This document shows positions 1-64,000 of a stretch of DNA of 64,000 nucleotides, one piece after another. The notes beneath the pieces were generated by a model. It saw only the letters and a program-made list of their open reading frames with translations, had not been told where the DNA came from and did no database searches. The stretch is taken from assembly GCF_002105755.1 (NCBI RefSeq), contig NZ_CP020821.1:2356001-2420000 (forward strand), given 5' to 3'. The DNA comes from Mycobacterium colombiense CECT 3035 (GTDB taxonomy: Bacteria; Actinomycetota; Actinomycetes; Mycobacteriales; Mycobacteriaceae). The number at the start of each line of letters is the position of its first letter. Within the stretch, counting starts at the first letter, position 1. The position numbers and the translations under genes were made by a program.

Positions 1-2
1 TG

Positions 3-296
3 CCCGAGATCTTCGTACAGGATCTGCGGGCGACGGGATTGAAGACTTTTCTGCGCTCCACCGATGCCATCGACACGTACCTGCGTCACCAGGCGCTGCC
101 CGGACGCCTCACGACACTGGCCTGCCCTACACACGCGCTGTTCGGGCTACGTGACCAACGCGTCGACCCCACCTCCGCCGACGCCTTCCGCGCCGTCCCG
201 CACGCGACCGTGACGACACTGCCCGATGCGGGACACACACCACCGTGGGAGGCACCCTCGGCCGTCGCCACCGCCGTCCTCACACCGGGTGGCTAA
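3..296 (+). CDS. alpha/beta hydrolase, C-terminal fragment (5' cut by window edge)
   Basis: This is the last 97 codons of an alpha/beta-hydrolase-fold protein; the reading frame is open from base 3 and its start lies outside the window. The visible part has the late strand carrying the acid (LFGLRDQRVDP) and the catalytic histidine loop (DAGHTPPWEAP), both typical of the cap-less C-terminal half of this fold. The nucleophile elbow would be upstream and cannot be checked. The stop codon falls exactly where homology to an Old Yellow Enzyme begins in another frame, so the true C-terminus may have been lost in a deletion that joined the two genes. Substrate cannot be told from this piece. Confidence 0.7.
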   Translation, partial: PEIFVQDLRATGLKTFLRSTDAIDTYLRHQALPGRLTTLACPTHALFGLRDQRVDPTSADAFRAVPHATVTTLPDAGHTPPWEAPSAVATAVLTPGG

Positions 297-875
297 CAAC
301 CCACCCCGGCCGTCAAGCGCCTCGGACGCTCAACCGCGGGGCCGTCGCACCGTCGGAGATCGCTGTCGCCGGTGCATCCGGTTTGTTCGGCAAACCGGGG
401 TCGATGAGCGTGGCCGAGATCGACGAAGTGATAAGGCGGTTCACGACGTCTGCACGAATCGTGGTGGACGCCGGATTCACCGGTGTGCAAATCCACGCTG
501 CGCACGGATATCTGCTCAGCCAGTTCCTATCCCCGCTGACCAACCACCGAACCGATGCGTTCGGCGGAACACCGGAAAGACGGCGGCGACTTCTGGTCGA
601 CATCGCGCGCGCCTTGCGAGCCGAACTCGGTCCGCACACCCCGATTGCGGTGAAGCTCAACTCTGCGGACTTCCAGCGCGGCGGTATCACCGAAGACGAT
701 TCGACCGAAGTCGTACTGGCGCTCGCCGAAGAGAAGATCGACCTGCTCGAAATCTCTGGCGGCAACTACGAATCAGGCGTTCATGGGCGCCGGGGCCGGT
801 GGTGTCCGCGAGTCGACCCGCGCGCGCGAGGCATACTTCCTCGGCTACGCCAGCCGATTCCGCACGGCTATGGCG
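296..875 (+). pseudogene. Old Yellow Enzyme (NADH:flavin oxidoreductase) fragment, truncated at both ends and frameshifted
   Basis: Frame 2 from about base 296 encodes the central part of an OYE-family FMN oxidoreductase. It shows the HPGRQ motif, the AGFTGVQIHAAHGYLLSQFLSP segment (read here in two parts), the TDAFGG/R-rich turn, AVKLN and LEISGGNYES. About 100 N-terminal residues are missing. Near base 775 the frame changes: the continuing OYE text (FMGAGAGG, then ESTRAREAYFL) lies in frame 3. Adding two bases after the TCA at 773-775 would restore the usual ESPAFMG reading. The C-terminal half is replaced by a truncated SDR from about 876. It is not a functional OYE. Confidence 0.75.
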
Positions 876-1535
876 GTCGTTGAAAAGACCGGCCGACGAA
901 TGCTGGGCATCAAGGCCGATGTGCGCGACCGCGCGGCGCTCGAGGCCGCGGTAGGGCGGGCCGTGACCGAGCTGGGCCGCCTCGATATCGTCTGCGCAAA
1001 CGCCGGCATCATGGGGCCTGGCGGTCCGACTTGGGAGAAGCCGGGCGACGAGTGGGATGCCGTGATCGCCACCAATTTGACCGGCGTTTTCAACACCGTG
1101 GCCGCCGCGGTACCGCCGATGATCGACGCCGGCAGGGGCGGGGCGATCATCTTGACCAGTTCGGGCGCCGGTTTGCGTTATGTGCCCAACCTGGTCGAGT
1201 ACAACGCGTCGAAGGCCGGCGTGGTAGCAATCGGCAAAACGCTGGCCAATGAGCTTGCCGCACACCGGATCCGGGTCAACGTGATAGCCCCCGGAACGGT
1301 CTATACCCCGATGGTCACCGAGAACACGAAGATGTTCGGGCGGTTCCGTCCCGACCTGAGCAATCCCACCCTGGAGGACGCCGAACCCGTGTTCACCATG
1401 ATGATGCCGCTTGGTAGGCCGTGGGTCGAGCCGACCACGATTTCGGACTCCGTGTTGTTCCTGGCCAGCGATGAAGCGCGGTACATCACCGGCGTGGTTC
1501 TGCCAGTGGACCAAGGCGCAACCAACCGACCGTGA
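876..1535 (+). pseudogene. short-chain dehydrogenase lacking its N-terminal Rossmann segment
   Basis: From VEKTGRRMLGIKADVRD onward this is a clear SDR. It has the NAG motif in CANAGIMGPGG, catalytic Ser in LTSSGAG, YNASK with catalytic Tyr and Lys, and the C-terminal signature FLASDEARYITG followed by LPVDQGATNR, which I associate with the mycofactocin-coupled SDR subfamily. The first 60 or so residues, including the TGxxxGxG cofactor loop, are absent; the frame instead runs back into OYE sequence. An open frame starting at 783 could make an OYE/SDR fusion, but without the nucleotide-binding loop it should be inactive. This is most likely a deletion product in a decaying catabolic locus. Confidence 0.8.
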
Positions 1536-1559
1536 CAACATTTCCCCCCAGAATCAAAG

Positions 1560-2436
1560 CTATTGCGCGATAAGGCAATTGTCGAAAAACGCGATCGCCT
1601 GCAAGTGGTAGGTCCGCGCTGCGCTGCCCAGGCTGATGTTGTGGCCGCTGTGTGGCTGAACCTTCAGCGCAACCGATTTGGCGTTGACGAATAACGCACC
1701 GAGGTGCTCTGGAGAGTTGATCCAGGTTCGGTCGTGCTCGCCCACGGTGATAGTGATGGGTACGGTCACAGCTGCTGCGATGGCGTCGACCCGTGAGGAC
1801 CACGCGAGCGCCTCATACGGTTCGCGCTGGGGTAACGGCGAGATCCTTAAGGGTGTCGGATCGACCGCATCTTCCCGGCCACGGGTCGAGCGTGTGGCGA
1901 GTTCATCGGCGACATAAGTCTTCGGATTTTTCGCCAATACGGCGTCGGCGTACCGCGTTCCGACGCCCGAGACGTCGATGCCCACCAGGCGCATCGGCGG
2001 CGGGCGCACCGCCATCTGCAGCGCCACCATGGCACCGAATGAATGCCCGAGCAACATCATCGGCAAGCGTTGAACCGAAACCGCTCCCCTGGCGCAACGC
2101 ACGCCAAATTGCGCTGGCTTGGCCGGCAAGGGTCGTGTTCTGCTCGGCGATACCAACCGAGGCACCGTAGCCGGGACGATCCAGGGCTAGGACGGAATAC
2201 CCGAGCAGCTTGCCGAGCAGCAGCAGTGAGTCCTGCTGTCGCAGCGGGTCGTGGAAGTACTCGGCCCGTTGCCCGCCGCCGTGCAGCGCCACGAGTAGCC
2301 CTCGTGGTTTGCCCGCGGCAGCGAACAACCCGCTGAGGTGTACGCCGTCCATGCAGGGCAACGACACCCGTTGGACTTCGGGGGCGGGCGGCATAACCGA
2401 ATGGAAACCCGTTAAACCGACTGTGGGCCGGCGCAT
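1560..2436 (-). pseudogene. alpha/beta hydrolase with a one-base frameshift
   Basis: Two overlapping minus-strand frames together give one alpha/beta hydrolase of about 290 residues. The first (from 2436) carries the oxyanion region VALHGGGQRAEYF and LALDRPGYGAS. The second carries the nucleophile elbow LLGHSFGAMVAL, the acid region TVGEHDRTW and the histidine QPHSGHNIS. The frames switch at the C4 run 2086-2089 (GGGG on the coding strand); one base fewer there restores a single frame. The gene starts 25 bases inside the end of the acyl-CoA ligase upstream, so it is translationally linked to it and probably belongs to the same pathway. Whether the break is real or a base-calling error cannot be decided here. 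Confidence 0.75.
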
Positions 2437-4076
2437 CTTGCGTGCAAGGTTCCCTCGTCATACCACTGACTGAGCAGATGTTTGCGCACCTTGCCCGTGC
2501 TGGTGCGCGGCAGCGTGGCGGCAACGATCCATTCCGTGGGCCGCTTGTAGCGACTCAGCAGTGGTTCCGCGTATGCCGCAACGTCATCTGGGTCGAGATG
2601 ACCGCCGGGATGGGGCAGCACCGCGGCGACGACCCGCTCGCCGAGCCGTTTGTCGGGGACGCCGAAAACGGCGGCTTCGGCGACCGACGGGTGTGTGGTA
2701 AGCACCTGCTCGACTTCGGCCGGATAGACGTTGCTGCCACCACGGATGATCACCTCGCGGACTCTGCCCCGAAATGTCAGGACGTGCTGGTCGTCCATCG
2801 AACACAAATCACCGGTTGCTAACCACCCCGCGTCGTCGACGGCGGCATCAATCGAGCCGTCGCCTCGCAGATAACCCGTCATGACCAACGGGCCCCGCAC
2901 ACACAGTTCGCCCACGGCTCCGGTCGGCAACACCCGGCCTGCGGCGTCGCGGATGTAGTAGTCGCGTCCAGGAAGGCAGTGCCCCAACGATTGGGTACGA
3001 ACTTGCGTCGGATCCGAGGGAGCGCTGGCCGCCATCGACGGTGCCTCGCTTTGGCCATATCCAACCAGGAAAGTGAGCCCGAGTCGGCGCTCCACCTCCT
3101 CAATAAGGCCGGGATCGACCGGAGATGCGCCGCCGGCGACGGTACGGACCGACGCGAAGTCCGACGGTGACACCCCCTCCACGCCCAGCAGATCGATGAT
3201 CATCGTCGGAACCAAGGCCACCACCGCAGGGCGTATTTCCCGTATCGCCCGCAGGGCGGTCTGAGCGGTGAAGCGTTCGACGACGGTGTAGGTTCCGGCG
3301 ACCGACAACGTAGTGAGTAGCCCTGTGATGAATCCACCGACGTGGTTCAGCGGGAGCGGGTTCAGCCACGGCTCGCCGGCTTGCAGCCCGATAGCGTCGC
3401 GCCACGCCCGCGCCGAGCCCAGCGCCGCACGGTGCGACAAGACTGCCCCCTTTGGCAGGCCAGTCGTGCCAGAGGTGTGTTGCACGAAGAACTCGTCGGT
3501 GTCGCTGGCCTGGCCTGGCGTCGGTGGCACCGACGTGGATGTATCGATCCACGCGGCGATGTCGCGCAGGACCGGTCGCGCCGACAATTGATCGGCGACC
3601 TTGCACATCCGTCGGTACACGGCGTTATCGCCGACGCGGTCCGCCGCCAGGACCACCCTCGTGTTCGTCTGCGACAGCATGTGGAGCGCTTCGCTATCCG
3701 TAACCGACGGACCGATCGGAACCACCGGCATCTGAGCCACCGCACAACCGAACATCGACACGATCCAGTCCACCGAATTCGGCCCCACCAGCGCGACGCG
3801 ACCGCGGTCCGGATTGAGATCCTGCAACGCAACGCCGGCCGCACACGCCTTCGCGTACAACTCTGCCCACGTCATGCATTCCACACCGCGATCGGTGAGC
3901 CAAACCAACGCCCGGTCGCCGCCCGAGTCGCGGGCGACCCTGGCGAGCGCTTGACCGACCGTCTCCCCAGACAGCTGCATCGCTCCGACTGCCTGCACGT
4001 ATGCCAACCCTGGCTGTTGCGGAGTGGCCAGATCGGGCCTATCTGCAACACCCGCTACAGCTATCAGTTCCGTCAT
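2412..4076 (-). CDS. class I adenylate-forming acyl-CoA ligase (FadD type)
   Basis: A 554-residue ANL-superfamily enzyme that should activate a carboxylic acid to acyl-AMP and then acyl-CoA. Visible motifs in order: the P-loop-like A3 motif TSGTTGLPKG (about residue 205), the A5 motif YGQSEAP, the A7 motif GWLATGDL, the hinge FRGRVREVIIRGGSNVYPAE (A8) and the catalytic lysine region PRTSTGKVRK near the end. All catalytic positions look intact and the length is normal. It lies between an XRE-type regulator upstream and a hydrolase whose start overlaps its stop, so the three look like one transcript. The substrate is unknown; the neighbours suggest a fatty or aromatic acid. Confidence 0.93.
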   Translation of the reverse strand: MTELIAVAGVADRPDLATPQQPGLAYVQAVGAMQLSGETVGQALARVARDSGGDRALVWLTDRGVECMTWAELYAKACAAGVALQDLNPDRGRVALVGPNSVDWIVSMFGCAVAQMPVVPIGPSVTDSEALHMLSQTNTRVVLAADRVGDNAVYRRMCKVADQLSARPVLRDIAAWIDTSTSVPPTPGQASDTDEFFVQHTSGTTGLPKGAVLSHRAALGSARAWRDAIGLQAGEPWLNPLPLNHVGGFITGLLTTLSVAGTYTVVERFTAQTALRAIREIRPAVVALVPTMIIDLLGVEGVSPSDFASVRTVAGGASPVDPGLIEEVERRLGLTFLVGYGQSEAPSMAASAPSDPTQVRTQSLGHCLPGRDYYIRDAAGRVLPTGAVGELCVRGPLVMTGYLRGDGSIDAAVDDAGWLATGDLCSMDDQHVLTFRGRVREVIIRGGSNVYPAEVEQVLTTHPSVAEAAVFGVPDKRLGERVVAAVLPHPGGHLDPDDVAAYAEPLLSRYKRPTEWIVAATLPRTSTGKVRKHLLSQWYDEGTLHARCAGPQSV

Positions 4077-4126
4077 AGATAGATGATTTTACTCATTGAC
4101 CTGCTTTTGACTCTACCGCAGGCGGG

Positions 4127-4999
4127 TCAGCGCGAACTCGCGATGACGGCGCCCCAATTAGCGTCTGACCGAAGGGATTCGAGCTTGCGAACATCCTCGG
4201 GCATCGAAGGATGGTGGATCACGACTTTTAGCCATGGCCTGTCGATCATCCGCAGTTGCATCAGCTGCGTCGAAAGCAGGCCCAGTCCCGGTAGGCGGAA
4301 CGCCCGAGTACCACCGGCCGAGCGTACGACTTCATGGCTGGCCCACCAGCGACGGAAGTCTGCGCTGACGCCTGCAAGTTCGTCGGCTAGAGCACCGAAG
4401 CGCTCGTCCGACGGATGCGCCGCGGCCTCGGCGCGGAATTGGCCAACCACAACCCGCGCATGTTCCTCCCAATCAACCAGCGAATCTCGGACTTTGGGCA
4501 CGGTGAACATCGCCCACAGCACGTTGCGGCGTTCAGGCGGCAGGTCCGCGATGTCACAAAACACCGCCGCCAACGCATCGTTCCATGCCAGATAGTCCGA
4601 CCGGGGCCCGAGGACGTATGCCGGCGCGGGCAGCAACCGCGCAAGTAATTGACGCGTGTATTCGTCGACCGAATCATCGTCGTGTTCATGGGGTCCCAGC
4701 GGTAGCCCTGCCAACCTCCGCAGGTGTCGGTGTTCGTCGTCGCCGAGCCGCAAAGCGGCCGCAATGCTGTCAATGACCTCTGCGGTCGCCTGGACATCCT
4801 GGCCCTGCTCGAGGCGGGTGTACCAGCTATAACTGACCCGCGACAAGTTCGCAACCTCCTCGCGGCGCAGGCCTCGCACCCGCCGACGTCCGCCGCCGGA
4901 GGTGAGACCGACCCCCTCGGGCTGCAATTGGGCTCGCCGCGCTCGAAGGAATGCCGCGAGCTCCCGGCGGCGTTGCTCGGAGTCGGAGATCATGCCCAT
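4127..4999 (-). CDS. XRE/MmyB-type helix-turn-helix regulator
   Basis: A regulator of about 290 residues. The N-terminal HTH (residues about 10-75: AAFLRARRAQLQP, then RRVRGLRREEVANLSRVSYSWYTRLEQG read in pieces) is followed by the MmyB-like ligand-binding half (LGPRSDYLAWNDALAAVF, WAMFTVPKVRD, HPSDERF, WWASHEV). This layout is typical of actinobacterial regulators that control neighbouring catabolic genes in response to a small or lipid ligand. I chose the ATG at 4999 (another ATG lies at 4993); the frame stays open to 5044, but that would run through the GTGGTACCAC palindrome in the shared promoter. It is divergent from the 5.1-9 kb cluster and upstream of the acyl-CoA ligase, so it could control both. 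Confidence 0.85.
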   Translation of the reverse strand: MGMISDSEQRRRELAAFLRARRAQLQPEGVGLTSGGGRRRVRGLRREEVANLSRVSYSWYTRLEQGQDVQATAEVIDSIAAALRLGDDEHRHLRRLAGLPLGPHEHDDDSVDEYTRQLLARLLPAPAYVLGPRSDYLAWNDALAAVFCDIADLPPERRNVLWAMFTVPKVRDSLVDWEEHARVVVGQFRAEAAAHPSDERFGALADELAGVSADFRRWWASHEVVRSAGGTRAFRLPGLGLLSTQLMQLRMIDRPWLKVVIHHPSMPEDVRKLESLRSDANWGAVIASSR

Positions 5000-5034
5000 G
5001 ACGTTGCCAAACTCTTTTTTTCCTATCACTTTGA

Positions 5035-5044
5035 GTGGTACCAC
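5035..5044. promoter_or_regulatory. perfect palindrome in the divergent promoter region
   Basis: GTGGTACCAC is a perfect 10-base palindrome. It lies between the minus-strand regulator (start 4999) and the plus-strand cluster (start 5094), the right place for an operator that serves both directions. Function is inferred from position only. Confidence 0.35.
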
Positions 5045-5093
5045 AAACGCGGTCTTGTTGTTGCGGTCTTGCTAACTGCACACTCGCTGAACC

Positions 5094-6107
5094 ATGACAA
5101 CTACGGCTGACTCCGTCAAAGCGCTGTCTCAGCGAGGACATTTCCACTATCAGATGCTGCTCGGCGAGCACTCGTCTGATCCGGCTCAGTTTGCCTTGGA
5201 CCGCAGCTGGTTTGGACTTCCCTGGTCGGCCCTGTACTTATACGGCACTCTGCGCGATGACGATGGCGAGCTCTACACCGTGCTGCGCGCGCCCGAACAC
5301 AGTGGCGGCGGGCGCAAGCGCTTCTACTTGCAAACTTCGGTCGACGCCACGGACTTGCGCATGCACGGGGCGAGCCGACGCTCGGCACGCAACACGGGAT
5401 TTGCCAGAACCCACAGTGACGGGGCGACCATCCTTTCGAGTCCGCCCGAGGCCGAGGGCGAGCCGTTCCGGTTCGAGGTCGACGCCACCCGGTCGGCCTG
5501 GACAGAATCCGGAGTCATCGAGCTTCAGGGCAAGCTCGTCGAACCTGGACTGCATTGGCATCTCCCACACGGCGAAGAGGGCTACTATTACGTGTCTCAG
5601 CTCTACGAGGCCGAGGGCGAGATTCTGGGCCGCCGGGTTCGTGGCTTCTACGGCGCCGACGATATGTATACGCGCGGCCTGGTGTACGAAAACGATCTGT
5701 TGATCGGTAAGAAGCTGCATGTCACCTGGTACACCTGGGCGACCCGCTACACCGACGGGACGTTGGACGCCGGCCATTTCATGCTCGGCCACGACGGCAT
5801 GGGAATGCTCCTGCTATGTGACGAAAACGCACGTGTACGTCGAACGACCGAAGTCGACGGTCGGGTCCATCTTGACGAATCCTCGACCTGGCCGACCCGC
5901 ATCGAAGTGCACGCTCCGGGTGAGGACTGGGAGTTCCTTCCCGATCCAAAGGGCCGGATGGTCGATTTCATGCCGATGCCGAACCCACAGATCGAGGGTC
6001 GGTGGCGACGCGTCGGGGATACCAGGGAACCCGCGCATTGGTTCGCCTATGGCGAGATCGCCCCGTCGCACGGCCTGGCACCACGCCGGGAAGTTCAGAT
6101 CGGCTGA
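5094..6107 (+). CDS. unrecognised beta-rich protein, first of a pair
   Basis: A 337-residue soluble protein with no signal peptide or membrane segment. I cannot name its function. It is rich in aromatic residues and alternating polar/hydrophobic stretches that look like beta strands (LYLYGTLRDDDGELYTVLRAP, then FRFEVDATRSAW, GLHWHLPHGEEGYYYVSQLYEAEG), and a lipocalin-like or hydratase-like barrel is my guess. A similar-looking protein lies two genes downstream (7181), with a kinase-like gene between them at a spacing of one base, so the three are co-expressed. Possible roles are lipid or steroid ligand binding, or a cofactor-free hydratase step. The ATG at 5094 is the first after the divergent promoter. 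Confidence 0.8.
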   Translation: MTTTADSVKALSQRGHFHYQMLLGEHSSDPAQFALDRSWFGLPWSALYLYGTLRDDDGELYTVLRAPEHSGGGRKRFYLQTSVDATDLRMHGASRRSARNTGFARTHSDGATILSSPPEAEGEPFRFEVDATRSAWTESGVIELQGKLVEPGLHWHLPHGEEGYYYVSQLYEAEGEILGRRVRGFYGADDMYTRGLVYENDLLIGKKLHVTWYTWATRYTDGTLDAGHFMLGHDGMGMLLLCDENARVRRTTEVDGRVHLDESSTWPTRIEVHAPGEDWEFLPDPKGRMVDFMPMPNPQIEGRWRRVGDTREPAHWFAYGEIAPSHGLAPRREVQIG

Positions 6108-6108
6108 G

Positions 6109-7164
6109 ATGAGCGACGCCACACAGTACGAACCGCGGCGAGGCAACCTCGAGCGCTGGATCGCCAGCATCATGCCGGACGCGACGTCAATTTCGTTGTC
6201 CCCGTTCACCGCAGCCACTTCCGGGTTTTCCAATGCTACGTTGTTCACCGATCTGACGTGGTCTGGAGCCGACGGGGAACATCGCGCCGAGTTGGTCCTG
6301 CGGGCCCAGCCACCCGGCGGCGGCCTCTTTCCGGACTATGACCTTCGTCTGCAATACGACGTGATGAAGGTTCTGTCCGAAACCGAAATTCCGGTGCCGA
6401 AGGTCGCGTGGTTCATCGATGATCCAGATGTATTGGGAGCGCCGTGTTTTCTGATGCATCGGGTCCGCGGCGAAGTTCCGTCCGGTTTCCGGCCCGGGTT
6501 TCACGGTCATGGCCTGTTCTTCGACGCCACAATTGAGCGCCGAAGGGCGATGTGGTTCGCCGCGCTTGATGTGCTGGCGTCGCTGCACATGCTGAACCTT
6601 CGCGAATTGAATCTCCCGTCGTCGCTGAAACCTGGCGCAACCGGCCGCGGCTCGATCGTGCGGCTGTTAGACCAGATCGAGGGCCAGTTGAACTGGGCTG
6701 AAGCAGATGTGCCGCTCCTTCGAGAAGCGCTCACGGTCTTACGATCTCGGATACCCGACGACGTGATAACCACGCTGTGTTGGGGTGATCCCCGGCCGGG
6801 CAACATCATCTACCGCGATGACAAGGTCGCCGCGGCCCTGGATTGGGAACTTGCCCACATCGGCGCGGCCGAAGGCGATCTCGCATATTTCTTACTCGTC
6901 GACGAAGTAGTGGCCGAACTCAACGACGTACCGCGTCTTCCCGGGCTGCCGGACGCCGACGAAACCATCGCCTACTACGAGTCGGTCACCTCGAAACTGG
7001 TGAAAGACCTTGATTTCCACCGTACTTTGCAGGCGCTCAAGATGGCCGCGATGTTGGTTCTCACCGTGCGCCTCAGTCCACCCGAGCTCAAGTTTCCACC
7101 AGATTATTTGACCAACAACGTGCCCACTCGCCGGCTCGCAGAGTTGCTGCGCGCGTACGCGTGA
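6109..7164 (+). CDS. aminoglycoside-phosphotransferase-like kinase (APH family)
   Basis: A 351-residue member of the APH/choline-kinase superfamily. Seen: an N-lobe with ELVLRAQPPGGG, the catalytic loop CWGDPRPGNIIY, where Asp and Asn are kept but the usual His before Gly-Asp is Trp, and the metal-binding DWELAHIG with EGDLAY after it. The ATG at 6109 follows the previous stop after one base. In actinobacteria such proteins usually sit in fatty-acid or sterol clusters and phosphorylate a hydroxyl group on an acyl-CoA or alcohol, not antibiotics. Here it lies between two unknown proteins and shortly before a thioesterase, which fits an acyl-CoA pathway. Substrate unknown. Confidence 0.85.
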   Translation: MSDATQYEPRRGNLERWIASIMPDATSISLSPFTAATSGFSNATLFTDLTWSGADGEHRAELVLRAQPPGGGLFPDYDLRLQYDVMKVLSETEIPVPKVAWFIDDPDVLGAPCFLMHRVRGEVPSGFRPGFHGHGLFFDATIERRRAMWFAALDVLASLHMLNLRELNLPSSLKPGATGRGSIVRLLDQIEGQLNWAEADVPLLREALTVLRSRIPDDVITTLCWGDPRPGNIIYRDDKVAAALDWELAHIGAAEGDLAYFLLVDEVVAELNDVPRLPGLPDADETIAYYESVTSKLVKDLDFHRTLQALKMAAMLVLTVRLSPPELKFPPDYLTNNVPTRRLAELLRAYA

Positions 7165-7180
7165 CCTTACGGAGGAAGAT

Positions 7181-8356
7181 ATGTCAGACGACGTTGTATT
7201 GACCGCGGCAGACGAATTTCTGTGCCATCAAACGGTTGCCAGCTTCGAGCAGGTGACCACGACCGACCGCAACTGGACGGAGAAGGGCTACATCGTGGCC
7301 TACGACACGACCGGTGAAGTGATGGTCGCAGCGGGGATCGGCAAGTACACCAACCGCGATGTGATGGATGGCTTCGCGGGCGTGGCAACACCGGGGCGGC
7401 AGTGGAACGTGCGCGCCTCGCGAGAACTGCGGCCAGACCTTGATCGCACGACGGTCGGGCCGCTCGCCTGGGAAGTGATCAAGCCTCCCAGCCAAAACCG
7501 GATTGTCCTGTCCGATAACGAGCTTGACGTCAGCTTCGACGTCACTTTCGAAAGCGATTTTCAGCCGATCGTCGGATCGCCTGGGATACGGCGCAGTCGA
7601 GGCATCACAGGCAATCACACAATCCGCTACTTTCAACCCGGCCGCGCGTGGGGCGATGTCACGGTTGAAGGTCGCACCTATCGGCTGGATGCGGCACGCA
7701 CCTACGCGTACAAAGATCGCTCGTGGGGCGTCAGGACGATGACGGGAATACCCCAGCCGGGCGCCTTTTGGTTCAACGACCCAATCGGCAAGCCAGAGTC
7801 CGGGTTGCGCCCGGCGGCCGACCACGGTCAGGGTGTGCTGCACGGCTATCTCAACTTCAACTTCGGCTCTTGGGCATTGTCATCGACGTTCACCCAGGGC
7901 CCGGATGGCAGACCGATGGCATCGAGCACGGGCTCCTCGGAAGGATTTGTGGTGTTCGCGGGCGACAAGAAGCCGCGTCTGCGCATCACCAAGTTGGACC
8001 TTGACTTCGAGTTCTGGCCGAATTCGCGCCGGGGCAAGTCACTTCAGGCCGGAGTCGAGCTGGAGGATGGAACCACCCGCGAGATCTCCTGCTCCTGGAA
8101 GGATCTGGTCTACTACTTCAGGGGCGGAGGCTATTTCGGCTTCCGGGGATGGTGGCAGGGCGGATACCGCGGCGAACTCGACGTCGCGGGCGAGTCTTTG
8201 GATCTCAGCGACAAGGCCGTGCGAGACGAGCTGTACGGCTGTGAGGAGATCGCCGTGGAGTGCCGATGCGGGGATGAGATCGGGCACGGCGTGATTGAAC
8301 CCTGGGCCATCGGGGTTCTGCCGCGATACGGAATCACCGAGGACATGCTGGGATGA
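7181..8356 (+). CDS. unrecognised beta-rich protein, second of a pair
   Basis: A 391-residue protein with a strong ribosome site (GGAGGA before ATATG). No signal peptide or membrane helix. It contains the blocks FQPGRAWGDVTVEG, TYAYKDRSWGVRTM and FRGWWQGGYRGELDVAGESLDLSD. The DRSWG-type motif recurs in large actinobacterial hypothetical proteins found near acyl-CoA genes, but I know of no assigned reaction. Like the protein at 5094 it looks like a two-barrel, lipocalin-type fold. Its stop overlaps the ATG of the thioesterase by four bases (ATGA), so the two are coupled. Confidence 0.82.
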   Translation: MSDDVVLTAADEFLCHQTVASFEQVTTTDRNWTEKGYIVAYDTTGEVMVAAGIGKYTNRDVMDGFAGVATPGRQWNVRASRELRPDLDRTTVGPLAWEVIKPPSQNRIVLSDNELDVSFDVTFESDFQPIVGSPGIRRSRGITGNHTIRYFQPGRAWGDVTVEGRTYRLDAARTYAYKDRSWGVRTMTGIPQPGAFWFNDPIGKPESGLRPAADHGQGVLHGYLNFNFGSWALSSTFTQGPDGRPMASSTGSSEGFVVFAGDKKPRLRITKLDLDFEFWPNSRRGKSLQAGVELEDGTTREISCSWKDLVYYFRGGGYFGFRGWWQGGYRGELDVAGESLDLSDKAVRDELYGCEEIAVECRCGDEIGHGVIEPWAIGVLPRYGITEDMLG

Positions 8357-8985
8357 ACCCTTGGTTGGCACCGTTAGCCGCCGACGTCAACGAACTAGCC
8401 AACGCGGTACGCGCGTCTCAGGCGCCCGTCGACGTGACCGAGAAGGCTCGCATGCTCATCCAGCAGGCGAGGGGTCTGTTGGATGAACATGCGTGGCCGG
8501 GCCCCTACGCCGTCGAGCAACTTGCCCCGCCCGGCGACGGGATGCTGGTTTGGGATCCCGAGGACCTCCGCAAGACCATCCCCTACAGCCCATTCCTGGG
8601 CGATCTCAACCCGGCCTCGGCACGCGCGAACGTCTGGGCGGATGGTGATGCTGTACGAGGGGTCGTCACCACGTCAGCGATCCACGCCGGGCCCATCGGA
8701 ACGGTACACGGTGGCGTCGTCGCGGCACTGTTCGACGAGTTGACCAGTCTTGCGATCATGGCCGCGGGGCGCGTCGGTTATACCCAAAGCTTGACCGTGA
8801 ATTACCGTCGCCCAACACCACTGGGCGCCGAGCTCCAACTGTGGGCGCAGACCGCAGGACAGACCGGCAGAGTGTTTCTCACCTCCGCGGAGATATCGCA
8901 CGGGGGCCAGGTCACCGCGTCGGCGGTCGCTGTTCACAAGGCGGCGGGTAACCGCGACCAGTCCGTGTACCCGGCCGACAGCTAG
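8353..8985 (+). CDS. PaaI-type hotdog-fold acyl-CoA thioesterase
   Basis: A 210-residue protein whose C-terminal 120 residues form a single hotdog domain: HAGPIGTVHGGVVAALFDEL (the central helix with HGG and the acidic Asp-Glu pair), YTQSLTVNYRRPTPLGAEL and GQVTASAVAVHKA. The family hydrolyses acyl-CoA to free acid and CoA. The N-terminal 90 residues are helical and of unknown role. Translationally coupled to the gene before, it is the last gene of the 5.1-9 kb cluster and would release the acyl product. Confidence 0.88.
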   Translation: MNPWLAPLAADVNELANAVRASQAPVDVTEKARMLIQQARGLLDEHAWPGPYAVEQLAPPGDGMLVWDPEDLRKTIPYSPFLGDLNPASARANVWADGDAVRGVVTTSAIHAGPIGTVHGGVVAALFDELTSLAIMAAGRVGYTQSLTVNYRRPTPLGAELQLWAQTAGQTGRVFLTSAEISHGGQVTASAVAVHKAAGNRDQSVYPADS

Positions 8986-9030
8986 GGTCCGGACGTACGC
9001 TGCGAGCCAGTCGCGGTAGCTCCCGCCCCG

Positions 9031-10131
9031 TCAGGGGAAGCAATCTGCGGCCAGATTCGCAATGTTGATTATCCGGTTCAAACCCCGCCGCGACTGCTCG
9101 TAACCCGTTGTCGGGTACCCGTTGGTGAGAAACGCGAACGAGAGCCCCGTCGCGGGGTCGGCGAAGCCGATCTGGCAGGGAGCGCCGCCGTGCCCGAAGG
9201 TCTGCGGGCCGGTGGCTGTCGGAAGGAAGGCCCGTGCCGTTCCGTCGTCGCCGGAGACAACCACGAAGAGTGCGACATTGCCCGGGACACTCGGCGTTCC
9301 GCCGCGCTCCCCGGTGACCGGCAGTGTTACCCGAACACGCAGGGCGTCTCGGACAACCTCTCGACGCCACAACGGCGAACGCAGCAGGGCCTGATACCAG
9401 GACGCCAGGTCGGACGCGGTACCAACGACGGAGTGGCTGGGCTCCCCCGCGGCCAGGATCTCAGGGCGCGCCAAATACCAGGGCCCCCAAGGGTTTACCT
9501 CAGCCTCCTGTCCGTCCGTCCGCACGAAAGGGGCGACGTTGTGTTGTTGCTCCACCGACGGCCCGATCTCGATACTGTCCAACCCCAGTGGTGCGGTGAG
9601 GACTTCTCGAAGATACTCCGAGATTGGCCGGCCGGTTAGCCGCTCGCACAGCTCACCGATGATCCACGCGGCCGAGGTTAGGTGGAACTGCAGCTGGGTC
9701 CCGGGCGGATAGGTGAGCCGCCACTTGCTGAAGGCGCGTAGTCGTTCGGACCGGTCCAGCATCTGCGGATAGCCGAGGGGCGCCAAGGGAAATCCGCCTA
9801 CGTGGGTGACCACCTGCTCCACAGTGACCGCTTCTTTACCGTTGGTGGCGAATTCAGGAATGTAGGACGCGACTGTGCGATCGATGTCCAGCAACCCATC
9901 GGAAATCAGTTTCCATAGCACGCCGGCCACGACGGTTCGGCCTGCCGACTGCAAGACATACCGCGTGGACGGCGTCCCCGCGCCGAATGTTTCCGATACG
10001 TATTCCACACCGCCTGCGTTGAGGGCCACTTGCGCCGACGGCAGCGCGCCGGAGTCGACTTCCAGCCTGCAGCGCTCGAGCAGGAGCCGAAGCCTACGCG
10101 GGTCGGGCTCCTTCGCGACTGTGGTCGACAC
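9031..10131 (-). CDS. beta-lactamase-fold serine hydrolase with altered SxxK motif
   Basis: A 366-residue class-C beta-lactamase/esterase-fold protein. The GTG at 10131 is favoured because AGGAGAGAT precedes it; the frame is open to 10173. The usual active-site SxxK appears as SAGR (in VLQSAGRTVVAG), so Arg replaces the catalytic Lys. The second motif reads FHLTSAAWIIGEL, with the serine-containing turn but no obvious Tyr-x-Asn. HxG is present in FGHGGAPCQIGF. The fold is clear, but activity may differ from ordinary esterases or be lost. It diverges from the crotonase at 10243 across an AT-rich promoter. Confidence 0.85.
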   Translation of the reverse strand: MSTTVAKEPDPRRLRLLLERCRLEVDSGALPSAQVALNAGGVEYVSETFGAGTPSTRYVLQSAGRTVVAGVLWKLISDGLLDIDRTVASYIPEFATNGKEAVTVEQVVTHVGGFPLAPLGYPQMLDRSERLRAFSKWRLTYPPGTQLQFHLTSAAWIIGELCERLTGRPISEYLREVLTAPLGLDSIEIGPSVEQQHNVAPFVRTDGQEAEVNPWGPWYLARPEILAAGEPSHSVVGTASDLASWYQALLRSPLWRREVVRDALRVRVTLPVTGERGGTPSVPGNVALFVVVSGDDGTARAFLPTATGPQTFGHGGAPCQIGFADPATGLSFAFLTNGYPTTGYEQSRRGLNRIINIANLAADCFP

Positions 10132-10180
10132 ATCTCTCCTCGTCGTTAGGGAACCGGAAGAGGGCCCTTGCACTACCCGC

Positions 10181-10211
10181 TACTATATATCTAAATATTT
10201 GCTCTATATCT
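10181..10211. promoter_or_regulatory. AT-rich divergent promoter with repeated TATATCT
   Basis: Thirty bases almost free of G/C lie between the serine hydrolase and the crotonase. TATATCT occurs twice (10186-10192 and 10205-10211), 19 bases apart start to start. This island is unusual in such GC-rich DNA and fits -10 elements or a regulator site. No factor can be named. Confidence 0.45.
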
Positions 10212-10242
10212 GTTTGGTTCTGCGAGAAAGGGACCGGTCTTC

Positions 10243-11043
10243 ATGTCGGACGTCGACGGCGGGATGTACGGGCTTGCACCCGAAATACGAATCACAGCCG
10301 AGGGCCATGTCAGGATTTTGACGCTCAATCGCCCAGCCGATCTCAACGGCGCCAACCGGCAAATGCATCAAGCCCTTGCCCGCGTATGGCGCCACTTCGA
10401 TGACGACGCGGACGCGCGCGCCGTGGTCCTTACCGGTAGCGGACAGGCATTTAGCGCCGGCGGCGATTTCGGCTACATGCAGGAAAATATCGACGATGAA
10501 GAGATGCGCGCGCAGACCATGGAGGAAGGACGCGCCATCATCAGAGGAATGGTGGGATGTCGCCTCCCCATCATCGCTGCGGTCAATGGACCGGCGGTCG
10601 GGTTGGGGTGCAGCCTGGCCGTGCTCTCAGACATCGTGCTGATGTCCGAGGGCAGCTTTTTGGCCGATCCGCACCTTCGAATGGGTTTGGTTCCCGGCGA
10701 CGGCGGCATGGTCTGGCCTGCGCTGACCGGCCTGTCTCGCGCCAAAGAGTATCTGTTCCTGGGGTCGCGGATTCCGGCCGCCGACGCCGTCACAATGGGC
10801 CTGGCAAGCAGGGTCGTCGCGCCGGAGAACTTGATGAATGAGGCGTTGTCTCTTGCCCAGAAGCTCACGACGGTGCCGGCTGCCGCACTACAAGCGACCA
10901 AGCGAGCGCTGAACGCCTACCTGGACTGCCAGCTAACCAACTCCTTTGAGGTTGCGCTTCGCGGCGAACTGGCCAGCATGCACTCCGACGAGCACCGTGC
11001 GGCTGTAGCGGCGGCGCGCACGAAGGCGTCCTCCAATTCGTAG
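10243..11043 (+). CDS. enoyl-CoA hydratase/isomerase (crotonase) family
   Basis: A 266-residue crotonase. Seen: LTLNRPADLNGANRQM near the start, the first oxyanion-hole segment FSAGGDFGYM, the second oxyanion region AAVNGPAVGLGCSLAV, and MGLVPGDGGMVWPALTG. The second catalytic acid position (often Glu in xxPGxGG-type enzymes) is Asp here, and the first Glu of classical hydratases is not evident, so isomerase or another crotonase reaction is possible. C-terminal helix MHSDEHRAAVAAAR is normal. It stands alone on the plus strand behind the AT-rich promoter. Confidence 0.9.
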   Translation: MSDVDGGMYGLAPEIRITAEGHVRILTLNRPADLNGANRQMHQALARVWRHFDDDADARAVVLTGSGQAFSAGGDFGYMQENIDDEEMRAQTMEEGRAIIRGMVGCRLPIIAAVNGPAVGLGCSLAVLSDIVLMSEGSFLADPHLRMGLVPGDGGMVWPALTGLSRAKEYLFLGSRIPAADAVTMGLASRVVAPENLMNEALSLAQKLTTVPAAALQATKRALNAYLDCQLTNSFEVALRGELASMHSDEHRAAVAAARTKASSNS

Positions 11044-11148
11044 TGGCATTCCACTGCGGTGTATTGAAGAGCTACCGCTGGATCGCCTCAAAGCGGCGCA
11101 TCCGAAGCTGCGAAACCGGTTTCCAGACGGAATCTCCGGGCGACGCCG

Positions 11149-14145
11149 CTAGGTGGCGTGGTCGGACTGTCGGTCCTCTCGCGTCGGTGCGTCCAGCACG
11201 TATGCCACCGCCGCGTCGAAGTCAAGCCCGGCACCTTCTTCGCGCGCAGCAGAATAGTCCTGCGCTCCAAGCGTTTCCAGCGTCCGCTGTACGCATTCTT
11301 CATGAAAGACGGCGAGATCAGGCAACACAGCGGGAGAGGCTCCTACGCCATGCATCAATGCCTCCGCGGCTCCCATCAGCACCGCGGCGCGACGGGGATC
11401 GTTTTTGGCGCCCGCGATCCAGCCCATCGCCTCCAGGCAAGCCGCAGCGTTGCGTGGATCGTCGATCTGGTGTGCCAACCCAAGACATTGCCGCAGCAGC
11501 CCCTCTGCACGGTCCGGTTTACCGTGCCGCCACCATCCAACCCCCAGGGACCACAACAGGATCGAGCGGAACACCACCTCGCCGGCCGCTTGGGAAACTG
11601 CCAGCGCCTTCTCCTGCCAGACAAGGGCGCGCCCGGTATCACCCTGGAATTGGAGGCGCCAGCCCTGCAAGATCATCGCCGAGACACGGATAAGAGGATC
11701 CTCGGCGCTCGCCAATACCTCTGCGATGCAGGTAGATACGCGACTGTAGTCATTGGCGAGCAGCGCTGAGAATGCTTGGGCGACCTTGGCGAGGCCGCGC
11801 GCCACGGGATCCGTAATCTGATCGGCCAGCACCTGCGCTTCGGCCGCGCGCGCCATCACAGCCGACACGTCCCCCTGCCCCCCGGCGAGCACAGCGGCCG
11901 CGTACAAGGCCGTGATCCGATCCTTCGATGAGTCCGGCGGTGTCGCGTCCAAGGCGCGATCCAGCCAACGGCGTGTCTCGGTGAGGGCCCCGCGCGCGAC
12001 GCCGTACCAGTACAGTCGGGCCGCGAGCTCCACCGCTAACTCGGGTGCGTCTGACAGCGCGAATTCGAGCGCTTCGCGCAGGTTGTACACCTCCGATTCG
12101 AGACGTTTGACCCAACTCAACTGCCTCGGACCGAACCAGTCCGCCGCGGCGCGGTCCGCCAACTGCCGATACCAGTCCAGGTGTCGTCTGCGGAGGTCGT
12201 TCAAGTCCGTGGAGCTCTCGATTTTCGCGCGGCCATATTCCCGGAGCGTGTCGATCAAACGGAACCGAATGACGCCATTGCGTTCTGTCCGAACCACTAT
12301 GGACTTGTCCACGAGTGAGGTGAGGAGGTTGTCCAACTCTTGCGCGAGGAGGCCGTCGGCGCAGACATATTCGGCCGCTTCGAGTTCGAAGCTTCCAGCG
12401 AAAACCGACAGTCGCCACCACAGCTGCTGTTCGGCCGGAGTGCATAGGTCATAACTCCACCCGATGCTCCAACTCAGCGTCTGCTGACGGGCCGGGGCAA
12501 CGCGATTACCCTGCGTTAACAACGCGTACCTGTGGTCCAACCGCTGCAGTAGCTGCTCGGGCGACATGGCGCGTAATCGCGCCGCCGCCAGTTCGATTGC
12601 CAACGGCAGGCCATCCAGGCGCGAGCAAATCTGGGCGATGGTGTCCTCGTTTTTCGGCGTGACATGGAAGTCCGGCACCGCCGCGGCAGCACGATCGGCA
12701 AACAGCTGCACTGCATGACTGGTCAACCGGGACAAAGGAAAGAGGGCTTCCCCTCCGATGCCGAGACGCTCCCGACTGGTTGCGAGAACATGCAGCCTCG
12801 GGCAAGTCCGCAGCAGCGAGTCAACAAGCTTCGCCGCGGCATCGATCACCTGTTCACAGTTGTCAACGACGAGCAGTAGCTGCCGGCCAAACAGGAAATC
12901 CTCCAACACCTCGCGGGACGGCCGCGCGGCTTCCCCGCGCAAGCCGAGGGCTGTGGAGACCGCGTCGACAAGCATCGCCCCGTCGCGAAGCTCGCCGAGC
13001 TCCACGAGCCGTACCCCGTCGGCGAAGTCATTTGCCGACTCAGCCGCTGCGCGCAGAGCGAGTCGTGTTTTGCCGATCCCACCGATTCCGGTCAAGGTTA
13101 CGAGCCGCGCCGCCTTAAGCAGCTGCGTCACTTCGGCCAACGCCTCATGCCGTCCGACGAAGCTGTTGACTTCCACTGGAAGACCGCCACGTTCCCTGCG
13201 GGGTGGGACCGCCGATCCCGTGGCCCGGGCGGGCCGATCCCCCCGGTGGCTGGGACGAAGCGCCATTTCGTCGACGGGAAGCCCGTGCATCGCCTGCACT
13301 TGTTGCAGAGATTCACCGAGCTCGAGCGCTGATGGCCGGTTGCGAGGCTCTCGCGCCATCGCCATATCGACCACCGCGGCAACGTCGTCGGGAATGCCGT
13401 TGTCCCGCAGGTCGGGGGCGGATTCCGTAGCGATGCGCAGAAATTGCGCTACCACCTGCTCACCGCTGCGCCGTTCGAACGCGGCATGTCCGGTAAGGGC
13501 CGCAAATAGTGTGGCGCCCAGTCCATACACGTCGGATGCTTGGGTTGGCGGGTGGCCACTGAGTGTCTCGGGTGCGGTGAAGGCCGGAGATCCGGTGAAT
13601 ATGCCGGTCGCCGTCTCGAATCCGCCGGTGATATGGGCGATGCCAAAGTCGCTGAGTGCCGGCTCACCGTAATCGGTGTAGAGAATGTTCGTCGGCTTGA
13701 CATCGCGGTGCAAGATGCCCGCACGATGCGCAGTTTCCAGCGCGCCCGCCATCTTGACGCCCATACGCAGCGCATCATCGATCGGGAGTCGGCCGCGCTG
13801 GTGTAGGCGCTGCCCGAGCGAGCCCTCGCGATGAAATTGCATGACAAGGTACGGAAGGCGGCCCTCGGTTTGTCCGACCTGCAAGACGCCGACGATATTG
13901 GGATGCCCGGTAAGCAAGCCCATCGCCCGTTGCTCGCGCAGGAACCGCTGCCTGTCTTCGTCATGTTCAGCGGTGAGGACCTTCACCGCGACAACACGAT
14001 CAAGGCCGACCTGCCGGCATCGGAATACAATCCCAAAACCGCCGCGCCCGACCTCGACGGCATCAGTAAACCCCGCCGCCTCCAATTCCGACACGACGAT
14101 CAGGCCCGCGTCACGCTGGGTGGTGTACGGATCGTCATCCGCCAT
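11149..14145 (-). CDS. PknK-like serine/threonine kinase fused to an AfsR/LuxR-type ATPase
   Basis: A 998-residue signalling protein. Residues about 24-285 form a Hanks kinase: glycine loop GRGGFG (33-38), Lys55 in VAVKVL, catalytic HRDVKPTN (146-153), DFG (166-168) and APE (191-193). A linker leads to an NB-ARC-type ATPase with SFVGRHEAL, Walker A GIGGIGKT (353-360), Walker B LLLVVDNCE (423-431) and LDGLPLAIELAAARL. The rest is helical TPR-like sequence. M. tuberculosis PknK is about 1110 residues; here no C-terminal DNA-binding HTH is evident, so output may be through phosphorylation or partner binding. It is encoded alone, convergent with the crotonase; the headless TetR remnant lies just upstream on the same strand. 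Confidence 0.92.
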   Translation of the reverse strand: MADDDPYTTQRDAGLIVVSELEAAGFTDAVEVGRGGFGIVFRCRQVGLDRVVAVKVLTAEHDEDRQRFLREQRAMGLLTGHPNIVGVLQVGQTEGRLPYLVMQFHREGSLGQRLHQRGRLPIDDALRMGVKMAGALETAHRAGILHRDVKPTNILYTDYGEPALSDFGIAHITGGFETATGIFTGSPAFTAPETLSGHPPTQASDVYGLGATLFAALTGHAAFERRSGEQVVAQFLRIATESAPDLRDNGIPDDVAAVVDMAMAREPRNRPSALELGESLQQVQAMHGLPVDEMALRPSHRGDRPARATGSAVPPRRERGGLPVEVNSFVGRHEALAEVTQLLKAARLVTLTGIGGIGKTRLALRAAAESANDFADGVRLVELGELRDGAMLVDAVSTALGLRGEAARPSREVLEDFLFGRQLLLVVDNCEQVIDAAAKLVDSLLRTCPRLHVLATSRERLGIGGEALFPLSRLTSHAVQLFADRAAAAVPDFHVTPKNEDTIAQICSRLDGLPLAIELAAARLRAMSPEQLLQRLDHRYALLTQGNRVAPARQQTLSWSIGWSYDLCTPAEQQLWWRLSVFAGSFELEAAEYVCADGLLAQELDNLLTSLVDKSIVVRTERNGVIRFRLIDTLREYGRAKIESSTDLNDLRRRHLDWYRQLADRAAADWFGPRQLSWVKRLESEVYNLREALEFALSDAPELAVELAARLYWYGVARGALTETRRWLDRALDATPPDSSKDRITALYAAAVLAGGQGDVSAVMARAAEAQVLADQITDPVARGLAKVAQAFSALLANDYSRVSTCIAEVLASAEDPLIRVSAMILQGWRLQFQGDTGRALVWQEKALAVSQAAGEVVFRSILLWSLGVGWWRHGKPDRAEGLLRQCLGLAHQIDDPRNAAACLEAMGWIAGAKNDPRRAAVLMGAAEALMHGVGASPAVLPDLAVFHEECVQRTLETLGAQDYSAAREEGAGLDFDAAVAYVLDAPTREDRQSDHAT

Positions 14146-14236
14146 CGACTACCTGCGATTCAGCTCGTGGTGCGCTTCCAGCCTACTCCGCAACGAATCG
14201 ACCGCTCCGCCATTCGGGCTCAGAGCGATGCTTTGC

Positions 14237-14848
14237 TCACTGGTCGGGCTTCGTTACCGCGCGCAGGATGAGCGTGTCGGTGACCTGCCGCACGAACTCG
14301 CCATCGACGCTCTGTCCGCTGATGACGCGTAGTAAACCCATTGCCGTCATCACATCGGCGACCAATGACCAGTCGCGGGTGGCAGAGATTTCGCCGCGCT
14401 CGGCTGCTTTTGCCAGCACGGCCGACAACACGCGTCTTCCTTTGAAGAGGATCAGATCATTGAGCGCGGTGGCGACTTCGGCATCGTGCGCCGCCTCCAA
14501 GGCGACTCGCAGCACAAGGTCATTGGTGATCAAGGAGTTGTCGTTGCGCTCGGCACGTTCGACGAGGGCGTGGAGGTCACCGGCCAGACTGCCGGTGTTT
14601 GGGGCGTTGTCGCTGAGCAGTTCGGGCCGCCAGTAGACAAGAGCATCGGTTAGCAGCGCGGCTTTCGATGACCAGCGCCGATAGATGGCGGCCTTTCCCA
14701 AGCCTGGCTGTCGATTATCAAAGTATTCGTGGACAGCTTGGCAGGTCCTCGGGTGAATTTTCACGTTCCAACTGATCGAGGGATTGGTACGGTGTGCGCG
14801 TCCTCGGCGGACGCATCTCGCTTGATCCAATAGGTGTTGATCGGCCAC
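14237..14848 (-). pseudogene. TetR regulator lacking most of its DNA-binding domain
   Basis: From GLGKAAIYRRWSSKAALLTDAL (about base 14704) to the end this is a TetR-family protein: the recognition helix remnant followed by a normal ligand-binding domain ending LILRAVTKPD. Helices 1 and 2 that should come first are missing; the 48 residues before the homology do not resemble any TetR N-terminus. Fragments such as TLIIDS in another frame at about 14715-14735 hint at a decayed HTH. It is probably a non-functional remnant of a rearrangement that ended near 14700. An intact TetR lies at 16430. Confidence 0.6.
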
Positions 14849-15277
14849 CAGGACCAGTGACCGAGAAGAGCTGCGATCGGGGGCAAAGAGACCGCCGGCA
14901 TGAATCTATTCTTGGAGCCGGACGCCAGGAGTACGGAACCCCGAGTTCTGTGCCGCGCCTGGGGGCAGGTGAGCAAATCAGTTGAATCGTCTAGCTGAAC
15001 GTCCACGTCGGAGGACTGGGATCGCGCAGAACAACCCCCGAGCGAGGGCGTTGCGGACAGCCTCGCGCGTCGGATCGATGACGCGAGCGATCCTCATCCC
15101 GTCCGAACCGCCGGGTTGTCGAATGGATATCCTGCCGGCCTCAATGTCTCCAGGCGCGTTCGTCGGAAATCGGCTTTGTTCCTTCTGGAATCGAATCACC
15201 GCCGTTAGTGTGGGGATATCGGTTAGCTGGCCTTCATCACGCACACGGAGGTTGACGCCCTGTTTTCTCGCTCCCGA
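14849..15277. other. 429-base stretch without a convincing gene
   Basis: Open frames exist on both strands but none has recognisable domains, a good ribosome site or the codon use of neighbouring genes. Together with the headless TetR next to it, this looks like debris of lost genes. Confidence 0.5.
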
Positions 15278-16159
15278 GTGACGACGGTCGAACCGCCCTG
15301 GTTCACCGCCGCCCTGTGTCACCAGCCGGACCACTGCGACGTGGAAGTCGATGGTTGCCGCATACATTTGCGCGTCTGGGGAGCCGAAGGGAAGCCACCC
15401 ATCGTCCTCATTCACGGGGGCGGAGCGCACTCGGGTTGGTGGGACCACATTGGTCCATTCTTTTCCCGAACCCACCGCGTGATTGCACCGGATTTGTCAG
15501 GGCACGGCGATAGCGGCACCCGGAGCGCATATCACCTGCATACCTGGGCGAGAGAAGTGATGGAGGTTTCCGCGACACCCGGGGCTTCAGCAGCGAGACC
15601 GATCATAGTCGGGCACAGTTTGGGCGGCTGGGTGGCAGCCGAGGCAGCCATGCACTACGGCGACCGGATCAGCAGCATGGTGGTGATCGATTCGCCGTTG
15701 CGTGACCGTGCGCCCGAGGAAGCGAGGTTACGCGACCGCAAACACACCCGATATGCGACGAAAGATGAGATCCTGGCACGCTTTACGTCAGTGCCGCCAC
15801 AGGATGTGGTACTCCCCTTCATCAGACGACACATAGCAACGGAGTCGATACGAAGAATCGGCAAAGAGTGGACCTGGAAGTTCGATCCCGCGATCTTCGG
15901 CGACCAGTTATTGGACCCACGACCAGCGGACCAAGAGTCGCTGGAAACCATGATGGCCGAAATGCGCTGTCGTCTAGGTTATTTGCGTTGTGAATCCGGG
16001 CTGGTGCCCCCAGCCATGGCCGAGCGAATCCGCTCGATCCTCCAACTCCGGGGCCCTTTCGTAGAATTGGCCGAGGCTGGCCATCATCCCATGCTGGACC
16101 AACCGCTCCCACTCGTAGCGACATTGCGCACGCTGTTCGAGTTCTGGTCGATCACCTAA
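15278..16159 (+). CDS. alpha/beta hydrolase
   Basis: A 293-residue alpha/beta-fold hydrolase with the complete motif set: oxyanion HGGGAHSGWWD, PDLSGHGDSG, nucleophile elbow GHSLGG, and histidine in AGHHPMLDQP; the acid is likely in the strand before. GTG start at 15278 with a weak ribosome site (GGAGG is about 25 bases upstream), so the start is uncertain by a few codons. The family includes esterases, epoxide hydrolases and C-C hydrolases of ring-cleavage pathways. No neighbour on the same strand tells which. Confidence 0.85.
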   Translation: MTTVEPPWFTAALCHQPDHCDVEVDGCRIHLRVWGAEGKPPIVLIHGGGAHSGWWDHIGPFFSRTHRVIAPDLSGHGDSGTRSAYHLHTWAREVMEVSATPGASAARPIIVGHSLGGWVAAEAAMHYGDRISSMVVIDSPLRDRAPEEARLRDRKHTRYATKDEILARFTSVPPQDVVLPFIRRHIATESIRRIGKEWTWKFDPAIFGDQLLDPRPADQESLETMMAEMRCRLGYLRCESGLVPPAMAERIRSILQLRGPFVELAEAGHHPMLDQPLPLVATLRTLFEFWSIT

Positions 16160-16429
16160 AGCAGGATCTTCGACCAACAGCGACGGTGGACAATCGGAGC
16201 ATCTGCGCTACGGCTTGAAATGGCTTGCCCCGCAAGTGCCGACTCCCGGTCACGGAACTGATTTATGCAGTCGAGCGCCGCATCATATTCTCCAGAATCG
16301 GATTCAAGCGTGCGATCAGCCATTCTCCGGCAGCGATCGGCGCGACGGAACGGGTAGTCCGGTCAGAAGCCCCTACCGCCGCCGGCTGATTCACTACGGG
16401 AGCACGCCCGTTGCCGCATGGGGCGCGGA

Positions 16430-17005
16430 TCAACGCTGCACGGTTGCTCCGACGAGGCGGAGGGCGAAATCACTATACTGCCAGACGAGAGCGTCCTCGC
16501 TGACTTCGCCGTCCGGCCGGTACCAAGCCGCGACTCCCATGCCCAGGTCAAGAATTGCGAACGATGCGAGTTGGGTCGATGCAACCTGGAAGCGCCCGTC
16601 GTCGATACCGGCTTCGATCAGTTGCCGGAAACAGGTTTCGTACTCGACGCGGAGTGCCAGCACTTCGCTGCGGTTCGGCTCGATGAGACTGCGAATCTCT
16701 CGATTGCCGACGAATGCCTCGAGCCGGTGCCGCGCGTGAAAACGCACGTGCGCTTCGGTGGCTCGTCGGAGGCGTTCGGTCACGTCCACGGCGCTGGACA
16801 CGGCCGACCGATGCATAGTCAGCAGCGTCCGCATCGTCTCGACCATGATCTGCGCCAACAGGTCCTGCTTCGAGCCGACGTGTTTGTACAGGCTCGGACC
16901 GCGCATGCCGACGGCCTGGCCGATGTCGGCCATGGTGGTGGCCTCGTAGCCGTGGATGGTGAACAATTCCAATGCCGCGGCCCGGATCTCGTCTAGTCGG
17001 CTCAA
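16430..17005 (-). CDS. TetR-family regulator
   Basis: A 191-residue TetR protein with an intact N-terminal HTH (IRAAALELFTIHGYEATTM, then ADIGQAVGMRGPSLYKHVGSK) and a C-terminal ligand domain in which EAFVGNREIRSLIEP recalls regulators of lipid and acyl-CoA genes such as the KstR2 type. It is divergent from the acyl-CoA dehydrogenase operon at 17137, and a 16-base inverted repeat lies between them, so it most likely represses that operon until an acyl-CoA binds. The 270 bases after its stop, up to the hydrolase at 16159, hold no gene that I can see. Confidence 0.9.
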   Translation of the reverse strand: MSRLDEIRAAALELFTIHGYEATTMADIGQAVGMRGPSLYKHVGSKQDLLAQIMVETMRTLLTMHRSAVSSAVDVTERLRRATEAHVRFHARHRLEAFVGNREIRSLIEPNRSEVLALRVEYETCFRQLIEAGIDDGRFQVASTQLASFAILDLGMGVAAWYRPDGEVSEDALVWQYSDFALRLVGATVQR

Positions 17006-17106
17006 CGCTCCTCCCGTCTAGCTACCGCAGGATAGCCGAATGACCTGAGATCATCGCGACAGCCACTTCCGTTTTGCATCTTTAGTCTGCGGTGTCTAGC
17101 ATCACG

Positions 17107-17122
17107 GCTAATGGTTATTAGC
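17107..17122. promoter_or_regulatory. inverted repeat, putative TetR operator
   Basis: GCTAAT-GGTT-ATTAGC, with 6-base perfect arms, lies 15 bases before the start of the acyl-CoA dehydrogenase and in the gap shared with the divergent TetR gene. It would cover the ribosome-site side of the promoter. Assignment as the TetR site is inferred from symmetry and place. Confidence 0.5.
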
Positions 17123-17136
17123 TTTCGAGGAGAGTA

Positions 17137-18330
17137 ATGCCCATCGACTTGACCCCGAGCCCGGAAGTCGCGGAGCTTGCTCGGCGCACGGCGGAGTTCG
17201 TTCGTGACGATGTCGTGCCGGTCGAAGAAGAAGTACGCGGTGTCGCGCGGTCCGAAGAGGTACGGACCGAGCTGCAACAGGCCGCGAAGCGCGCGGGTGT
17301 GTTCGCTCCGCATGTGAGCCTTGAACTTGGTGGCCACGGCCTCGACATGTGTGGCCGCGCAGCCGTTTTCGAGGAGGCCGGCTACTCGCTGCTAGGCCCG
17401 CTGGCGTTGAACATCGCCGCGCCAGACGAGGGCAACATGCACATGCTCGAGGCCATCGCGACCGATGACCAGAAAGAGCGGTACCTGCGGCCGTTGGCCG
17501 CGGGCGACATCCGTTCCTGCTTTGCGATGACCGAGCCCGCGCCCGGTGCCGGTTCGGACCCCAGTGCCCTCACTACGCGCGCGGAGCGCGTACCGGGCGG
17601 CTGGCGTATCGATGGCCACAAGTGGTTCATCACGGGTGCCGACGGTGCAGCGTTCACCATTTGCATGGCTCGCACGTCGGGGGAGCCGGGCGACGCCGGT
17701 GGCGCCACCATGTTCCTCGTCGATGCCGGCAATCCGGGAATGAAACTGGTGCGGCACATCGAAACTCTCGACGAGAGTCTCTACGGCGGCCACATCGAGG
17801 TGCTGTACGAGAACTGTTTCGTCCCGGACGAGGCGGTGCTCGGCGAGGTCGACCAGGGCTACCGATATGCACAGGTCCGGCTCGGTCCGGCGCGGATGAC
17901 CCACTGCATGCGGTGGTTGGGCATCGCGCGCCGCGCACAGGACATCGCCGTGGACCGCGCGGTGGAGCGCCGGTTGTTCGGCTCCCGGTTGGGCGATCTG
18001 GGCATGGTGCAGCAGATGATCGCCGACAACGCGATCGACATCGCCGCAGCGCGCGGGCTCATCCTGCGGGCGTGCTGGGAACTGGACCAGGGCGGTCACG
18101 GGTCCCAGTCCACCTCGATCGCCAAAACCTTTTGCGCGGAATCGATTTGGCGGGTCGCCGACCGTTCCCTACAAATCTGCGGCGCGCTGGGCGTATCCGG
18201 TGACCTGCTGTTGGGACGGTTTCTGCGTGAGGTCCGGCCGTTCCGTATCTACGACGGCCCCTCCGAGACGCATCGATGGGCGATCGCGCGCCGAATCATA
18301 AATCGGCACGAACGTGAGAAGAACCAGTGA
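17137..18330 (+). CDS. acyl-CoA dehydrogenase family protein of the ACAD10/11 type
   Basis: A 397-residue FAD acyl-CoA dehydrogenase with GAGGAGAGTA before the ATG. Seen: CFAMTEPAPGAGSDPSAL (flavin/substrate contact), ITGADGAAFTICMARTSG, QMIADNAIDIAAAR, LQICGALGVSGD and, where medium-chain enzymes carry catalytic Glu in YEG, the sequence IYDGPSETHRW with Asp. That IYDGP signature is shared by ACAD10/ACAD11 and LvaC-like proteins. The next gene, overlapping by ATGA, is an APH-like kinase; in animals the two domains are fused. The family knowledge suggests removal of the phosphate from 4-phosphoacyl-CoA rather than simple dehydrogenation. Confidence 0.92.
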   Translation: MPIDLTPSPEVAELARRTAEFVRDDVVPVEEEVRGVARSEEVRTELQQAAKRAGVFAPHVSLELGGHGLDMCGRAAVFEEAGYSLLGPLALNIAAPDEGNMHMLEAIATDDQKERYLRPLAAGDIRSCFAMTEPAPGAGSDPSALTTRAERVPGGWRIDGHKWFITGADGAAFTICMARTSGEPGDAGGATMFLVDAGNPGMKLVRHIETLDESLYGGHIEVLYENCFVPDEAVLGEVDQGYRYAQVRLGPARMTHCMRWLGIARRAQDIAVDRAVERRLFGSRLGDLGMVQQMIADNAIDIAAARGLILRACWELDQGGHGSQSTSIAKTFCAESIWRVADRSLQICGALGVSGDLLLGRFLREVRPFRIYDGPSETHRWAIARRIINRHEREKNQ

Positions 18331-19361
18331 ACGCCACACATACCGCCACGCCCGACGGCCTCGATCTGCAGGCGCTGGAAGGATTCTTCGCCGAGCACGT
18401 GCCCGGCTTCTCCGGCACTCTGTCTGCCGAGCTCATCCAGGGCGGCCGGTCGAATCTCACGTACCGGCTCTCCGACGGGCACTCGACTTGGGTTCTGCGC
18501 CGTCCCCCGCTGGGCGGACTCGCTCCCTCCGCGCACGATATGCAGCGCGAGTACCGGGTGGTTGCCACCCTTTCGGGCACCGATATCCCCGTAGCTCGTG
18601 CCGTGGCCCTGGCCGACGCCGGCGTCCTCGGCGTTCCGTTCACGGTGGTGGAGTATGTCGGCGGCCGCGTCATCCGAACCCTCGAGGATCTCCATGCCCT
18701 CCCACACGCCGAGATCACGCGTTGTGCCAGCGGACTGATCGATGTCCTCGTCCGGCTGCACGCCGTCGACCCGGCCGAGGTCGGCCTGGCCGGCTTCGGG
18801 CGGGCCGAGGGGTATCTGCAACGGCAAGTGGCACGCTGGCATGACCAGTGGCAGCGAGTGCGGACACGGAAACTCAGCGATATTGATCGACTACACGAGC
18901 GACTTGTCGCGGCCTGCCCCGCCGAAGCGGGGGCGTCGATCGTGCACGGCGACTTCCGGATCGACAATGCGATCTTCGACCGCGACGACGTGGGCCGGGT
19001 CCTGGCGCTGGTCGACTGGGAAATGGCCACTCTGGGTGACCCGCTGGCCGATTTGGGTTTGCACCTGGTTTACTCCGACCCGGCGTTCGCCCCGGTGCTC
19101 GGCGGATCGGCCGCTTCGACCAGCCCCCGGCTCCCGTGCATCTCCGAGCTAGCGGAACACTATGCTCAATCCAGCGGACGCGACCTGGGTGACCTGCACT
19201 TCTACCTCGCACTCGGCTACTTCAAGATCGCCGTGATCGCCGAGGGCATCCACGCCCGCTTCCAACGGGGCATGACTCGTGGCGATGGCTTCGACACGGT
19301 CGGTGATGCAGTCGCGCCGCTCGCGGCGGCCGGGCTGACCCAACTGGGGGCCCGATCATGA
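18327..19361 (+). CDS. APH-like acyl-CoA hydroxyl kinase, partner of the acyl-CoA dehydrogenase
   Basis: A 344-residue phosphotransferase with intact motifs: GGRSNLTYRL (nucleotide loop), WVLRRPPLGGLAPSAHDMQREYRV (read in two parts; Lys-equivalent and helix C), catalytic IVHGDFRIDNAIFD and metal-binding LVDWEMATLGDPLADLGLHL. This is the class found as the N-terminal half of ACAD10/11 and as LvaA in levulinate catabolism, which phosphorylate the 4-hydroxyl of hydroxyacyl-CoA. ATGA overlaps at both ends couple it to the dehydrogenase before and the SDR after. Confidence 0.92.
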   Translation: MNATHTATPDGLDLQALEGFFAEHVPGFSGTLSAELIQGGRSNLTYRLSDGHSTWVLRRPPLGGLAPSAHDMQREYRVVATLSGTDIPVARAVALADAGVLGVPFTVVEYVGGRVIRTLEDLHALPHAEITRCASGLIDVLVRLHAVDPAEVGLAGFGRAEGYLQRQVARWHDQWQRVRTRKLSDIDRLHERLVAACPAEAGASIVHGDFRIDNAIFDRDDVGRVLALVDWEMATLGDPLADLGLHLVYSDPAFAPVLGGSAASTSPRLPCISELAEHYAQSSGRDLGDLHFYLALGYFKIAVIAEGIHARFQRGMTRGDGFDTVGDAVAPLAAAGLTQLGARS

Positions 19362-20140
19362 CGCAGGCTGATGCACGGTCGGTGCTCGAACTGTTCCGGC
19401 TGGACGGAAAAGCGGCAGTGGTGACCGGAGCTAGTTCGGGCCTGGGAGCGGGATTTGCGCGTGCCCTCGCGCAGGCCGGGGCCGACGTGGTTCTCGCCGC
19501 ACGCCGCGCCGACCGGTTGTCGGAGATCGCCTCCGTTGTGCAGCAGCAGGGACGCCGCGTCCTGATCTGTCCCACCGACGTCGCAGATCCCGAACAATGC
19601 GAGGCGCTGGCAGCGCGTGCGGTTGCGGAGTTCGGCCGGATCGATGTGCTGATCAACAACGCCGGCGTCGGCACCGCGGTGCCGGCCGTCAAAGAGCACC
19701 CCAACGAATTCCGCCGAGTAATCGACATCAACCTCAACGGGTGCTACTGGGCGGCGCAGTCTTGCGCTCGCCGGATGGAACCCGGTTCGAGCATCGTGAA
19801 CATCTCGAGCGTGCTCGGCTTGATCAAATCCTATGCACCGCAAGCGGCTTACGCGGCGAGCAAGGCCGGATTGATCGGTCTGACGCGCGATCTGGCCCAG
19901 CAGTGGTCCGGGCGGCGAGGAATCCGGGTCAATGCGATCGCTCCCGGATACTTCGTCAGCGAAATGACCGCCGAGATTCCCGAGGACCAACTTCTGGGCT
20001 TTATCCGCCAGACCAGCCCGCTGGGCCGGTTGGGCATGCAGCACGAACTCGATGCCGCGGTCGTTTTCCTGGCCAGTGATGCCTCGTCCTACATCACTGG
20101 CTCGACCCTGGCGGTCGATGGAGGAATGTCGGGCCACTGA
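19358..20140 (+). CDS. short-chain dehydrogenase/reductase
   Basis: A complete 260-residue classical SDR: cofactor loop TGASSGLGAGFA, acidic/basic ARRADR after the second strand, NNAG, ISSVLG with catalytic Ser, YAASKAG with Tyr and Lys, and the C-terminal GSTLAVDGGMSGH. Last gene of the operon, overlapping the kinase by four bases. In context it would oxidise a hydroxyacyl intermediate, for example the 3-hydroxy acid formed after the phosphorylation-elimination steps, or reduce a 4-keto acid. NAD versus NADP preference leans to NADP because Arg residues follow strand 2. Confidence 0.93.
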   Translation: MTQADARSVLELFRLDGKAAVVTGASSGLGAGFARALAQAGADVVLAARRADRLSEIASVVQQQGRRVLICPTDVADPEQCEALAARAVAEFGRIDVLINNAGVGTAVPAVKEHPNEFRRVIDINLNGCYWAAQSCARRMEPGSSIVNISSVLGLIKSYAPQAAYAASKAGLIGLTRDLAQQWSGRRGIRVNAIAPGYFVSEMTAEIPEDQLLGFIRQTSPLGRLGMQHELDAAVVFLASDASSYITGSTLAVDGGMSGH

Positions 20141-20956
20141 GCCCTTCTTCGCGATCGTGGCGACCTTCGCGTAAAAGACCACCGAGACGATCGAGGATGC
20201 GCACGAGAGAACGTATCGCCAAAATAGCCTCGCTGATCGTTTTGGTATTGGCCTATGGGTTGGATCTATTCCAAAGATCTCGCGTGTCGCATTGAATAAT
20301 CGATCCTGGGCATCCGCCGCCCGTCAAAATCCGACTCAGCTTCCCGAGGCTTGATTGCCCTCCATCGCGGGTGCTCTGTTGCTCCCCAGATCCGCGGCCG
20401 CGCACTGTTTTGCCGCACCACCGGGGCCTGGCGGACGCTCGGCGCCAAAGCCTTGATCGCTGGCTGATCACCGACGGCGTCACGTGAAATCCCCGCGGCC
20501 GCGGCGTCATAGGACCGCTGCTCGGTCACTGCCAGCGTTTCCGCTCTCAACGGCGAAACAGCGGTTCCTCCGCTGGCGGCCGAGGGTTTTGCTTCCTTGA
20601 GTGTCAGCGATGTGTCGTCCACGGTTAGCGTGCCCACGCCTGCTTTGGTGACGAAGCCTCCGGGCCGGAGCGTCGATGTACCGGTTACGGATACATTGCC
20701 AGTCGCTAGCGCGCGGTGGACCCGCTGAACAGAACAGAACTCGAGCCCGCGGCCCAGACTCTGGTTTGCAGGCCAAGTGTTGATGCCATCCGCTCGGCGG
20801 CGACGCTTGTCAGGGCCACCGGGAAGGCGCCATGCACCGTTCCTTGCACGCACAACCATCTTGACCATCAAACTACGAATCCCCCGACGCCCGCAGCGGA
20901 CTTTCTGGCCGGCGCTGCTGTGGTCGGATCCCACGCATGATCTAGGTTTTACAGTT
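20141..20956. other. gene-poor stretch with one doubtful 235-codon minus-strand frame
   Basis: Lower in GC than the flanks. The only long frame (20266-20973, minus) contains NVSVTGTSTLRPGG and VGTLTVDDTSLTLKEAKPS but no family I know. In a 40-codon sample only about 65 percent of third positions were G or C, far below the surrounding genes, and its N-terminal third looks random. Either foreign DNA or non-coding remnant. No transposase or inverted repeats were seen at its ends. Confidence 0.4.
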
Positions 20957-21478
20957 ATGACTTCATATGACACGTTCCATGACGTCGGAGTGCTGATCCT
21001 GCGGCTGGTGTTGGGCGTGACGCTGGCCGCGCACGGCTACAACAAGTTCTTCGGCGGTGGCCGCATCCCGGGCACCGCGCGCTGGTTCGAGAGCATCGGC
21101 ATGAAGCCCGGCAAGTTCCACGCCACCGTGGCCGCGACCACGGAAATGGCCGCCGGTTTGGGCCTGGCCGCCGGCTTCCTGACCCCGATCCCGGCGGCGG
21201 GCTTCGTCTCCCTGATGCTGGTGGCGGCATGGACGGTGCACCGCGCCAACGGCTTCTTCATCGTCAAGGAGGGCTGGGAGTACAACCTGGTGCTCGCGGT
21301 CAGCGCCGTGGGCGTGGCGACGCTGGGGGCGGGCAAGTACAGCCTGGACTACGTGGTGTTCGGGAAGAACTGGTTCGACGGCTGGCAGGGGTTGGTGATC
21401 TCGGCGGGCTTGGGCCTGGCCGGGGCGATCGGCCAGCTGTTAATCTTCTACCGCCCGCCGGTCAAGCAAGCCGGTTAG
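20957..21478 (+). CDS. DoxX-family membrane protein
   Basis: A 173-residue inner-membrane protein with four predicted helices (VGVLILRLVLGVTLAAHGYNKF, AATTEMAAGLGLAAGFL, AGFVSLMLVAAWTVH, GLVISAGLGLAGAIGQLLIF, quoted in part). The first helix plus GYNKFFGGG and the loop before helix two are typical of DoxX/SURF4-type proteins, some of which work with thiosulfate or disulfide partners. The ATG at 20957 is the first before the hydrophobic segment; the frame is open further upstream without coding character. Isolated, so no functional context. Confidence 0.85.
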   Translation: MTSYDTFHDVGVLILRLVLGVTLAAHGYNKFFGGGRIPGTARWFESIGMKPGKFHATVAATTEMAAGLGLAAGFLTPIPAAGFVSLMLVAAWTVHRANGFFIVKEGWEYNLVLAVSAVGVATLGAGKYSLDYVVFGKNWFDGWQGLVISAGLGLAGAIGQLLIFYRPPVKQAG

Positions 21479-21738
21479 TGAAGGCTCGTCGGCTTCGTCG
21501 TTACGATCCGCGCGGAGTTTTTCGGAGTGGACGGTGTTGGTTCGGGGTTCGCCACGAAACCCTCGAATACTCTTCAGACGGGATGAGAGGCGAAAGCCGA
21601 AAGGGCCCTTGGGAAGTCCAGTTAGCACTTCCCGTATGCCACACAGGGAGCCACTGCGAGTCGCGATAACCGGCGAAACATGTTCCCGCGCATCCGCTTC
21701 CAGGGTTGCGCCCCGATGCCGTCGCATGCCTGCGACAC

Positions 21739-22014
21739 TCAATACCGGTAGACCGCTGATATCCATGAATGCGGCTCGATGCGCACTCCCCTTCCGGTGT
21801 TGGCCGACACGCCCAGGGGGTTGATGGATAACTGCTGATATCCATACGCTTTGCCGTCCTGAGATGTGACGCTACCGCCAATCCCATTTTGATGGCACCA
21901 CCAATAGCATTGATGGACAACGCACTTCGCATGCACGCTGGGCGCGACAGAGACCCGAATGGGAAACGTCCAAAGCGAGCTGATGCCTAGGCCCACTAAC
22001 CAGATTCTCACCAT
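21739..22014 (-). CDS. doubtful small secreted Cys/Trp-rich protein
   Basis: A 91-codon frame. The N-terminus MVRIWLVGLGISSLWTF is hydrophobic with a possible signal-peptidase site after SVHA, then a short mature part with CVVHQCYWWCHQNG and a tail rich in Ser, Tyr and Gly. Three cysteines within nine residues would suit a secreted disulfide-bonded protein. There is no clear ribosome site; the ATG is preceded two bases away by the palindrome at 22017-22030. Nothing similar is known to me, and it may be chance. Confidence 0.25.
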   Translation of the reverse strand: MVRIWLVGLGISSLWTFPIRVSVAPSVHAKCVVHQCYWWCHQNGIGGSVTSQDGKAYGYQQLSINPLGVSANTGRGVRIEPHSWISAVYRY

Positions 22015-22016
22015 TG

Positions 22017-22030
22017 TGGCGGATCCGCCA
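22017..22030. repeat. 14-base perfect palindrome
   Basis: TGGCGGATCCGCCA reads the same on both strands. It lies just upstream of the doubtful secreted ORF and about 130 bases before the esterase operon, so it may be an operator. No factor can be assigned. Confidence 0.4.
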
Positions 22031-22157
22031 TTTCGACGTCACAAAGATGAGAATTCCGCCATGTTGGATGAGAACCTACAGCCCGCCGGGGATGCACCGC
22101 GCCCCCACCCCAAAGCTGCCATTGACCAATGTCAACATTTGGTGTTGACTGCGTTGC

Positions 22158-23162
22158 ATGACGGACGGCGTTCCGGCTCGCGGGTCGTTGCGATCCCGCG
22201 GCGCGGCAGCGGTAAGTACGTACACCCTTCGGCCGATCACCAGCGTGATTCCGCCCGAACGGGCCTGGGGGCTGTGGTTATCACGCCAGATCATCGCCAG
22301 GATCATGGGGACCTTCGGTCCCTCGCTCGCGGGTACTCGCGTCGAATCGGTCGACGTCCGACTGCCCGACGGCCGCCGCGTCAAGGGTGAATGGGTCTAT
22401 GGACCGCGAACACCCACCAGCGACACCGAACGGTCCTCGGTCAGCGAGGGCGCGATCTACTACGTGCACGGCAGCGGGTACGCCGTGTGCTCACCAAAGA
22501 CCCACCGCCGCTTGACATCTTGGCTCTCAGCCCTCACCGGCCTGCCGGTGTTCTGCATCGACTATCGCCTGGCCCCGAAGCATCGCTTCCCCACCGCGGC
22601 CGACGACGTCCGCGCGGGCTGGGACTGGTTGGTGAACACCCGCGGGGTGCCGCCGAAACAGATTGTGATCGCCGGTGATTCGGCGGGCGGTCATCTGTCC
22701 GTGGACTTGCTGCTGCAGCCAGAGGTCGAGCACCCCGCCGCCATGGTGCTGTTCTCTCCGCTGTACGACCTCACGTTCGAACTGGCGCTCGCCCGTGAGC
22801 GAATACGCCCCGACCCCGCCACCCGAGCGGCGAACGCGGTCCGCCTGGTCGGCCTCTATCACAGCGGCATCGAACTGACCCATCAACGGCTGACGCTCGA
22901 CGTCGCCGGCCGCCCCGCGCTGCCCCCCACGCTGATCCAGGCCGGTGGGGCCGAGATGCTGCAGGAGGACGCGCGCCAACTTGCCGCTGACATCCGAACC
23001 GCCGGTGGCAGATGCGAACTGCAGGTCTGGCCGCACCAGGTGCACGTCTTTCAGGCGCTGCCACGCATGACACCGGAGGCCGCCAAGGCGATGGCCTATG
23101 TCGCGCGGTTCATCGCGCACGCCCTGCAGGATGCGCGCGTCGCCACCGAGGAGGTCCGCTGA
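22158..23162 (+). CDS. HSL-family esterase/acetyl hydrolase (LipR/LipK-like)
   Basis: A 334-residue hormone-sensitive-lipase-type esterase. Seen: RPITSVIPPERAWG near the N-terminus, oxyanion YVHGSGYAVCSP (HGGG replaced by HGSG), YRLAPKHRFPTAADD, nucleophile elbow GDSAGGHLS, Glu or Asp region QAGGAEMLQEDA where the acid reads Glu, and histidine in HQVHVFQAL. These mycobacterial esterases remove acetyl or short acyl groups from polyketide, glycan or steroid substrates. The SDR starts two bases after its stop. With the downstream genes it resembles the mymA (Rv3083-Rv3089) locus, where lipR has this place; a resemblance to Rv2385 is also possible. Confidence 0.9.
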   Translation: MTDGVPARGSLRSRGAAAVSTYTLRPITSVIPPERAWGLWLSRQIIARIMGTFGPSLAGTRVESVDVRLPDGRRVKGEWVYGPRTPTSDTERSSVSEGAIYYVHGSGYAVCSPKTHRRLTSWLSALTGLPVFCIDYRLAPKHRFPTAADDVRAGWDWLVNTRGVPPKQIVIAGDSAGGHLSVDLLLQPEVEHPAAMVLFSPLYDLTFELALARERIRPDPATRAANAVRLVGLYHSGIELTHQRLTLDVAGRPALPPTLIQAGGAEMLQEDARQLAADIRTAGGRCELQVWPHQVHVFQALPRMTPEAAKAMAYVARFIAHALQDARVATEEVR

Positions 23163-23164
23163 CC

Positions 23165-24022
23165 ATGTTCGGTCCCGTAGACAGACTGCTCAACCGGTCG
23201 AAAACCAGCCGGGGCGCCTTGGCGGTGGTGACCGGCGCCGGAAGCGGCATCGGCGCCGCGTTCGCCGTCGAACTGGGCAAGCGCGGCGGCGCCGTCGTGT
23301 GCAGCGACATCGACGAAGCCGCCGCGCAGCGGACGGCCGACGCGATCACCGAACACGGCGCCAAGGCGGTCGCAATCCGTTGCGACGTGTCGCGATTCGA
23401 AGACGTACAGGCGCTGGCCGAGCAGTCGCAGTCCTGGTTCGCTGCACCACCCACGCTGGTGATCAACAACGCCGGCGTCGGCGCGGGCGGTGCTGCCATC
23501 GGTGATGCGCCGCTGGACGACTGGTTGTGGACCCTGGGCGTGAACCTGTGGGGGCCCATCCACGGCTGCCACGTGTTCACCCCGATCCTGCGCGAGGCGG
23601 GGCCGTCGCATGCGCCGCGGGGCATCATCAACGTGGCATCGGCGGCGGCGTTCGGTGCGGCGCCCGGCATGGCCGCCTACAACGTCAGCAAGGCCGGCGT
23701 GCTCTCACTCTCGGAGACGCTCGCCGCCGAACTTGCCGGCACGGGGGTGCGAGTCACCGTGCTGTGTCCGACCTTCGTCAAGACCAACATCCTCGAAACC
23801 GGCCGCATCAGCGAACAATCCAGCGAACTCGCCGCAAAATTGATGCGCTGGACCGGGTTATCGGCGGAGAAAGTCGCGCGCACCTGCTTGGACACCCACG
23901 ACCGCGGCGAGCTCTACTGCATGCCGCAGTTCGATGCCAAGATCGGCTGGAACATCAAACGGCTTGCCCCGCAAACCTATACGCGTGCCGCCGGTCTGGT
24001 GTCCCGCATCAACCTACCCTGA
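23165..24022 (+). CDS. short-chain dehydrogenase (mymA-operon SadH-like)
   Basis: A 285-residue SDR beginning MFGPVDRLLNRSK, with ATG two bases after the esterase stop. Cofactor loop TGAGSGIGAAFA, CSDIDE (Asp after strand two favours NAD), NNAG, NVASAAAFG with Ser, YNVSKAG with Tyr/Lys, then a long tail LAPQTYTRAAGLVSR. The basic C-terminus is common in actinobacterial SDRs that act on membrane-associated lipids. Tightly linked to the esterase and the ferritin-like gene, it would oxidise an alcohol or reduce a ketone in the same lipid. Confidence 0.92.
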   Translation: MFGPVDRLLNRSKTSRGALAVVTGAGSGIGAAFAVELGKRGGAVVCSDIDEAAAQRTADAITEHGAKAVAIRCDVSRFEDVQALAEQSQSWFAAPPTLVINNAGVGAGGAAIGDAPLDDWLWTLGVNLWGPIHGCHVFTPILREAGPSHAPRGIINVASAAAFGAAPGMAAYNVSKAGVLSLSETLAAELAGTGVRVTVLCPTFVKTNILETGRISEQSSELAAKLMRWTGLSAEKVARTCLDTHDRGELYCMPQFDAKIGWNIKRLAPQTYTRAAGLVSRINLP

Positions 24023-24046
24023 TCACCCGACGCAAAGGAGCGCTTG

Positions 24047-24967
24047 ATGGCCATCGACATGGAAGCCATGCTCGCCAAGATCAAGGATCGGCAGTGGGCC
24101 CTCGCCGACATCGATTGGGACGCACCCGGCGGCGAAATGATCACTGATGAACAGCGGCCACAGCTCAAGGCATTCATGGCCGACCTGTGCTGGATCGAGA
24201 ACATCGGCGCCAGGGGCTTCGCGGCCTTGGCGAAGAAGGCACCCACCCCGACCATCGCCGAGATCTACCGCTACTTCCACGCCGAGGAGCAGCGCCACGC
24301 CAACGCCGAACTGGCGCTGATGAAGCGCTGGGGCATGCTCGAGGACGGCGAGATTCCCGAGCCGAACGTCAACATCCGCCTGGCGATCGACTGGCTGGAC
24401 CGCTGGGCCGACGACATGCCGCTGTCTCTGCTCGGCACCGTCATCCCGATGCTCGAAGTCGCGCTGGACGGCGCCCTGTTGAAATTCCTCCTCGACGAGG
24501 TGCACGACCCCCTGTGCCACCAGGTTTTCGAGAAGATCAACAATGACGAATCACGCCACCTGGTAGTCGATTTCGAAGTTCTCGACATGATCGGGCACGC
24601 GAAGATCCGGCGGTTGCTGATCGACTTCGTCGGCCACAACGCCACCCCGGGTCTCATCATCGGCGCGATCACGGGCGCACCGCTGATCAACAGGATCCGC
24701 AACGAGATCACGGCCATGGGCATGGAGCCCGAGCGCCTTTACCGCGCCGTGAAACGATTCAAAGAGCTCGGGGATCGCGGCGAACGTACCAGGCGGGTAC
24801 CGACTTATCGTTTCCTGAGGCGTTACGCCGGAGTGGTCACGAGTCCACGCCACCCGTACCACCTGCTGGCGAATTCGATGGTGTGGCTTTCCGACCGATA
24901 TCCGCGGCCCCTGCTTCCGCCGGTGCCGACTTGGGTCAAAGAACTCACCCACGAGCCGGCGGCGTGA
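24047..24967 (+). CDS. ferritin-like, putative di-metal protein (PF10118-type)
   Basis: A 306-residue helical protein. Two ExxH-type pairs are visible, HAEEQRHANAEL (about residue 85) and NNDESRHLVVDFEV (about residue 165), as expected for a di-iron or di-metal four-helix centre. I believe it belongs to the family labelled predicted metal-dependent hydrolase, though ferritin-like oxygenases share the same spacing. AAAGGAG six bases before the ATG at 24047 decides the start over the TTG at 24044. Placed between SDR and flavin monooxygenase genes, an oxidative role on a lipid is plausible. The exact reaction is unknown. Confidence 0.82.
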   Translation: MAIDMEAMLAKIKDRQWALADIDWDAPGGEMITDEQRPQLKAFMADLCWIENIGARGFAALAKKAPTPTIAEIYRYFHAEEQRHANAELALMKRWGMLEDGEIPEPNVNIRLAIDWLDRWADDMPLSLLGTVIPMLEVALDGALLKFLLDEVHDPLCHQVFEKINNDESRHLVVDFEVLDMIGHAKIRRLLIDFVGHNATPGLIIGAITGAPLINRIRNEITAMGMEPERLYRAVKRFKELGDRGERTRRVPTYRFLRRYAGVVTSPRHPYHLLANSMVWLSDRYPRPLLPPVPTWVKELTHEPAA

Positions 24968-24969
24968 CC

Positions 24970-26466
24970 ATGGCGAACAACCGCGCCCATGCGGCGCTCA
25001 TCATCGGAGCCGGCTTCACCGGACTGGGGGCGGCGATCCGGCTGGCCGAAGCCGGAGTCGACGACATCGTGATGCTGGAGCGTGCCGACCGCGTCGGCGG
25101 AACCTGGCGCGACACAACGTATCCGGGCGCCAGCTGCGATGTCCCGTCACTGCTGTACTCGTACTCCTTCGTCAAGAACCCGACATGGTCACGCACCTAC
25201 TCCCCCGCGCCTGAGATCTACCGGCACCTCGAGGACATGGCGGACAGGTTCGACATCCGCAGCCGCATCAAGTTCGGCCACGAGGTCAAGGACCTGGCCT
25301 TCGACGAGGAAGCCGGAGTCTGGACCGCGACGACGAGGAACCGCAAGAAGTTTCGCGCCCGCACCGTCGTGCTGGCGTCCGGTCCGCTGTCCGACGTCAG
25401 CTTCCCCGACATCCGCGGCCTGGACAGCTACCGCGGACACAAGATCCACAGCGCACGCTGGGATCACGACTACGACTTCACCGGCAAGCGCGTCGCGGTC
25501 ATCGGTACCGGTGCCAGCGCCATCCAGATCATCCCCGAGCTGGTCAAACAGGCCGGGTTCGTCAAGGTGTTCCAGCGCACCCCGTGCTGGGTGCTGCCAC
25601 GCTTGGACGTCGCCACCCCACCGGCGGTGCAGTCGTTGTTCGCCAAAGTTCCTGCGACCCAACAGCTTGCGCGCCAGGCGCTGTACTGGGGCCACGAAGC
25701 CAGCGCCACGGCGCTGGTGTGGGACACCCCCTTGACGTCGCTGGTCGCCCGCCTCGGCCGCGCCCACCTGCGCGCCCAGGTGAAAGACCCCTGGTTGCGA
25801 CGGCAGCTGACGCCGGACTTCCGGCCCGGGTGCAAACGCATGCTGGTTTCCAGCGAGTACTACCCCGCGCTGCAGCGCGACAACTGCAAGCTGATCGACT
25901 GGCCGATCGCCACGCTGAGCCCGGCCGGCATTCGCACCAGCGACGGCATCGAGCATCACCTCGATTGCATCGTGTTCGCCACCGGTTACGACGTGCACCT
26001 GACCGGGCCGCCCTTCGGAGTCACCGGGCTGGGCGGCCGGTCGCTGGCGGCCGAATGGGCCGCCGGCGCACAGGCTTACAAGAGCATCAACGTGCACGGC
26101 TATCCGAACCTGTTTGTCATGACCGGCCCCAACTCCGGGCCGGGCCACAACTCGCTACTGGTGTACATCGAGGGCCAGCTGGACTACGCGGTGCGCGGGA
26201 TCACCACCGTGCTCAACGACAACCTGCGTTACCTCGATGTGCGCGCCGAGGTCCAGCGCCGCCACAACGAGGAGCTGCAACGCCGACTCACCAAGACGAC
26301 CTGGATGTCCGGATGCCGCAGTTGGTACCTCACCAAGGACGGATTCAACGGGTCGATGTACCCCGGCTTCGCCACGCAGTATCTTCGCCAGATGAGGGAT
26401 TTCCGGTACGAGGACTACCAGGCGGTGGCGCGACACGCCCCGACGCAGGCCACCGCGTCGGCCTGA
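24970..26466 (+). CDS. flavin-dependent monooxygenase (MymA/Baeyer-Villiger type)
   Basis: A 498-residue class B flavoprotein monooxygenase. First dinucleotide fold GAGFTGLGAAIRL with the FAD site, GGTWRDTTYPGASCDVPSLL (a hallmark of the group), a BVMO-like fingerprint YRGHKIHSARWDHD, second GTGASAIQIIPEL for NADPH, and FATGYD near the end followed by GPNSGPGHNSLL. ATG at 24970 follows the previous stop by two bases. MymA of M. tuberculosis (Rv3083) has this architecture and helps remodel the envelope at low pH. All cofactor motifs are intact. Confidence 0.93.
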   Translation: MANNRAHAALIIGAGFTGLGAAIRLAEAGVDDIVMLERADRVGGTWRDTTYPGASCDVPSLLYSYSFVKNPTWSRTYSPAPEIYRHLEDMADRFDIRSRIKFGHEVKDLAFDEEAGVWTATTRNRKKFRARTVVLASGPLSDVSFPDIRGLDSYRGHKIHSARWDHDYDFTGKRVAVIGTGASAIQIIPELVKQAGFVKVFQRTPCWVLPRLDVATPPAVQSLFAKVPATQQLARQALYWGHEASATALVWDTPLTSLVARLGRAHLRAQVKDPWLRRQLTPDFRPGCKRMLVSSEYYPALQRDNCKLIDWPIATLSPAGIRTSDGIEHHLDCIVFATGYDVHLTGPPFGVTGLGGRSLAAEWAAGAQAYKSINVHGYPNLFVMTGPNSGPGHNSLLVYIEGQLDYAVRGITTVLNDNLRYLDVRAEVQRRHNEELQRRLTKTTWMSGCRSWYLTKDGFNGSMYPGFATQYLRQMRDFRYEDYQAVARHAPTQATASA

Positions 26467-26480
26467 GCTGCCGCACTGAC

Positions 26481-27395
26481 ATGGCCACCGAGCGCGCAGC
26501 GCGGCCCGAGCCCGGCACCATCGCGAGCGTGCTGCACAACGTGCGGCGCGCACCCAAACGGGTTCGGCGCCAATCGCGGGAGTATCGCCAACTCATCGAG
26601 GGGGCGGTGTCCCAGCTTTTCGACGCGGCCGCCCGGCACCCGCACGGCACCGCGAACTCCGGTGAATACCGGATCGACGACCTGGCCCGCCTGGCCGGCA
26701 CCACCACCCGCAATATCCGCGTCTACCGGGACCGGGGGCTGCTGCCGCCGCCACTGCGGGTGGGGCGCATCGCGCTGTTCAACGACACCCATCTGACCCG
26801 GCTGCGGCTCATCACCTCGATGCTCGACCGCGGCTACAACATCGCACACGTGCGAGAAATGCTCAGCGCGTGGGAAGAAGGCAAAAACCTCGGCGACGTG
26901 CTGGGCCTGGAAACCGCCATCGTCGGCACCTGGACCACCGAAAAACCGGAGACGGTGGCGCTGGCCGACGCGCAGCGACTGGTCGACGACGCGCAGGCGT
27001 TCGAGCGTTTGGTGGCGCTCGGGGTGATCAGGATCGATGGGGAGCAGGCGACGATCACGCGCCCGAAACTCATCGAAGCGTTCAATGAAATTCGGGGCTA
27101 CGGCGTCAAATTCGACAAGCTCATCGACCTCCACGAACAGATCGTCCCGCAGATCGACAAGATCAGTGACATGCTGGTGCGCGCCGGGGCCGAACACGTG
27201 CTGGACCGCATCAAGCCCGGCGAGCCGCTGCCGGCCGACGCCGAAATCGCCGAGCTGATCACCATGCTGGTGCGATTTAGGACCCAAGCCGTGGCGACCG
27301 TCACCGCCACGCTCGCGTCGTCGATCGAATCGAATATCGAGTCGCTCGTCGGCCGCATCCTGGCCGACTATCTCGAATCGAGCTCGTCGGTCTGA
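26481..27395 (+). CDS. MerR-family regulator
   Basis: A 304-residue regulator with a MerR winged helix at about residues 60-130 (YRIDDLARLAGTTTRNIRVY, RDRGLLPPPLRVGR, LITSMLDRGYNIAHVREML). A basic 60-residue stretch comes before it and a long helical domain after it, which is typical of large actinobacterial MerR proteins that sense lipophilic signals. Its start lies 14 bases after the monooxygenase stop, so it is the last gene of the operon and probably autoregulates it. The mymA locus is controlled by an AraC-type regulator (VirS), so the control differs here. Confidence 0.9.
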   Translation: MATERAARPEPGTIASVLHNVRRAPKRVRRQSREYRQLIEGAVSQLFDAAARHPHGTANSGEYRIDDLARLAGTTTRNIRVYRDRGLLPPPLRVGRIALFNDTHLTRLRLITSMLDRGYNIAHVREMLSAWEEGKNLGDVLGLETAIVGTWTTEKPETVALADAQRLVDDAQAFERLVALGVIRIDGEQATITRPKLIEAFNEIRGYGVKFDKLIDLHEQIVPQIDKISDMLVRAGAEHVLDRIKPGEPLPADAEIAELITMLVRFRTQAVATVTATLASSIESNIESLVGRILADYLESSSSV

Positions 27396-27437
27396 GTCTG
27401 GGTCAGCGCGCACCTCGGGCCGTGCGCGCCGGCGCGG

Positions 27438-27554
27438 CTAAGAGGTGACGACGGTGCAGGTTGCGCACGCGACGGTGGCCGTGCAATCGGCTATTCCCGG
27501 GGAGATCAAGGCAAGCATCAGGCCAAGTAACGCTTTCGCCCTGAGATTAGACAT
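27438..27554 (-). CDS. 38-residue secreted Cys/Thr-rich peptide
   Basis: A tiny ORF with a strong ribosome site (GAGGAGTAGGAG before CTGT-ATG). It begins MSNLRAKALLGLMLALISPG, a short basic n-region and hydrophobic core, and ends DCTATVACATCTVVTS. Cleavage after the Ala of GIA would release a 16-residue peptide with three cysteines and five threonines. It resembles a small exported peptide, and its composition also recalls lanthipeptide cores, but no modifying enzyme is adjacent. It is convergent with the MerR gene and downstream of desA on the same strand. Real by ribosome site and signal-like sequence; function unknown. Confidence 0.5.
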   Translation of the reverse strand: MSNLRAKALLGLMLALISPGIADCTATVACATCTVVTS

Positions 27555-27579
27555 ACAGCTCCTACTCCTCTAACCCCCG

Positions 27580-27594
27580 GGTGTGCGGCACACC
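27580..27594. promoter_or_regulatory. 15-base inverted repeat upstream of the small peptide
   Basis: GGTGTGC-G-GCACACC has 7-base perfect arms. It lies 26 bases before the start of the 38-residue peptide and about 100 bases after the end of desA. It may be an operator for the peptide or part of the desA terminator. Confidence 0.4.
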
Positions 27595-27692
27595 TTACGT
27601 GGAGCTGTACCGGTAAATCATGGGAATGGCCAACATTGGCTCTTCGATCGGCATTCGGCCGCAGCCGCGGAATGGTGACCAGATAACCGGCG

Positions 27693-28709
27693 TCAGTGCT
27701 GGCTCAGCGTCAGCGTCCCCTTCGTTTGAAGCACTTTGCTGGCGGTGATCTTCTCGGTTCTGCGCGTCTCGCGTTCGAGGTAGCGCTGCTTGGAATCGTC
27801 GAATTTCTGCGAGGCGTCCTCGAGCTCCTTGACCAGCAACGCAAGGTCGTCGCGCATGGCGGCGGCCTCCCCGGTGAAGTCCTCGCGTTCGAAGATCCGC
27901 CACTTCTTCAGCACCGGCATGACCACTTCTTCGAGATGAATGCGCGGGTCATAGACTCCGCCCACCGCGATGATCACCGCCTTGCGGCGAAACTCCGGGA
28001 CCGTGAATCCGGGCATCTTGAAATTGCGCAGAATCCGGTGCACCGACCTCATCGCCTGATCGGGCGCGATGTCCAGGCCCGCGGCGCTGATATCCCGGTA
28101 GAAGAGCATGTGCAGGTTCTCGTCATGCGACACCCTGGCCATCAACTGCTCGGCGACCGCGTCGTTGCTGACCTTGCCGGTGTTGCGGTGCGAGACACGG
28201 GTGGCGAGCTCCTGGAACGAGACGTACATGACCGAGTCGAACAGGCTCTCAGCGAACATATCGCCCTGCTGGTTCTGGCCGGGACTGAAGCCCCTGGTCA
28301 TTTGCTCGAGCCGCAGCTTCTCCAGCTCGACCGGGTCGACGGCGCGAGTGACCACCAGATAGTCGCGCAGCGCCGTGCTGTGCCGGGCCTCCTCTGCGGT
28401 CCACCGATTCACCCACTGACCCCATGGACCGTCCATGCTGAAGTTCATCGCGATCTCGCGGTGATACGACGGTAAGTTGTCCTCGGTCAACAGGTTTTGC
28501 ACCATCGCTACCTGCGCGACGTCGGGCAGCCGCGTCTGCCCGGGCTCCCAATCCTGGCCGTCCGGCCCGTAGAAGTTTCTGCCGTCCGTCCAGGGAACGT
28601 AGTCGTGCGGGCTCCACTCCTTGAACATCGAAAGGTGGCGATTGAGCAGGCGCTCAACCACCGGCTCGAGCTCGTGAAGTAGCTGCAGGTTGGTCAGCGG
28701 CTTGGACAC
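27693..28709 (-). CDS. acyl-ACP desaturase (DesA1 paralogue)
   Basis: A 338-residue fatty acyl-ACP desaturase, the same length as M. tuberculosis DesA1. The GTG at 28709 has GGGAGG five bases upstream. Di-iron ligands are in TEDNLPSYHREI, WTAEEARHSTAL and SHDENLHMLFYRD. It introduces a cis double bond into long-chain acyl-ACP, in DesA1 needed for mycolic acid synthesis. The C-terminal tail (from about residue 300) differs most from DesA1. It lies 183 bases downstream of mbtI on the same strand, so a role in making the acyl chain of mycobactin or another lipid is possible; no iron box precedes it directly. Confidence 0.93.
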   Translation of the reverse strand: MSKPLTNLQLLHELEPVVERLLNRHLSMFKEWSPHDYVPWTDGRNFYGPDGQDWEPGQTRLPDVAQVAMVQNLLTEDNLPSYHREIAMNFSMDGPWGQWVNRWTAEEARHSTALRDYLVVTRAVDPVELEKLRLEQMTRGFSPGQNQQGDMFAESLFDSVMYVSFQELATRVSHRNTGKVSNDAVAEQLMARVSHDENLHMLFYRDISAAGLDIAPDQAMRSVHRILRNFKMPGFTVPEFRRKAVIIAVGGVYDPRIHLEEVVMPVLKKWRIFEREDFTGEAAAMRDDLALLVKELEDASQKFDDSKQRYLERETRRTEKITASKVLQTKGTLTLSQH

Positions 28710-28892
28710 GGAACCCTCCCGGTTATCTGTCGCGCTCAGTAACGCGCAATGTATCTGTGTCATGCGGTTACATAAAGATGGCACGCGCGAGAACCGGGCA
28801 AATAGGGCCGAAAGTCCCTACGGCGCCGGCAGTGACGCAGAGAACACCGAGCCGCCGGCTACCGCGGGCAGCCGGCAAATGCGATCAGAAAG

Positions 28893-30270
<1,378 letters not shown>

Positions 30271-30589
30271 GTAGCGGTGCGCAACCGATCCCACGAACTT
30301 CCCCCTCGATTGCCGCATTCAGCTAAAACTCCCGCGGAGTTAAAGCGCCGGCCGACCGCGCGCCTGCCCTCGAAGCCCGGCGGCGCACTGGCGGAACCGA
30401 CCTGTTTGTGCAGCTAGAGCCGGTTGAACCCCCGGCTCGGGGCGAAGGTTCGGCCCACGGCTGTGAAGATCGCCACTCAAAAGTTTCCCAACCGTTTACG
30501 TTGCGGCCGCACAACAGGCGGCTCCGACAGCCAGACTTTTCCTAGCGCTCACTGCCCGCCCACCAGGACCGCCGGATTGGAGGAACACC

Positions 30590-30802
30590 GTGTTCATAAT
30601 CCGGCTTTTCAACGGCGAGGAAGTGCACGCGAGCGAAGGTGACGAACTCGAAATCAATCCGCAGACGGGCGTGCTCTCGGTTTCCCGAGTCGACGGTTTC
30701 GAGGAAATCACGACGCATTACTCGCCGTCGGCATGGCTCTCGGTGACCCACCGCAAAAAGGGGGCCGGCGTCAGGCCCTCGCTCGTCCCCTCGGCGCGTT
30801 GA
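30590..30802 (+). CDS. small conserved-looking protein, 70 residues
   Basis: GTG start with an excellent ribosome site (GGAGGA, five bases before). The protein begins MFIIRLFNGEEVHASEGDEL and continues INPQTGVLSVSRVDG, then YSPSAWLSVTHRKKG: compact, beta-rich, without signal peptide. I recognise no family. It is the first gene divergent from mbtI; about 280 bases separate it from the transporter downstream. Confidence 0.7.
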   Translation: MFIIRLFNGEEVHASEGDELEINPQTGVLSVSRVDGFEEITTHYSPSAWLSVTHRKKGAGVRPSLVPSAR

Positions 30803-31081
30803 CGCTCAATTGACCCCACAGTAAACGCACAGCACTTTCACACCAAACTAGCGGCGTCCGAAACGGGCCTGAGCGCGAAATTCCGCTCCGAAGATCGCGC
30901 CCCGACCAGCAGGTTTCTGGTTTAGCAACAGTTAAACAGGTGGCCGACATCCTGTGTGCTGCCAAGTGGCGGTGGACCAGCCGCGGGGATAAATTCTTCA
31001 CGGTCGTCGGGATGTTTCGTGGTTGCTCCGCTTGCGGACGGTGCTTCCCCCAGATCAGCGCTCTAACCAACGGAGGCATCG

Positions 31082-32314
31082 ATGCTGCAAGAGTTCTGGC
31101 ACAACTTCACGCACAACTTGTTCAAACCGCTTCTGTTGTTCTTTTACTTCGGGTTCCTGATTCCCATCCTCAAGGTGCGGTTCGAATTCCCCTACGTCAT
31201 CTATCAGGGATTGACGATGTACCTGTTGCTGGCGATCGGCTGGCACGGCGGCGAAGAACTCGCGCAGGTCAAGGCATCCAGCGTCGGGGCCATCATCGGA
31301 TTCATGGTGGTGGGCTTCGTGCTCAACTTCGTGATCGGCTGCATCGCCTACCTGTTGCTGACTGTGCTGACCTCGCTCAGAGCCGTCGATCGGGCGACGG
31401 TCGCCGGTTACTACGGCTCCGATTCAGCGGGAACGTTCGCCACCTGCGTGGCAGTCCTGGCCACCGTCAACCTCGTATTCGACGCGTACATGCCGGTCAT
31501 GCTCGCCGTCATGGAGGTTCCCGGCTGCCTGGTGGCGCTGTATCTGGTTGCGCGACTGCGCCATCGGGGAATGGACTCGGCCGGCTACATGCCTGACGAG
31601 GCCGGCTACACCCCACCCGTCAAGGTCGGAGTCGGTCCCGGCAGCGCGGCGAAGCCCCCGCACGGCCAGAGCCTCGAGGCCGAGAATGAACGCGGCATCG
31701 AACAGGAGCTGGAGCTCTCCATGGAAAAGCTCGATCATCCGGACTGGGAGCCTGAGCGAGTCGAGACCAAAAAGCAGCCCTTCCTCTCCCGTGAGCTCAT
31801 GCAGGAGGTTTTCCTCAACCCCGGCCTGGTCCTTCTCTTCGGCGGAATCGTCATCGGCCTCGTCAGTGGTCTACAGGGCCAGAAGGTCGTCGCCGCCGAC
31901 GACTCGTTCTTCGTGGTGGCATTCCAGGGCGTGCTCTGTCTGTTCCTGCTCGAGATGGGTATGACGGCCGCCCGCAAGCTGAAGGACCTGCGCACGGCGG
32001 GGCCAGGCTTCATCCTCTACGGTCTGCTGGCGCCGAACATCTTCGCAACGCTGGGGATCATCGTCGCCCACGTCTACGCCTACCTCACCCACACCGACTT
32101 CAAGCCGGGAACCTACGTGCTGTTCGCGGTGCTATGCGGTGCGTCGTCCTACATCGCCGTTCCGGCGGTGCAGCGCCTGGCGATCCCGGAAGCCAGCCCG
32201 ACTCTGCCGCTGGCCGCCTCACTGGGCCTGACGTTCTCCTACAACGTCACCATCGGAATCCCGCTCTACATCGAGATAGTCCGCATGGTCGGGCACTGGT
32301 TCCCGGGCACCTGA
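31082..32314 (+). CDS. SbtA-like sodium/bicarbonate-type permease (DUF897)
   Basis: A 410-residue membrane protein, the counterpart of Rv2387. Two inverted halves of about five helices each flank a charged cytoplasmic loop (residues about 175-240, with EAENERGIEQELELSMEKL and ERVETKKQPFLS). The signature stretches YYGSDSAGTFATCVA in the first half and LCGASSYIAVPAVQRLAIP in the second form the substrate site in the SbtA fold. Cyanobacterial SbtA imports bicarbonate with sodium; substrate in mycobacteria is unproven. GGAGG precedes the ATG. It converges with hemW with only four bases between. Confidence 0.88.
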   Translation: MLQEFWHNFTHNLFKPLLLFFYFGFLIPILKVRFEFPYVIYQGLTMYLLLAIGWHGGEELAQVKASSVGAIIGFMVVGFVLNFVIGCIAYLLLTVLTSLRAVDRATVAGYYGSDSAGTFATCVAVLATVNLVFDAYMPVMLAVMEVPGCLVALYLVARLRHRGMDSAGYMPDEAGYTPPVKVGVGPGSAAKPPHGQSLEAENERGIEQELELSMEKLDHPDWEPERVETKKQPFLSRELMQEVFLNPGLVLLFGGIVIGLVSGLQGQKVVAADDSFFVVAFQGVLCLFLLEMGMTAARKLKDLRTAGPGFILYGLLAPNIFATLGIIVAHVYAYLTHTDFKPGTYVLFAVLCGASSYIAVPAVQRLAIPEASPTLPLAASLGLTFSYNVTIGIPLYIEIVRMVGHWFPGT

Positions 32315-32318
32315 CGAC

Positions 32319-33491
32319 TTAACCGAGCAGCGTTCGCACCACGGCGTCGGCCAGCAGCCGTCCGCGTGGAGTCAGGACCAGCCTGTCACCCTCGGACACC
32401 AGCAGACCGTCGGCGACCGCGCCCTCGGCGCGCTCACGCTCGGCAGAACTCAGCAATTCGACTGGGAGTCCCTGGCGCAGACGCGTTTTCAACAGCACGT
32501 CCTCGGTGTGCAAGGCGTCGGAATCCAGCTGCTCGAACCCGGCCACCGGCAGCGCCGCCGCGCTCAACCGCTCCGCATACGCGTTGGGGTGTTTGACGTT
32601 CCACCACCGCGTCGCGCCGAGATAGCCGTGTGCGCCGGGCCCGGCGCCCCACCACTGGCCGCCATCCCAGTAGCCGAGGTTGTGGCGGCACTCACCGCCG
32701 GGCCGCGACCAGTTGGACACCTCGTACCAGGACAGTCCCGCCTGCGACAGCCGGGCATCCACCAATTCGTAGCGGTGGGCCAGCACGTCGTCATCGGGTG
32801 CGGCCAGCTCGCCGCGCCGGACTCGCCGGGCCAGCGCGGTGCCCTCCTCGACGACCAGCGCGTAGGCGGAGACGTGATCCACGCCGGTCTCGATCGCGGT
32901 GTCGACCGAGCACAACAGGTCGTCGTCGGACTCCCCGGGGGTTCCGTAGATCAAATCGAGGCTGACGTGCTCAAAGCCGGCGGCCAGCGCCTCGCGGGCG
33001 GCGGCCGCGGACCGGTTCGGCGTGTGGATGCGGTCGAGGACACCCAGCACCCGCGGCGCCACCGACTGCATCCCCAGCGATACCCGGGTGTAGCCGGCCG
33101 CGCGGATGGCGTCGAAGAAATCCGGCCATGCCGACTCGGGGTTGGCCTCGGTGGTGACCTCGGCGTCGGGCGCCAGCGTGAAGTGCTGTCGCACCATGCC
33201 CAGCAGCGTCGCCATCCGCTGCCCGCCCAGCAGGGAGGGTGTCCCGCCACCGACGAAGACGGTGCTCACCGGTGGCGCCTGCAACCTCGCGGCCGCCAGT
33301 TCCAGTTCCGTCCCCAGTGCGCTGAGCCAGGCGTCCGGATTGACGCCACCTAGTTCGGCCGGGGTGTAGGTGTTGAAATCGCAGTAGCCGCAACGGGTTA
33401 CGCAGAATGGCACGTGCACGTAGATGCCAAACGGCTGCCCGGCGACCACCCCGACGTCGGGCAGGTCCACCGGTTCCTCGCGATTGGCCAT
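32319..33491 (-). CDS. hemW: radical SAM protein HemW (HemN-like)
   Basis: A 390-residue radical SAM protein, the counterpart of Rv2388c. The cluster motif CVTRCGYC (CxxxCxxC) is followed by DFNTYTP, then VFVGGGTPSLL, TTEANPES and SLGMQS, typical of the HemW branch. True HemN has an extra cysteine after the motif (CxxxCxxCxC), not seen here, so this is a heme chaperone or related protein rather than coproporphyrinogen dehydrogenase. The ATG at 33491 gives the MANREEPVDLPDV start; upstream codons look non-coding. Confidence 0.92.
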   Translation of the reverse strand: MANREEPVDLPDVGVVAGQPFGIYVHVPFCVTRCGYCDFNTYTPAELGGVNPDAWLSALGTELELAAARLQAPPVSTVFVGGGTPSLLGGQRMATLLGMVRQHFTLAPDAEVTTEANPESAWPDFFDAIRAAGYTRVSLGMQSVAPRVLGVLDRIHTPNRSAAAAREALAAGFEHVSLDLIYGTPGESDDDLLCSVDTAIETGVDHVSAYALVVEEGTALARRVRRGELAAPDDDVLAHRYELVDARLSQAGLSWYEVSNWSRPGGECRHNLGYWDGGQWWGAGPGAHGYLGATRWWNVKHPNAYAERLSAAALPVAGFEQLDSDALHTEDVLLKTRLRQGLPVELLSSAERERAEGAVADGLLVSEGDRLVLTPRGRLLADAVVRTLLG

Positions 33492-33679
33492 GCCAAATGA
33501 TCCCACGACGGACGGGTCGACGCCGGGGCGTCGATTCCGCCTGCGGAGCCCACCCGTGTGCCGGAACAATCGCACGAACTTCTAAGGCTTTACGAGTGGG
33601 ATCTCCCAGGCTTGCTCGGTAGTTTTAATCACCGTGAGCCAAGAAATGACCTGCTCGCGTGGCCCTTCGGCATCCATGG

Positions 33680-33685
33680 CACAAT
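33680..33685 (+). promoter_or_regulatory. -10 element of the sirA leader transcript
   Basis: CACAAT followed by six bases and the GTG of a short ORF. A -10 hexamer ending 6-7 bases before a start codon is the hallmark of leaderless mycobacterial mRNA. Confidence 0.55.
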
Positions 33686-33691
33686 GGTGGC

Positions 33692-33784
33692 GTGACTGTC
33701 GACCAGCCCAGCCCGCACATTGTGCTCGTGGCGCGACGGCACATTGATCTCAAGCGCGTTTGCAGCTGTATCTGTCTGCCTTGA
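33692..33784 (+). CDS. leaderless cysteine-rich upstream peptide controlling sirA-cysH
   Basis: A 30-codon ORF starting GTG (first residues VTVDQPSPHI) and ending RVCSCICLP, with three Cys codons (33761, 33767, 33773) in the last eight codons. It begins six bases after a CACAAT -10 and has no ribosome site, so it should be translated as a leaderless message. The sirA start follows its stop after 113 bases. Polycysteine leaderless ORFs of this form have been described in mycobacteria as cysteine-responsive attenuators: shortage of Cys-tRNA stalls the ribosome and raises expression of the genes behind. The match in form and place is close; the mechanism here is inferred. Confidence 0.75.
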   Translation: MTVDQPSPHIVLVARRHIDLKRVCSCICLP

Positions 33785-33897
33785 CGTGGTAGACCCAGGC
33801 CCCCTGTGTCTCCAGCTGGCCGATGGTTCCGCGCCGCCTGAAAGTGCCGGTGAACTGCTCTGGCCGCGCTGGCGATCTTTTTAAGGAGAACTTCCCG

Positions 33898-35565
33898 ATG
33901 ACCACCGCCCGAGCCGCAAAGCCCCGTAACGAGGGCCAATGGGCACTGGGAAATCGTGAGCCGCTGAATCCGAACGAAGAGATGAAGCAGGCCGGCGCCC
34001 CGCTGGACGTCCGGGAGCGCATCGAGACGGTCTACGCCCAGAACGGCTTCGACAGCATCGACAAGAGCGACCTGCGGGGGCGTTTCCGCTGGTGGGGGCT
34101 CTACACCCAGCGCGAACAGGGCTACGACGGCACGTTCACCGGCGACGACAACGCCGAGCTGCTGGAAGCCAAGTACTTCATGATGCGGGTGCGATGCGAC
34201 GGCGGCGCCCTGTCGGCGGCCGCGCTGCGCACCGTGGGCCAGATTTCCACCGAATTCGGCCGCGACACCGCCGACATCACCGACCGCGAGAACGTCCAGT
34301 ACCACTGGATCGAGGTGGAGAACGTCCCCGAGATCTGGCGGCGGCTGGCCGAGGTCGGCCTGCAGACCGCCGAGGCGTGCGGTGACTGCCCCCGCGTGAT
34401 CTTGGGCTCGCCGCTGGCCGGCGAGTCGCTCGACGAGGTGCTCGACCCCAGCTGGGCGATCGAGGAGATCGCCCGCCGCTACATCGGCCAGCCCGACTTC
34501 GCCGACCTGCCGCGCAAGTACAAGACAGCGATCTCGGGGCTGCAGGATGTGGTGCACGAGGTCAACGACATCGCGTTCATCGGCGTCAACCACCCCGAGC
34601 ACGGCCCGGGGCTGGACCTGTGGGTCGGCGGTGGGCTGTCGACCAACCCGATGCTGGCCCAGCGGGTCGGCGCCTGGGTGCCGCTCGAAGAGGTGCCCGA
34701 GGTATGGAACGCGGTGACGTCGATCTTCCGCGATTACGGCTACCGACGGCTGCGGTCCAAGGCGCGGCTGAAGTTCCTGATCAAGGACTGGGGTATCGAA
34801 AAATTCCGTGAAGTCCTCGAACAGGAGTACCTCAAGCGTCCGCTGATCGACGGCCCGGCTCCCGAGCCGCTCAAGCACCCGATCGACCACGTCGGCGTGC
34901 AGCGGCTCAAGAACGGGCTCAACGCGGTGGGCGTCGCCTCGATCGCGGGCCGGGTGTCGGGCACCATCCTCACCGCGGTGGCCGACCTCGCCGAACAAGC
35001 CGGCTCGGACCGGATCCGGCTCACCCCTTACCAGAAGCTGGTCATCCTCGACGTGCCCGACGACAAGCTCGACGAGCTGGTCGCCGGCCTGGAGGCGCTG
35101 GGCCTGCAGTCGCGGCCGTCGCATTGGCGGCGGAATGTGATGGCGTGCACGGGGATCGAGTTCTGCAAGTTGTCCTTCGCCGAAACCCGGGTCAAGGCGC
35201 AATCTTTGGTGCCCGAGCTGGAAAGCCGCCTCGCTGACATCAACGAGCAGCTCGACGTGCCGATCACCGTCAACATCAACGGCTGTCCCAACTCGTGCGC
35301 CCGCATCCAGGTCGCCGACATCGGGCTCAAAGGCCAGATGGTCGACGATGGCGAGGGCGGCTCGGTCGAGGGCTTCCAGGTGCACCTGGGCGGCAGCCTG
35401 GGCCTGGACAGCGGCTTTGGCCGAAAGCTGCGCCAGCACAAGGTCACCGGCGACGAGCTCGGCGACTACATCGAGCGGGTCACACGCAACTTCCTGAAAT
35501 ATCGCGGCGAGGGTGAACGTTTCGCACAGTGGGCTATGAGGGCAGACGAGGACGATTTGCGATGA
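33898..35565 (+). CDS. sirA: ferredoxin-dependent sulfite reductase
   Basis: A 555-residue siroheme/[4Fe-4S] sulfite reductase (the protein called NirA in M. tuberculosis), making sulfide from sulfite. Start ATG 33898 with AAGGAG nine bases upstream. Seen: RFRWWGLYTQR, TDRENVQYHWI, the cluster ligands CTGIEFC and CPNSC, and GFQVHLGGSLG. The two cysteine motifs hold the cluster and siroheme. First gene of the plus-strand sulfur operon; cysH overlaps it by ATGA. Control through the cysteine-rich upstream ORF. Confidence 0.96.
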   Translation: MTTARAAKPRNEGQWALGNREPLNPNEEMKQAGAPLDVRERIETVYAQNGFDSIDKSDLRGRFRWWGLYTQREQGYDGTFTGDDNAELLEAKYFMMRVRCDGGALSAAALRTVGQISTEFGRDTADITDRENVQYHWIEVENVPEIWRRLAEVGLQTAEACGDCPRVILGSPLAGESLDEVLDPSWAIEEIARRYIGQPDFADLPRKYKTAISGLQDVVHEVNDIAFIGVNHPEHGPGLDLWVGGGLSTNPMLAQRVGAWVPLEEVPEVWNAVTSIFRDYGYRRLRSKARLKFLIKDWGIEKFREVLEQEYLKRPLIDGPAPEPLKHPIDHVGVQRLKNGLNAVGVASIAGRVSGTILTAVADLAEQAGSDRIRLTPYQKLVILDVPDDKLDELVAGLEALGLQSRPSHWRRNVMACTGIEFCKLSFAETRVKAQSLVPELESRLADINEQLDVPITVNINGCPNSCARIQVADIGLKGQMVDDGEGGSVEGFQVHLGGSLGLDSGFGRKLRQHKVTGDELGDYIERVTRNFLKYRGEGERFAQWAMRADEDDLR

Positions 35566-36305
35566 GCGAACGAACGACCAAGCTTCCAGAAGCCGAACTG
35601 CGGGCCCTTGCCGCCCGCGGGGCGGCCGAGCTAAAGGGCGCCAGCGCCGCCGACGTATTGCGTTGGACTGACGAGACATTCGGCGGCATCAACGGTCCGC
35701 GCGGCTGGGCCACCTGCAACTATGTGGTGGCTTCCAGCATGCAGGAGGCCGTGTTGATCGACCTGGCGGCCAAGGCCCGTCCGGGCGTCCCGGTGGTGTT
35801 TTTGGACACGGGTTATCACTTCGTGGAGACCATCGGTACCCGGGACGCGATCGAGTCCGTGTACGACATCCGGGTGCTCAACGTCACGCCCGAGCACACC
35901 GTCGCCGAGCAGGACAAAATGCTGGGCAAGGACCTGTTCGCGCGGGACCCCGGTGAGTGCTGCCGGCTGCGCAAGGTCGAGCCGCTGGGCAAGACGCTGC
36001 GCGGATACTCCGCCTGGGTGACCGGGCTGCGCCGCGGCGAGACCGCCGCGCGCGCCAACGCCCCGGTGGTCGGCTTCGACGAGGGCTTCAAGCTGGTGAA
36101 GGTCAACCCGCTGGTCGAATGGTCCGACGAAGACGTGCAGAATTACATCGACGAGCACGGCGTGCTGGTGAATCCGCTTATGTACGACGGCTATTCGTCG
36201 ATCGGCTGCGCCCCCTGCACGGCCAAGCCGCTGGCGGGCGCCGACCCGCGCAGCGGGCGCTGGCAGGGACGCGCCAAGACCGAATGCGGGTTGCACGCGT
36301 CGTAG
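35562..36305 (+). CDS. cysH: adenylylsulfate (APS) reductase
   Basis: A 247-residue thioredoxin-dependent reductase that converts APS to sulfite. Seen: the nucleotide loop SMQEAVLID, FLDTGYHF, the paired cysteines CCRLRK and GCAPCTAK that bind a [4Fe-4S] cluster (so APS rather than PAPS is the substrate), VTGLRRGE and the C-terminal catalytic cysteine in ECGLHAS. Overlaps sirA by four bases; the product, sulfite, is the SirA substrate. Converges with cysA. Confidence 0.97.
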   Translation: MSERTTKLPEAELRALAARGAAELKGASAADVLRWTDETFGGINGPRGWATCNYVVASSMQEAVLIDLAAKARPGVPVVFLDTGYHFVETIGTRDAIESVYDIRVLNVTPEHTVAEQDKMLGKDLFARDPGECCRLRKVEPLGKTLRGYSAWVTGLRRGETAARANAPVVGFDEGFKLVKVNPLVEWSDEDVQNYIDEHGVLVNPLMYDGYSSIGCAPCTAKPLAGADPRSGRWQGRAKTECGLHAS

Positions 36306-36337
36306 CGACCGGCGTGCGACACCGCGAATCCGGCCCG

Positions 36338-37426
36338 TCAGGCCGACGTCAGCGTGTTCTCGTCCTCGTCGGCGCGTCCAGCGTTGGCTGCGGCCTCGAG
36401 GGCGATCGGCGGGACGCGGGTGGCACGCACGTAGACGGTGTCCCCCTCGCGCAGCGCCAGCGCCTCGGCGTCGCCGCGCGTGATCTGGGCGGTGAAGAAG
36501 CCGCCGGTGGCGGCGCTGGTCAGCTCGACCCGCACCTCGAATCCCAGCGTGACCACCCGGTCGACGACGGCGCGCACCACCCCGACGGATTCCGCGGTGC
36601 CGTCGCCGCCTGCGATCGCCATCTCGGGGTTGCGGCCCACCCGGATGTCGTGCGGGCGCACCAGCGTCCCGTTCAGGGTGGAAACCGCGCCGAGGAACGA
36701 CATCACGAACGCGTTCGCCGGAGCGTCGTAGACGTCGGTCGGCGATCCGATCTGCTCGATGCGGCCCTGATTGAGCACCGCGATCCGGTCGGCGACGTCC
36801 AGCGCCTCGGCCTGGTCGTGGGTGACCAGCACCGTGGTCACGTGCACCTCGTCGTGCAGGCGCCGCAGCCACGCCCGCAGGTCCTCCCGCACCTTCGCGT
36901 CCAGCGCGCCGAACGGCTCGTCGAGCAGCAGCACCTGCGGATCGACGGCCAGCGCCCGCGCCAGCGCCATGCGCTGGCGCTGACCGCCGGACAGCTGGTT
37001 GGGGTAGCGGGCCTGAAAACCGCTCAGCCCCACCACTTCCAGTAGGTTGTCGACCTTGGCCTTGATCTCGGCTTTGGGTCGCTTGCGGACCTTGAGCCCG
37101 TAGGCCACGTTGTCCCGGACCGTCAGGTGCTTGAACGCCGCGTAGTGCTGGAACACGAACCCGATGCCGCGCCGCTGCGGCGGCACGCGGGTCACGTCAC
37201 GACCGTAGATCGTGACGGTTCCGGTGTCGGGCTGGTCGAGGCCGGCGATGGTGCGCAGCAGCGTCGATTTGCCGGAACCGCTGGGACCCAGCAGAGCCGT
37301 CAGCGAGCCGGTGGGCACGACGAAGTCCACATGATCCAGGGCGACGAAATCGCCATAACGCTTGTTGGCGTCACGCACGATGATGGCGAGGTCGTCGCGC
37401 TCGGTGCCGGCGTCAGTCACGGTCAT
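36338..37426 (-). CDS. cysA: sulfate/thiosulfate ABC transporter ATPase
   Basis: A 362-residue ABC ATPase: Walker [11 protein letters not shown]-loop VFQHYAAF, signature [15 protein letters not shown], Walker [13 protein letters not shown] and H-loop THDQ. The C-terminal part (from about residue 240: [22 protein letters not shown]) is the TOBE-type regulatory domain of the CysA/ModC group. Last gene of the subI-cysT-cysW-cysA operon; eight bases after cysW. It drives sulfate import. Confidence 0.97.
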
Positions 37427-37434
37427 TCCCCTCG

Positions 37435-38253
37435 TCAGGCCTGTCTGGCCGCTCGTGCGCGGCGCGCGTCAAGCACCACCTGGAAAACCAACACCAGCAC
37501 GGCAACTCCCATCAACAGCGTGGACAGCGCGTAGGCGCCGTACTCCGCGCCGCGGTTGTAGCGATCGGACACCAGCAACGTCAGCGTCTGCGACTTCCCC
37601 GGCAGGTTGGAAGACACCATGAGCACGGCACCGTATTCCCCCAGGGTACGGGCGATGGTCAACACGATCCCGTATGTCAGACCCCACCGGATGGACGGCA
37701 GCGTGATCCGCCAGAAGGTCTGCCACCAGCCCGAACCCAGGGTTGCCGCCGCCTCCTCCTGGTCGGTACCCAGCTCGTGTAGCACCGGCTCCACTTCGCG
37801 CACCACGAAGGGCAGCGTGACGAAGATGCTGGCGAGCACGATTCCCGGCAGGCCGAAGATGATCTTGAACCCGAGGTCTTGCTCCACGAACCCGAGCGCA
37901 CCGGCCGACCCCCACAACACGATCAACGCGACGCCCACGATGACCGGCGAGACCGCGAACGGCAGATCGATGACCGCCTGCAGTACGCCCTTGCCGCGAA
38001 ACCTGTTGCGCGCGAGCACCAATGCCGTGGGAATCCCGAACACGACGTTCAGCGGCACCACGATGGCCACCACCAGCAGCGTCAGGTTCAGCGCCGATAT
38101 CGCGGCGGGGGTGCTCACCCAGGCGTAGAACTGGCCGAGGCCGGGTTGAAAGGCCCGCCACAGGATCAACGCCACCGGAATGACCAGCAGCACGAAGACG
38201 TATCCGAGAGCGACGAACCGCAACCAATAGCGCACTCCCGCAGACGATGTCAT
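37435..38253 (-). CDS. cysW: sulfate ABC transporter permease CysW
   Basis: A 272-residue membrane permease with six helices. The EAA loop that docks the ATPase reads [21 protein letters not shown]. Start ATG 38253 overlaps the cysT stop (ATGA) and gives the usual family length. The frame is open upstream across cysT, but that part is shadow. Pairs with CysT to form the channel. Confidence 0.95.
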
Positions 38254-39122
38254 GCGGACAGCTCCTCCCGCTTGGCCGCGCGTCCGCCCACGATCCGCAG
38301 GACGAGCAGCACGACAAACGAAATGCCCAACAGCACAATCGAAATTGCGGCGGCGCCGGTGCGGTCGTCGTTCTCGATCAGCGTGCGTATCCACTGCGAC
38401 GACACTTCGGTCTTGCCCGGTACGGCACCGCCGATGAGCACCACGGATCCGAACTCGCCGATCGCCCGTGAGAACGCCAGGCCCGCACCGGATAACAACG
38501 CGGGCAGCAGTGACGGCAGCACCACGGAGGTGAAGATCTTCGGGCCGCTGGCGCCCAGCGACGCCGCGGCCTCCTCGGTTTCGCGATCCAATTCCAGCAG
38601 CACCGGCTGGACGGCGCGCACCACGAACGGCAGCGTGACGAAGGCCAGCGCCACCGCCACACCCCACGATGTGTGCTGCAGGTGCAGGCCGACCGGGCTG
38701 TTGTTGCCGTACAGCGCCAGCATCACCAGGCTGGCGACGATGGTGGGCAGCGCGAACGGTAGGTCGATGATCGCGTCGACGAGTCGCTTGCCCGGAAAGT
38801 CGTCACGAACCAGCACCCACGCGATCACCAGGCCGAAGACCAGGTTGAGCACGGTGACGCCGGCCGAGATGGTCAGGGTCACCCGGAACGACTCGAGGGC
38901 GGCATTCGAGGAAACCGCCAGCCAGAAGGCGCGCCAGCCGCCGCCCGCGGATTGCCAGGCGATCGCCGCCAGCGGCAGCAGCACGATCACCGACAGCCAC
39001 ACCGTGGCCGCCCCGACCCGCAGGGCGGTGGTCCCGCGGCCGCGCCCGGGAAGCGGTCCCGGTGGCGCGTCACCGCTGAGTTCGGGCCGGACTGCCAGCG
39101 GGTCCGGCGTGATGGCCGTCAT
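38250..39122 (-). CDS. cysT: sulfate ABC transporter permease CysT
   Basis: A 290-residue permease with six helices and the coupling loop EEAAASLGASGPKIFTSVVLP. It starts at the ATG at 39122, which overlaps the subI stop. The N-terminal 35 residues are a proline/glycine-rich cytoplasmic tail before the first helix. Pairs with CysW. Confidence 0.95.
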   Translation of the reverse strand: MTAITPDPLAVRPELSGDAPPGPLPGRGRGTTALRVGAATVWLSVIVLLPLAAIAWQSAGGGWRAFWLAVSSNAALESFRVTLTISAGVTVLNLVFGLVIAWVLVRDDFPGKRLVDAIIDLPFALPTIVASLVMLALYGNNSPVGLHLQHTSWGVAVALAFVTLPFVVRAVQPVLLELDRETEEAAASLGASGPKIFTSVVLPSLLPALLSGAGLAFSRAIGEFGSVVLIGGAVPGKTEVSSQWIRTLIENDDRTGAAAISIVLLGISFVVLLVLRIVGGRAAKREELSA

Positions 39123-40150
39123 CCGGTGGCCTTCGTGTAGATCTTGGTGATGCTGCCGGTGTTCTTGTCGAACAGCTGGGGATCCGCGGTGGTCCAGCCG
39201 CCGAGGTCGGCGATGGTCCACAGCTTGGCCGGCACCGGATACTGGTTTCGGAAGTCGGCGGCGACGGCAGGATCGACCGGGCGGAAACCGGCCTGCGCCC
39301 AGACCTTTTGGGCCGCGGCCGTGTATTGGAAGTTCTTGAACGCGACGGCGGCATCCAGGTGCGGGCTGGTGTTGACCACGGCCACCGGATTGTCGATCCT
39401 GAAGGTCTGGGGCGGGTTGACGTGCTCGACGGGCTTGCCCGCCCGCTCGGTGGCGATGGCCTCGTTCTCGTAGCTGATCAATACGTCACCGCTGCCCTGC
39501 ACGAACACGTCGGTGGCTTCCCGCCCCGAACCGGGGCGCAGCTTGACGTGCTCGGTCACCAACTTCTTGATGAAATCCACCCCGGCGTCGCTGTGGGCGC
39601 CGCCTTCACTCTTCACGGCGTACGGCGCGAGCAGATTCCACTTCGCCGATCCCGAACTCAGCGGGCTGGGCGTGATGACCTCGACGCCCGGCCGCAACAG
39701 GTCATCCCAATCCCTGATGTTCTTCGGATTGCCCTTCCGCACCACCAGCGTGACCACCGAGCCGAAGGGAATTCCCTTGGTGGCGTCGGTATTCCAGTCC
39801 TTGGAAACCTTGCCCGCCTTGACCAGCCGAGCGATGTCGGGTTCCACCGAGAAGTTCACCACGTCGGCCGGCTTGCCGTCGACGACACCACGGGACTGGT
39901 CGCCGGAGGCCCCGTAGGAGGTGACCACCTGCACGCCCTTGCCCTCATCGGAGGCGTTGAACGCCGGAATTATCTTGCTCCACCCCGGTTCTGGGACCGA
40001 GTAGGCGACCAGCGTGATGCTGGTGCGCGCGCCGGACAGCCCACCGCCGCCGACGGCATCGCTGGCCCCGCCGTGACATCCGGCGATGAGGCCGGCAATC
40101 AGCGCAAGGGTGAGGACGGGCCGCCAGTGCCATGCGGTCCTGATGTCCAT
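39119..40150 (-). CDS. subI: sulfate-binding lipoprotein SubI
   Basis: A 343-residue periplasmic-binding protein anchored as a lipoprotein: signal MDIRTAWHWRPVLTL with lipobox LIAGC. Seen: ITLVAYSVPEPGWSKI, TSYGASGDQSRGV, GKPADVVNFS, EVITPSPLSSGSAKWN, then VFVQGSGDVLISYENEA, all typical of the sulfate/thiosulfate binding fold with its anion-binding serines. GGAAGG precedes the ATG. First gene of the import operon; a short cysteine-rich ORF ends 114 bases upstream. Confidence 0.96.
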   Translation of the reverse strand: MDIRTAWHWRPVLTLALIAGLIAGCHGGASDAVGGGGLSGARTSITLVAYSVPEPGWSKIIPAFNASDEGKGVQVVTSYGASGDQSRGVVDGKPADVVNFSVEPDIARLVKAGKVSKDWNTDATKGIPFGSVVTLVVRKGNPKNIRDWDDLLRPGVEVITPSPLSSGSAKWNLLAPYAVKSEGGAHSDAGVDFIKKLVTEHVKLRPGSGREATDVFVQGSGDVLISYENEAIATERAGKPVEHVNPPQTFRIDNPVAVVNTSPHLDAAVAFKNFQYTAAAQKVWAQAGFRPVDPAVAADFRNQYPVPAKLWTIADLGGWTTADPQLFDKNTGSITKIYTKATG

Positions 40151-40264
40151 TGAGGGCCTTCCGATGCAGAACGAATGGGATTTCGGTCCCGTTTCTGCGG
40201 ATAGGCACCTAGAACTTCAGGAGAATTCGAAAACTCCAGACCAGACCGCGCACGGGTTTGGGAG

Positions 40265-40321
40265 TCAGCGACAACAGTGCACGAAGGCATAGCACCCCGG
40301 AATGCCAAATGCCACGCGCAT
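40265..40321 (-). CDS. leaderless cysteine-rich upstream peptide controlling subI-cysTWA
   Basis: An 18-codon ORF reading MRVAFGIPGCYAFVHCCR with Cys at positions 10, 16 and 17. It starts seven bases after a TAGGCT -10 and has no ribosome site, which fits a leaderless message. The subI start lies 114 bases beyond its stop. The segment GCCTTC-G-TGCA inside codons 12-15 can pair with TGCA-TCG-GAAGGC at the subI ribosome site, so a ribosome held at the Cys codons would free that site. This is the second such ORF in the window and matches the one before sirA in design. Confidence 0.7.
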   Translation of the reverse strand: MRVAFGIPGCYAFVHCCR

Positions 40322-40328
40322 GGCGGGA

Positions 40329-40334
40329 AGCCTA
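40329..40334 (-). promoter_or_regulatory. -10 element of the subI leader transcript
   Basis: TAGGCT (coding strand) fits TANNNT and lies seven bases before the ATG of the cysteine-rich ORF, the spacing of a leaderless promoter. Confidence 0.55.
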
Positions 40335-40392
40335 ACAGGAATCGGGATTGCCGCCACCGCAACGGGTGGCGCAGCAAACAAGCGATGCCCGG

Positions 40393-40482
40393 CTAGTGGT
40401 GCATCAAGTGGGTCACCAACCATGTCACGACCACCAGCGCCACCAGGATGACGAGAACCAGCGTCACGTGTGACCGGGGCAT
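40393..40482 (-). CDS. 29-residue single-helix membrane peptide
   Basis: Begins MPRSHVTLVLVILVALVVVT and ends WLVTHLMHH: one hydrophobic helix with basic and histidine ends. The ATG lies five bases after the stop of the small membrane protein upstream, so the two are probably cotranscribed. Function unknown. Confidence 0.55.
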   Translation of the reverse strand: MPRSHVTLVLVILVALVVVTWLVTHLMHH

Positions 40483-40487
40483 CGGCG

Positions 40488-40682
40488 TTACTCGGGCGTC
40501 CCGCCGGCGTGGCGGGCCCGGCGCATCAGCTCGATGCCCTTGCCGAGCGCGCCGTCCAGCACGGCCGCCGTGGCGTAGGCCACCGCCAGCACGATCGGCA
40601 TCACCACCATGGCCTGCAGGACGAAAGGCAGCCCCGAAAGCCACAGCTCGTTGCCGTCCCACCAGTTGAGGAACGCGTTCAC
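40488..40682 (-). CDS. small membrane protein, about 64 residues (Rv2401A-like)
   Basis: GTG start at 40682 gives VNAFLNWWDGNELWLSGLPF and a hydrophobic segment MVVMPIVLAVAYATAAVLDG, then a basic tail RRARHAG. The aromatic, acidic N-terminus followed by one or two helices is what I remember of a small membrane protein in this place of the M. tuberculosis map. The start could also be GTG at 40691. Function unknown. Confidence 0.65.
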   Translation of the reverse strand: MNAFLNWWDGNELWLSGLPFVLQAMVVMPIVLAVAYATAAVLDGALGKGIELMRRARHAGGTPE

Positions 40683-40923
40683 GGAGCTCACCCTATGCGG
40701 CCCGGCTGTCGAAGACCAATGTCTGGCCACGCCGGCGTCACCGTCACGATGATCGAAAAGCAGGCCAGACGCTGCGGATAGGCGCCCGCCACGCCACCTC
40801 GCCGAAACGTTGGACGCGAGATGGCTGAGCAGCGATGATGGCCAGATGGTTCTGCATGCCCAACCCGAAGACCAGCCGGCTGACGCCATGCCCGAGGACA
40901 CATATACAGCCGCCTCCGCGTCG

Positions 40924-42882
40924 ATGTCGTCGTCCATCGATTTGCGCACGCCCGGGCCGCTCGCTCCCAGCGCCGCCCTACGGAACCCGTTCCCGCCGAT
41001 CGCCGACTATGCGTTCCTGTCGGACTGGGAAACCACCTGCTTGATCTCGCCGGCCGGGTCGGTGGAATGGCTGTGCGTGCCCCGGCCGGACTCCCCCAGC
41101 GTGTTCGGCGCGATCCTGGACCGCAGCGCCGGTCACTTCCGGCTGGGGCCCTACGGCGTCTCGGTGCCCTCTGCCCGCCGGTACCTTCCCGGCAGCCTCA
41201 TCATGGAGACCACCTGGCAGACCCACACCGGATGGCTGATCGTGCGCGATGCGCTGGTCATGGGCCCCTGGCACGACCTGGAGCGGCGGTCGCGGACGCA
41301 TCGGCGCACCCCGATGGACTGGGATGCCGAACACATCCTGCTGCGCACCGTGCGCTGCGTCAGCGGCACCGTCGAATTGATGATGAGCTGCGAGCCGGCG
41401 TTCGACTATCACCGCGTCGGCGCCGCCTGGGAGTACTCCGCCAACGCCTACGGCGAGGCCGTCGCCCGCGCCACCAGGGAACCCGACGCCCACCCGACAC
41501 TGCGGCTCACCAGCAATCTGCGCATCGGGCTGGAAGGCCGGGAGGCACGTGCGCGCACCCGGATGAAAGAGGGCGACGACGTGTTCGTCGCCCTGAGCTG
41601 GACCAAGCACCCGGCGCCGCAGACGTACCAAGAGGCCGCCGACAAGATGTGGCAGACCACCGAATGTTGGCGCCAGTGGATCAACATCGGCAACTTCCCC
41701 GATCACCCGTGGCGGGCCTACCTGCAGCGCAGCGCGCTCACGCTGAAGGGCCTGACCTATTCCCCCACCGGCGCGCTGCTGGCGGCCAGCACCACGTCGC
41801 TGCCGGAAACGCCGCAGGGCGAACGCAATTGGGACTACCGCTACGCCTGGGTGCGCGACTCGACGTTCGCGTTGTGGGGCCTGTACACCCTGGGGCTGGA
41901 CCGCGAAGCCGACGACTTCTTCGCCTTCATCGCCGATGTCTCCGGCGCCAACCACAACGAGCGGCACCCGCTGCAGGTCATGTACGGCGTCGGCGGCGAG
42001 CGCAGCCTGGTCGAAGAGGAACTGCACCACCTGTCCGGCTATGACCACGCCCGCCCGGTGCGGATCGGCAACGGCGCCTACGACCAGATCCAGCACGACA
42101 TCTGGGGCTCCATCCTGGATTCCTTCTACCTGCACGCCAAGTCACGAGAGCAGGTCCCGGAGACGTTGTGGCCGGTGCTGAAGAAGCAGGTCGAAGAGGC
42201 GATCAAACATTGGCGCGAGCCGGACCGCGGCATCTGGGAGGTGCGCGGGGAACCGCAGCACTTCACGTCGTCGAAGGTGATGTGCTGGGTGGCACTCGAC
42301 CGCGGCGCCAAGCTGGCCGAGCGGCAGGGCGAGAAGAGCTACGCCCAGCAATGGCATGCCATCGCCGACGAGATCAAGGAGGACATCCTGACGCATGGCG
42401 TGGACTCCCGCGGGGTGTTCACCCAGCGCTACGGCAGCGACGCGCTGGACGCCTCGCTGCTGTTGGTGGTGCTGACGCGGTTCCTGCCGCCGGACGACCC
42501 GCGGGTGCGAAACACCGTACTGGCGATCGCCGACGAACTCACCCAGGAGGGCCTGGTGCTGCGCTACCGGGTCGAGGAAACCGACGATGGGCTGTCCGGC
42601 GAGGAGGGCACCTTCACGATCTGCTCGTTCTGGCTGGTGTCGGCGCTGGTCGAGATCGGCGAGGTGCGGCGCGCCAAGCGCCTGTGTGAGCGGCTGCTGT
42701 CCTACGCCAGCCCGCTGCACCTCTACGCCGAGGAGATCGAACCGCGCACCGGGCGCCAGCTGGGCAACTTCCCACAGGCGTTCACCCACCTGGCGCTGAT
42801 CAACGCGGTGGTGCACGTCATCCGCGCCGAGGAGGAAGCCGACGGGTCCGGGATGTTCCAGCCCGCGAACGCTCCGATGTAG
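40924..42882 (+). CDS. GH15-family trehalase/glucoamylase-type glycosidase
   Basis: A protein of 652 residues from this ATG (ATGs at 40888 and 40846 are alternatives; TATACA at about 40904 suits a short leader to 40924). Counterpart of Rv2402, described as a GH15 trehalase. N-terminal beta domain from NPFPPIADYAFLSDWE to about residue 250, then the (alpha/alpha)6 barrel with GERNWDYRYAWVRDST, MYGVGGERSLVEEELHHLSGY, IWEVRGEPQHFTSSKVMCW and EIEPRTGRQLGNFPQAFTH, where the catalytic glutamates lie. It would hydrolyse an alpha-glucoside such as trehalose in the cytoplasm; no signal peptide. Confidence 0.9.
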   Translation: MSSSIDLRTPGPLAPSAALRNPFPPIADYAFLSDWETTCLISPAGSVEWLCVPRPDSPSVFGAILDRSAGHFRLGPYGVSVPSARRYLPGSLIMETTWQTHTGWLIVRDALVMGPWHDLERRSRTHRRTPMDWDAEHILLRTVRCVSGTVELMMSCEPAFDYHRVGAAWEYSANAYGEAVARATREPDAHPTLRLTSNLRIGLEGREARARTRMKEGDDVFVALSWTKHPAPQTYQEAADKMWQTTECWRQWINIGNFPDHPWRAYLQRSALTLKGLTYSPTGALLAASTTSLPETPQGERNWDYRYAWVRDSTFALWGLYTLGLDREADDFFAFIADVSGANHNERHPLQVMYGVGGERSLVEEELHHLSGYDHARPVRIGNGAYDQIQHDIWGSILDSFYLHAKSREQVPETLWPVLKKQVEEAIKHWREPDRGIWEVRGEPQHFTSSKVMCWVALDRGAKLAERQGEKSYAQQWHAIADEIKEDILTHGVDSRGVFTQRYGSDALDASLLLVVLTRFLPPDDPRVRNTVLAIADELTQEGLVLRYRVEETDDGLSGEEGTFTICSFWLVSALVEIGEVRRAKRLCERLLSYASPLHLYAEEIEPRTGRQLGNFPQAFTHLALINAVVHVIRAEEEADGSGMFQPANAPM

Positions 42883-42897
42883 GGGCTTGAGCGCACG

Positions 42898-42912
42898 GCA
42901 AGCGCCGCTTGC
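42898..42912. terminator. inverted repeat between convergent genes
   Basis: GCAAGCG-C-CGCTTGC lies in the 36-base gap between the GH15 gene and the convergent lipoprotein gene. Perfect 7-base arms but a one-base centre, so the working stem must be shorter with a larger loop. No T-run. A bidirectional terminator is plausible. Confidence 0.4.
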
Positions 42913-42918
42913 GTCCGG

Positions 42919-43692
42919 CTAGCGCAGGGCGTCGACTTTGTCCCTCATCACCTGCGCGATGTCGAGCGCGCTGGCATCGACCTCGTCTGGCTGCCTGGCC
43001 GGTCGCGCGGGTGTGTTCGCAAAGTCGACTTCGACTTCGATCAGGCAGTTGTCCCGCACACCGATGGCGCGCCCGGCCGGGAGGGAATCCTCGAGAAGCG
43101 GGTTCGGCGAGTCGAGCTCGATCGACGTCGTCGCCGCGAGAACCGAAGCGGCGACCTGCACGTCGTCCACCTTCGCCTTCAGCCTGAACGGTCGCCCGGT
43201 GAGGGCGACAGTCTTGCCCTCACATCGTTGCCACTGGCGAGAGAACGTCACGAACAGCGCCTCGGCGTCGGCAGGCGTCGGCAGGTCGACCACCCCCTCT
43301 TGGACGCGGATCACCGTGGCAGTCGTGGAATTGGGCCGCCAGGTTTCCTGCGCGACATCTCTGACCTTCCGGTGACGGTAGGCGCTGTGCTGCAACATCA
43401 CCGCGACGCCGATGCAGTCGTCCGGCCACGCCACCCTGTCGCCCTGCAACGACTCCGGCCCCGCAAAGCTCGGCGGGAACCCGGGGTCAATGGTCAACGG
43501 CTGCTTGACAATTCGCGACAGTGCGCTCCTGCCGAGCAGCACCCGCTTGATGGTCGTCCCACTGAGGGATCGCGGTGTGCCGCCGGGCGCCGGGCGCGCC
43601 GTGCCATCGACCGCCACCGAGCAGCCCGAGGCGAGCATCATGATGGCCATCAAGGCGCCGACGCGCCAGCGGCATCTCGTACCGATCGTCAC
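42919..43692 (-). CDS. LppR-like lipoprotein with PknH-type sensor domain, copy 3
   Basis: About 257 residues from a GTG at 43692 (GGGAGG lies 13 bases upstream, so the start is not certain). Lipobox MLASGC, then GTARPAPGG and a PknH-like extracellular domain with cysteines in DDCIGVAV, QRCEGKT and DNCLIEV. The last of three tandem relatives on this strand; it ends with DIAQVMRDKVDALR, the motif all three share. Role unknown; such domains sense or bind ligands at the outer face of the membrane. Confidence 0.82.
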   Translation of the reverse strand: MTIGTRCRWRVGALMAIMMLASGCSVAVDGTARPAPGGTPRSLSGTTIKRVLLGRSALSRIVKQPLTIDPGFPPSFAGPESLQGDRVAWPDDCIGVAVMLQHSAYRHRKVRDVAQETWRPNSTTATVIRVQEGVVDLPTPADAEALFVTFSRQWQRCEGKTVALTGRPFRLKAKVDDVQVAASVLAATTSIELDSPNPLLEDSLPAGRAIGVRDNCLIEVEVDFANTPARPARQPDEVDASALDIAQVMRDKVDALR

Positions 43693-43881
43693 AATTGTTA
43701 CCGCGCCTCCCTGCGTCCGTCGATCGACGGCACAACCGCTTCGTACCGCCTTGACCAGCAAGTTTATTGCCGCCTTATGGTGAACACCGCAGGCCACACC
43801 GAGGACACAGCGCAACGTCAGGCATGTCTCAGGTTCGGGGTGTGAGGCCCTGTGAGCTCACCAGCCAGCGGACGCGCCGCG

Positions 43882-44625
43882 TCAGCCGCGGGCGCTGAGT
43901 TTGTCCATGAGCGCGTGGGTGAGGTCGATGGCGGTGGTGTTGATGTCGGCGTTGCCCACATCTGCCTGACCGTAAATGGGACTGAATTCGACCGTGACCT
44001 CGACCAGGTAAGTCCCCTTGACGCCAAGGGCCCGGGCCTCGGGGATGGCGTTCAAACCACCGTGTGGGCCCGACCCCATCGAAACCGTGGCCGCGACAAC
44101 CGAATCCGCGACGCGTACGTCGGAGATGGCGTCCGAATTCCACACGTCGATGGGTTCCACCAGCAGCGTGGTGCCGTCGCATCTGCGCCACTGCGCCGTG
44201 AACTTGGCGAACAGCGCGTTGGCGTCCGCGTCCGTCCCCAGCGCGACGATGCCCTGCTGGACGCTGTCGACCCTCTCGGAATCGCCTTTGTGCACCCACA
44301 TTTCACCAGCCGTGAGCTGTATCGATGCGGAGGCGTACGTGACCCGCTGCATCAGGTGAACGACCCCGATGCAGTCGGCCGGCTGCCCGTTATCCCAACC
44401 CGACCCCAATTTGTCGACGCCCCCGAAATCCGAGTAGTGCGGGTAGGGCTGGAACGGCTGGGCGAGCAACCTCGCCAGCGCCGTACCGTCGAACAGCGCC
44501 CGCTTGATGGCCGGCACCCGCCCCGCGCTCGGTGCCAGACCTGCTGTGCCGGTGATGGTTTCGGTGCACCCGGTCATCAGCAGCACCGCAATTAAAGCGG
44601 CCAGGGGTCGCGAGCGACTTTTCAC
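43882..44625 (-). CDS. LppR-like lipoprotein with PknH-type sensor domain, copy 2
   Basis: A 247-residue lipoprotein, lipobox LMTGC after a short basic signal (MKSRSRPLAAL). The mature part follows copies 1 and 3 (PADCIGVVHLMQ, WRRCDGTT, VADSVVAAT) but where they have NCLxEV it reads GTYLVEV, so one conserved cysteine is lost and any disulfide it makes is missing. C-terminus LTHALMDKLSARG matches the shared tail. Probably diverged after duplication. Confidence 0.88.
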   Translation of the reverse strand: MKSRSRPLAALIAVLLMTGCTETITGTAGLAPSAGRVPAIKRALFDGTALARLLAQPFQPYPHYSDFGGVDKLGSGWDNGQPADCIGVVHLMQRVTYASASIQLTAGEMWVHKGDSERVDSVQQGIVALGTDADANALFAKFTAQWRRCDGTTLLVEPIDVWNSDAISDVRVADSVVAATVSMGSGPHGGLNAIPEARALGVKGTYLVEVTVEFSPIYGQADVGNADINTTAIDLTHALMDKLSARG

Positions 44626-44653
44626 GTGGTTCCTAGCCCTTCCGGGTGCCCGG

Positions 44654-45412
44654 TCAGCCCAGGGCGCTGACTTTGTCCATCAGGGCGTGCGCGACGTCGA
44701 TGGCGCTGGAATTGATGTCGGCCGATCCCGGGTCGGAGGACCGTCGCCCGCCGAAGAAGACCACCTGAACCTCGACCAGGCAGTTCGACCGGATACCGAT
44801 CGCGCGCGCCTGCGGGGTGGGCCGAAGGGGCGGCATGTTGGGCAGGATCGACGTCGCGGTCTTGGTGGCCGCGATGGTGGAGTCCGTGGTGCGCACGTCG
44901 CTGATGACGTTCGTGGTGCTGATCGGACCGCTCTGTTCCGACGTGGTCATGCCATTGCACTGCTGCCACTGCTGGGAGAACTGCGCGAACAGCGCCTGGG
45001 CCTGCGCGGGCGACGGCAGCGTGACCACGCCCTCCTCGACCACGATCACCTGCGCCGGCTCGCCGTTGTTCCACCACGATTCCGACGCAACGTCTTTCAC
45101 GTCGGCGGACCGGTACACGCCCTGCTGCAGCATCGCCGTCACGCCCAGGCAACCGGCCTGCGACATCGATCGCTTCACCTGATACAGCTTTTCGGGCCCG
45201 CCGAATTCGGCCGGGTCGCGCGCCACGAAAGGCTGGTTGAGCATCCGCGACAGCGTCGGGCCGTCGAGCAGCACCTGTTTGACCGTCGCGCCGCTGAGCG
45301 GTTGCGGCTTGAGGTTCGGCGCCGGCTTCGCCGTGCCCGCCACGACGCCACCGCAGCCCGTCGCCAACGCGGCGACCGCCAGCAGCGCCGACGCCATCCC
45401 CCGTATCCGCAT
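44654..45412 (-). CDS. lppR: LppR lipoprotein with PknH-type sensor domain, copy 1
   Basis: A 252-residue lipoprotein next to lepA, the place of lppR (Rv2403c). Signal MRIRGMASALLAVAALATGC ends in the lipobox; GTAKPAP, then the sensor-like domain with QAGCLGVTAMLQQGVYRSAD, WQQCNGMT, STIAATKT and SNCLVEVQV. All three domain cysteines present. Two bases separate it from the lepA stop, so it may be read from the lepA transcript. The protein sits outside the membrane and may bind a small ligand. Confidence 0.9.
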   Translation of the reverse strand: MRIRGMASALLAVAALATGCGGVVAGTAKPAPNLKPQPLSGATVKQVLLDGPTLSRMLNQPFVARDPAEFGGPEKLYQVKRSMSQAGCLGVTAMLQQGVYRSADVKDVASESWWNNGEPAQVIVVEEGVVTLPSPAQAQALFAQFSQQWQQCNGMTTSEQSGPISTTNVISDVRTTDSTIAATKTATSILPNMPPLRPTPQARAIGIRSNCLVEVQVVFFGGRRSSDPGSADINSSAIDVAHALMDKVSALG

Positions 45413-45414
45413 GG

Positions 45415-47376
45415 TTACTTCTTGCCCTTGTCCCCCGCGGCGTCGGCGGACAAGGCCGCGACGAACGCCTCCTGGGGCACATCGACGCGCCCGATGGTCT
45501 TCATCCGCTTTTTGCCTTCCTTCTGCTTTTCCAGAAGCTTGCGTTTACGGGTGATGTCACCGCCGTAGCACTTGGACAGCACGTCCTTGCGGATCGCGCG
45601 AATGTTCTCGCGTGCAATGATTTTCGAGCCGATGGCGGCCTGGACGGGCACCTCGAACTGCTGGCGCGGGATCAGCTCTTTGAGCTTGGTGGTCATCTTG
45701 TTGCCGTACGCCGACGCCCCGTCCTTGTGGACGATCGCGCTGAACGCGTCGACGGCCTCGCCCTGCAGCAGGATGTCGACCTTGACCAGCTGCGCCTCTT
45801 GCTCGCCGGCCTCCTCGTAGTCGAGGCTGGCATAGCCGCGGGTGCGCGACTTCAGCGAGTCGAAGAAGTCGAAGATGATCTCGCCCAGCGGCATGGTGTA
45901 GCGCAGCTCGACCCGTTCTGGCGACAGGTAATCCATGCCGCCTAGCTCGCCGCGGCGCGACTGGCACAGCTCCATGATGGTGCCGATGAATTCGCTGGGC
46001 GCGATGATCGTGGTCTTGACCACCGGTTCGTACACGGTGCGAACCTTGCCTTCCGGCCAGTCCGACGGGTTGGTCACCACGATCTCGGTGTTGTCTTCTT
46101 TGACCACGCGATAGACGACGTTGGGCGACGTCGAGATCAGGTCCAGGTTGAACTCGCGCTCCAGGCGCTCGCGGGTGATCTCCATGTGCAGCAGACCCAA
46201 GAAGCCACAACGGAATCCGAAGCCCAGCGCCACCGAGGTCTCCGGCTCGTAGGTCAGCGCCGCGTCGTTGAGTTGCAACCGGTCCAGGGCGTCACGCAGA
46301 ACCGGATAATCGGAGCCGTCCACCGGATACAGGCCCGAGTAGACCATCGGCCTGGGTTCGCGGTACCCGGTGAGCGCCTCGGTGGCGCCGTGCCGGGCCG
46401 CCGTCACCGTGTCACCGACCTTGGACTGGCGCACGTCCTTGACCCCGGTGATCAGGTAGCCCACCTCCCCCACGCCCAGGCCGTCGCTGGCCTTCGGCTC
46501 GGGCGAGACGATGCCGACCTCGAGCAGTTCGTGCGTGGCGCCGGTGGACATCATCGCGATGCGTTCGCGCGGCGTGATCTTGCCGTCCACCACCCGGACG
46601 TAGGTCACCACACCGCGGTAGATGTCGTAGACCGAGTCGAAGATCATGGCGCGCAGCGGTGCGTCGGCGACGCCCTGCGGGGGCGGCACCTCGCGCACCA
46701 CGTGGTCGAGGAGGTCGGCGACCCCGTCCCCGGTCTTGCCCGAGACGCGCAGCACGTCGCCCGGCTCGCAGCCGATGATGTGGGCGATCTCGGCGGCGTA
46801 GCGGTCGGGGTCGGCGGCGGGCAGGTCGATCTTGTTCAGCACCGGGATGATGTGCAGGTCGCGGTCCAGCGCAAGGTAGAGGTTGGCCAGGGTCTGCGCC
46901 TCGATGCCCTGCGCGGCGTCGACCAGCAGCACCGCGCCCTCGCAGGCCTCCAGCGCGCGCGACACCTCGTAGGTGAAGTCGACGTGGCCCGGGGTGTCGA
47001 TCAGGTGCAGCACGTAATCGGTGTCGCCGACCCGCCACGGCAGGCGCACGTTCTGGGCCTTGATGGTGATGCCGCGCTCGCGCTCGATGTCCATCCGGTC
47101 CAGGTATTGGGCGCGCATGGACCGCTCGTCGACGACGCCGGTGAGCTGGAGCATCCGGTCGGCCAGGGTGGACTTGCCGTGGTCGATGTGGGCGATGATG
47201 CAGAAATTCCGAATCTGCGCCGGCGCAGTGAAGGTCTTGTCGGCGAAACTGCTGATGGGAATCTCCTGGTGCGTGCAAGCTCGGCGGGGCGCGTCGCGGC
47301 CGTTTCCGGCGCGGTTCGCGGGTATGTCCAGCGTATCCAGACAGGGCCGCCGGAACCTACTTGGACACAGTCGCAC
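45415..47376 (-). CDS. lepA: elongation factor 4 (LepA)
   Basis: A 653-residue translational GTPase when started at the GTG at 47376, exactly the length in M. tuberculosis. G1 AHIDHGKST, the G2 region GITIKAQ, G3 DTPGHVD and G4 NKIDLP are present, followed by EF-G-like domains and the LepA-specific C-terminal domain ([33 protein letters not shown]). It acts on the ribosome during stress or assembly. The 40 residues before ISSFADKTF are poorly conserved. Divergent from the PemK-like gene 27 bases away. Confidence 0.95.
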
Positions 47377-47391
47377 CCCACCGCTCGCGTC

Positions 47392-47397
47392 TATGCT
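47392..47397 (+). promoter_or_regulatory. -10 element of a leaderless gene
   Basis: TATGCT, six bases, then ATG at 47404. Fits the mycobacterial leaderless promoter and supports that start for the PemK-like protein. Confidence 0.65.
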
Positions 47398-47403
47398 GCG
47401 AAT

Positions 47404-48006
47404 ATGGCGTCTCCCCGGAAATCCCAGTGGAGGACGTTCCAGCGGTTCGCGGAGAATCTGGTGTTCAACGGGGCTCCGCGGCTGGTCCGGCAGGTGCAGA
47501 ATTCCCAGACCGTGCTGCGCGAGTTGCAGCAGGCCGTGCGGATCACCGCGAACGTCATCGCCGCGGTGGCTCCCGCCCCGGCCGAGGCGCCCGTCAGCGG
47601 CCGGCCGGTGACCAGCGGCAGCCTCCCCACCGCGCACCGCGCCCGCAAGCTGGTGTACGCGCCGAGCCTGGACGGGCGGGCCGACCCCGGCGAGATCGTG
47701 TGGACCTGGGTGGTCTTCGAGGACGACCCCACCCGCGGCAAGGACCGCCCCGTCCTGGTGGTGGGGCGGGACCGCAGCATCCTGCTCGGGCTGATGGTGT
47801 CCAGCCAGGAGCGGCACGCCACGGATCGCGACTGGATCGGAATCGGTTCCGGCCCTTGGGATTACGAGGGCCGTCCGAGCTGGGTCCGGCTCGATCGGGT
47901 GCTCGACGTGCCCGAAGAGGGCATTCGCCGCGAGGGCGCCATCCTGGATCGCGAGATCTTCGATGCGGTGGCCGCCCGGCTGCGGGCCGACTACTCCTGG
48001 CGCTGA
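47404..48006 (+). CDS. PemK/MazF-like domain protein (Rv2405-like)
   Basis: A 200-residue protein. The C-terminal 110 residues ([22 protein letters not shown] read in parts, [44 protein letters not shown]) have the PemK-type beta fold. The N-terminal 60 residues ([17 protein letters not shown]) are basic and helical. There is no antitoxin-like gene beside it, and the strict synteny with lepA suggests a housekeeping role, perhaps RNA binding, rather than a toxin-antitoxin pair. Confidence 0.82.
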
Positions 48007-48058
48007 CGCGCCGGGCGTTCGGCGAAAACGAATTGGTCCGCCCGGCCCGCCGACGATG

Positions 48059-48077
48059 CAGGCCGCATAGCGGCCTG
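48059..48077. terminator. bidirectional hairpin between convergent genes
   Basis: CAGGCCGC-ATA-GCGGCCTG: 8-base perfect stem with a 3-base loop, between the PemK-like gene and the CBS protein gene which converge. No U-tract on either side, usual for mycobacteria. Confidence 0.6.
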
Positions 48078-48092
48078 AGGAGAGTGGGGCAC

Positions 48093-48521
48093 TCAGCCCT
48101 GGGTGATGTAGGACTGCAGCTGCTGCTGCTCGGCCTCGAGCTCTTCCATCCGGGTCTTCACCACGTCACCGATGCTGACGATGCCGATCAGCTTCTTGCC
48201 GTCCAGCACCGGCACGTGCCGCACCCGGTTCTTGGTCATCAACACGCTGATGGCGTCGACCTCGTCGGTCTTGGTGCACGTGGCCAGCATCGACGTCATG
48301 ATCTTGGACACCGGGCGGGACAGCACGCTGGCGCCGTGCGTGTGCAGCTGGCGCACGACGTCGCGCTCCGACACAATGCCGACCACACCCTCGTCGCCGA
48401 CCACGACCATCGCGCCGATGTTTTGCTCGCTCAGCCCCGCAAGCAGCTCGCGAACCGTCGCGTCCGGGTTGATGGTCACCACCGCCGCGCCCTTGTTCCG
48501 CAAGACATCCGCTATCCGCAT
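48093..48521 (-). CDS. tandem CBS-domain protein
   Basis: A 142-residue protein made of two CBS domains (residues about 8-60 and 78-130), counterpart of Rv2406c: [36 protein letters not shown] and [34 protein letters not shown]. Such stand-alone pairs bind adenine nucleotides and report energy state to unknown partners. Start ATG 48521 gives MRIADVL. C-terminal coiled-coil-like tail [13 protein letters not shown]. Confidence 0.92.
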
Positions 48522-48688
48522 CGAGGCCTCCAGCCGGGTTGTGATCCGCTTCACACCAGGCTACGGCTTCCTCGCGCGACGGAAAAGCCACTAAGAGAAC
48601 CTGCAAACAGATCGTGTCCAAACGGTGAAAGCCGCGCGGATCGGCCGATTGGGCCACCGCGGCCACCGCGGGCTTGCAAGATAGGCCC

Positions 48689-49531
48689 ATGATCGAGGTC
48701 ACGCTGCTGGGCACCGGAAGTCCGATCCCCGATCCGAACCGCGCAGGGCCATCCACGCTGGTGCAGGCCGGCGGCCAGGTGTTTTTGGTCGATTGCGGGC
48801 GTGGCGTGCTGCAGCGCGCGGCCTCGGTCGGGGTGGGCGCGGCCGGCCTGACGGCCCTGTTGCTGACCCACCTGCACAGCGACCACATCGGCGACCTCGG
48901 CGACGTCCTCATCACGCGGTGGATCAGCACCTTCACCCCCGATCCCGCGCCGCTGCCGATCATCGGGCCGCCCGGCACCGCCGAGGCGGTCGCTGCGACC
49001 CTGAACGCGTTCCGCCACGACATCGGCTACCGGATCGCCCATCACAGCGACCTCAACGAGCCGCCGGCGGTGGACGTCCACGAATACACCGAGGGCGCCG
49101 TCTGGGACCGCGACGGCGTAGCCATCCGGGTGGCGCCCACCGATCACCGGCCGGTCGCCCCGACCATCGGCTTCCGGATCGAGTACCAGGGCGCCTCGGC
49201 GGTGCTCGCCGGGGACACCGTCCCGTGCGCCGGCCTGGACGAGCTGGCTGCCGGCGCCGGTGCGCTGGTGCACACCGTGATCCGCAAGGACATCGTCGTC
49301 AACATCCCCCAGCAGCGACTGCAGGACATCTGCGACTACCACTCCTCGGTTGAGGAGGCGGCGGCCACCGCGGCCCGCGCGGGGGTGGGCACCTTGGTCA
49401 TGACGCACTACGTGCCGGCACTGGTACCCGGCCAGGAGGAACAGTGGCGGGCCCTGGCGGCCACGCAGTTCGGTGGGCGCATCGAACTCGGCGACGACCT
49501 GCACCGGGTGCAGGTCGACGCGCTCGCGTGA
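48689..49531 (+). CDS. rnz: ribonuclease Z-type metallo-beta-lactamase
   Basis: A 280-residue metallo-beta-lactamase-fold phosphodiesterase that would trim tRNA 3' ends. Metal motif [10 protein letters not shown] (HxHxDH), then LAGDTVPC, and the late histidine MTHYVPAL. The ATG at 48689 lies six bases after CAAGAT, so the mRNA may also be leaderless; an upstream in-frame start at 48674 is less likely. Counterpart of Rv2407. Confidence 0.9.
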
Positions 49532-49540
49532 CGGCGCGGC

Positions 49541-50221
49541 TCACCGGGCGGCCGGATTTCCTTGCGCCGCAGTAGAAAGCGCAATCCCTGCCACCATCAG
49601 CCAGGTCAACGCCAGCACCCGCGCGATCGGCAGGATGACGCCCAGCGCCGGCCAGATCAACACCATCGTCGTCGCTTCGGCGAGGACGGCCGTCGCGAGC
49701 CCGATCCGGGCGACCGGGCGGGGCAGCAACTTCTTCCCGGGCGCGGCGAGGGCGCCGACCAACAGGCCCAACGCCACGATGTGCCCCGGGCCGCCGGTGA
49801 GAAACACCAGCAGGTAGAGCGCCCTGGCCACCGCCGCGTTCGCCGCGACGTCCCGGATCGACAACGCCCAACCCAGCAGCCCGGCCAGGCCGAGCGCGCC
49901 GGCGGCCAGGGCGCCGCCGGTCAGCGCGACCGCGGCCGGTCCGAGGCCGGCCCCGAGCCGCCGCAACCGCGCGGCCGCGATCGCCGCGTAGAGCGCCAGC
50001 GGTACCGACGACGCGAACGTCGCAACCGCGATGATGCGCACGGCGGCCGACTGGGCGCGCACGTAGCTCACGACGGCGCTCGGCGGGCCGTAGGGCAACG
50101 GCATTACACCGCCCGCGGCGACCCCGATGGCGATGCCGCCGACGAGCAGCCCGATGCAGGCCAAGGACAGCGCCGCCAGTGCGGGCTCGCCGCGGGGTGC
50201 GACGGCTGGGATACCGCTCAT
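49541..50221 (-). CDS. multi-pass membrane protein of unknown function
   Basis: A 226-residue protein with about six hydrophobic helices (ALSLACIGLLVGGIAIGVAAGG, AVALTGGALAAGALGLAGLL, AVLAEATTMVLIWPALGVIL and others, quoted in part). Rich in Ala, Gly and Leu. I do not recognise a family; DUF4386-type proteins look similar. It converges with rnz. This gene and the next two lie where M. tuberculosis has PE24. Confidence 0.75.
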   Translation of the reverse strand: MSGIPAVAPRGEPALAALSLACIGLLVGGIAIGVAAGGVMPLPYGPPSAVVSYVRAQSAAVRIIAVATFASSVPLALYAAIAAARLRRLGAGLGPAAVALTGGALAAGALGLAGLLGWALSIRDVAANAAVARALYLLVFLTGGPGHIVALGLLVGALAAPGKKLLPRPVARIGLATAVLAEATTMVLIWPALGVILPIARVLALTWLMVAGIALSTAAQGNPAAR

Positions 50222-50306
50222 GCCTGAACGTTATCCCCACGCCGGCTCACCGCCGGCCAGGCCAACTGGGCTGGGCGGGAGTACCGCGGCATCCTCCGGA
50301 AAGGGC

Positions 50307-50675
50307 TCAGCTCACGGATCGCCCGATCGCGACGAAGGCCGCGAGGAGCAGGAGAACCACGTTGATTGGCAAAGGTTGTCGCTCGTTACGAGTCAGGTGC
50401 ACACGCATTGCGCCGATCTGCACGATGACCAGACCGGCCGCTGCGATCGGGGTCAGGATGCGGGCGATGCCCAAGGCCTCGGGCAGGATCACCCCGAGCG
50501 CGCCGAGGATCTCGACCACGCCGACGGTCTTGACCGCGGCGTCCGAGTGGTCCTTCATCCAGTCGAGACGGCCCGTTGCTACAAGTTTCTGGCGCGACCG
50601 AACGACCTTGAGCCCGCCCGCGGCGAGGTAGACCAATGCGAGCAGACCTTGCACGACCCACAGTCCGATGTTCAC
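50307..50675 (-). CDS. DoxX-like membrane protein
   Basis: A 122-residue membrane protein from a GTG with AAGGATTGGA upstream. Four helices; LVYLAAGGLKVVRSRQKL and VGVVEILGALGVILPEAL are typical of DoxX-like proteins often paired with HxlR/MarR regulators. Divergent from the HxlR gene 106 bases away, so this is likely its target. Such genes are commonly induced by electrophiles or oxidants. Confidence 0.85.
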   Translation of the reverse strand: MNIGLWVVQGLLALVYLAAGGLKVVRSRQKLVATGRLDWMKDHSDAAVKTVGVVEILGALGVILPEALGIARILTPIAAAGLVIVQIGAMRVHLTRNERQPLPINVVLLLLAAFVAIGRSVS

Positions 50676-50781
50676 GGCATTCCAATCCTTACTATTTGTG
50701 TGTAGCCACATCGTCTGTCAGCACTGGGGCGGCAACAAAAGGAACATCCATGTATGTATCCAGAACAGGGAGTTCGACGTG

Positions 50782-51138
50782 ATGGACATCACATCGAACG
50801 CGGTGCGGATACCCGAGGGCGGTGCAGTCCGCGAAGTCCTCGATCGCATCGGCGACAAGTGGAGCCTGCTGGTAATCGGCACGCTGCGTAACGGTCCGAT
50901 GCGGTTCGGCGGGTTGGCGGCGACCGTGGAAGGTATTTCGCAGCGGATGCTCACCCTGACCCTCAAGCATTTGGTCGAGGACGGCCTGGTCGACCGGACG
51001 GCCTACGCCGAGGTGCCGCCGCGAGTCGAATACGAACTGACCGAACTCGGGCGGACGCTGCTACCACTGGTGATCGCCCTGGCCCAGTGGGCCATGGCGC
51101 ATCACGAGGAGATCAACGCCAACCGCCGCTCGCGGTAA
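50782..51138 (+). CDS. HxlR-family regulator
   Basis: A 118-residue winged-helix regulator: LDRIGDKWSLLVIGTLRNGP, FGGLAATVEGISQRMLTLTL, HLVEDGLVDRTAYAEVPPR, and VEYELTELGRTL, the full HxlR core. Start ATG 50782 (MDITSNAV); the frame is open to 50668 through the promoter of the divergent DoxX-like gene. The HxlR plus DoxX arrangement is a common redox-responsive module. Confidence 0.92.
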   Translation: MDITSNAVRIPEGGAVREVLDRIGDKWSLLVIGTLRNGPMRFGGLAATVEGISQRMLTLTLKHLVEDGLVDRTAYAEVPPRVEYELTELGRTLLPLVIALAQWAMAHHEEINANRRSR

Positions 51139-51183
51139 CGCCGCAAACACCGGTCGCTCAAGGGAAAAGCCCGCGCACCCCGG

Positions 51184-52023
51184 CTAGGCGAGCCGGGTCA
51201 CCTCCACGATCACGTCGAGGTCGGTGGCGCCCTCCCCGGAGTAGATGCCCTTCAGCGGGGAGACGTCGGCGTAGTCGCGGCCCGCGCCCACGCCCACGTA
51301 TTGCTCGGTGATCTCGGTGTCGTTGGTGGGGTCATAGCTCCACCACGCGCCCGTCCACGCCTCAATCCAGGCGTGGCTGCGCCCGTCCACGGTGTCCCCC
51401 ACCACGGCATCGCGTTTGGGATGCAGGTAGCCCGAGACGTAATGCGCCGGAATTCCCATGCTGCGCAACAACATCAGCGACAGGTGGACGAAGTCCTGGC
51501 ACACCCCCTTACCCTCTTTGAGGGCGTCCAGGCCCGAGGAGGCCACGCTGGTGGTCCCGGGGAGGTATTCGAGTTCGTTGCGCACCCAATCGGCTGCGGC
51601 GACAACGGCTTCGGCCGGCTCGTAGGCCTTGCTGATCTTTTTGCCCACCGACGCCACCCGCTTGCTCGCCGGCGTGTGCTCGGTGGGACGGAGCAGGTCG
51701 TCATAGCGATCGATCACGGCCTCCGACCGCAGGTCGCTCCAACCCACCTCCGTCGCGAGCGGCTCGGCCCGCTCGGTCTCGACGACGGACGACGACATCA
51801 CCGTCAGATCGGTGTGGGGGGCGTGCAGGTCGAACGCCGTGACCGCGGTGCCCCAGTAGTCGATGTAGCGATACGACCGCGTCGCCGGGATGGTTTCGAC
51901 GCGGTTGAGGATGACGTTCTGCCGGGTGTTGGACCGCGGCGTGAGCCGGGCCTCGTTGTAGGAGGCCGTCACCGGCGACTGGTAGGCGTACCCCGTGGTG
52001 TGCACCACCCGCAGCCGCCACAT
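51184..52023 (-). CDS. transglutaminase-fold protein (Rv2409c-like)
   Basis: A 279-residue protein, the length of Rv2409c. An N-terminal bacterial transglutaminase-type beta domain (VVHTTGYAYQSPVTASYNEA) is followed by the papain-like core with all three catalytic residues visible: Cys in GVCQDFVHL, His in SHAWIEAW, Asp in YDPTND. Its ATG overlaps the stop of the alpha-E gene (TGATG). Together with the next two genes it forms a widely conserved operon proposed to build and trim a peptide. Confidence 0.94.
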   Translation of the reverse strand: MWRLRVVHTTGYAYQSPVTASYNEARLTPRSNTRQNVILNRVETIPATRSYRYIDYWGTAVTAFDLHAPHTDLTVMSSSVVETERAEPLATEVGWSDLRSEAVIDRYDDLLRPTEHTPASKRVASVGKKISKAYEPAEAVVAAADWVRNELEYLPGTTSVASSGLDALKEGKGVCQDFVHLSLMLLRSMGIPAHYVSGYLHPKRDAVVGDTVDGRSHAWIEAWTGAWWSYDPTNDTEITEQYVGVGAGRDYADVSPLKGIYSGEGATDLDVIVEVTRLA

Positions 52024-53000
52024 CAGCCGTCCCCTTTCCTGCCGGCCAGCCGGGCGCGCTGGCCCGCGTCCGACCACGCCACCCACGGCGTCACGTGGAA
52101 GTACTGCAGCGCCAACGCTTCTCCGACGTCACGGCAGGTCCGTTGCAGCCCCGCCAGACGGCTCTCCAGCGATTCCAGCAGCACGCCGGGCTGGACGAAC
52201 TCCAACTCGCTGCGCGCCTGGCCGAGCAGCCGCTGCGCCTCGGCGGTGGCCCCGATCCGGCTCTGCCGGTTGTGCACCAGTTCGTCCAGGTTGTGTTCGG
52301 CCAGCCGCAGCGAATAGAAGACCGATCGCGGAAAGAGCCGGTCCAGCAACATGAATTCGACCACCCGGCCCGCGTCCAGCACGCCGCGGTAGGTCCGCAG
52401 GTAGGTGTCGTGTGCGCCCGCCGACCGCAACAGCGTCACCCACGCCGGGGACGAGGCGCTGTCGCCGACCCGCGACAGCAGCAGCCGAACCGTCATGTCG
52501 ACCCGTTCGATCGCCCGGCCCAGCACCATGAACCGGTAGCCGTCGTCGCGGGACAGCGTCGAGTCGGCCAGACCGGCGAACATCGCCGCGCGCCGTTCGA
52601 TGAACGACAGGAAGTCATGTGGCCCAAGGCGTTTGGCGGCCCGCTCGCGTTCGGGCAGGGCATGGTAGGTGGTGTTGAGGCACTCCCATATCTCGCTGGA
52701 GGTCACCTCGCGCGCCGACTTCGCGTTTTCTCGCGCCGCGGTGATCGCGTCGACGATCGAGCAGCCGCCCTGGGTGTTGGTGTTGTAGGCCACCAAGTCG
52801 GTCAGCGACCAGACGTCCAGGTCGCGATCCGGCGGGTCGATGCCGAGCACCCGCAGCAGCAGCCGCGAAGCCTGGTCGGGGTCGACGCTGGAGTCCTCGA
52901 GCAGTTGGTGCAGGGCGACGTCCAGGATGCGTGCGGTGTCGTCGGCGCGCTCGACGTAGCGGCCGATCCAGTAGAGCGACTCGGCATTACGTGCCAGCAT
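52023..53000 (-). CDS. alpha-E domain protein (Rv2410c-like)
   Basis: A 325-residue all-helical protein of the alpha-E family, starting MLARNAESLYWIGRYVERAD, the family signature. Further blocks: LNTTYHALPERERAAK and DRLFPRSVFYSLRLAEHNL. Full family length. It always accompanies the circularly permuted ATP-grasp protein, and may form its complex. Its ATG overlaps the natural stop of the ATP-grasp gene. Confidence 0.94.
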   Translation of the reverse strand: MLARNAESLYWIGRYVERADDTARILDVALHQLLEDSSVDPDQASRLLLRVLGIDPPDRDLDVWSLTDLVAYNTNTQGGCSIVDAITAARENAKSAREVTSSEIWECLNTTYHALPERERAAKRLGPHDFLSFIERRAAMFAGLADSTLSRDDGYRFMVLGRAIERVDMTVRLLLSRVGDSASSPAWVTLLRSAGAHDTYLRTYRGVLDAGRVVEFMLLDRLFPRSVFYSLRLAEHNLDELVHNRQSRIGATAEAQRLLGQARSELEFVQPGVLLESLESRLAGLQRTCRDVGEALALQYFHVTPWVAWSDAGQRARLAGRKGDG

Positions 53001-54681
53001 CAGCGCACCGCCTTTTGTTGTTGCTGCTGCTTGGGTTTCTCGCGCTGGGGGTGGTCGGTGGGCTGCGGCTGCTGAGAGGTCACAGACGTCAGACGCGGCG
53101 AGTCTTCCAGCGGGTCCGGCATCGACTCCGGCAACGAGCGCACCACCTCGGCCGCGCCGAGCTCGTGCTCGCCCCCGAGGCCCGCGACGCCAACACCCAG
53201 GTGTCCTTGGAGCCACCGCCCTGGCTGGAGTTGACCACCCGCGACCCCTCGACCAGGGCCACCCGAGTCAGCCCGCCGGGCAACACGAACACGTCGTTGC
53301 CGTCGTTGACCGCGAACGGTCGCAGATCCACGTAGCGCGGCGCCAGCGTGTTGCCGATCTGCGTCGGCACCGTCGAAAGCTCCATCATCGGCTGCGCGAT
53401 CCAGCTGCGAGGATCGTCGCGGATCTTCTTGGCGGCGGCGGCGAGCTCCTTCGCCGAGGCCTCCGGACCGAACACGATGCCGTAGCCGCCGGACCCCTCC
53501 ACCGGCTTGATGACCAGCTCATCGATGCGGTCCAGCGCTTCTTCACGCTCGTCATCGAGCCAGCAGCGCAACGTCTCCACGTTGGCCAGCAGCGGCTTCT
53601 CGCCCAGGTAGTACTCGATCATGGTGGGCACGTAGGTGTAGACGAGTTTGTCGTCGCCGACGCCATTGCCGATGGCGCTGGAGATGGAGACGTTGCCGGC
53701 GCGGGCCGCGTTGACCAGGCCGGCCACGCCCAGCATCGAGTCGGCGCGGAACTGCAGCGGGTCCAGGAAGGCGTCGTCGATGCGCCGATAGATGACGTCG
53801 ACCTGACGCTCGCCCTCGGTGGTCCGCATGTACACCTGGTTGTCGCGGCAGAACAGGTCGCGGCCCTCGACCAGCTCGACGCCCATCTGGCGGGCCAGCA
53901 GCGAATGCTCGAAATAGGCCGAGTTGTAGACGCCCGGGGTCAGCACCACCACCGTCGGGTCGGCCTCGTTGGTGGCCGCGGAGTTGCGCAGCGCCCGCAG
54001 CAGGTGCGAAGCGTAGTCGTCGACCGCGCGCACCCGATGGGTGGCGAACAGGTTCGGGAAGACCCGCGCCATCGTGCGCCGGTTCTCCATGACATAGGAC
54101 ACCCCCGACGGCGAGCGCAGGTTGTCCTCGAGGACCCGCCAGACACCCTTCTCGTCGCGGATCAGATCGATGCCGGCGACGTGGATCCGCACCCCGTTGG
54201 GCGGGACGATGCCCATCGCCTGGCGGTGGAAATGCTCGCAGGAGGTGACCAGGCGGCGCGGGATGACGCCGTCGTTCAGGATTTCCTGGTCGCCGTAGAC
54301 GTCATCGAGATACATCTCGAGCGCCTTGACCCGCTGGGTGATGCCGCGTTCCAGCCGGGTCCACTCGGCGGCCGAGATCACCCGCGGCACCAGGTCCAGC
54401 GGAAACGGCCGTTCCTGGCCCGACAACGAGAACGTGATCCCCTGGTCGAGGAAGGCGCGCGACAGCGCTTCAGCGCGAGCTTTCAGTTCCGAGGCGTCCG
54501 AGGGTGCGAGCTCGGCGTAAATGCCCTTGTAGGGGCCGCGGACTGCGCCCTGGGCATCGAACATTTCGTCGAAAGCCATGTCGTAGGCGTCCGAGGACCC
54601 GTTGTAGCCGCCGAAGATGCGCTCAGCACGCGCAGCGCGAAAACCCCGCTTGCTGTCGTCAAGCTGGTTCGTAAGACTCAC
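53000..54681 (-). pseudogene. circularly permuted ATP-grasp type 2 protein (Rv2411c-like), frameshifted near the 3' end
   Basis: A protein of about 560 residues if one missing base is restored. Seen: RPFPLDLVPRVISAAEW, LEDNLRSPSGVSYV, VVLTPGVYNSAYFEH, DVIYRRIDDAFLDPL, and the ATP-binding VIKPVEGSGGYGIVFG. After TWVLASRAS the frame as given runs into Ser/Arg-rich nonsense and stops at 53089. One extra G in the run 53172-53176 (CCCCC on the plus strand) restores EHELGAAEVVRSLPESM, then a Gln-rich tail (KQQQQQKAVR) that stops exactly at the overlapping ATG of the alpha-E gene. Likely sequencing error or a recent mutation; the core enzyme is intact. Confidence 0.85.
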
Positions 54682-54825
54682 TGTTCAGATGCTGCCTCAA
54701 GTCGACGTTCTGGCAGCCCACGTGTTCCCGTTTTGGGAGAAAACGTAACTCACTGATAACCTGGGCAATCGCTGTGGTGATATCCGGCGACCCACAAAAC
54801 GTCTAATCGAAGAAGGAACTCCAGC

Positions 54826-55086
54826 GTGGCCAACATCAAGTCGCAGCAGAAGCGCAACAAGACGAACGAGCGCGCTCGCCTGCGCAACAAGTCGGTGAAG
54901 TCGTCGCTGCGTACCGCCGTCCGCGCGTTCCGCGAGGCCGCCCACGCCGGTGACAAGGAGAAGGCCGCCGAGCTGCTGGTGTCGACCAACCGCAAGCTGG
55001 ACAAGGCCGCCAGCAAGGGCGTGATCCACAAGAACCAGGCCGCGAACAAGAAGTCGGCGCTGGCGCAAGCCCTCAACAAGATCTAA
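54826..55086 (+). CDS. rpsT: ribosomal protein bS20
   Basis: An 86-residue lysine/arginine-rich protein with the bS20 pattern: [20 protein letters not shown], then [14 protein letters not shown] and the C-terminal [19 protein letters not shown]. It binds 16S rRNA in the small subunit. Divergent from the ATP-grasp gene across 144 bases that hold its promoter. Confidence 0.97.
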
Positions 55087-55115
55087 GGGCTTTACCGGCC
55101 CACGCCGCCCGGCCC

Positions 55116-56084
55116 CTAATGGCCGCGCTGGGCGGCCAGTTCGGCCACCTGCCTGACCGCGGATTCCAGGGCGTAGTCGGCGTCCACCACCGCTCCCTTG
55201 ACGTTGGCGTTGAGCGCCGCGACCACCTTCATCGCCGTCGCCACCGAGTCACGCGACCACCGCCGGGCCTGTTTCTGCGCCTTCTGCACCCGCCACGGCG
55301 GCATCCCGAGCTGCGACGCCAGCCGATAAGGGTCGCCGGACAGCGGGCCGACCCGTCCGATCGTGTGAATCGCCTCGGCCAGCGCATCGGCCAGCACCAC
55401 CAGCGGCTCGCCCCGCATCATCGCCCAGCGCAGCGCCTCGGCGGCTCCCTCGATGTCACCGACCACCGCCTTGTCCGCGATGTCGAAGCCCTTCACCTCG
55501 GCCTTGCCGCTGTGGTACCGGCGCACCGCCGCGGCGTCGACCACCCCGCCGGTGTCGGCGACCAATTGGGAGCAGGCAGAGGCCAATTCCCGCAGATCCG
55601 AACCGACCGAATCCAGCATCGCCGTCACCGTCTCCTCGTCGGCCTTGACCCGCAGACGGCGAAATTCCTTGCGGACGAAGTCGATCCGTTCGCTGAGTTT
55701 GGTGATCCGCGCGCACGCATGCACCTCGGCGCCAAGCGACTGCAGCTCGGTGGCCAGCGCCTTGGCCCGCCCGCCGCCCGAGTGCACCACCACCAGCACC
55801 ACACCCGTCGGCATGTCGTTCGCGGCCGAAACAATCACTCCCGCAGCGTCTTTGCCCGCCTCGCCGGCGGCCTCCAGAACCACGATGCGCTCGTCGGCGA
55901 ACAACGACGGGCTCAGCAGCTCGGCGAGCTCATACGTGCTGACGTCGCCCGCCCGCATCCGGTTGACCGGCACGTCGTCGGTGCCGGCCCGCTTCCGCGC
56001 CAACCGCAGCACGTCGGCCACCGCCCGCTCGACCAGCAGTTCCTCGTCTCCCAGGACCAGGTGCAACGGCGAAACCTCGCTCAC
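55116..56084 (-). CDS. holA: DNA polymerase III delta subunit
   Basis: A 322-residue clamp-loader subunit. [14 protein letters not shown] at the N-terminus, [26 protein letters not shown], and VFxx-type domain [26 protein letters not shown] with [16 protein letters not shown]. The fold is AAA-like without ATPase motifs, as usual for delta. It opens the beta clamp. Counterpart of Rv2413c, converging with rpsT. Confidence 0.93.
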
Positions 56085-56159
56085 CCCACGATGGTGTCAC
56101 GCCCCACCGACTGCGCCGCTCGGGGATCCGGCGGGACCGAGCCCCGACCCGGCTTCGCC

Positions 56160-57701
56160 CTACCCCAGCCCGGCCAGCACCCAGGCCAGCCCGGTCAGCG
56201 CCGCCACTGCGGCGGCGAGACGGAACGGCCGCCACCGCCACAGCAGCACCGCCAGCACCGTGACACCGCCGACGATCACTGTGCCGGGGAGGCCCTCGGG
56301 AACCGGCAGGGTCGCGCCGGGCAGATCGGCCGCCCAGCGGGCGACCCCGTCCACCCACCACAACTCGGGACCGGTGAAGCGGATCAGCAGCCGCGCGGCG
56401 GCCGGCCACACCGCGCAGAGCGCCGCCGCGGCGGTGCCGAGCACGGTGATCGGCGCGATCACCGCGGCCACCACCAGATTCGCGAGCGCGGCGACCACGC
56501 TGAAACGGCCCGAGATGGCCGCAACCAGGGGCGCGGTCACCACCTGCGCGGCCCAGGCGACCGCGAGCGCGTCGGCCAGCGGCTTGGGCCACCCCTTCGC
56601 CACCAGGCGCCGTGACCAGACCGGCGCGACGACGATAAGCGCGGCGGTGGCGACCACCGACAGCGCGAACCCCACGTCGACGGCCAGCGCGGGGGCGATG
56701 GCCAGCAGCACCAGCACGGTGGTCGCCAGGGCCGGAATGGCTTGGCGCCGGCGCGAAGACAGCATTCCCAGCAGTGCGATGGCACCCATCACCGCCGCCC
56801 GCACCACACTCGCCGTCGGCTGCACCACGATGACGAAGGCCACCAGCGCCAGCGCGGCGAGGACGACGGCCGCGCGGGGACCGATCAACCGCGCCGAGAA
56901 CAGCACGGCGGCGCACACGATCGTCACGTTGGCCCCCGACACGGCCATCAGGTGCGTCATGCCGGCGGCGCGAAAGTCGCGGCTGGTGTCGCCCGGCACC
57001 GCCGAGGTGTCACCGAGTACCAGTGCGGGCAGCATCGCCGCCTGCTCGCCGGGCAGTGTGTCGCGAACGACGGCGGCGAACCGGCCACGCACCCCGTGCG
57101 CGGCGCGCTGCACTGCGCTCGCGGTGCCCATGACGGGCCGCCCCGACGCGTTGAGCACCGCGACCGTCAGGTCGCGACGGGCCGGGCGGGTGATGCGCGC
57201 GGTGAACCGCACCGGCTGGCCAACCGTCACGGAGCCGAAGTCCGAGGCGCGCGCGAAAACGACGACACGGCCGGATGTTTGGGCGTCGCGCAGCCGTTGC
57301 AGGGAGGCCTTGAACATCATCCGGCTGCTGCCCAGCGACACCGGGCTTTCGGTGGGGGTGACCGTGACGGGGGCGCTGCCGCCGAAGGCCGCGGTGATCG
57401 GGTGGTGAGCGACCGCGTCGGCGCGCAGCGCGACGGCGAAGCCGTATCCGGCCCCCACCACACCGATCGCGGCCACGCCGGCGCTGACCGCCCGCAGCCG
57501 CGCCGTCCGGCCGGGTCGGTACGCGGCGCGCCATGCCAGCACACCGGACGCGGCGATCAGCGCCACGCAGCACCCGGCGAGCATCCGGCCGGCCGACCAC
57601 CAGATCCCGCCCGCGGTCACCGCCCAGCAGGTCAACGCCGCGGGCACCAGGCGCACATCCACATGCCCGGAGGGCGATTCGCCCGCCCCGGGGTGCACCA
57701 C
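56160..57701 (-). CDS. comEC: ComEC/Rec2-type membrane channel protein
   Basis: About 513 residues from the GTG at 57701 (another GTG at 57698). Helices at the N-terminus, then GEQAAMLPALVLGDTSAVPGD and HLMAVSGANVTIVCA, the family signature, followed by about eight more helices (the competence domain). It lacks the C-terminal metallo-beta-lactamase nuclease domain of full ComEC, as in M. tuberculosis (Rv2414c, similar length). It would pass single-stranded DNA through the membrane; natural uptake in mycobacteria is unproven. Five bases after comEA. Confidence 0.9.
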   Translation of the reverse strand: MVHPGAGESPSGHVDVRLVPAALTCWAVTAGGIWWSAGRMLAGCCVALIAASGVLAWRAAYRPGRTARLRAVSAGVAAIGVVGAGYGFAVALRADAVAHHPITAAFGGSAPVTVTPTESPVSLGSSRMMFKASLQRLRDAQTSGRVVVFARASDFGSVTVGQPVRFTARITRPARRDLTVAVLNASGRPVMGTASAVQRAAHGVRGRFAAVVRDTLPGEQAAMLPALVLGDTSAVPGDTSRDFRAAGMTHLMAVSGANVTIVCAAVLFSARLIGPRAAVVLAALALVAFVIVVQPTASVVRAAVMGAIALLGMLSSRRRQAIPALATTVLVLLAIAPALAVDVGFALSVVATAALIVVAPVWSRRLVAKGWPKPLADALAVAWAAQVVTAPLVAAISGRFSVVAALANLVVAAVIAPITVLGTAAAALCAVWPAAARLLIRFTGPELWWVDGVARWAADLPGATLPVPEGLPGTVIVGGVTVLAVLLWRWRPFRLAAAVAALTGLAWVLAGLG

Positions 57702-57706
57702 CGGGG

Positions 57707-58575
57707 TCAGACACGGACCAGGGCGCGCAGCTTCTCCAACCGCGCCGGCCCGATGCCTTCGACGTCGGCGAGCTGGTCGACGCTGGTGAATTTGCCGTTG
57801 GATTGCCGCCAAGCCACGATCGCGGCGGCGGTGACCGGCCCGACGCCGGGCAGCGCGTCGAGTTCCTCGACGGTCGCGGTGTTCAGGTCGACCGCCTGGC
57901 CCGGTTTCGGCGTGGCCGATCCCTTCGTCGGTGCGGGGGCCTTCGATGTGGGCGTCGTTGCGGTGGCCACGGAGCTGCCGAGCACCGTCGGCTGCCCGGG
58001 CGCGGGAGCGAGACCGACCACGATCTGTTCCCCGTCATCGAGCGGTCGGGCCATGTTCAGTCCGATGGTGTCCGCGCCGTTCACCGCACCCCCTGCGGCC
58101 TGCAGCGCATCGGCGATACGCGCGCCCGGCGCGAGGGTCACCAGGCCCGGGGTGTGCACCAGACCGACCACGCTGACCACCACCGGGCGGTCGGGGCCCG
58201 GCGATGGCGCGGCACCCGGACCCCCGACGACCGCGGGCCGGCCGTCGACACCTGCTCCACCGGCGGCAGCTTGGCCGACATCACCGGCGCCGGCCGGTCG
58301 CGCAGCAACGTGAAGACCGTGACCAGCACCGCCAGCGCCGCCACGATCGCGAGCCCGACGGCGCCGGCGCGCCCGGGGTCGGCGCGCACCCTGGCCACCC
58401 AGCCCCGGTCCCGCGATGCGTCGGGAAGCCACCGGGGCAGCAGCGAATTCTGGTCGTCGTCGGGGGTGTCCTCGGTCGACGCCGACCCGGAGTCGACCAC
58501 ACCGGCGTGCGCGTCGGTCTCCGGTTCGGCGTTGAGCCGCCGCTGCAGGCGCTCCGCCGGAAGTTCTGTTCGCAT
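57707..58575 (-). pseudogene. comEA: ComEA-type DNA-binding protein, frameshifted
   Basis: Two minus frames make one ComEA of about 290 residues. The first (start 58575, MRTELPAERLQRRLN) has the membrane anchor VGLAIVAALAVLVTVFTLL. The second has the SLBB-like segment VVSVVGLVHTPGLVTL and the C-terminal helix-hairpin-helix pair VDLNTATVEELDALPGVGP, TAAAIVAWR and VEGIGPARLEKL. They join if one G is added to the run 58221-58225 (CCCCC on the plus strand). It would bind DNA and hand it to ComEC. Break may be a sequencing error. Confidence 0.85.
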
Positions 58576-58778
58576 GGACCGACGGTAGGTCCGCGCACCG
58601 CCAAAACGGCCCCGCTCAACGGCGCCGCGGGCCCGAACTGTGGATTAACCCGAGGCTGTGCACGGGGCCTGCGAGGGATGGGTCAAGATGGAAGCCGAGC
58701 GAACGACCGGCATCGCCAGAAAACAGCTCTGGGCGCTGCGTCGTCACCCTCACCGGAGAGAAACGACAGGAGGCTGCC

Positions 58779-59939
58779 ATGCAACTGGCGCTCACGCCCG
58801 AGGAAGCCGCGTTCCGCGACGAACTCCGCACCATCTACACGACCAAGATTCCCGAGGAGATGCGCGAGCGGGTGCGCCGAGGCGCGGCCGAGGTGAACCA
58901 CGACGACATCGTGACCAGCCACAAGATCCTGCACGAGCACGGCCTGGCGGTACCGAACTGGCCGGTCGAGTGGGGCGGCAAGGACTGGACGCCGACCCAG
59001 CATCAGATCTGGGCCGACGAGATGCAGTTGGCGTGCGTGCCGGAGCCGCTGAACTTCAACACCAAGATGGTGGGCCCGGTGATCGCCGAATTCGGTTCGG
59101 AGGAGGTCAAACAACGCTTCCTGCCCCCGACGGCCAGCCTCGACATCTGGTGGTGCCAGGGATTCTCCGAGCCCGAGGCGGGATCGGACCTGGCGTCGCT
59201 GCGCACCACCGCGGTCCGCGACGGCGACAGCTACGTCGTCAACGGCCAGAAGACCTGGACCACGCTGGGGCAGTACGCGGACTGGATCTTCTGCCTGGTC
59301 CGTACCGACCCGCAGGCGCCCAAGCGGCAGGCCGGCATCTCGTTCCTGCTGTTCGAGATGAACACCCCGGGCGTCACCCTGCGACCCATCAAGACGATCG
59401 ACGGCGGCCACGAGATCAACGAGGTCTTCTTCGAGGACGTCCGGGTGCCCGCCAATCAGCTTGTCGGAGAAGAGAATAAGGGCTGGACGTACGCGAAATT
59501 CCTGCTGGGCAACGAGCGCACGGGTATCGCCGGGGTGGGACGGACCAAGGTGCGCCTCGCCGAGGTGAAGAAGCACGCCGCGGCCACCGGGGTGCTCGAC
59601 GACCCGCTGTTCGCGGCGCGGCTGGCCGAGGCCGAAAACGAGTTGCTGGCACTGGAACTCACGCAGTCGCGAGTGGTCACCGACTCCACGGACGGCCAGC
59701 CCAACCCGGCGTCGTCGGTGCTCAAGCTGCGCGGCAGTCAACTGCAGCAGGCGGCCACCGAATTGCTCGTCGAGGTGGCCGGCCCGGACGCGCTGCCGGC
59801 CGACGGCGAAGACATCGCGTCGCCGTCCTGGGCGCAACACAGTGCGCCCCACTACCTCAACTACCGCAAGACGTCGATCTACGGCGGTAGCAGCGAGGTG
59901 CAGCGCAACATCATCGCGTCGACGATTCTGGGATTGTGA
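58779..59939 (+). CDS. acyl-CoA dehydrogenase, subunit 1 of a pair
   Basis: A 386-residue FadE protein with AGGAGG five bases before the ATG. FAD/substrate loop CQGFSEPEAGSDLASL, VNGQKTWTTLGQYADWI, FEDVRVPANQLVGEENKGW and the C-terminal IYGGSSEVQRNIIAS, where the Glu of the usual YEG motif is Gly. It is followed seven bases later by a second, shorter relative. This alpha/beta layout is that of heterotetrameric FadE/ChsE enzymes that act on sterol side chains or other branched acyl-CoAs. Confidence 0.93.
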   Translation: MQLALTPEEAAFRDELRTIYTTKIPEEMRERVRRGAAEVNHDDIVTSHKILHEHGLAVPNWPVEWGGKDWTPTQHQIWADEMQLACVPEPLNFNTKMVGPVIAEFGSEEVKQRFLPPTASLDIWWCQGFSEPEAGSDLASLRTTAVRDGDSYVVNGQKTWTTLGQYADWIFCLVRTDPQAPKRQAGISFLLFEMNTPGVTLRPIKTIDGGHEINEVFFEDVRVPANQLVGEENKGWTYAKFLLGNERTGIAGVGRTKVRLAEVKKHAAATGVLDDPLFAARLAEAENELLALELTQSRVVTDSTDGQPNPASSVLKLRGSQLQQAATELLVEVAGPDALPADGEDIASPSWAQHSAPHYLNYRKTSIYGGSSEVQRNIIASTILGL

Positions 59940-59946
59940 GGCAGCC

Positions 59947-61053
59947 ATGGACTTTCAACTGAGCGACGAGCAAGCCCTGCTCCGCGACACCACCCGCGAT
60001 CTGTTGTCGCGCAGCTACGACCCGGAAAGCCGCAACAAGATCATCGGCTCCGATCTGGGCTGGAGCAAGGAGGTGTGGAATCAGCTCGCCGACACCGGGA
60101 TCCTCGGACTGGGTTTCGAGCCGGAGGAGTCGGGCCAGATCGAGATCATGGTGGTGCTCAACGAGGTCGGGCGCCGGCTGGCCCCCGAACCGGTGCTGCA
60201 CGCGGCGCTGGGGCCCGGCGCGCTGATCGCCGAGTTGGGCAGCGCCGAGCAGAAGCAACTGCTCGACGAGGTCGCGGGCGGGCAGCGGCTGCTCGCGTTC
60301 GCCCACCTCGAGCCGGGCCAGCGCAAGCCCTCGGCCGAGGTGAGCACCAAGGCTGAGCAGCAAGGTGATTCGTGGACGCTAAGCGGCCGGAAGAACCCGG
60401 TGCTCGCCGGGGACTGCGCCGACACTCTGGTGGTCAGCGCGGCGCTGCCCAGCGGTGGCACCGGCCTGTTCCTGGTCGACGCCGCAGCGGTGACCAGGCA
60501 CCCGTACCGGACGTTCGACGGACAGCGCGGCGCCCAGATCGACCTGGACTCCACCGCCGCGCAACCCCTGGGCGAGGCGGTCGACGCGTCGGGCGCCATC
60601 CGCGACGGCCTGGTCCGCATCCAGTCGGCGCTGTGCGCCGAAGCGCTGGGGGCCATGGAGGAATCGCTGCGCCTGACCACCGATTACCTCAAGACGCGCA
60701 AGCAGTTCGGTGTCACGCTCAACAAATTCCAGGCGCTCACGCAGCGCGCCGCCGACATGTACGTGTCGCTGGAATTGGCCCGCAGCATGACGTTGTACGC
60801 GGCGATGTCGATCGCCGACGGCACCATCGACCCGGTGATCGCCTCGCGCGCCAAGCTGCAGATCGGCCGCTCGGGCCGGCACATCGCGCAGGAGTCGGTG
60901 CAGATGCACGGCGGCATCGGGGTGACGGCGGAATACCCGATCAGCCATTACGCCGCCCGGCTCACCGCGATCGAACACACCCTGGGAACCTCGGGCGAGC
61001 ACCTGCACAACCTCATCGATCACCTCGGCGACTACGACCTGGCCCGCCTCTAA
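59947..61053 (+). CDS. acyl-CoA dehydrogenase, subunit 2 of a pair
   Basis: A 368-residue FadE with a reduced central domain: the flavin loop is weak (FAHLEPGQRKPSAE), but TTDYLKTRKQFGVTLNKFQA, AKLQIGRSGRHIAQESVQMH and GGIGVTAEYPISHY are strong. It should pair with the protein before to form one active site each, as in the FadE17/FadE18-type pairs. Three bases separate its stop from the PPOX gene. Confidence 0.92.
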   Translation: MDFQLSDEQALLRDTTRDLLSRSYDPESRNKIIGSDLGWSKEVWNQLADTGILGLGFEPEESGQIEIMVVLNEVGRRLAPEPVLHAALGPGALIAELGSAEQKQLLDEVAGGQRLLAFAHLEPGQRKPSAEVSTKAEQQGDSWTLSGRKNPVLAGDCADTLVVSAALPSGGTGLFLVDAAAVTRHPYRTFDGQRGAQIDLDSTAAQPLGEAVDASGAIRDGLVRIQSALCAEALGAMEESLRLTTDYLKTRKQFGVTLNKFQALTQRAADMYVSLELARSMTLYAAMSIADGTIDPVIASRAKLQIGRSGRHIAQESVQMHGGIGVTAEYPISHYAARLTAIEHTLGTSGEHLHNLIDHLGDYDLARL

Positions 61054-61056
61054 CGC

Positions 61057-61479
61057 ATGGCCGAGTTATCCGACAGGGTCGTCGAGTTCCTGTCAACCGG
61101 CACCCGTACCGGGATGCTGGGGTACCTCGCGGCCGACGGCCGCCCGCTGGTCGCGCCGGTGTGGTTCGTGGTCGACGACGGACAGCTGGCGTTCAACACC
61201 GGGCGCGACACGTCGAAAGGCCGTGCCCTGGCTCGTGATCCGCGGGTGGTGATGTGCGTCGACGATCCTCATCCGCCCTATTCGTTCGTCCAGGTACAGG
61301 GCGTGGCCACGGTCAGCGAGGATCCGCAGGACGTGCTCGACATCGCCACCCGCACCGGTGGCCGCTACATGGGCGCCGACCGCGCCGACGAATTCGGCCG
61401 CCGCAACGCCGTTCCCGGTGAATTGGTGGTTCGGGTGCGGCCGACGAAGGTCAACGCAGGGTTCGATATCAGCAACTAG
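61057..61479 (+). CDS. PPOX-fold F420/FMN-binding oxidoreductase
   Basis: A 140-residue split-barrel protein: TGMLGYLAADGRPLVAPVWF, then TGRDTSKGRALARDPRVVMC, YSFVQVQGVATVSEDPQ and ELVVRVRPTKVNAGF. Pattern of mycobacterial PPOX-class F420-dependent reductases (Rv1155/Rv2991 type). Close spacing to the FadE pair and the DapB-like gene suggests a shared operon for lipid or xenobiotic reduction. Confidence 0.88.
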   Translation: MAELSDRVVEFLSTGTRTGMLGYLAADGRPLVAPVWFVVDDGQLAFNTGRDTSKGRALARDPRVVMCVDDPHPPYSFVQVQGVATVSEDPQDVLDIATRTGGRYMGADRADEFGRRNAVPGELVVRVRPTKVNAGFDISN

Positions 61480-61503
61480 TTGGCGCACGGCAAAGGAGCC
61501 GCG

Positions 61504-62562
61504 ATGAGCAAGGCAAGCACAGACCGTCCGCTGCGGGTGATCCAGTGGACGACCGGCAACATCGGTCGTCGTTCGCTGCACGCCATCATCGGGCGGCCCG
61601 ACCTCGAACTGGCCGGCGTGTATGCGCATGGCGCCGACAAGGTCGGGGTCGACGCCGCCGACTTGGCGGGCTGGCCCGAGCCGACCGGGGTCCACGCGAC
61701 GAACGACATCGACGCGCTGTTGGCCCTAGGCGCCGACGCGTGCTGCTACAACCCGTTGTGGCCCAACGTCGATGAGTTGGTCCGGCTGCTGGAAGCGGGA
61801 GTAAACGTGTGCACCAGCGCGGCGTGGATTACCGGCGGAAAGCAGACTCCACAGGACCGCAAGCGCATCGAGGACGCCTGCCGCAAGGGCAATTCGACGA
61901 TCTTCGGCAGCGGTGCCCACCCGGGCATGACGAACATGGTGGGCATGGTGCTGTCCGCCTCGTGCGAGCGTGTCGACGAGATCCGCATCACCGAGTCGGT
62001 CGACTGCTCGACCTATGAGTCGGCGGAAACCCAGACGGCCATGGGGTTTTCGCAAGACCCCGATACCCCGGGGCTGGCCGAGAATGTCCGTCGGGAAAGC
62101 GAGGTCTTCGCCGAATCGGCCGCGATGATGGCCGACGCGATCGGGGCGAAGCTGGACAAGACGACCTTCGACGTCACGTTCACCGCGGCCACCGATGATT
62201 CCGATCTGGGCTTCATGAAGATTCCCGCCGGCACGGTCGGCAGCGTCTACGGCTACCACCGCGGCTGGGTCGGCGATCGCAACGTCGTCAGCGTCGGGTT
62301 CAACTGGACCATGGGCAGTCACGTCGTGCCACCCAAACCGCTCGAGCACGGCCACGTCATCCAGGTGTTCGGGCTACCCAACATGCGCACCGTCTTGCAC
62401 TGCCTGCCGCCCAAGGATTGGACGGAGCCCGGGTTCATGGGCCTGGGAATGATTTACACCGCGATGCCGGTTACCAACGCCGTCCCGGCGGTGGTGGCCG
62501 CCGAACCCGGGATCGTCACGCTCGCGGATTTGCCGCCCGTCACCGGTCGGCTGGCCCACTAG
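61504..62562 (+). CDS. DapB-fold NAD(P)-dependent oxidoreductase
   Basis: A 352-residue protein with N-terminal Rossmann fold (VIQWTTGNIGRRSLHAIIGR), a long helix, then ATVxx-type domain with FGSGAHPGMTNMVGM and a C-terminal HVIQVFGLPNMRT. It resembles actinobacterial dihydrodipicolinate-reductase-like proteins found in sterol and lipid clusters; the true substrate is unknown. AAAGGAG precedes the ATG at 61504. Last gene of this operon. Confidence 0.87.
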   Translation: MSKASTDRPLRVIQWTTGNIGRRSLHAIIGRPDLELAGVYAHGADKVGVDAADLAGWPEPTGVHATNDIDALLALGADACCYNPLWPNVDELVRLLEAGVNVCTSAAWITGGKQTPQDRKRIEDACRKGNSTIFGSGAHPGMTNMVGMVLSASCERVDEIRITESVDCSTYESAETQTAMGFSQDPDTPGLAENVRRESEVFAESAAMMADAIGAKLDKTTFDVTFTAATDDSDLGFMKIPAGTVGSVYGYHRGWVGDRNVVSVGFNWTMGSHVVPPKPLEHGHVIQVFGLPNMRTVLHCLPPKDWTEPGFMGLGMIYTAMPVTNAVPAVVAAEPGIVTLADLPPVTGRLAH

Positions 62563-62619
62563 CGGGTATGCCGTTCGCCACAACTGGCGGCCCCCGGGAG
62601 GAACGCTTGCGTGCACTAA

Positions 62620-62636
62620 GGTTAGTATCCCTAACC
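62620..62636. promoter_or_regulatory. inverted repeat resembling split IdeR half-sites before mmpS
   Basis: GGTTAG-TATCC-CTAACC. The arms equal the IdeR half-sites, but the 5-base centre is wider than the one-base centre of a normal iron box. mmpS4/mmpL4 of M. tuberculosis is iron-controlled, so control by IdeR or by an MmpR-type repressor is possible. Confidence 0.5.
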
Positions 62637-62702
62637 GAGCAAATGTTCCGTTGACATTGATGTCGTCGGCGACGGTTGGTGAGCTTTGCGGAAGGCGGTC
62701 AG

Positions 62703-63170
62703 GTGGTGGCTAGTCCGGACTCAGGTCCCCGCCCCGGCATTGTGACCCGCGTGCTGAGGCAAGGGTGGATCCCGCTGCTGCTGGTGGTCGTGCTGGCTGT
62801 GTCTGCACTCGTGGTGTCGCGGCTGCACAAGCTCTTCGGTTCGGAAGATCTCAACGCGAACGCCGGCAAGGGGATTGAAATCGTGCAGTTCAACCCGAAA
62901 GTCGTCGTCTACGAGATTTCCGGTCCGCCCGGGGCGACCGCCAACATCAACTACTGGGACGCGGACGCCAACACGCATCAGGTCAACAATGCCCCCCTGC
63001 CGTGGTCGACCACCATCTCGACCACACTGCCCTCGGTGAGCGCCAACATCATGGCGCAGAGCGACGGCAGCACGATCAGCTGCAAGATCACCGTGGACGG
63101 CGTCGTCCGCGCTAACCAGAACTCCGATGGCCATAACGCCCAGACCTTCTGCCTGGTGAAGTCCGCATGA
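62703..63170 (+). CDS. mmpS: MmpS-family membrane protein
   Basis: About 155 residues from the GTG at 62703 (62706 is an equal choice; GGAAGG is upstream). One N-terminal helix (WIPLLLVVVLAVSALVVSRL), then an outer beta domain KVVVYEISGPPGATANINYW with SWSTTIST-like strands and the paired cysteines ISCKITVDG and QTFCLVKSA, typical of MmpS4/5. It works with the MmpL transporter behind it to export siderophore or lipid. ATGA overlap with mmpL. Confidence 0.92.
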   Translation: MVASPDSGPRPGIVTRVLRQGWIPLLLVVVLAVSALVVSRLHKLFGSEDLNANAGKGIEIVQFNPKVVVYEISGPPGATANINYWDADANTHQVNNAPLPWSTTISTTLPSVSANIMAQSDGSTISCKITVDGVVRANQNSDGHNAQTFCLVKSA

Positions 63171-64000
63171 GCAATGTGAACAACGAGACCGAGCGCGACC
63201 TGAGCGCGGCCGATACCGGCCCGATCACAACCCGGGGCCTGTCCAAGGCCGAGCGCGGCCACCGCCCCTACCTTCCCCATGCGATCCGCATCTTCGCGAT
63301 ACCGATCATTGTGGGCTGGGTTGCCATCACAGTGCTGGTGAACGTCCTGGTCCCCTCCCTGGAAGTGGTCGGCGAGGCGCATTCGGCGCCGATGACCCCC
63401 CTGGACGCGCCGTCGATGAAGGCGATGATGCGCCTGGGCAGTAACTTCCACGAATTCAACTCGAACAGCACCGTGATGATCGTGCTCGAAGGCCAGCAAC
63501 CCTTGGGCCCCGATGCACATAAGTACTACGACAAGCTGATCCGAGACCTGCGCAAGGATCCCGCGCACATCCAGCACATCCAGGACTTCTGGGGCGACCG
63601 CCTGACCGCCGCGGGCGCGCAGAGCGCCGACGCCAAGGGCGCGTACGTACAGGTGAACCTCGCCGGTAATCAGGGCACCACGCAGGCCAACGACTCCGTG
63701 GACGCCGTCCGCAAGGTGATCGACGAGAACAAGGCGCCGCCCGGTGTGAAGGCCTACGTCACCGGGCCTGCGGCACTGTCCGACGACATGCACATCATCG
63801 GCAACGCCAGCCTTGCCAAGATCACGCTGTTCACCCTGGGCGCGATCGCGATCATGTTGCTGCTGGTCTACCGATCCATCGTCACCACGCTCGTGCAGCT
63901 GTTCATGACCTTCGTGGCGCTGGCGTGCGCGCGCGGCGTCGTCGCGGTTCTGGCCTATAACAACGCATTCGGGCTCACCACGTTCGCTGCCAACATCCTC
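63167..64000 (+). CDS. mmpL: MmpL-family RND transporter (3' cut by window edge)
   Basis: First 278 residues of an MmpL transporter. Cytoplasmic N-terminus RGLSKAERGHRPYLPHAIR, first helix IFAIPIIVGWVAITVLVNVL, periplasmic porter domain beginning with PSLEVVGEAHSAPM, and helices 2-3 (ITLFTLGAIAIMLLLVYRS, TTLVQLFMTFVALACARG). No stop before the window end. Coupled to mmpS by a four-base overlap; the pair looks like MmpS4/L4 or MmpS5/L5. Substrate is possibly mycobactin-type siderophore, in keeping with the iron-box-like repeat. Confidence 0.95.
   Translation, partial: MSNVNNETERDLSAADTGPITTRGLSKAERGHRPYLPHAIRIFAIPIIVGWVAITVLVNVLVPSLEVVGEAHSAPMTPLDAPSMKAMMRLGSNFHEFNSNSTVMIVLEGQQPLGPDAHKYYDKLIRDLRKDPAHIQHIQDFWGDRLTAAGAQSADAKGAYVQVNLAGNQGTTQANDSVDAVRKVIDENKAPPGVKAYVTGPAALSDDMHIIGNASLAKITLFTLGAIAIMLLLVYRSIVTTLVQLFMTFVALACARGVVAVLAYNNAFGLTTFAANIL

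Follow-up and report, generated by a model that had tools for sequence, protein, structure and literature searches.

The question raised by this locus is by what means a leader ORF of 18 codons could govern the transporter genes behind it. The window is the whole stretch of 64,000 nucleotides that was analyzed. On its minus strand, the ORF MRVAFGIPGCYAFVHCCR begins with an ATG at 40321, after a 7-nt spacer behind TAGGCT (40334-40329), and ends with a TGA at 40267-40265, 114 nt before the ATG of subI (40150); subI, cysT, cysW and cysA are the names that we assume for the transporter genes from homology. Cys occupies codons 10, 16 and 17, and the ORF closes with two Cys codons, an Arg codon and the stop codon. 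The initial annotation had read this geometry in the same way (TAGGCT, seven nucleotides, ATG, 18 codons, Cys at 10, 16 and 17), and it is borne out in full. The start of the ORF 7 nt behind a TANNNT motif is a predicted leaderless start, based on sequence spacing. We propose, with moderate confidence, that the subI leader is a cysteine-responsive translational attenuator, in which a stall at the terminal TGT TGT would favor one predicted hairpin, P2, over another, P3 (Table 1).

Table 1. Positions of the subI leader elements and of subI in the window; hairpin arms and segments are predictions.
Feature	Position	Strand	Basis or remark
TAGGCT, predicted -10 element of leaderless promoter	40329..40334	-	TANNNT is a search criterion
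Leaderless ORF, 18 codons, MRVAFGIPGCYAFVHCCR then stop	40265..40321	-	counterpart in 108/110 subI loci
TGT TGT, Cys16-Cys17, presumed stall codons	40271..40276	-	TGTTGT in 98/102 distinct leaders
P1 5' arm, GACTCC (stop codon and next bases)	40261..40266	-	75% of cells paired; covariation mixed
P1 3' arm, GGAGTT	40232..40237	-	same P1 pairing test
P2 5' arm, CCCGT-GC-GCGG (segment 2)	40246..40256	-	GGT at 40242-40240 extends the helix
Segment 3	40188..40206	-	partner shared by P2 and P3; native-versus-cross test
Segment 3 in P2: GCC, CCGC, ACGGG	40206-40204, 40200-40197, 40192-40188	-	pairs with segment 2
Segment 3 in P3: GCCTATCC, GCAGAA	40206-40199, 40198-40193	-	pairs with segment 4
P2 hairpin, predicted ON, anti-sequestering	40188..40256	-	z -2.37; model R1 match E 1.3e-16
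Segment 4, TTCTGC and GGAAGGC	40156..40171	-	pairing probability with segment 3 0.99 in the full leader of the window
subI, sulfate-binding lipoprotein; cysT, cysW, cysA after it	39119..40150	-	ORF list, homology

The leader ORF is real, that is, more than a chance occurrence. When both strands of the window were searched for ORFs of 8-40 codons with adjacent Cys codons, starting 6-8 nt after TANNNT, it was the sole match; in 60 dinucleotide shuffles of the window, such Cys-Cys ORFs occurred at a mean of 0.15, and those with an ATG at 7 nt at 0. We compared 110 subI loci, among them that of the window (L081); 80 of these loci come from the best 80 of 306 SubI matches (73-99% protein identity), the closest named relatives among these best 80 being M. 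vulneris DSM 45247 (99%) and M. colombiense (97%). With the window counted once, 108 of the 110 loci have a short ORF that shows TANNNT spacing and has Cys toward its end (109 of 111 if the window is counted twice); this shows only that ORFs of this description can be found, the spacing and the Cys near the end being the search criteria themselves. Among the 109 rows, with the window counted twice, the spacer has 7 nt in 101 cases and 6 nt in the other 8.

After omission of L093, where the subI start was not recognized, 102 distinct leaders remained, the window's included. Their ORFs range from 16 to 34 codons, with an 18-codon form (n=54, including that of the window) and, within the genus, a 30-codon form (n=21). 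All of the Cys codons had been put forward as places where a ribosome might wait; conservation upholds the terminal pair, found inside the last four residues in 101 of the 102 leaders, whereas Cys10 is kept in only 49. The final 12 nt of the ORF read exactly TGTTGTCGCTGA in 89 leaders and begin with TGTTGT in 98. Because this ending is kept though the Cys codons of 11 window genes favor TGC (36, against 8 TGT), the conserved end looks like the outcome of a constraint at the nucleotide level. The two loci without such an ORF are L043, which has none at all, and L076 (M. lepromatosis), where the frame overruns the usual end and stop codon and the terminal Cys-Cys is lost. In M. leprae (L073), two Cys codons are kept, but the peptide reads ..DYCC. 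Decay of the sensor in the leprosy bacilli is possible, judging by these two leaders. Some genomes carry two copies of subI, with a Cys-Cys leader at each (L060/L018, L061/L051, L069/L023, L157/L178 and L155/L177).

A promoter between the ORF and subI had been named by the initial annotation as evidence that would count against its scheme. The window leader contains no TANNNT motif in that interval, and 17 of the 102 leaders contain one. A sigma-70 scan of the window leader also returned no promoter, a result of little weight given that the same scan misses the TAGGCT promoter. No intrinsic terminator was found in 40050-40500. At Rfam gathering scores, there was no match in the leader; one unrelated match lies elsewhere in the window (ASdes sRNA, 71.9 bits, 28324-28391, plus strand). 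A table in PMC4803200 gives the M. tuberculosis subI gene as dependent on SigH (74.7); the subI promoter (about 40329-40370 in the window) may therefore add an oxidative-stress response of transcription to whatever control the leader exerts.

Two mutually exclusive hairpins are predicted in the leader, P2 and P3, both of which use segment 3 and lie wholly behind the ORF stop codon. P3 is predicted to hide the subI Shine-Dalgarno sequence GGAAGG (40162-40157), which lies within the GGAAGGC of segment 4, and P2 would take the partner segment of P3; a further predicted hairpin, P1, would enclose the 5' arm of P2 within its loop. The energy of the P3 hairpin in the window is -20.0 kcal/mol. Against 200 shuffles, the z scores in the window are -2.37 for P2 (2 of 200 as good) and -2.45 for P3 (3 of 200 as good); with slightly different ends and 60 shuffles, they are -1.62 and -2.73, respectively. 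The entire 114-nt stretch after the stop codon of the window ORF folds with P3 at z -1.15. Over the 102 leaders, the mean z is -1.79 for P2 and -1.75 for P3, with values below -2 in 43 and 41 leaders, respectively. The 5' arm of P2 begins 5-10 nt past the stop codon in 100 of the 102 leaders, at 59 to 114 nt from the ORF start. Among nine further leaders cut at 90 nt, six contain both P2 helices, two have the GCGG helix but no complete CCCGT helix, and one has neither.

The pairing of P2 is retained. In 59 sequences, it is kept in 93.7% of 527 cells, compared with 26-61% for versions slid along the sequence, and in an alignment of 44 sequences, in 91.8% (slid, 46-58%). Pairs changed on both sides number 4 in the 59 sequences, against 1.3 in shuffles, with 4 of 500 shuffles as high (7 of 500 in the 44-sequence alignment); these leaders share kinship, so that p values overstate their independence. 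Counted by two-sided cells or by pair types, slid versions do as well as the native P2 (at -1, 9 cells and 10 types), and one of them outscores it in covariation in the alignment of 44 sequences. Because slid versions reach similar change counts, P2 rests, as judged from these alignments, more on retained pairing than on covariation. In P3, pairing is retained at 81.9% (slid, 25-50%), and no significant covariation was detected (41-257 of 500 shuffles as high). For P1, 75% of the cells are paired in the 59 sequences (slid, 25-57%), and the covariation is mixed (0, 417, 1, 72 and 7 of 500 shuffles as high). RNAalifold found almost nothing in the alignment of the 102 leaders.

Segments that coevolve should form better duplexes with their native partners than with the corresponding segments of other species. 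With anchored segments of the 102 leaders, the native segment 2:3 duplex beats the cross-species ones in 89% of the leaders (-2.44 kcal/mol), and the native 3:4 duplex in 72% (-1.69 kcal/mol); pairs not expected to form gave +0.27, +0.47 and -0.32 kcal/mol. In a duplex run on 96 of the 102 leaders, combinations 1:2, 2:3 and 3:4 gain 1.3-1.9 kcal/mol, 1:4 gains 0.5 and 2:4 gains 0.65, and 1:3 loses 1.6.

For wider searches, a covariance model (R1) was built from 44 sequences of the Cys-Cys/P2 stretch, that of the window among them. In the whole genome, with 150 of 3093 first-look candidates scored, R1 has one strong match, the P2 of the window (E 1.3e-16), followed by a candidate at E 0.27. Twenty-two of 23 further genomes of the genus, some of them close kin of species in R1, are matched (7 of 7 picked by a strict pattern and 15 of 16 others); all 24 hits lie upstream of subI and are accompanied by a Cys-Cys ORF. 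In these hits, P2 is paired in 92.3% of the cells in an alignment fitted to R1 (slid, 39-67%; 3-36 of 500 shuffles as high), and the native segment 2:3 duplex is better in 83%. Under stricter filters, R1 produced no hit in 25 genomes from 25 other genera, and the strict pattern, which combines Cys-Cys and segment 2 at the DNA level, occurs in 11 of 301 genomes of the family, all within the genus. Present once or twice per genome of the genus, always before subI in the hits examined, and at a near-fixed distance from the Cys codons, the element offers a concrete switch to mutate.

Under the translational attenuation that we favor, a shortage of Cys-tRNA would stall the ribosome at the two final Cys codons (TGT TGT) of the predicted leaderless ORF, where its leading edge would mask the arm of P1 that contains the stop codon and leave the 5' arm of P2 free. 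P2 would form first during transcription and persist, a step that calls for kinetic folding, and the subI Shine-Dalgarno sequence would be left open. With plentiful cysteine, the ribosome would reach the stop codon and either cover the P2 5' arm or let P1 lock it; with that arm blocked, P3 would form, and translation of subI-cysTWA would fall.

On the assumption that a stalled ribosome has a footprint of about 14 nt counted from the A-site codon onward, one with Cys16 or Cys17 in the A site would hide the stop codon along with most of the 5' arm of P1, and the 5' arm of P2 would stay accessible. With the nascent RNA taken as ending after segment 3, the mean pairing of segments 2 and 3 over the 102 leaders is 0.58 for an A site seven codons upstream of Cys-Cys; it rises to 0.73-0.74 once the Cys codons are reached (an increase in 99%) and drops to 0.45 when the ribosome is at the stop codon. 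When segment 3 is swapped between species, the peak at the Cys codons is still there but lower (0.65 versus 0.74; native higher in 69%), and it is thus partly a matter of geometry. In the window, the pairing is 0.71 both upstream of and on the Cys codons and 0.44 at the stop codon; because the first two values are the same, stalling adds nothing in the window's own folding, and the decrease at the stop codon is all that remains. Holding P2 in place raises the mean openness of the Shine-Dalgarno sequence from 0.21 to 0.48, with an increase in 91% of the 102 leaders; in the window, holding P2 costs about 10 kcal/mol (median over the 102 leaders, 3.75) and brings the openness to only 0.25. At equilibrium of the full leader, the mean openness over the 102 leaders is 0.16 seven codons before the Cys codons and 0.18-0.21 at them, and that of the window is 0.012 at all 15 ribosome positions, so that equilibrium folding failed as proof of a switch for the window. 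Because the equilibrium switch is weak, and flat in the window, we infer that the switch must be kinetic.

The initial annotation had sought the helix that hides the ribosome site elsewhere, in a direct pairing of codons 12-15 with the subI Shine-Dalgarno region, upon which the stalled ribosome would sit. The complementarity is present: GCCTTC (codons 12-13, 40288-40283) is an exact match to GAAGGC in the Shine-Dalgarno region of the window, TGCA occurs on both sides, and the isolated duplex has an energy of -14.7 kcal/mol. The local P3 hairpin, however, reaches -20.0 kcal/mol, and in the full leader of the window the site pairs with the ORF at 0.00 and with the local segment at 0.99. Over the 102 leaders, the mean pairing of the Shine-Dalgarno sequence is 0.63 with segment 3 and 0.03 with the ORF; segment 3 is its main partner in 66 leaders and the ORF in 3, none of which belongs to the window or to its 16 close relatives (SubI identity of 90% or more, the window itself not counted among the 16). 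Loss of the complementarity in close relatives, which had been named as counter-evidence, is seen in part: codons 12-13 pair at six of six positions (G-U allowed) in 12 of the 16 close relatives and, at the scale of the distinct leaders, in only 28 of 102 including the window, leaving at least one mismatch in 4 and 74, respectively. Covariation of the two segments had been suggested as a check; for codons 9-15 and the Shine-Dalgarno region, the native-versus-cross gain is only 0.46 kcal/mol, the native duplex being better in 63% of the 102 leaders. Given the folding, the 28 of 102 and this small gain, direct pairing was rejected as the main helix, and we consider it very unlikely to be the mechanism. 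The broader idea behind it, that a ribosome waiting at the Cys codons of a leaderless ORF frees the subI site under low cysteine, fits the conservation, the published attenuators and Ms4533A. Pairing of codons 9-15 with segment 2 was also tried (native versus cross, -0.78 kcal/mol, 68% of the 102 leaders); because its hairpin shows no unusual stability (mean z -0.37; +0.98 in the window), it was left out of the main model.

That thermodynamics alone gives the window no translational switch counts in favor of transcriptional attenuation, Rho-dependent or other, in which the stalled ribosome would shield the leader from premature termination. Attenuation of transcription was suggested for mycobacterial cys operons in 2005 (PMC1262725), and an untranslated stretch does follow the stop codon here; nevertheless, there is no intrinsic terminator, and the hairpin over the Shine-Dalgarno sequence and its conserved competitor would be left unexplained, which makes this explanation, in our estimate, unlikely. 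The ORF could also be a passive by-product of a promoter close to an ATG, or encode a free small protein, and leaderless transcripts are indeed common in mycobacteria (PMC4633059), but the preference for TGTTGT against the codon usage of the window genes, the near-fixed distance of P2 and the chance expectation of 0.15 per window render this the least probable of the explanations considered. Finally, the peptide itself might act throughout the family, the nascent chain together with the Cys codons stalling the ribosome ahead of the same kind of switch. Such sensing agrees with the low dN/dS of the LALIAVG and AVADV stretches in the 30-codon form (21 distinct leaders). It also agrees with what is seen in other genera, where 16 of 27 subI loci have the core, or a variant of it, upstream of the gene and 9 of these 16 leaders have only one terminal Cys. 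The 18-codon form of the window, however, has Cys-Cys and P2 without the core, so that the explanation is inapplicable here in that form, and selection on a peptide does not by itself demonstrate arrest; as a family-wide mechanism, we rate it as quite unlikely.

In the 30-codon form, the residues of LALIAVG and AVADV are nearly invariant and their codons vary, with dN/dS values of 0.081 and 0.014, respectively, compared with 0.745 for codons 2-12 and 0.95 for codons 20-21. The 16 core-bearing leaders of other genera (in L125-L152, from the 27 loci in 25 genomes; LALIAVG..AVADI or a variant, part of the core being the search pattern of that scan) are leaderless-type ORFs with the typical form RHxLALIAVGxLAVAD(I/V)xC(C)R; three are diverged. 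Among them, dN/dS is 0.23 and 0.29 in the core parts versus 0.81 in the first five codons of the aligned stretch. The LALIAVG..AVADV core is absent from the window's 18 codons and from all 54 distinct 18-codon leaders, and codons 14-15 of the latter have changed little at either kind of site (dN 0.11, dS 0.10). Because a bare codon sensor needs no such core, a role of the nascent peptide is likely in the long, core-bearing forms, to the extent that selection on sequence can indicate it. More speculatively, and in our view doubtfully, the core RHxLALIAVGxLAVAD(I/V)xC(C)R might be an arrest peptide that senses cysteine via its one or two terminal Cys codons and is coupled in Mycobacterium to the anti-sequestering hairpin, the clade of the window having shed the core to respond to codon starvation alone. 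If true, that clade would be a natural experiment separating the arrest-peptide mode from the codon-starvation mode. With the core in the long relatives and absent in the clade of the window, codon-only and nascent-chain-aided sensing of cysteine can be directly tested against each other.

Five of seven longer pre-subI leader peptides that were scanned pass the NCBIfam profile NF042937, "Ms4533A family Cys-rich leader peptide" (51.8, 50.9, 43.9, 31.6 and 31.5 bits; cut-off 31); of the remaining two, one scores 24 and one, a 34-residue form, has no match. We take MSMEG_4533 to be subI and, going by the family name, assume that the position directly upstream of subI is what defines Ms4533A. The window ORF, too, lies directly upstream of subI, is short and ends in Cys codons; the NF042937 scan takes peptides of at least 20 residues, and the window peptide has 18. 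It differs from the long relatives by this length and by the missing LALIAVG..AVADV stretch. Because that stretch is absent, the window peptide is a positional counterpart of Ms4533A and is not filed as a member of the profile. Four long leader peptides had no match in Pfam.

That polycysteine leaderless ORFs act as cysteine-responsive attenuators has been published for M. smegmatis (Canestrari et al. 2020, doi 10.1111/mmi.14498, as cited in PMC9094748, PMC9031893 and PMC13236596). The window leader shares with them the consecutive Cys (codons 16-17) and the location before cysteine-supply genes, and its ORF is predicted to be leaderless from the TANNNT spacing; its P2/P3 pair is drawn here from our own folding analysis. 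Canestrari 2020 is said to describe stalled ribosomes blocking structures that otherwise sequester the downstream ribosome site. With regard to such sequestering, P3 and P2 are predicted in the window leader and P2 is retained across the genus, but the equilibrium switch is weak, and flat in the window. The attenuators of the trp type work by the position of the ribosome on a leader ORF, which selects between mutually exclusive helices, and we propose a similar choice between alternative helices here; the difference is that the output would be translation initiation, that there is no terminator (0 in 40050-40500), and that the mRNA is predicted to start at the ORF.

Leaderless Cys ORFs have been reported before cysA2, Rv0485 and nirA (Shell 2015, PMC4633059), and Cys leader peptides, with Cys runs close to the stop codon, upstream of a cys operon in mycobacteria (Seliverstov 2005, PMC1262725). 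In its treatment of these peptides, the latter paper reports no terminator hairpin that is conserved and describes how they regulate as unknown; the operon concerned appears to be a different one from that of the window. In the portions of the literature searched, no paper describing the RNA structure of the subI leader or selection on the peptide core was found. The regulator is of a known kind, which the initial annotation had rightly recognized; the parts not found in that literature are the two competing hairpins and the peptide core under selection.

The window contains another Cys-rich leader ORF, VTVDQPSPHIVLVARRHIDLKRVCSCICLP (33692-33784, plus strand), located before a sulfite reductase gene (ORF 33823-35565). 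It matches the NCBIfam profile NF042936, Ms4527A leader, at 49.2 bits (cut-off 45), and is probably the first Cys-rich leader ORF implied by the initial annotation, which had called the one before subI the "second".
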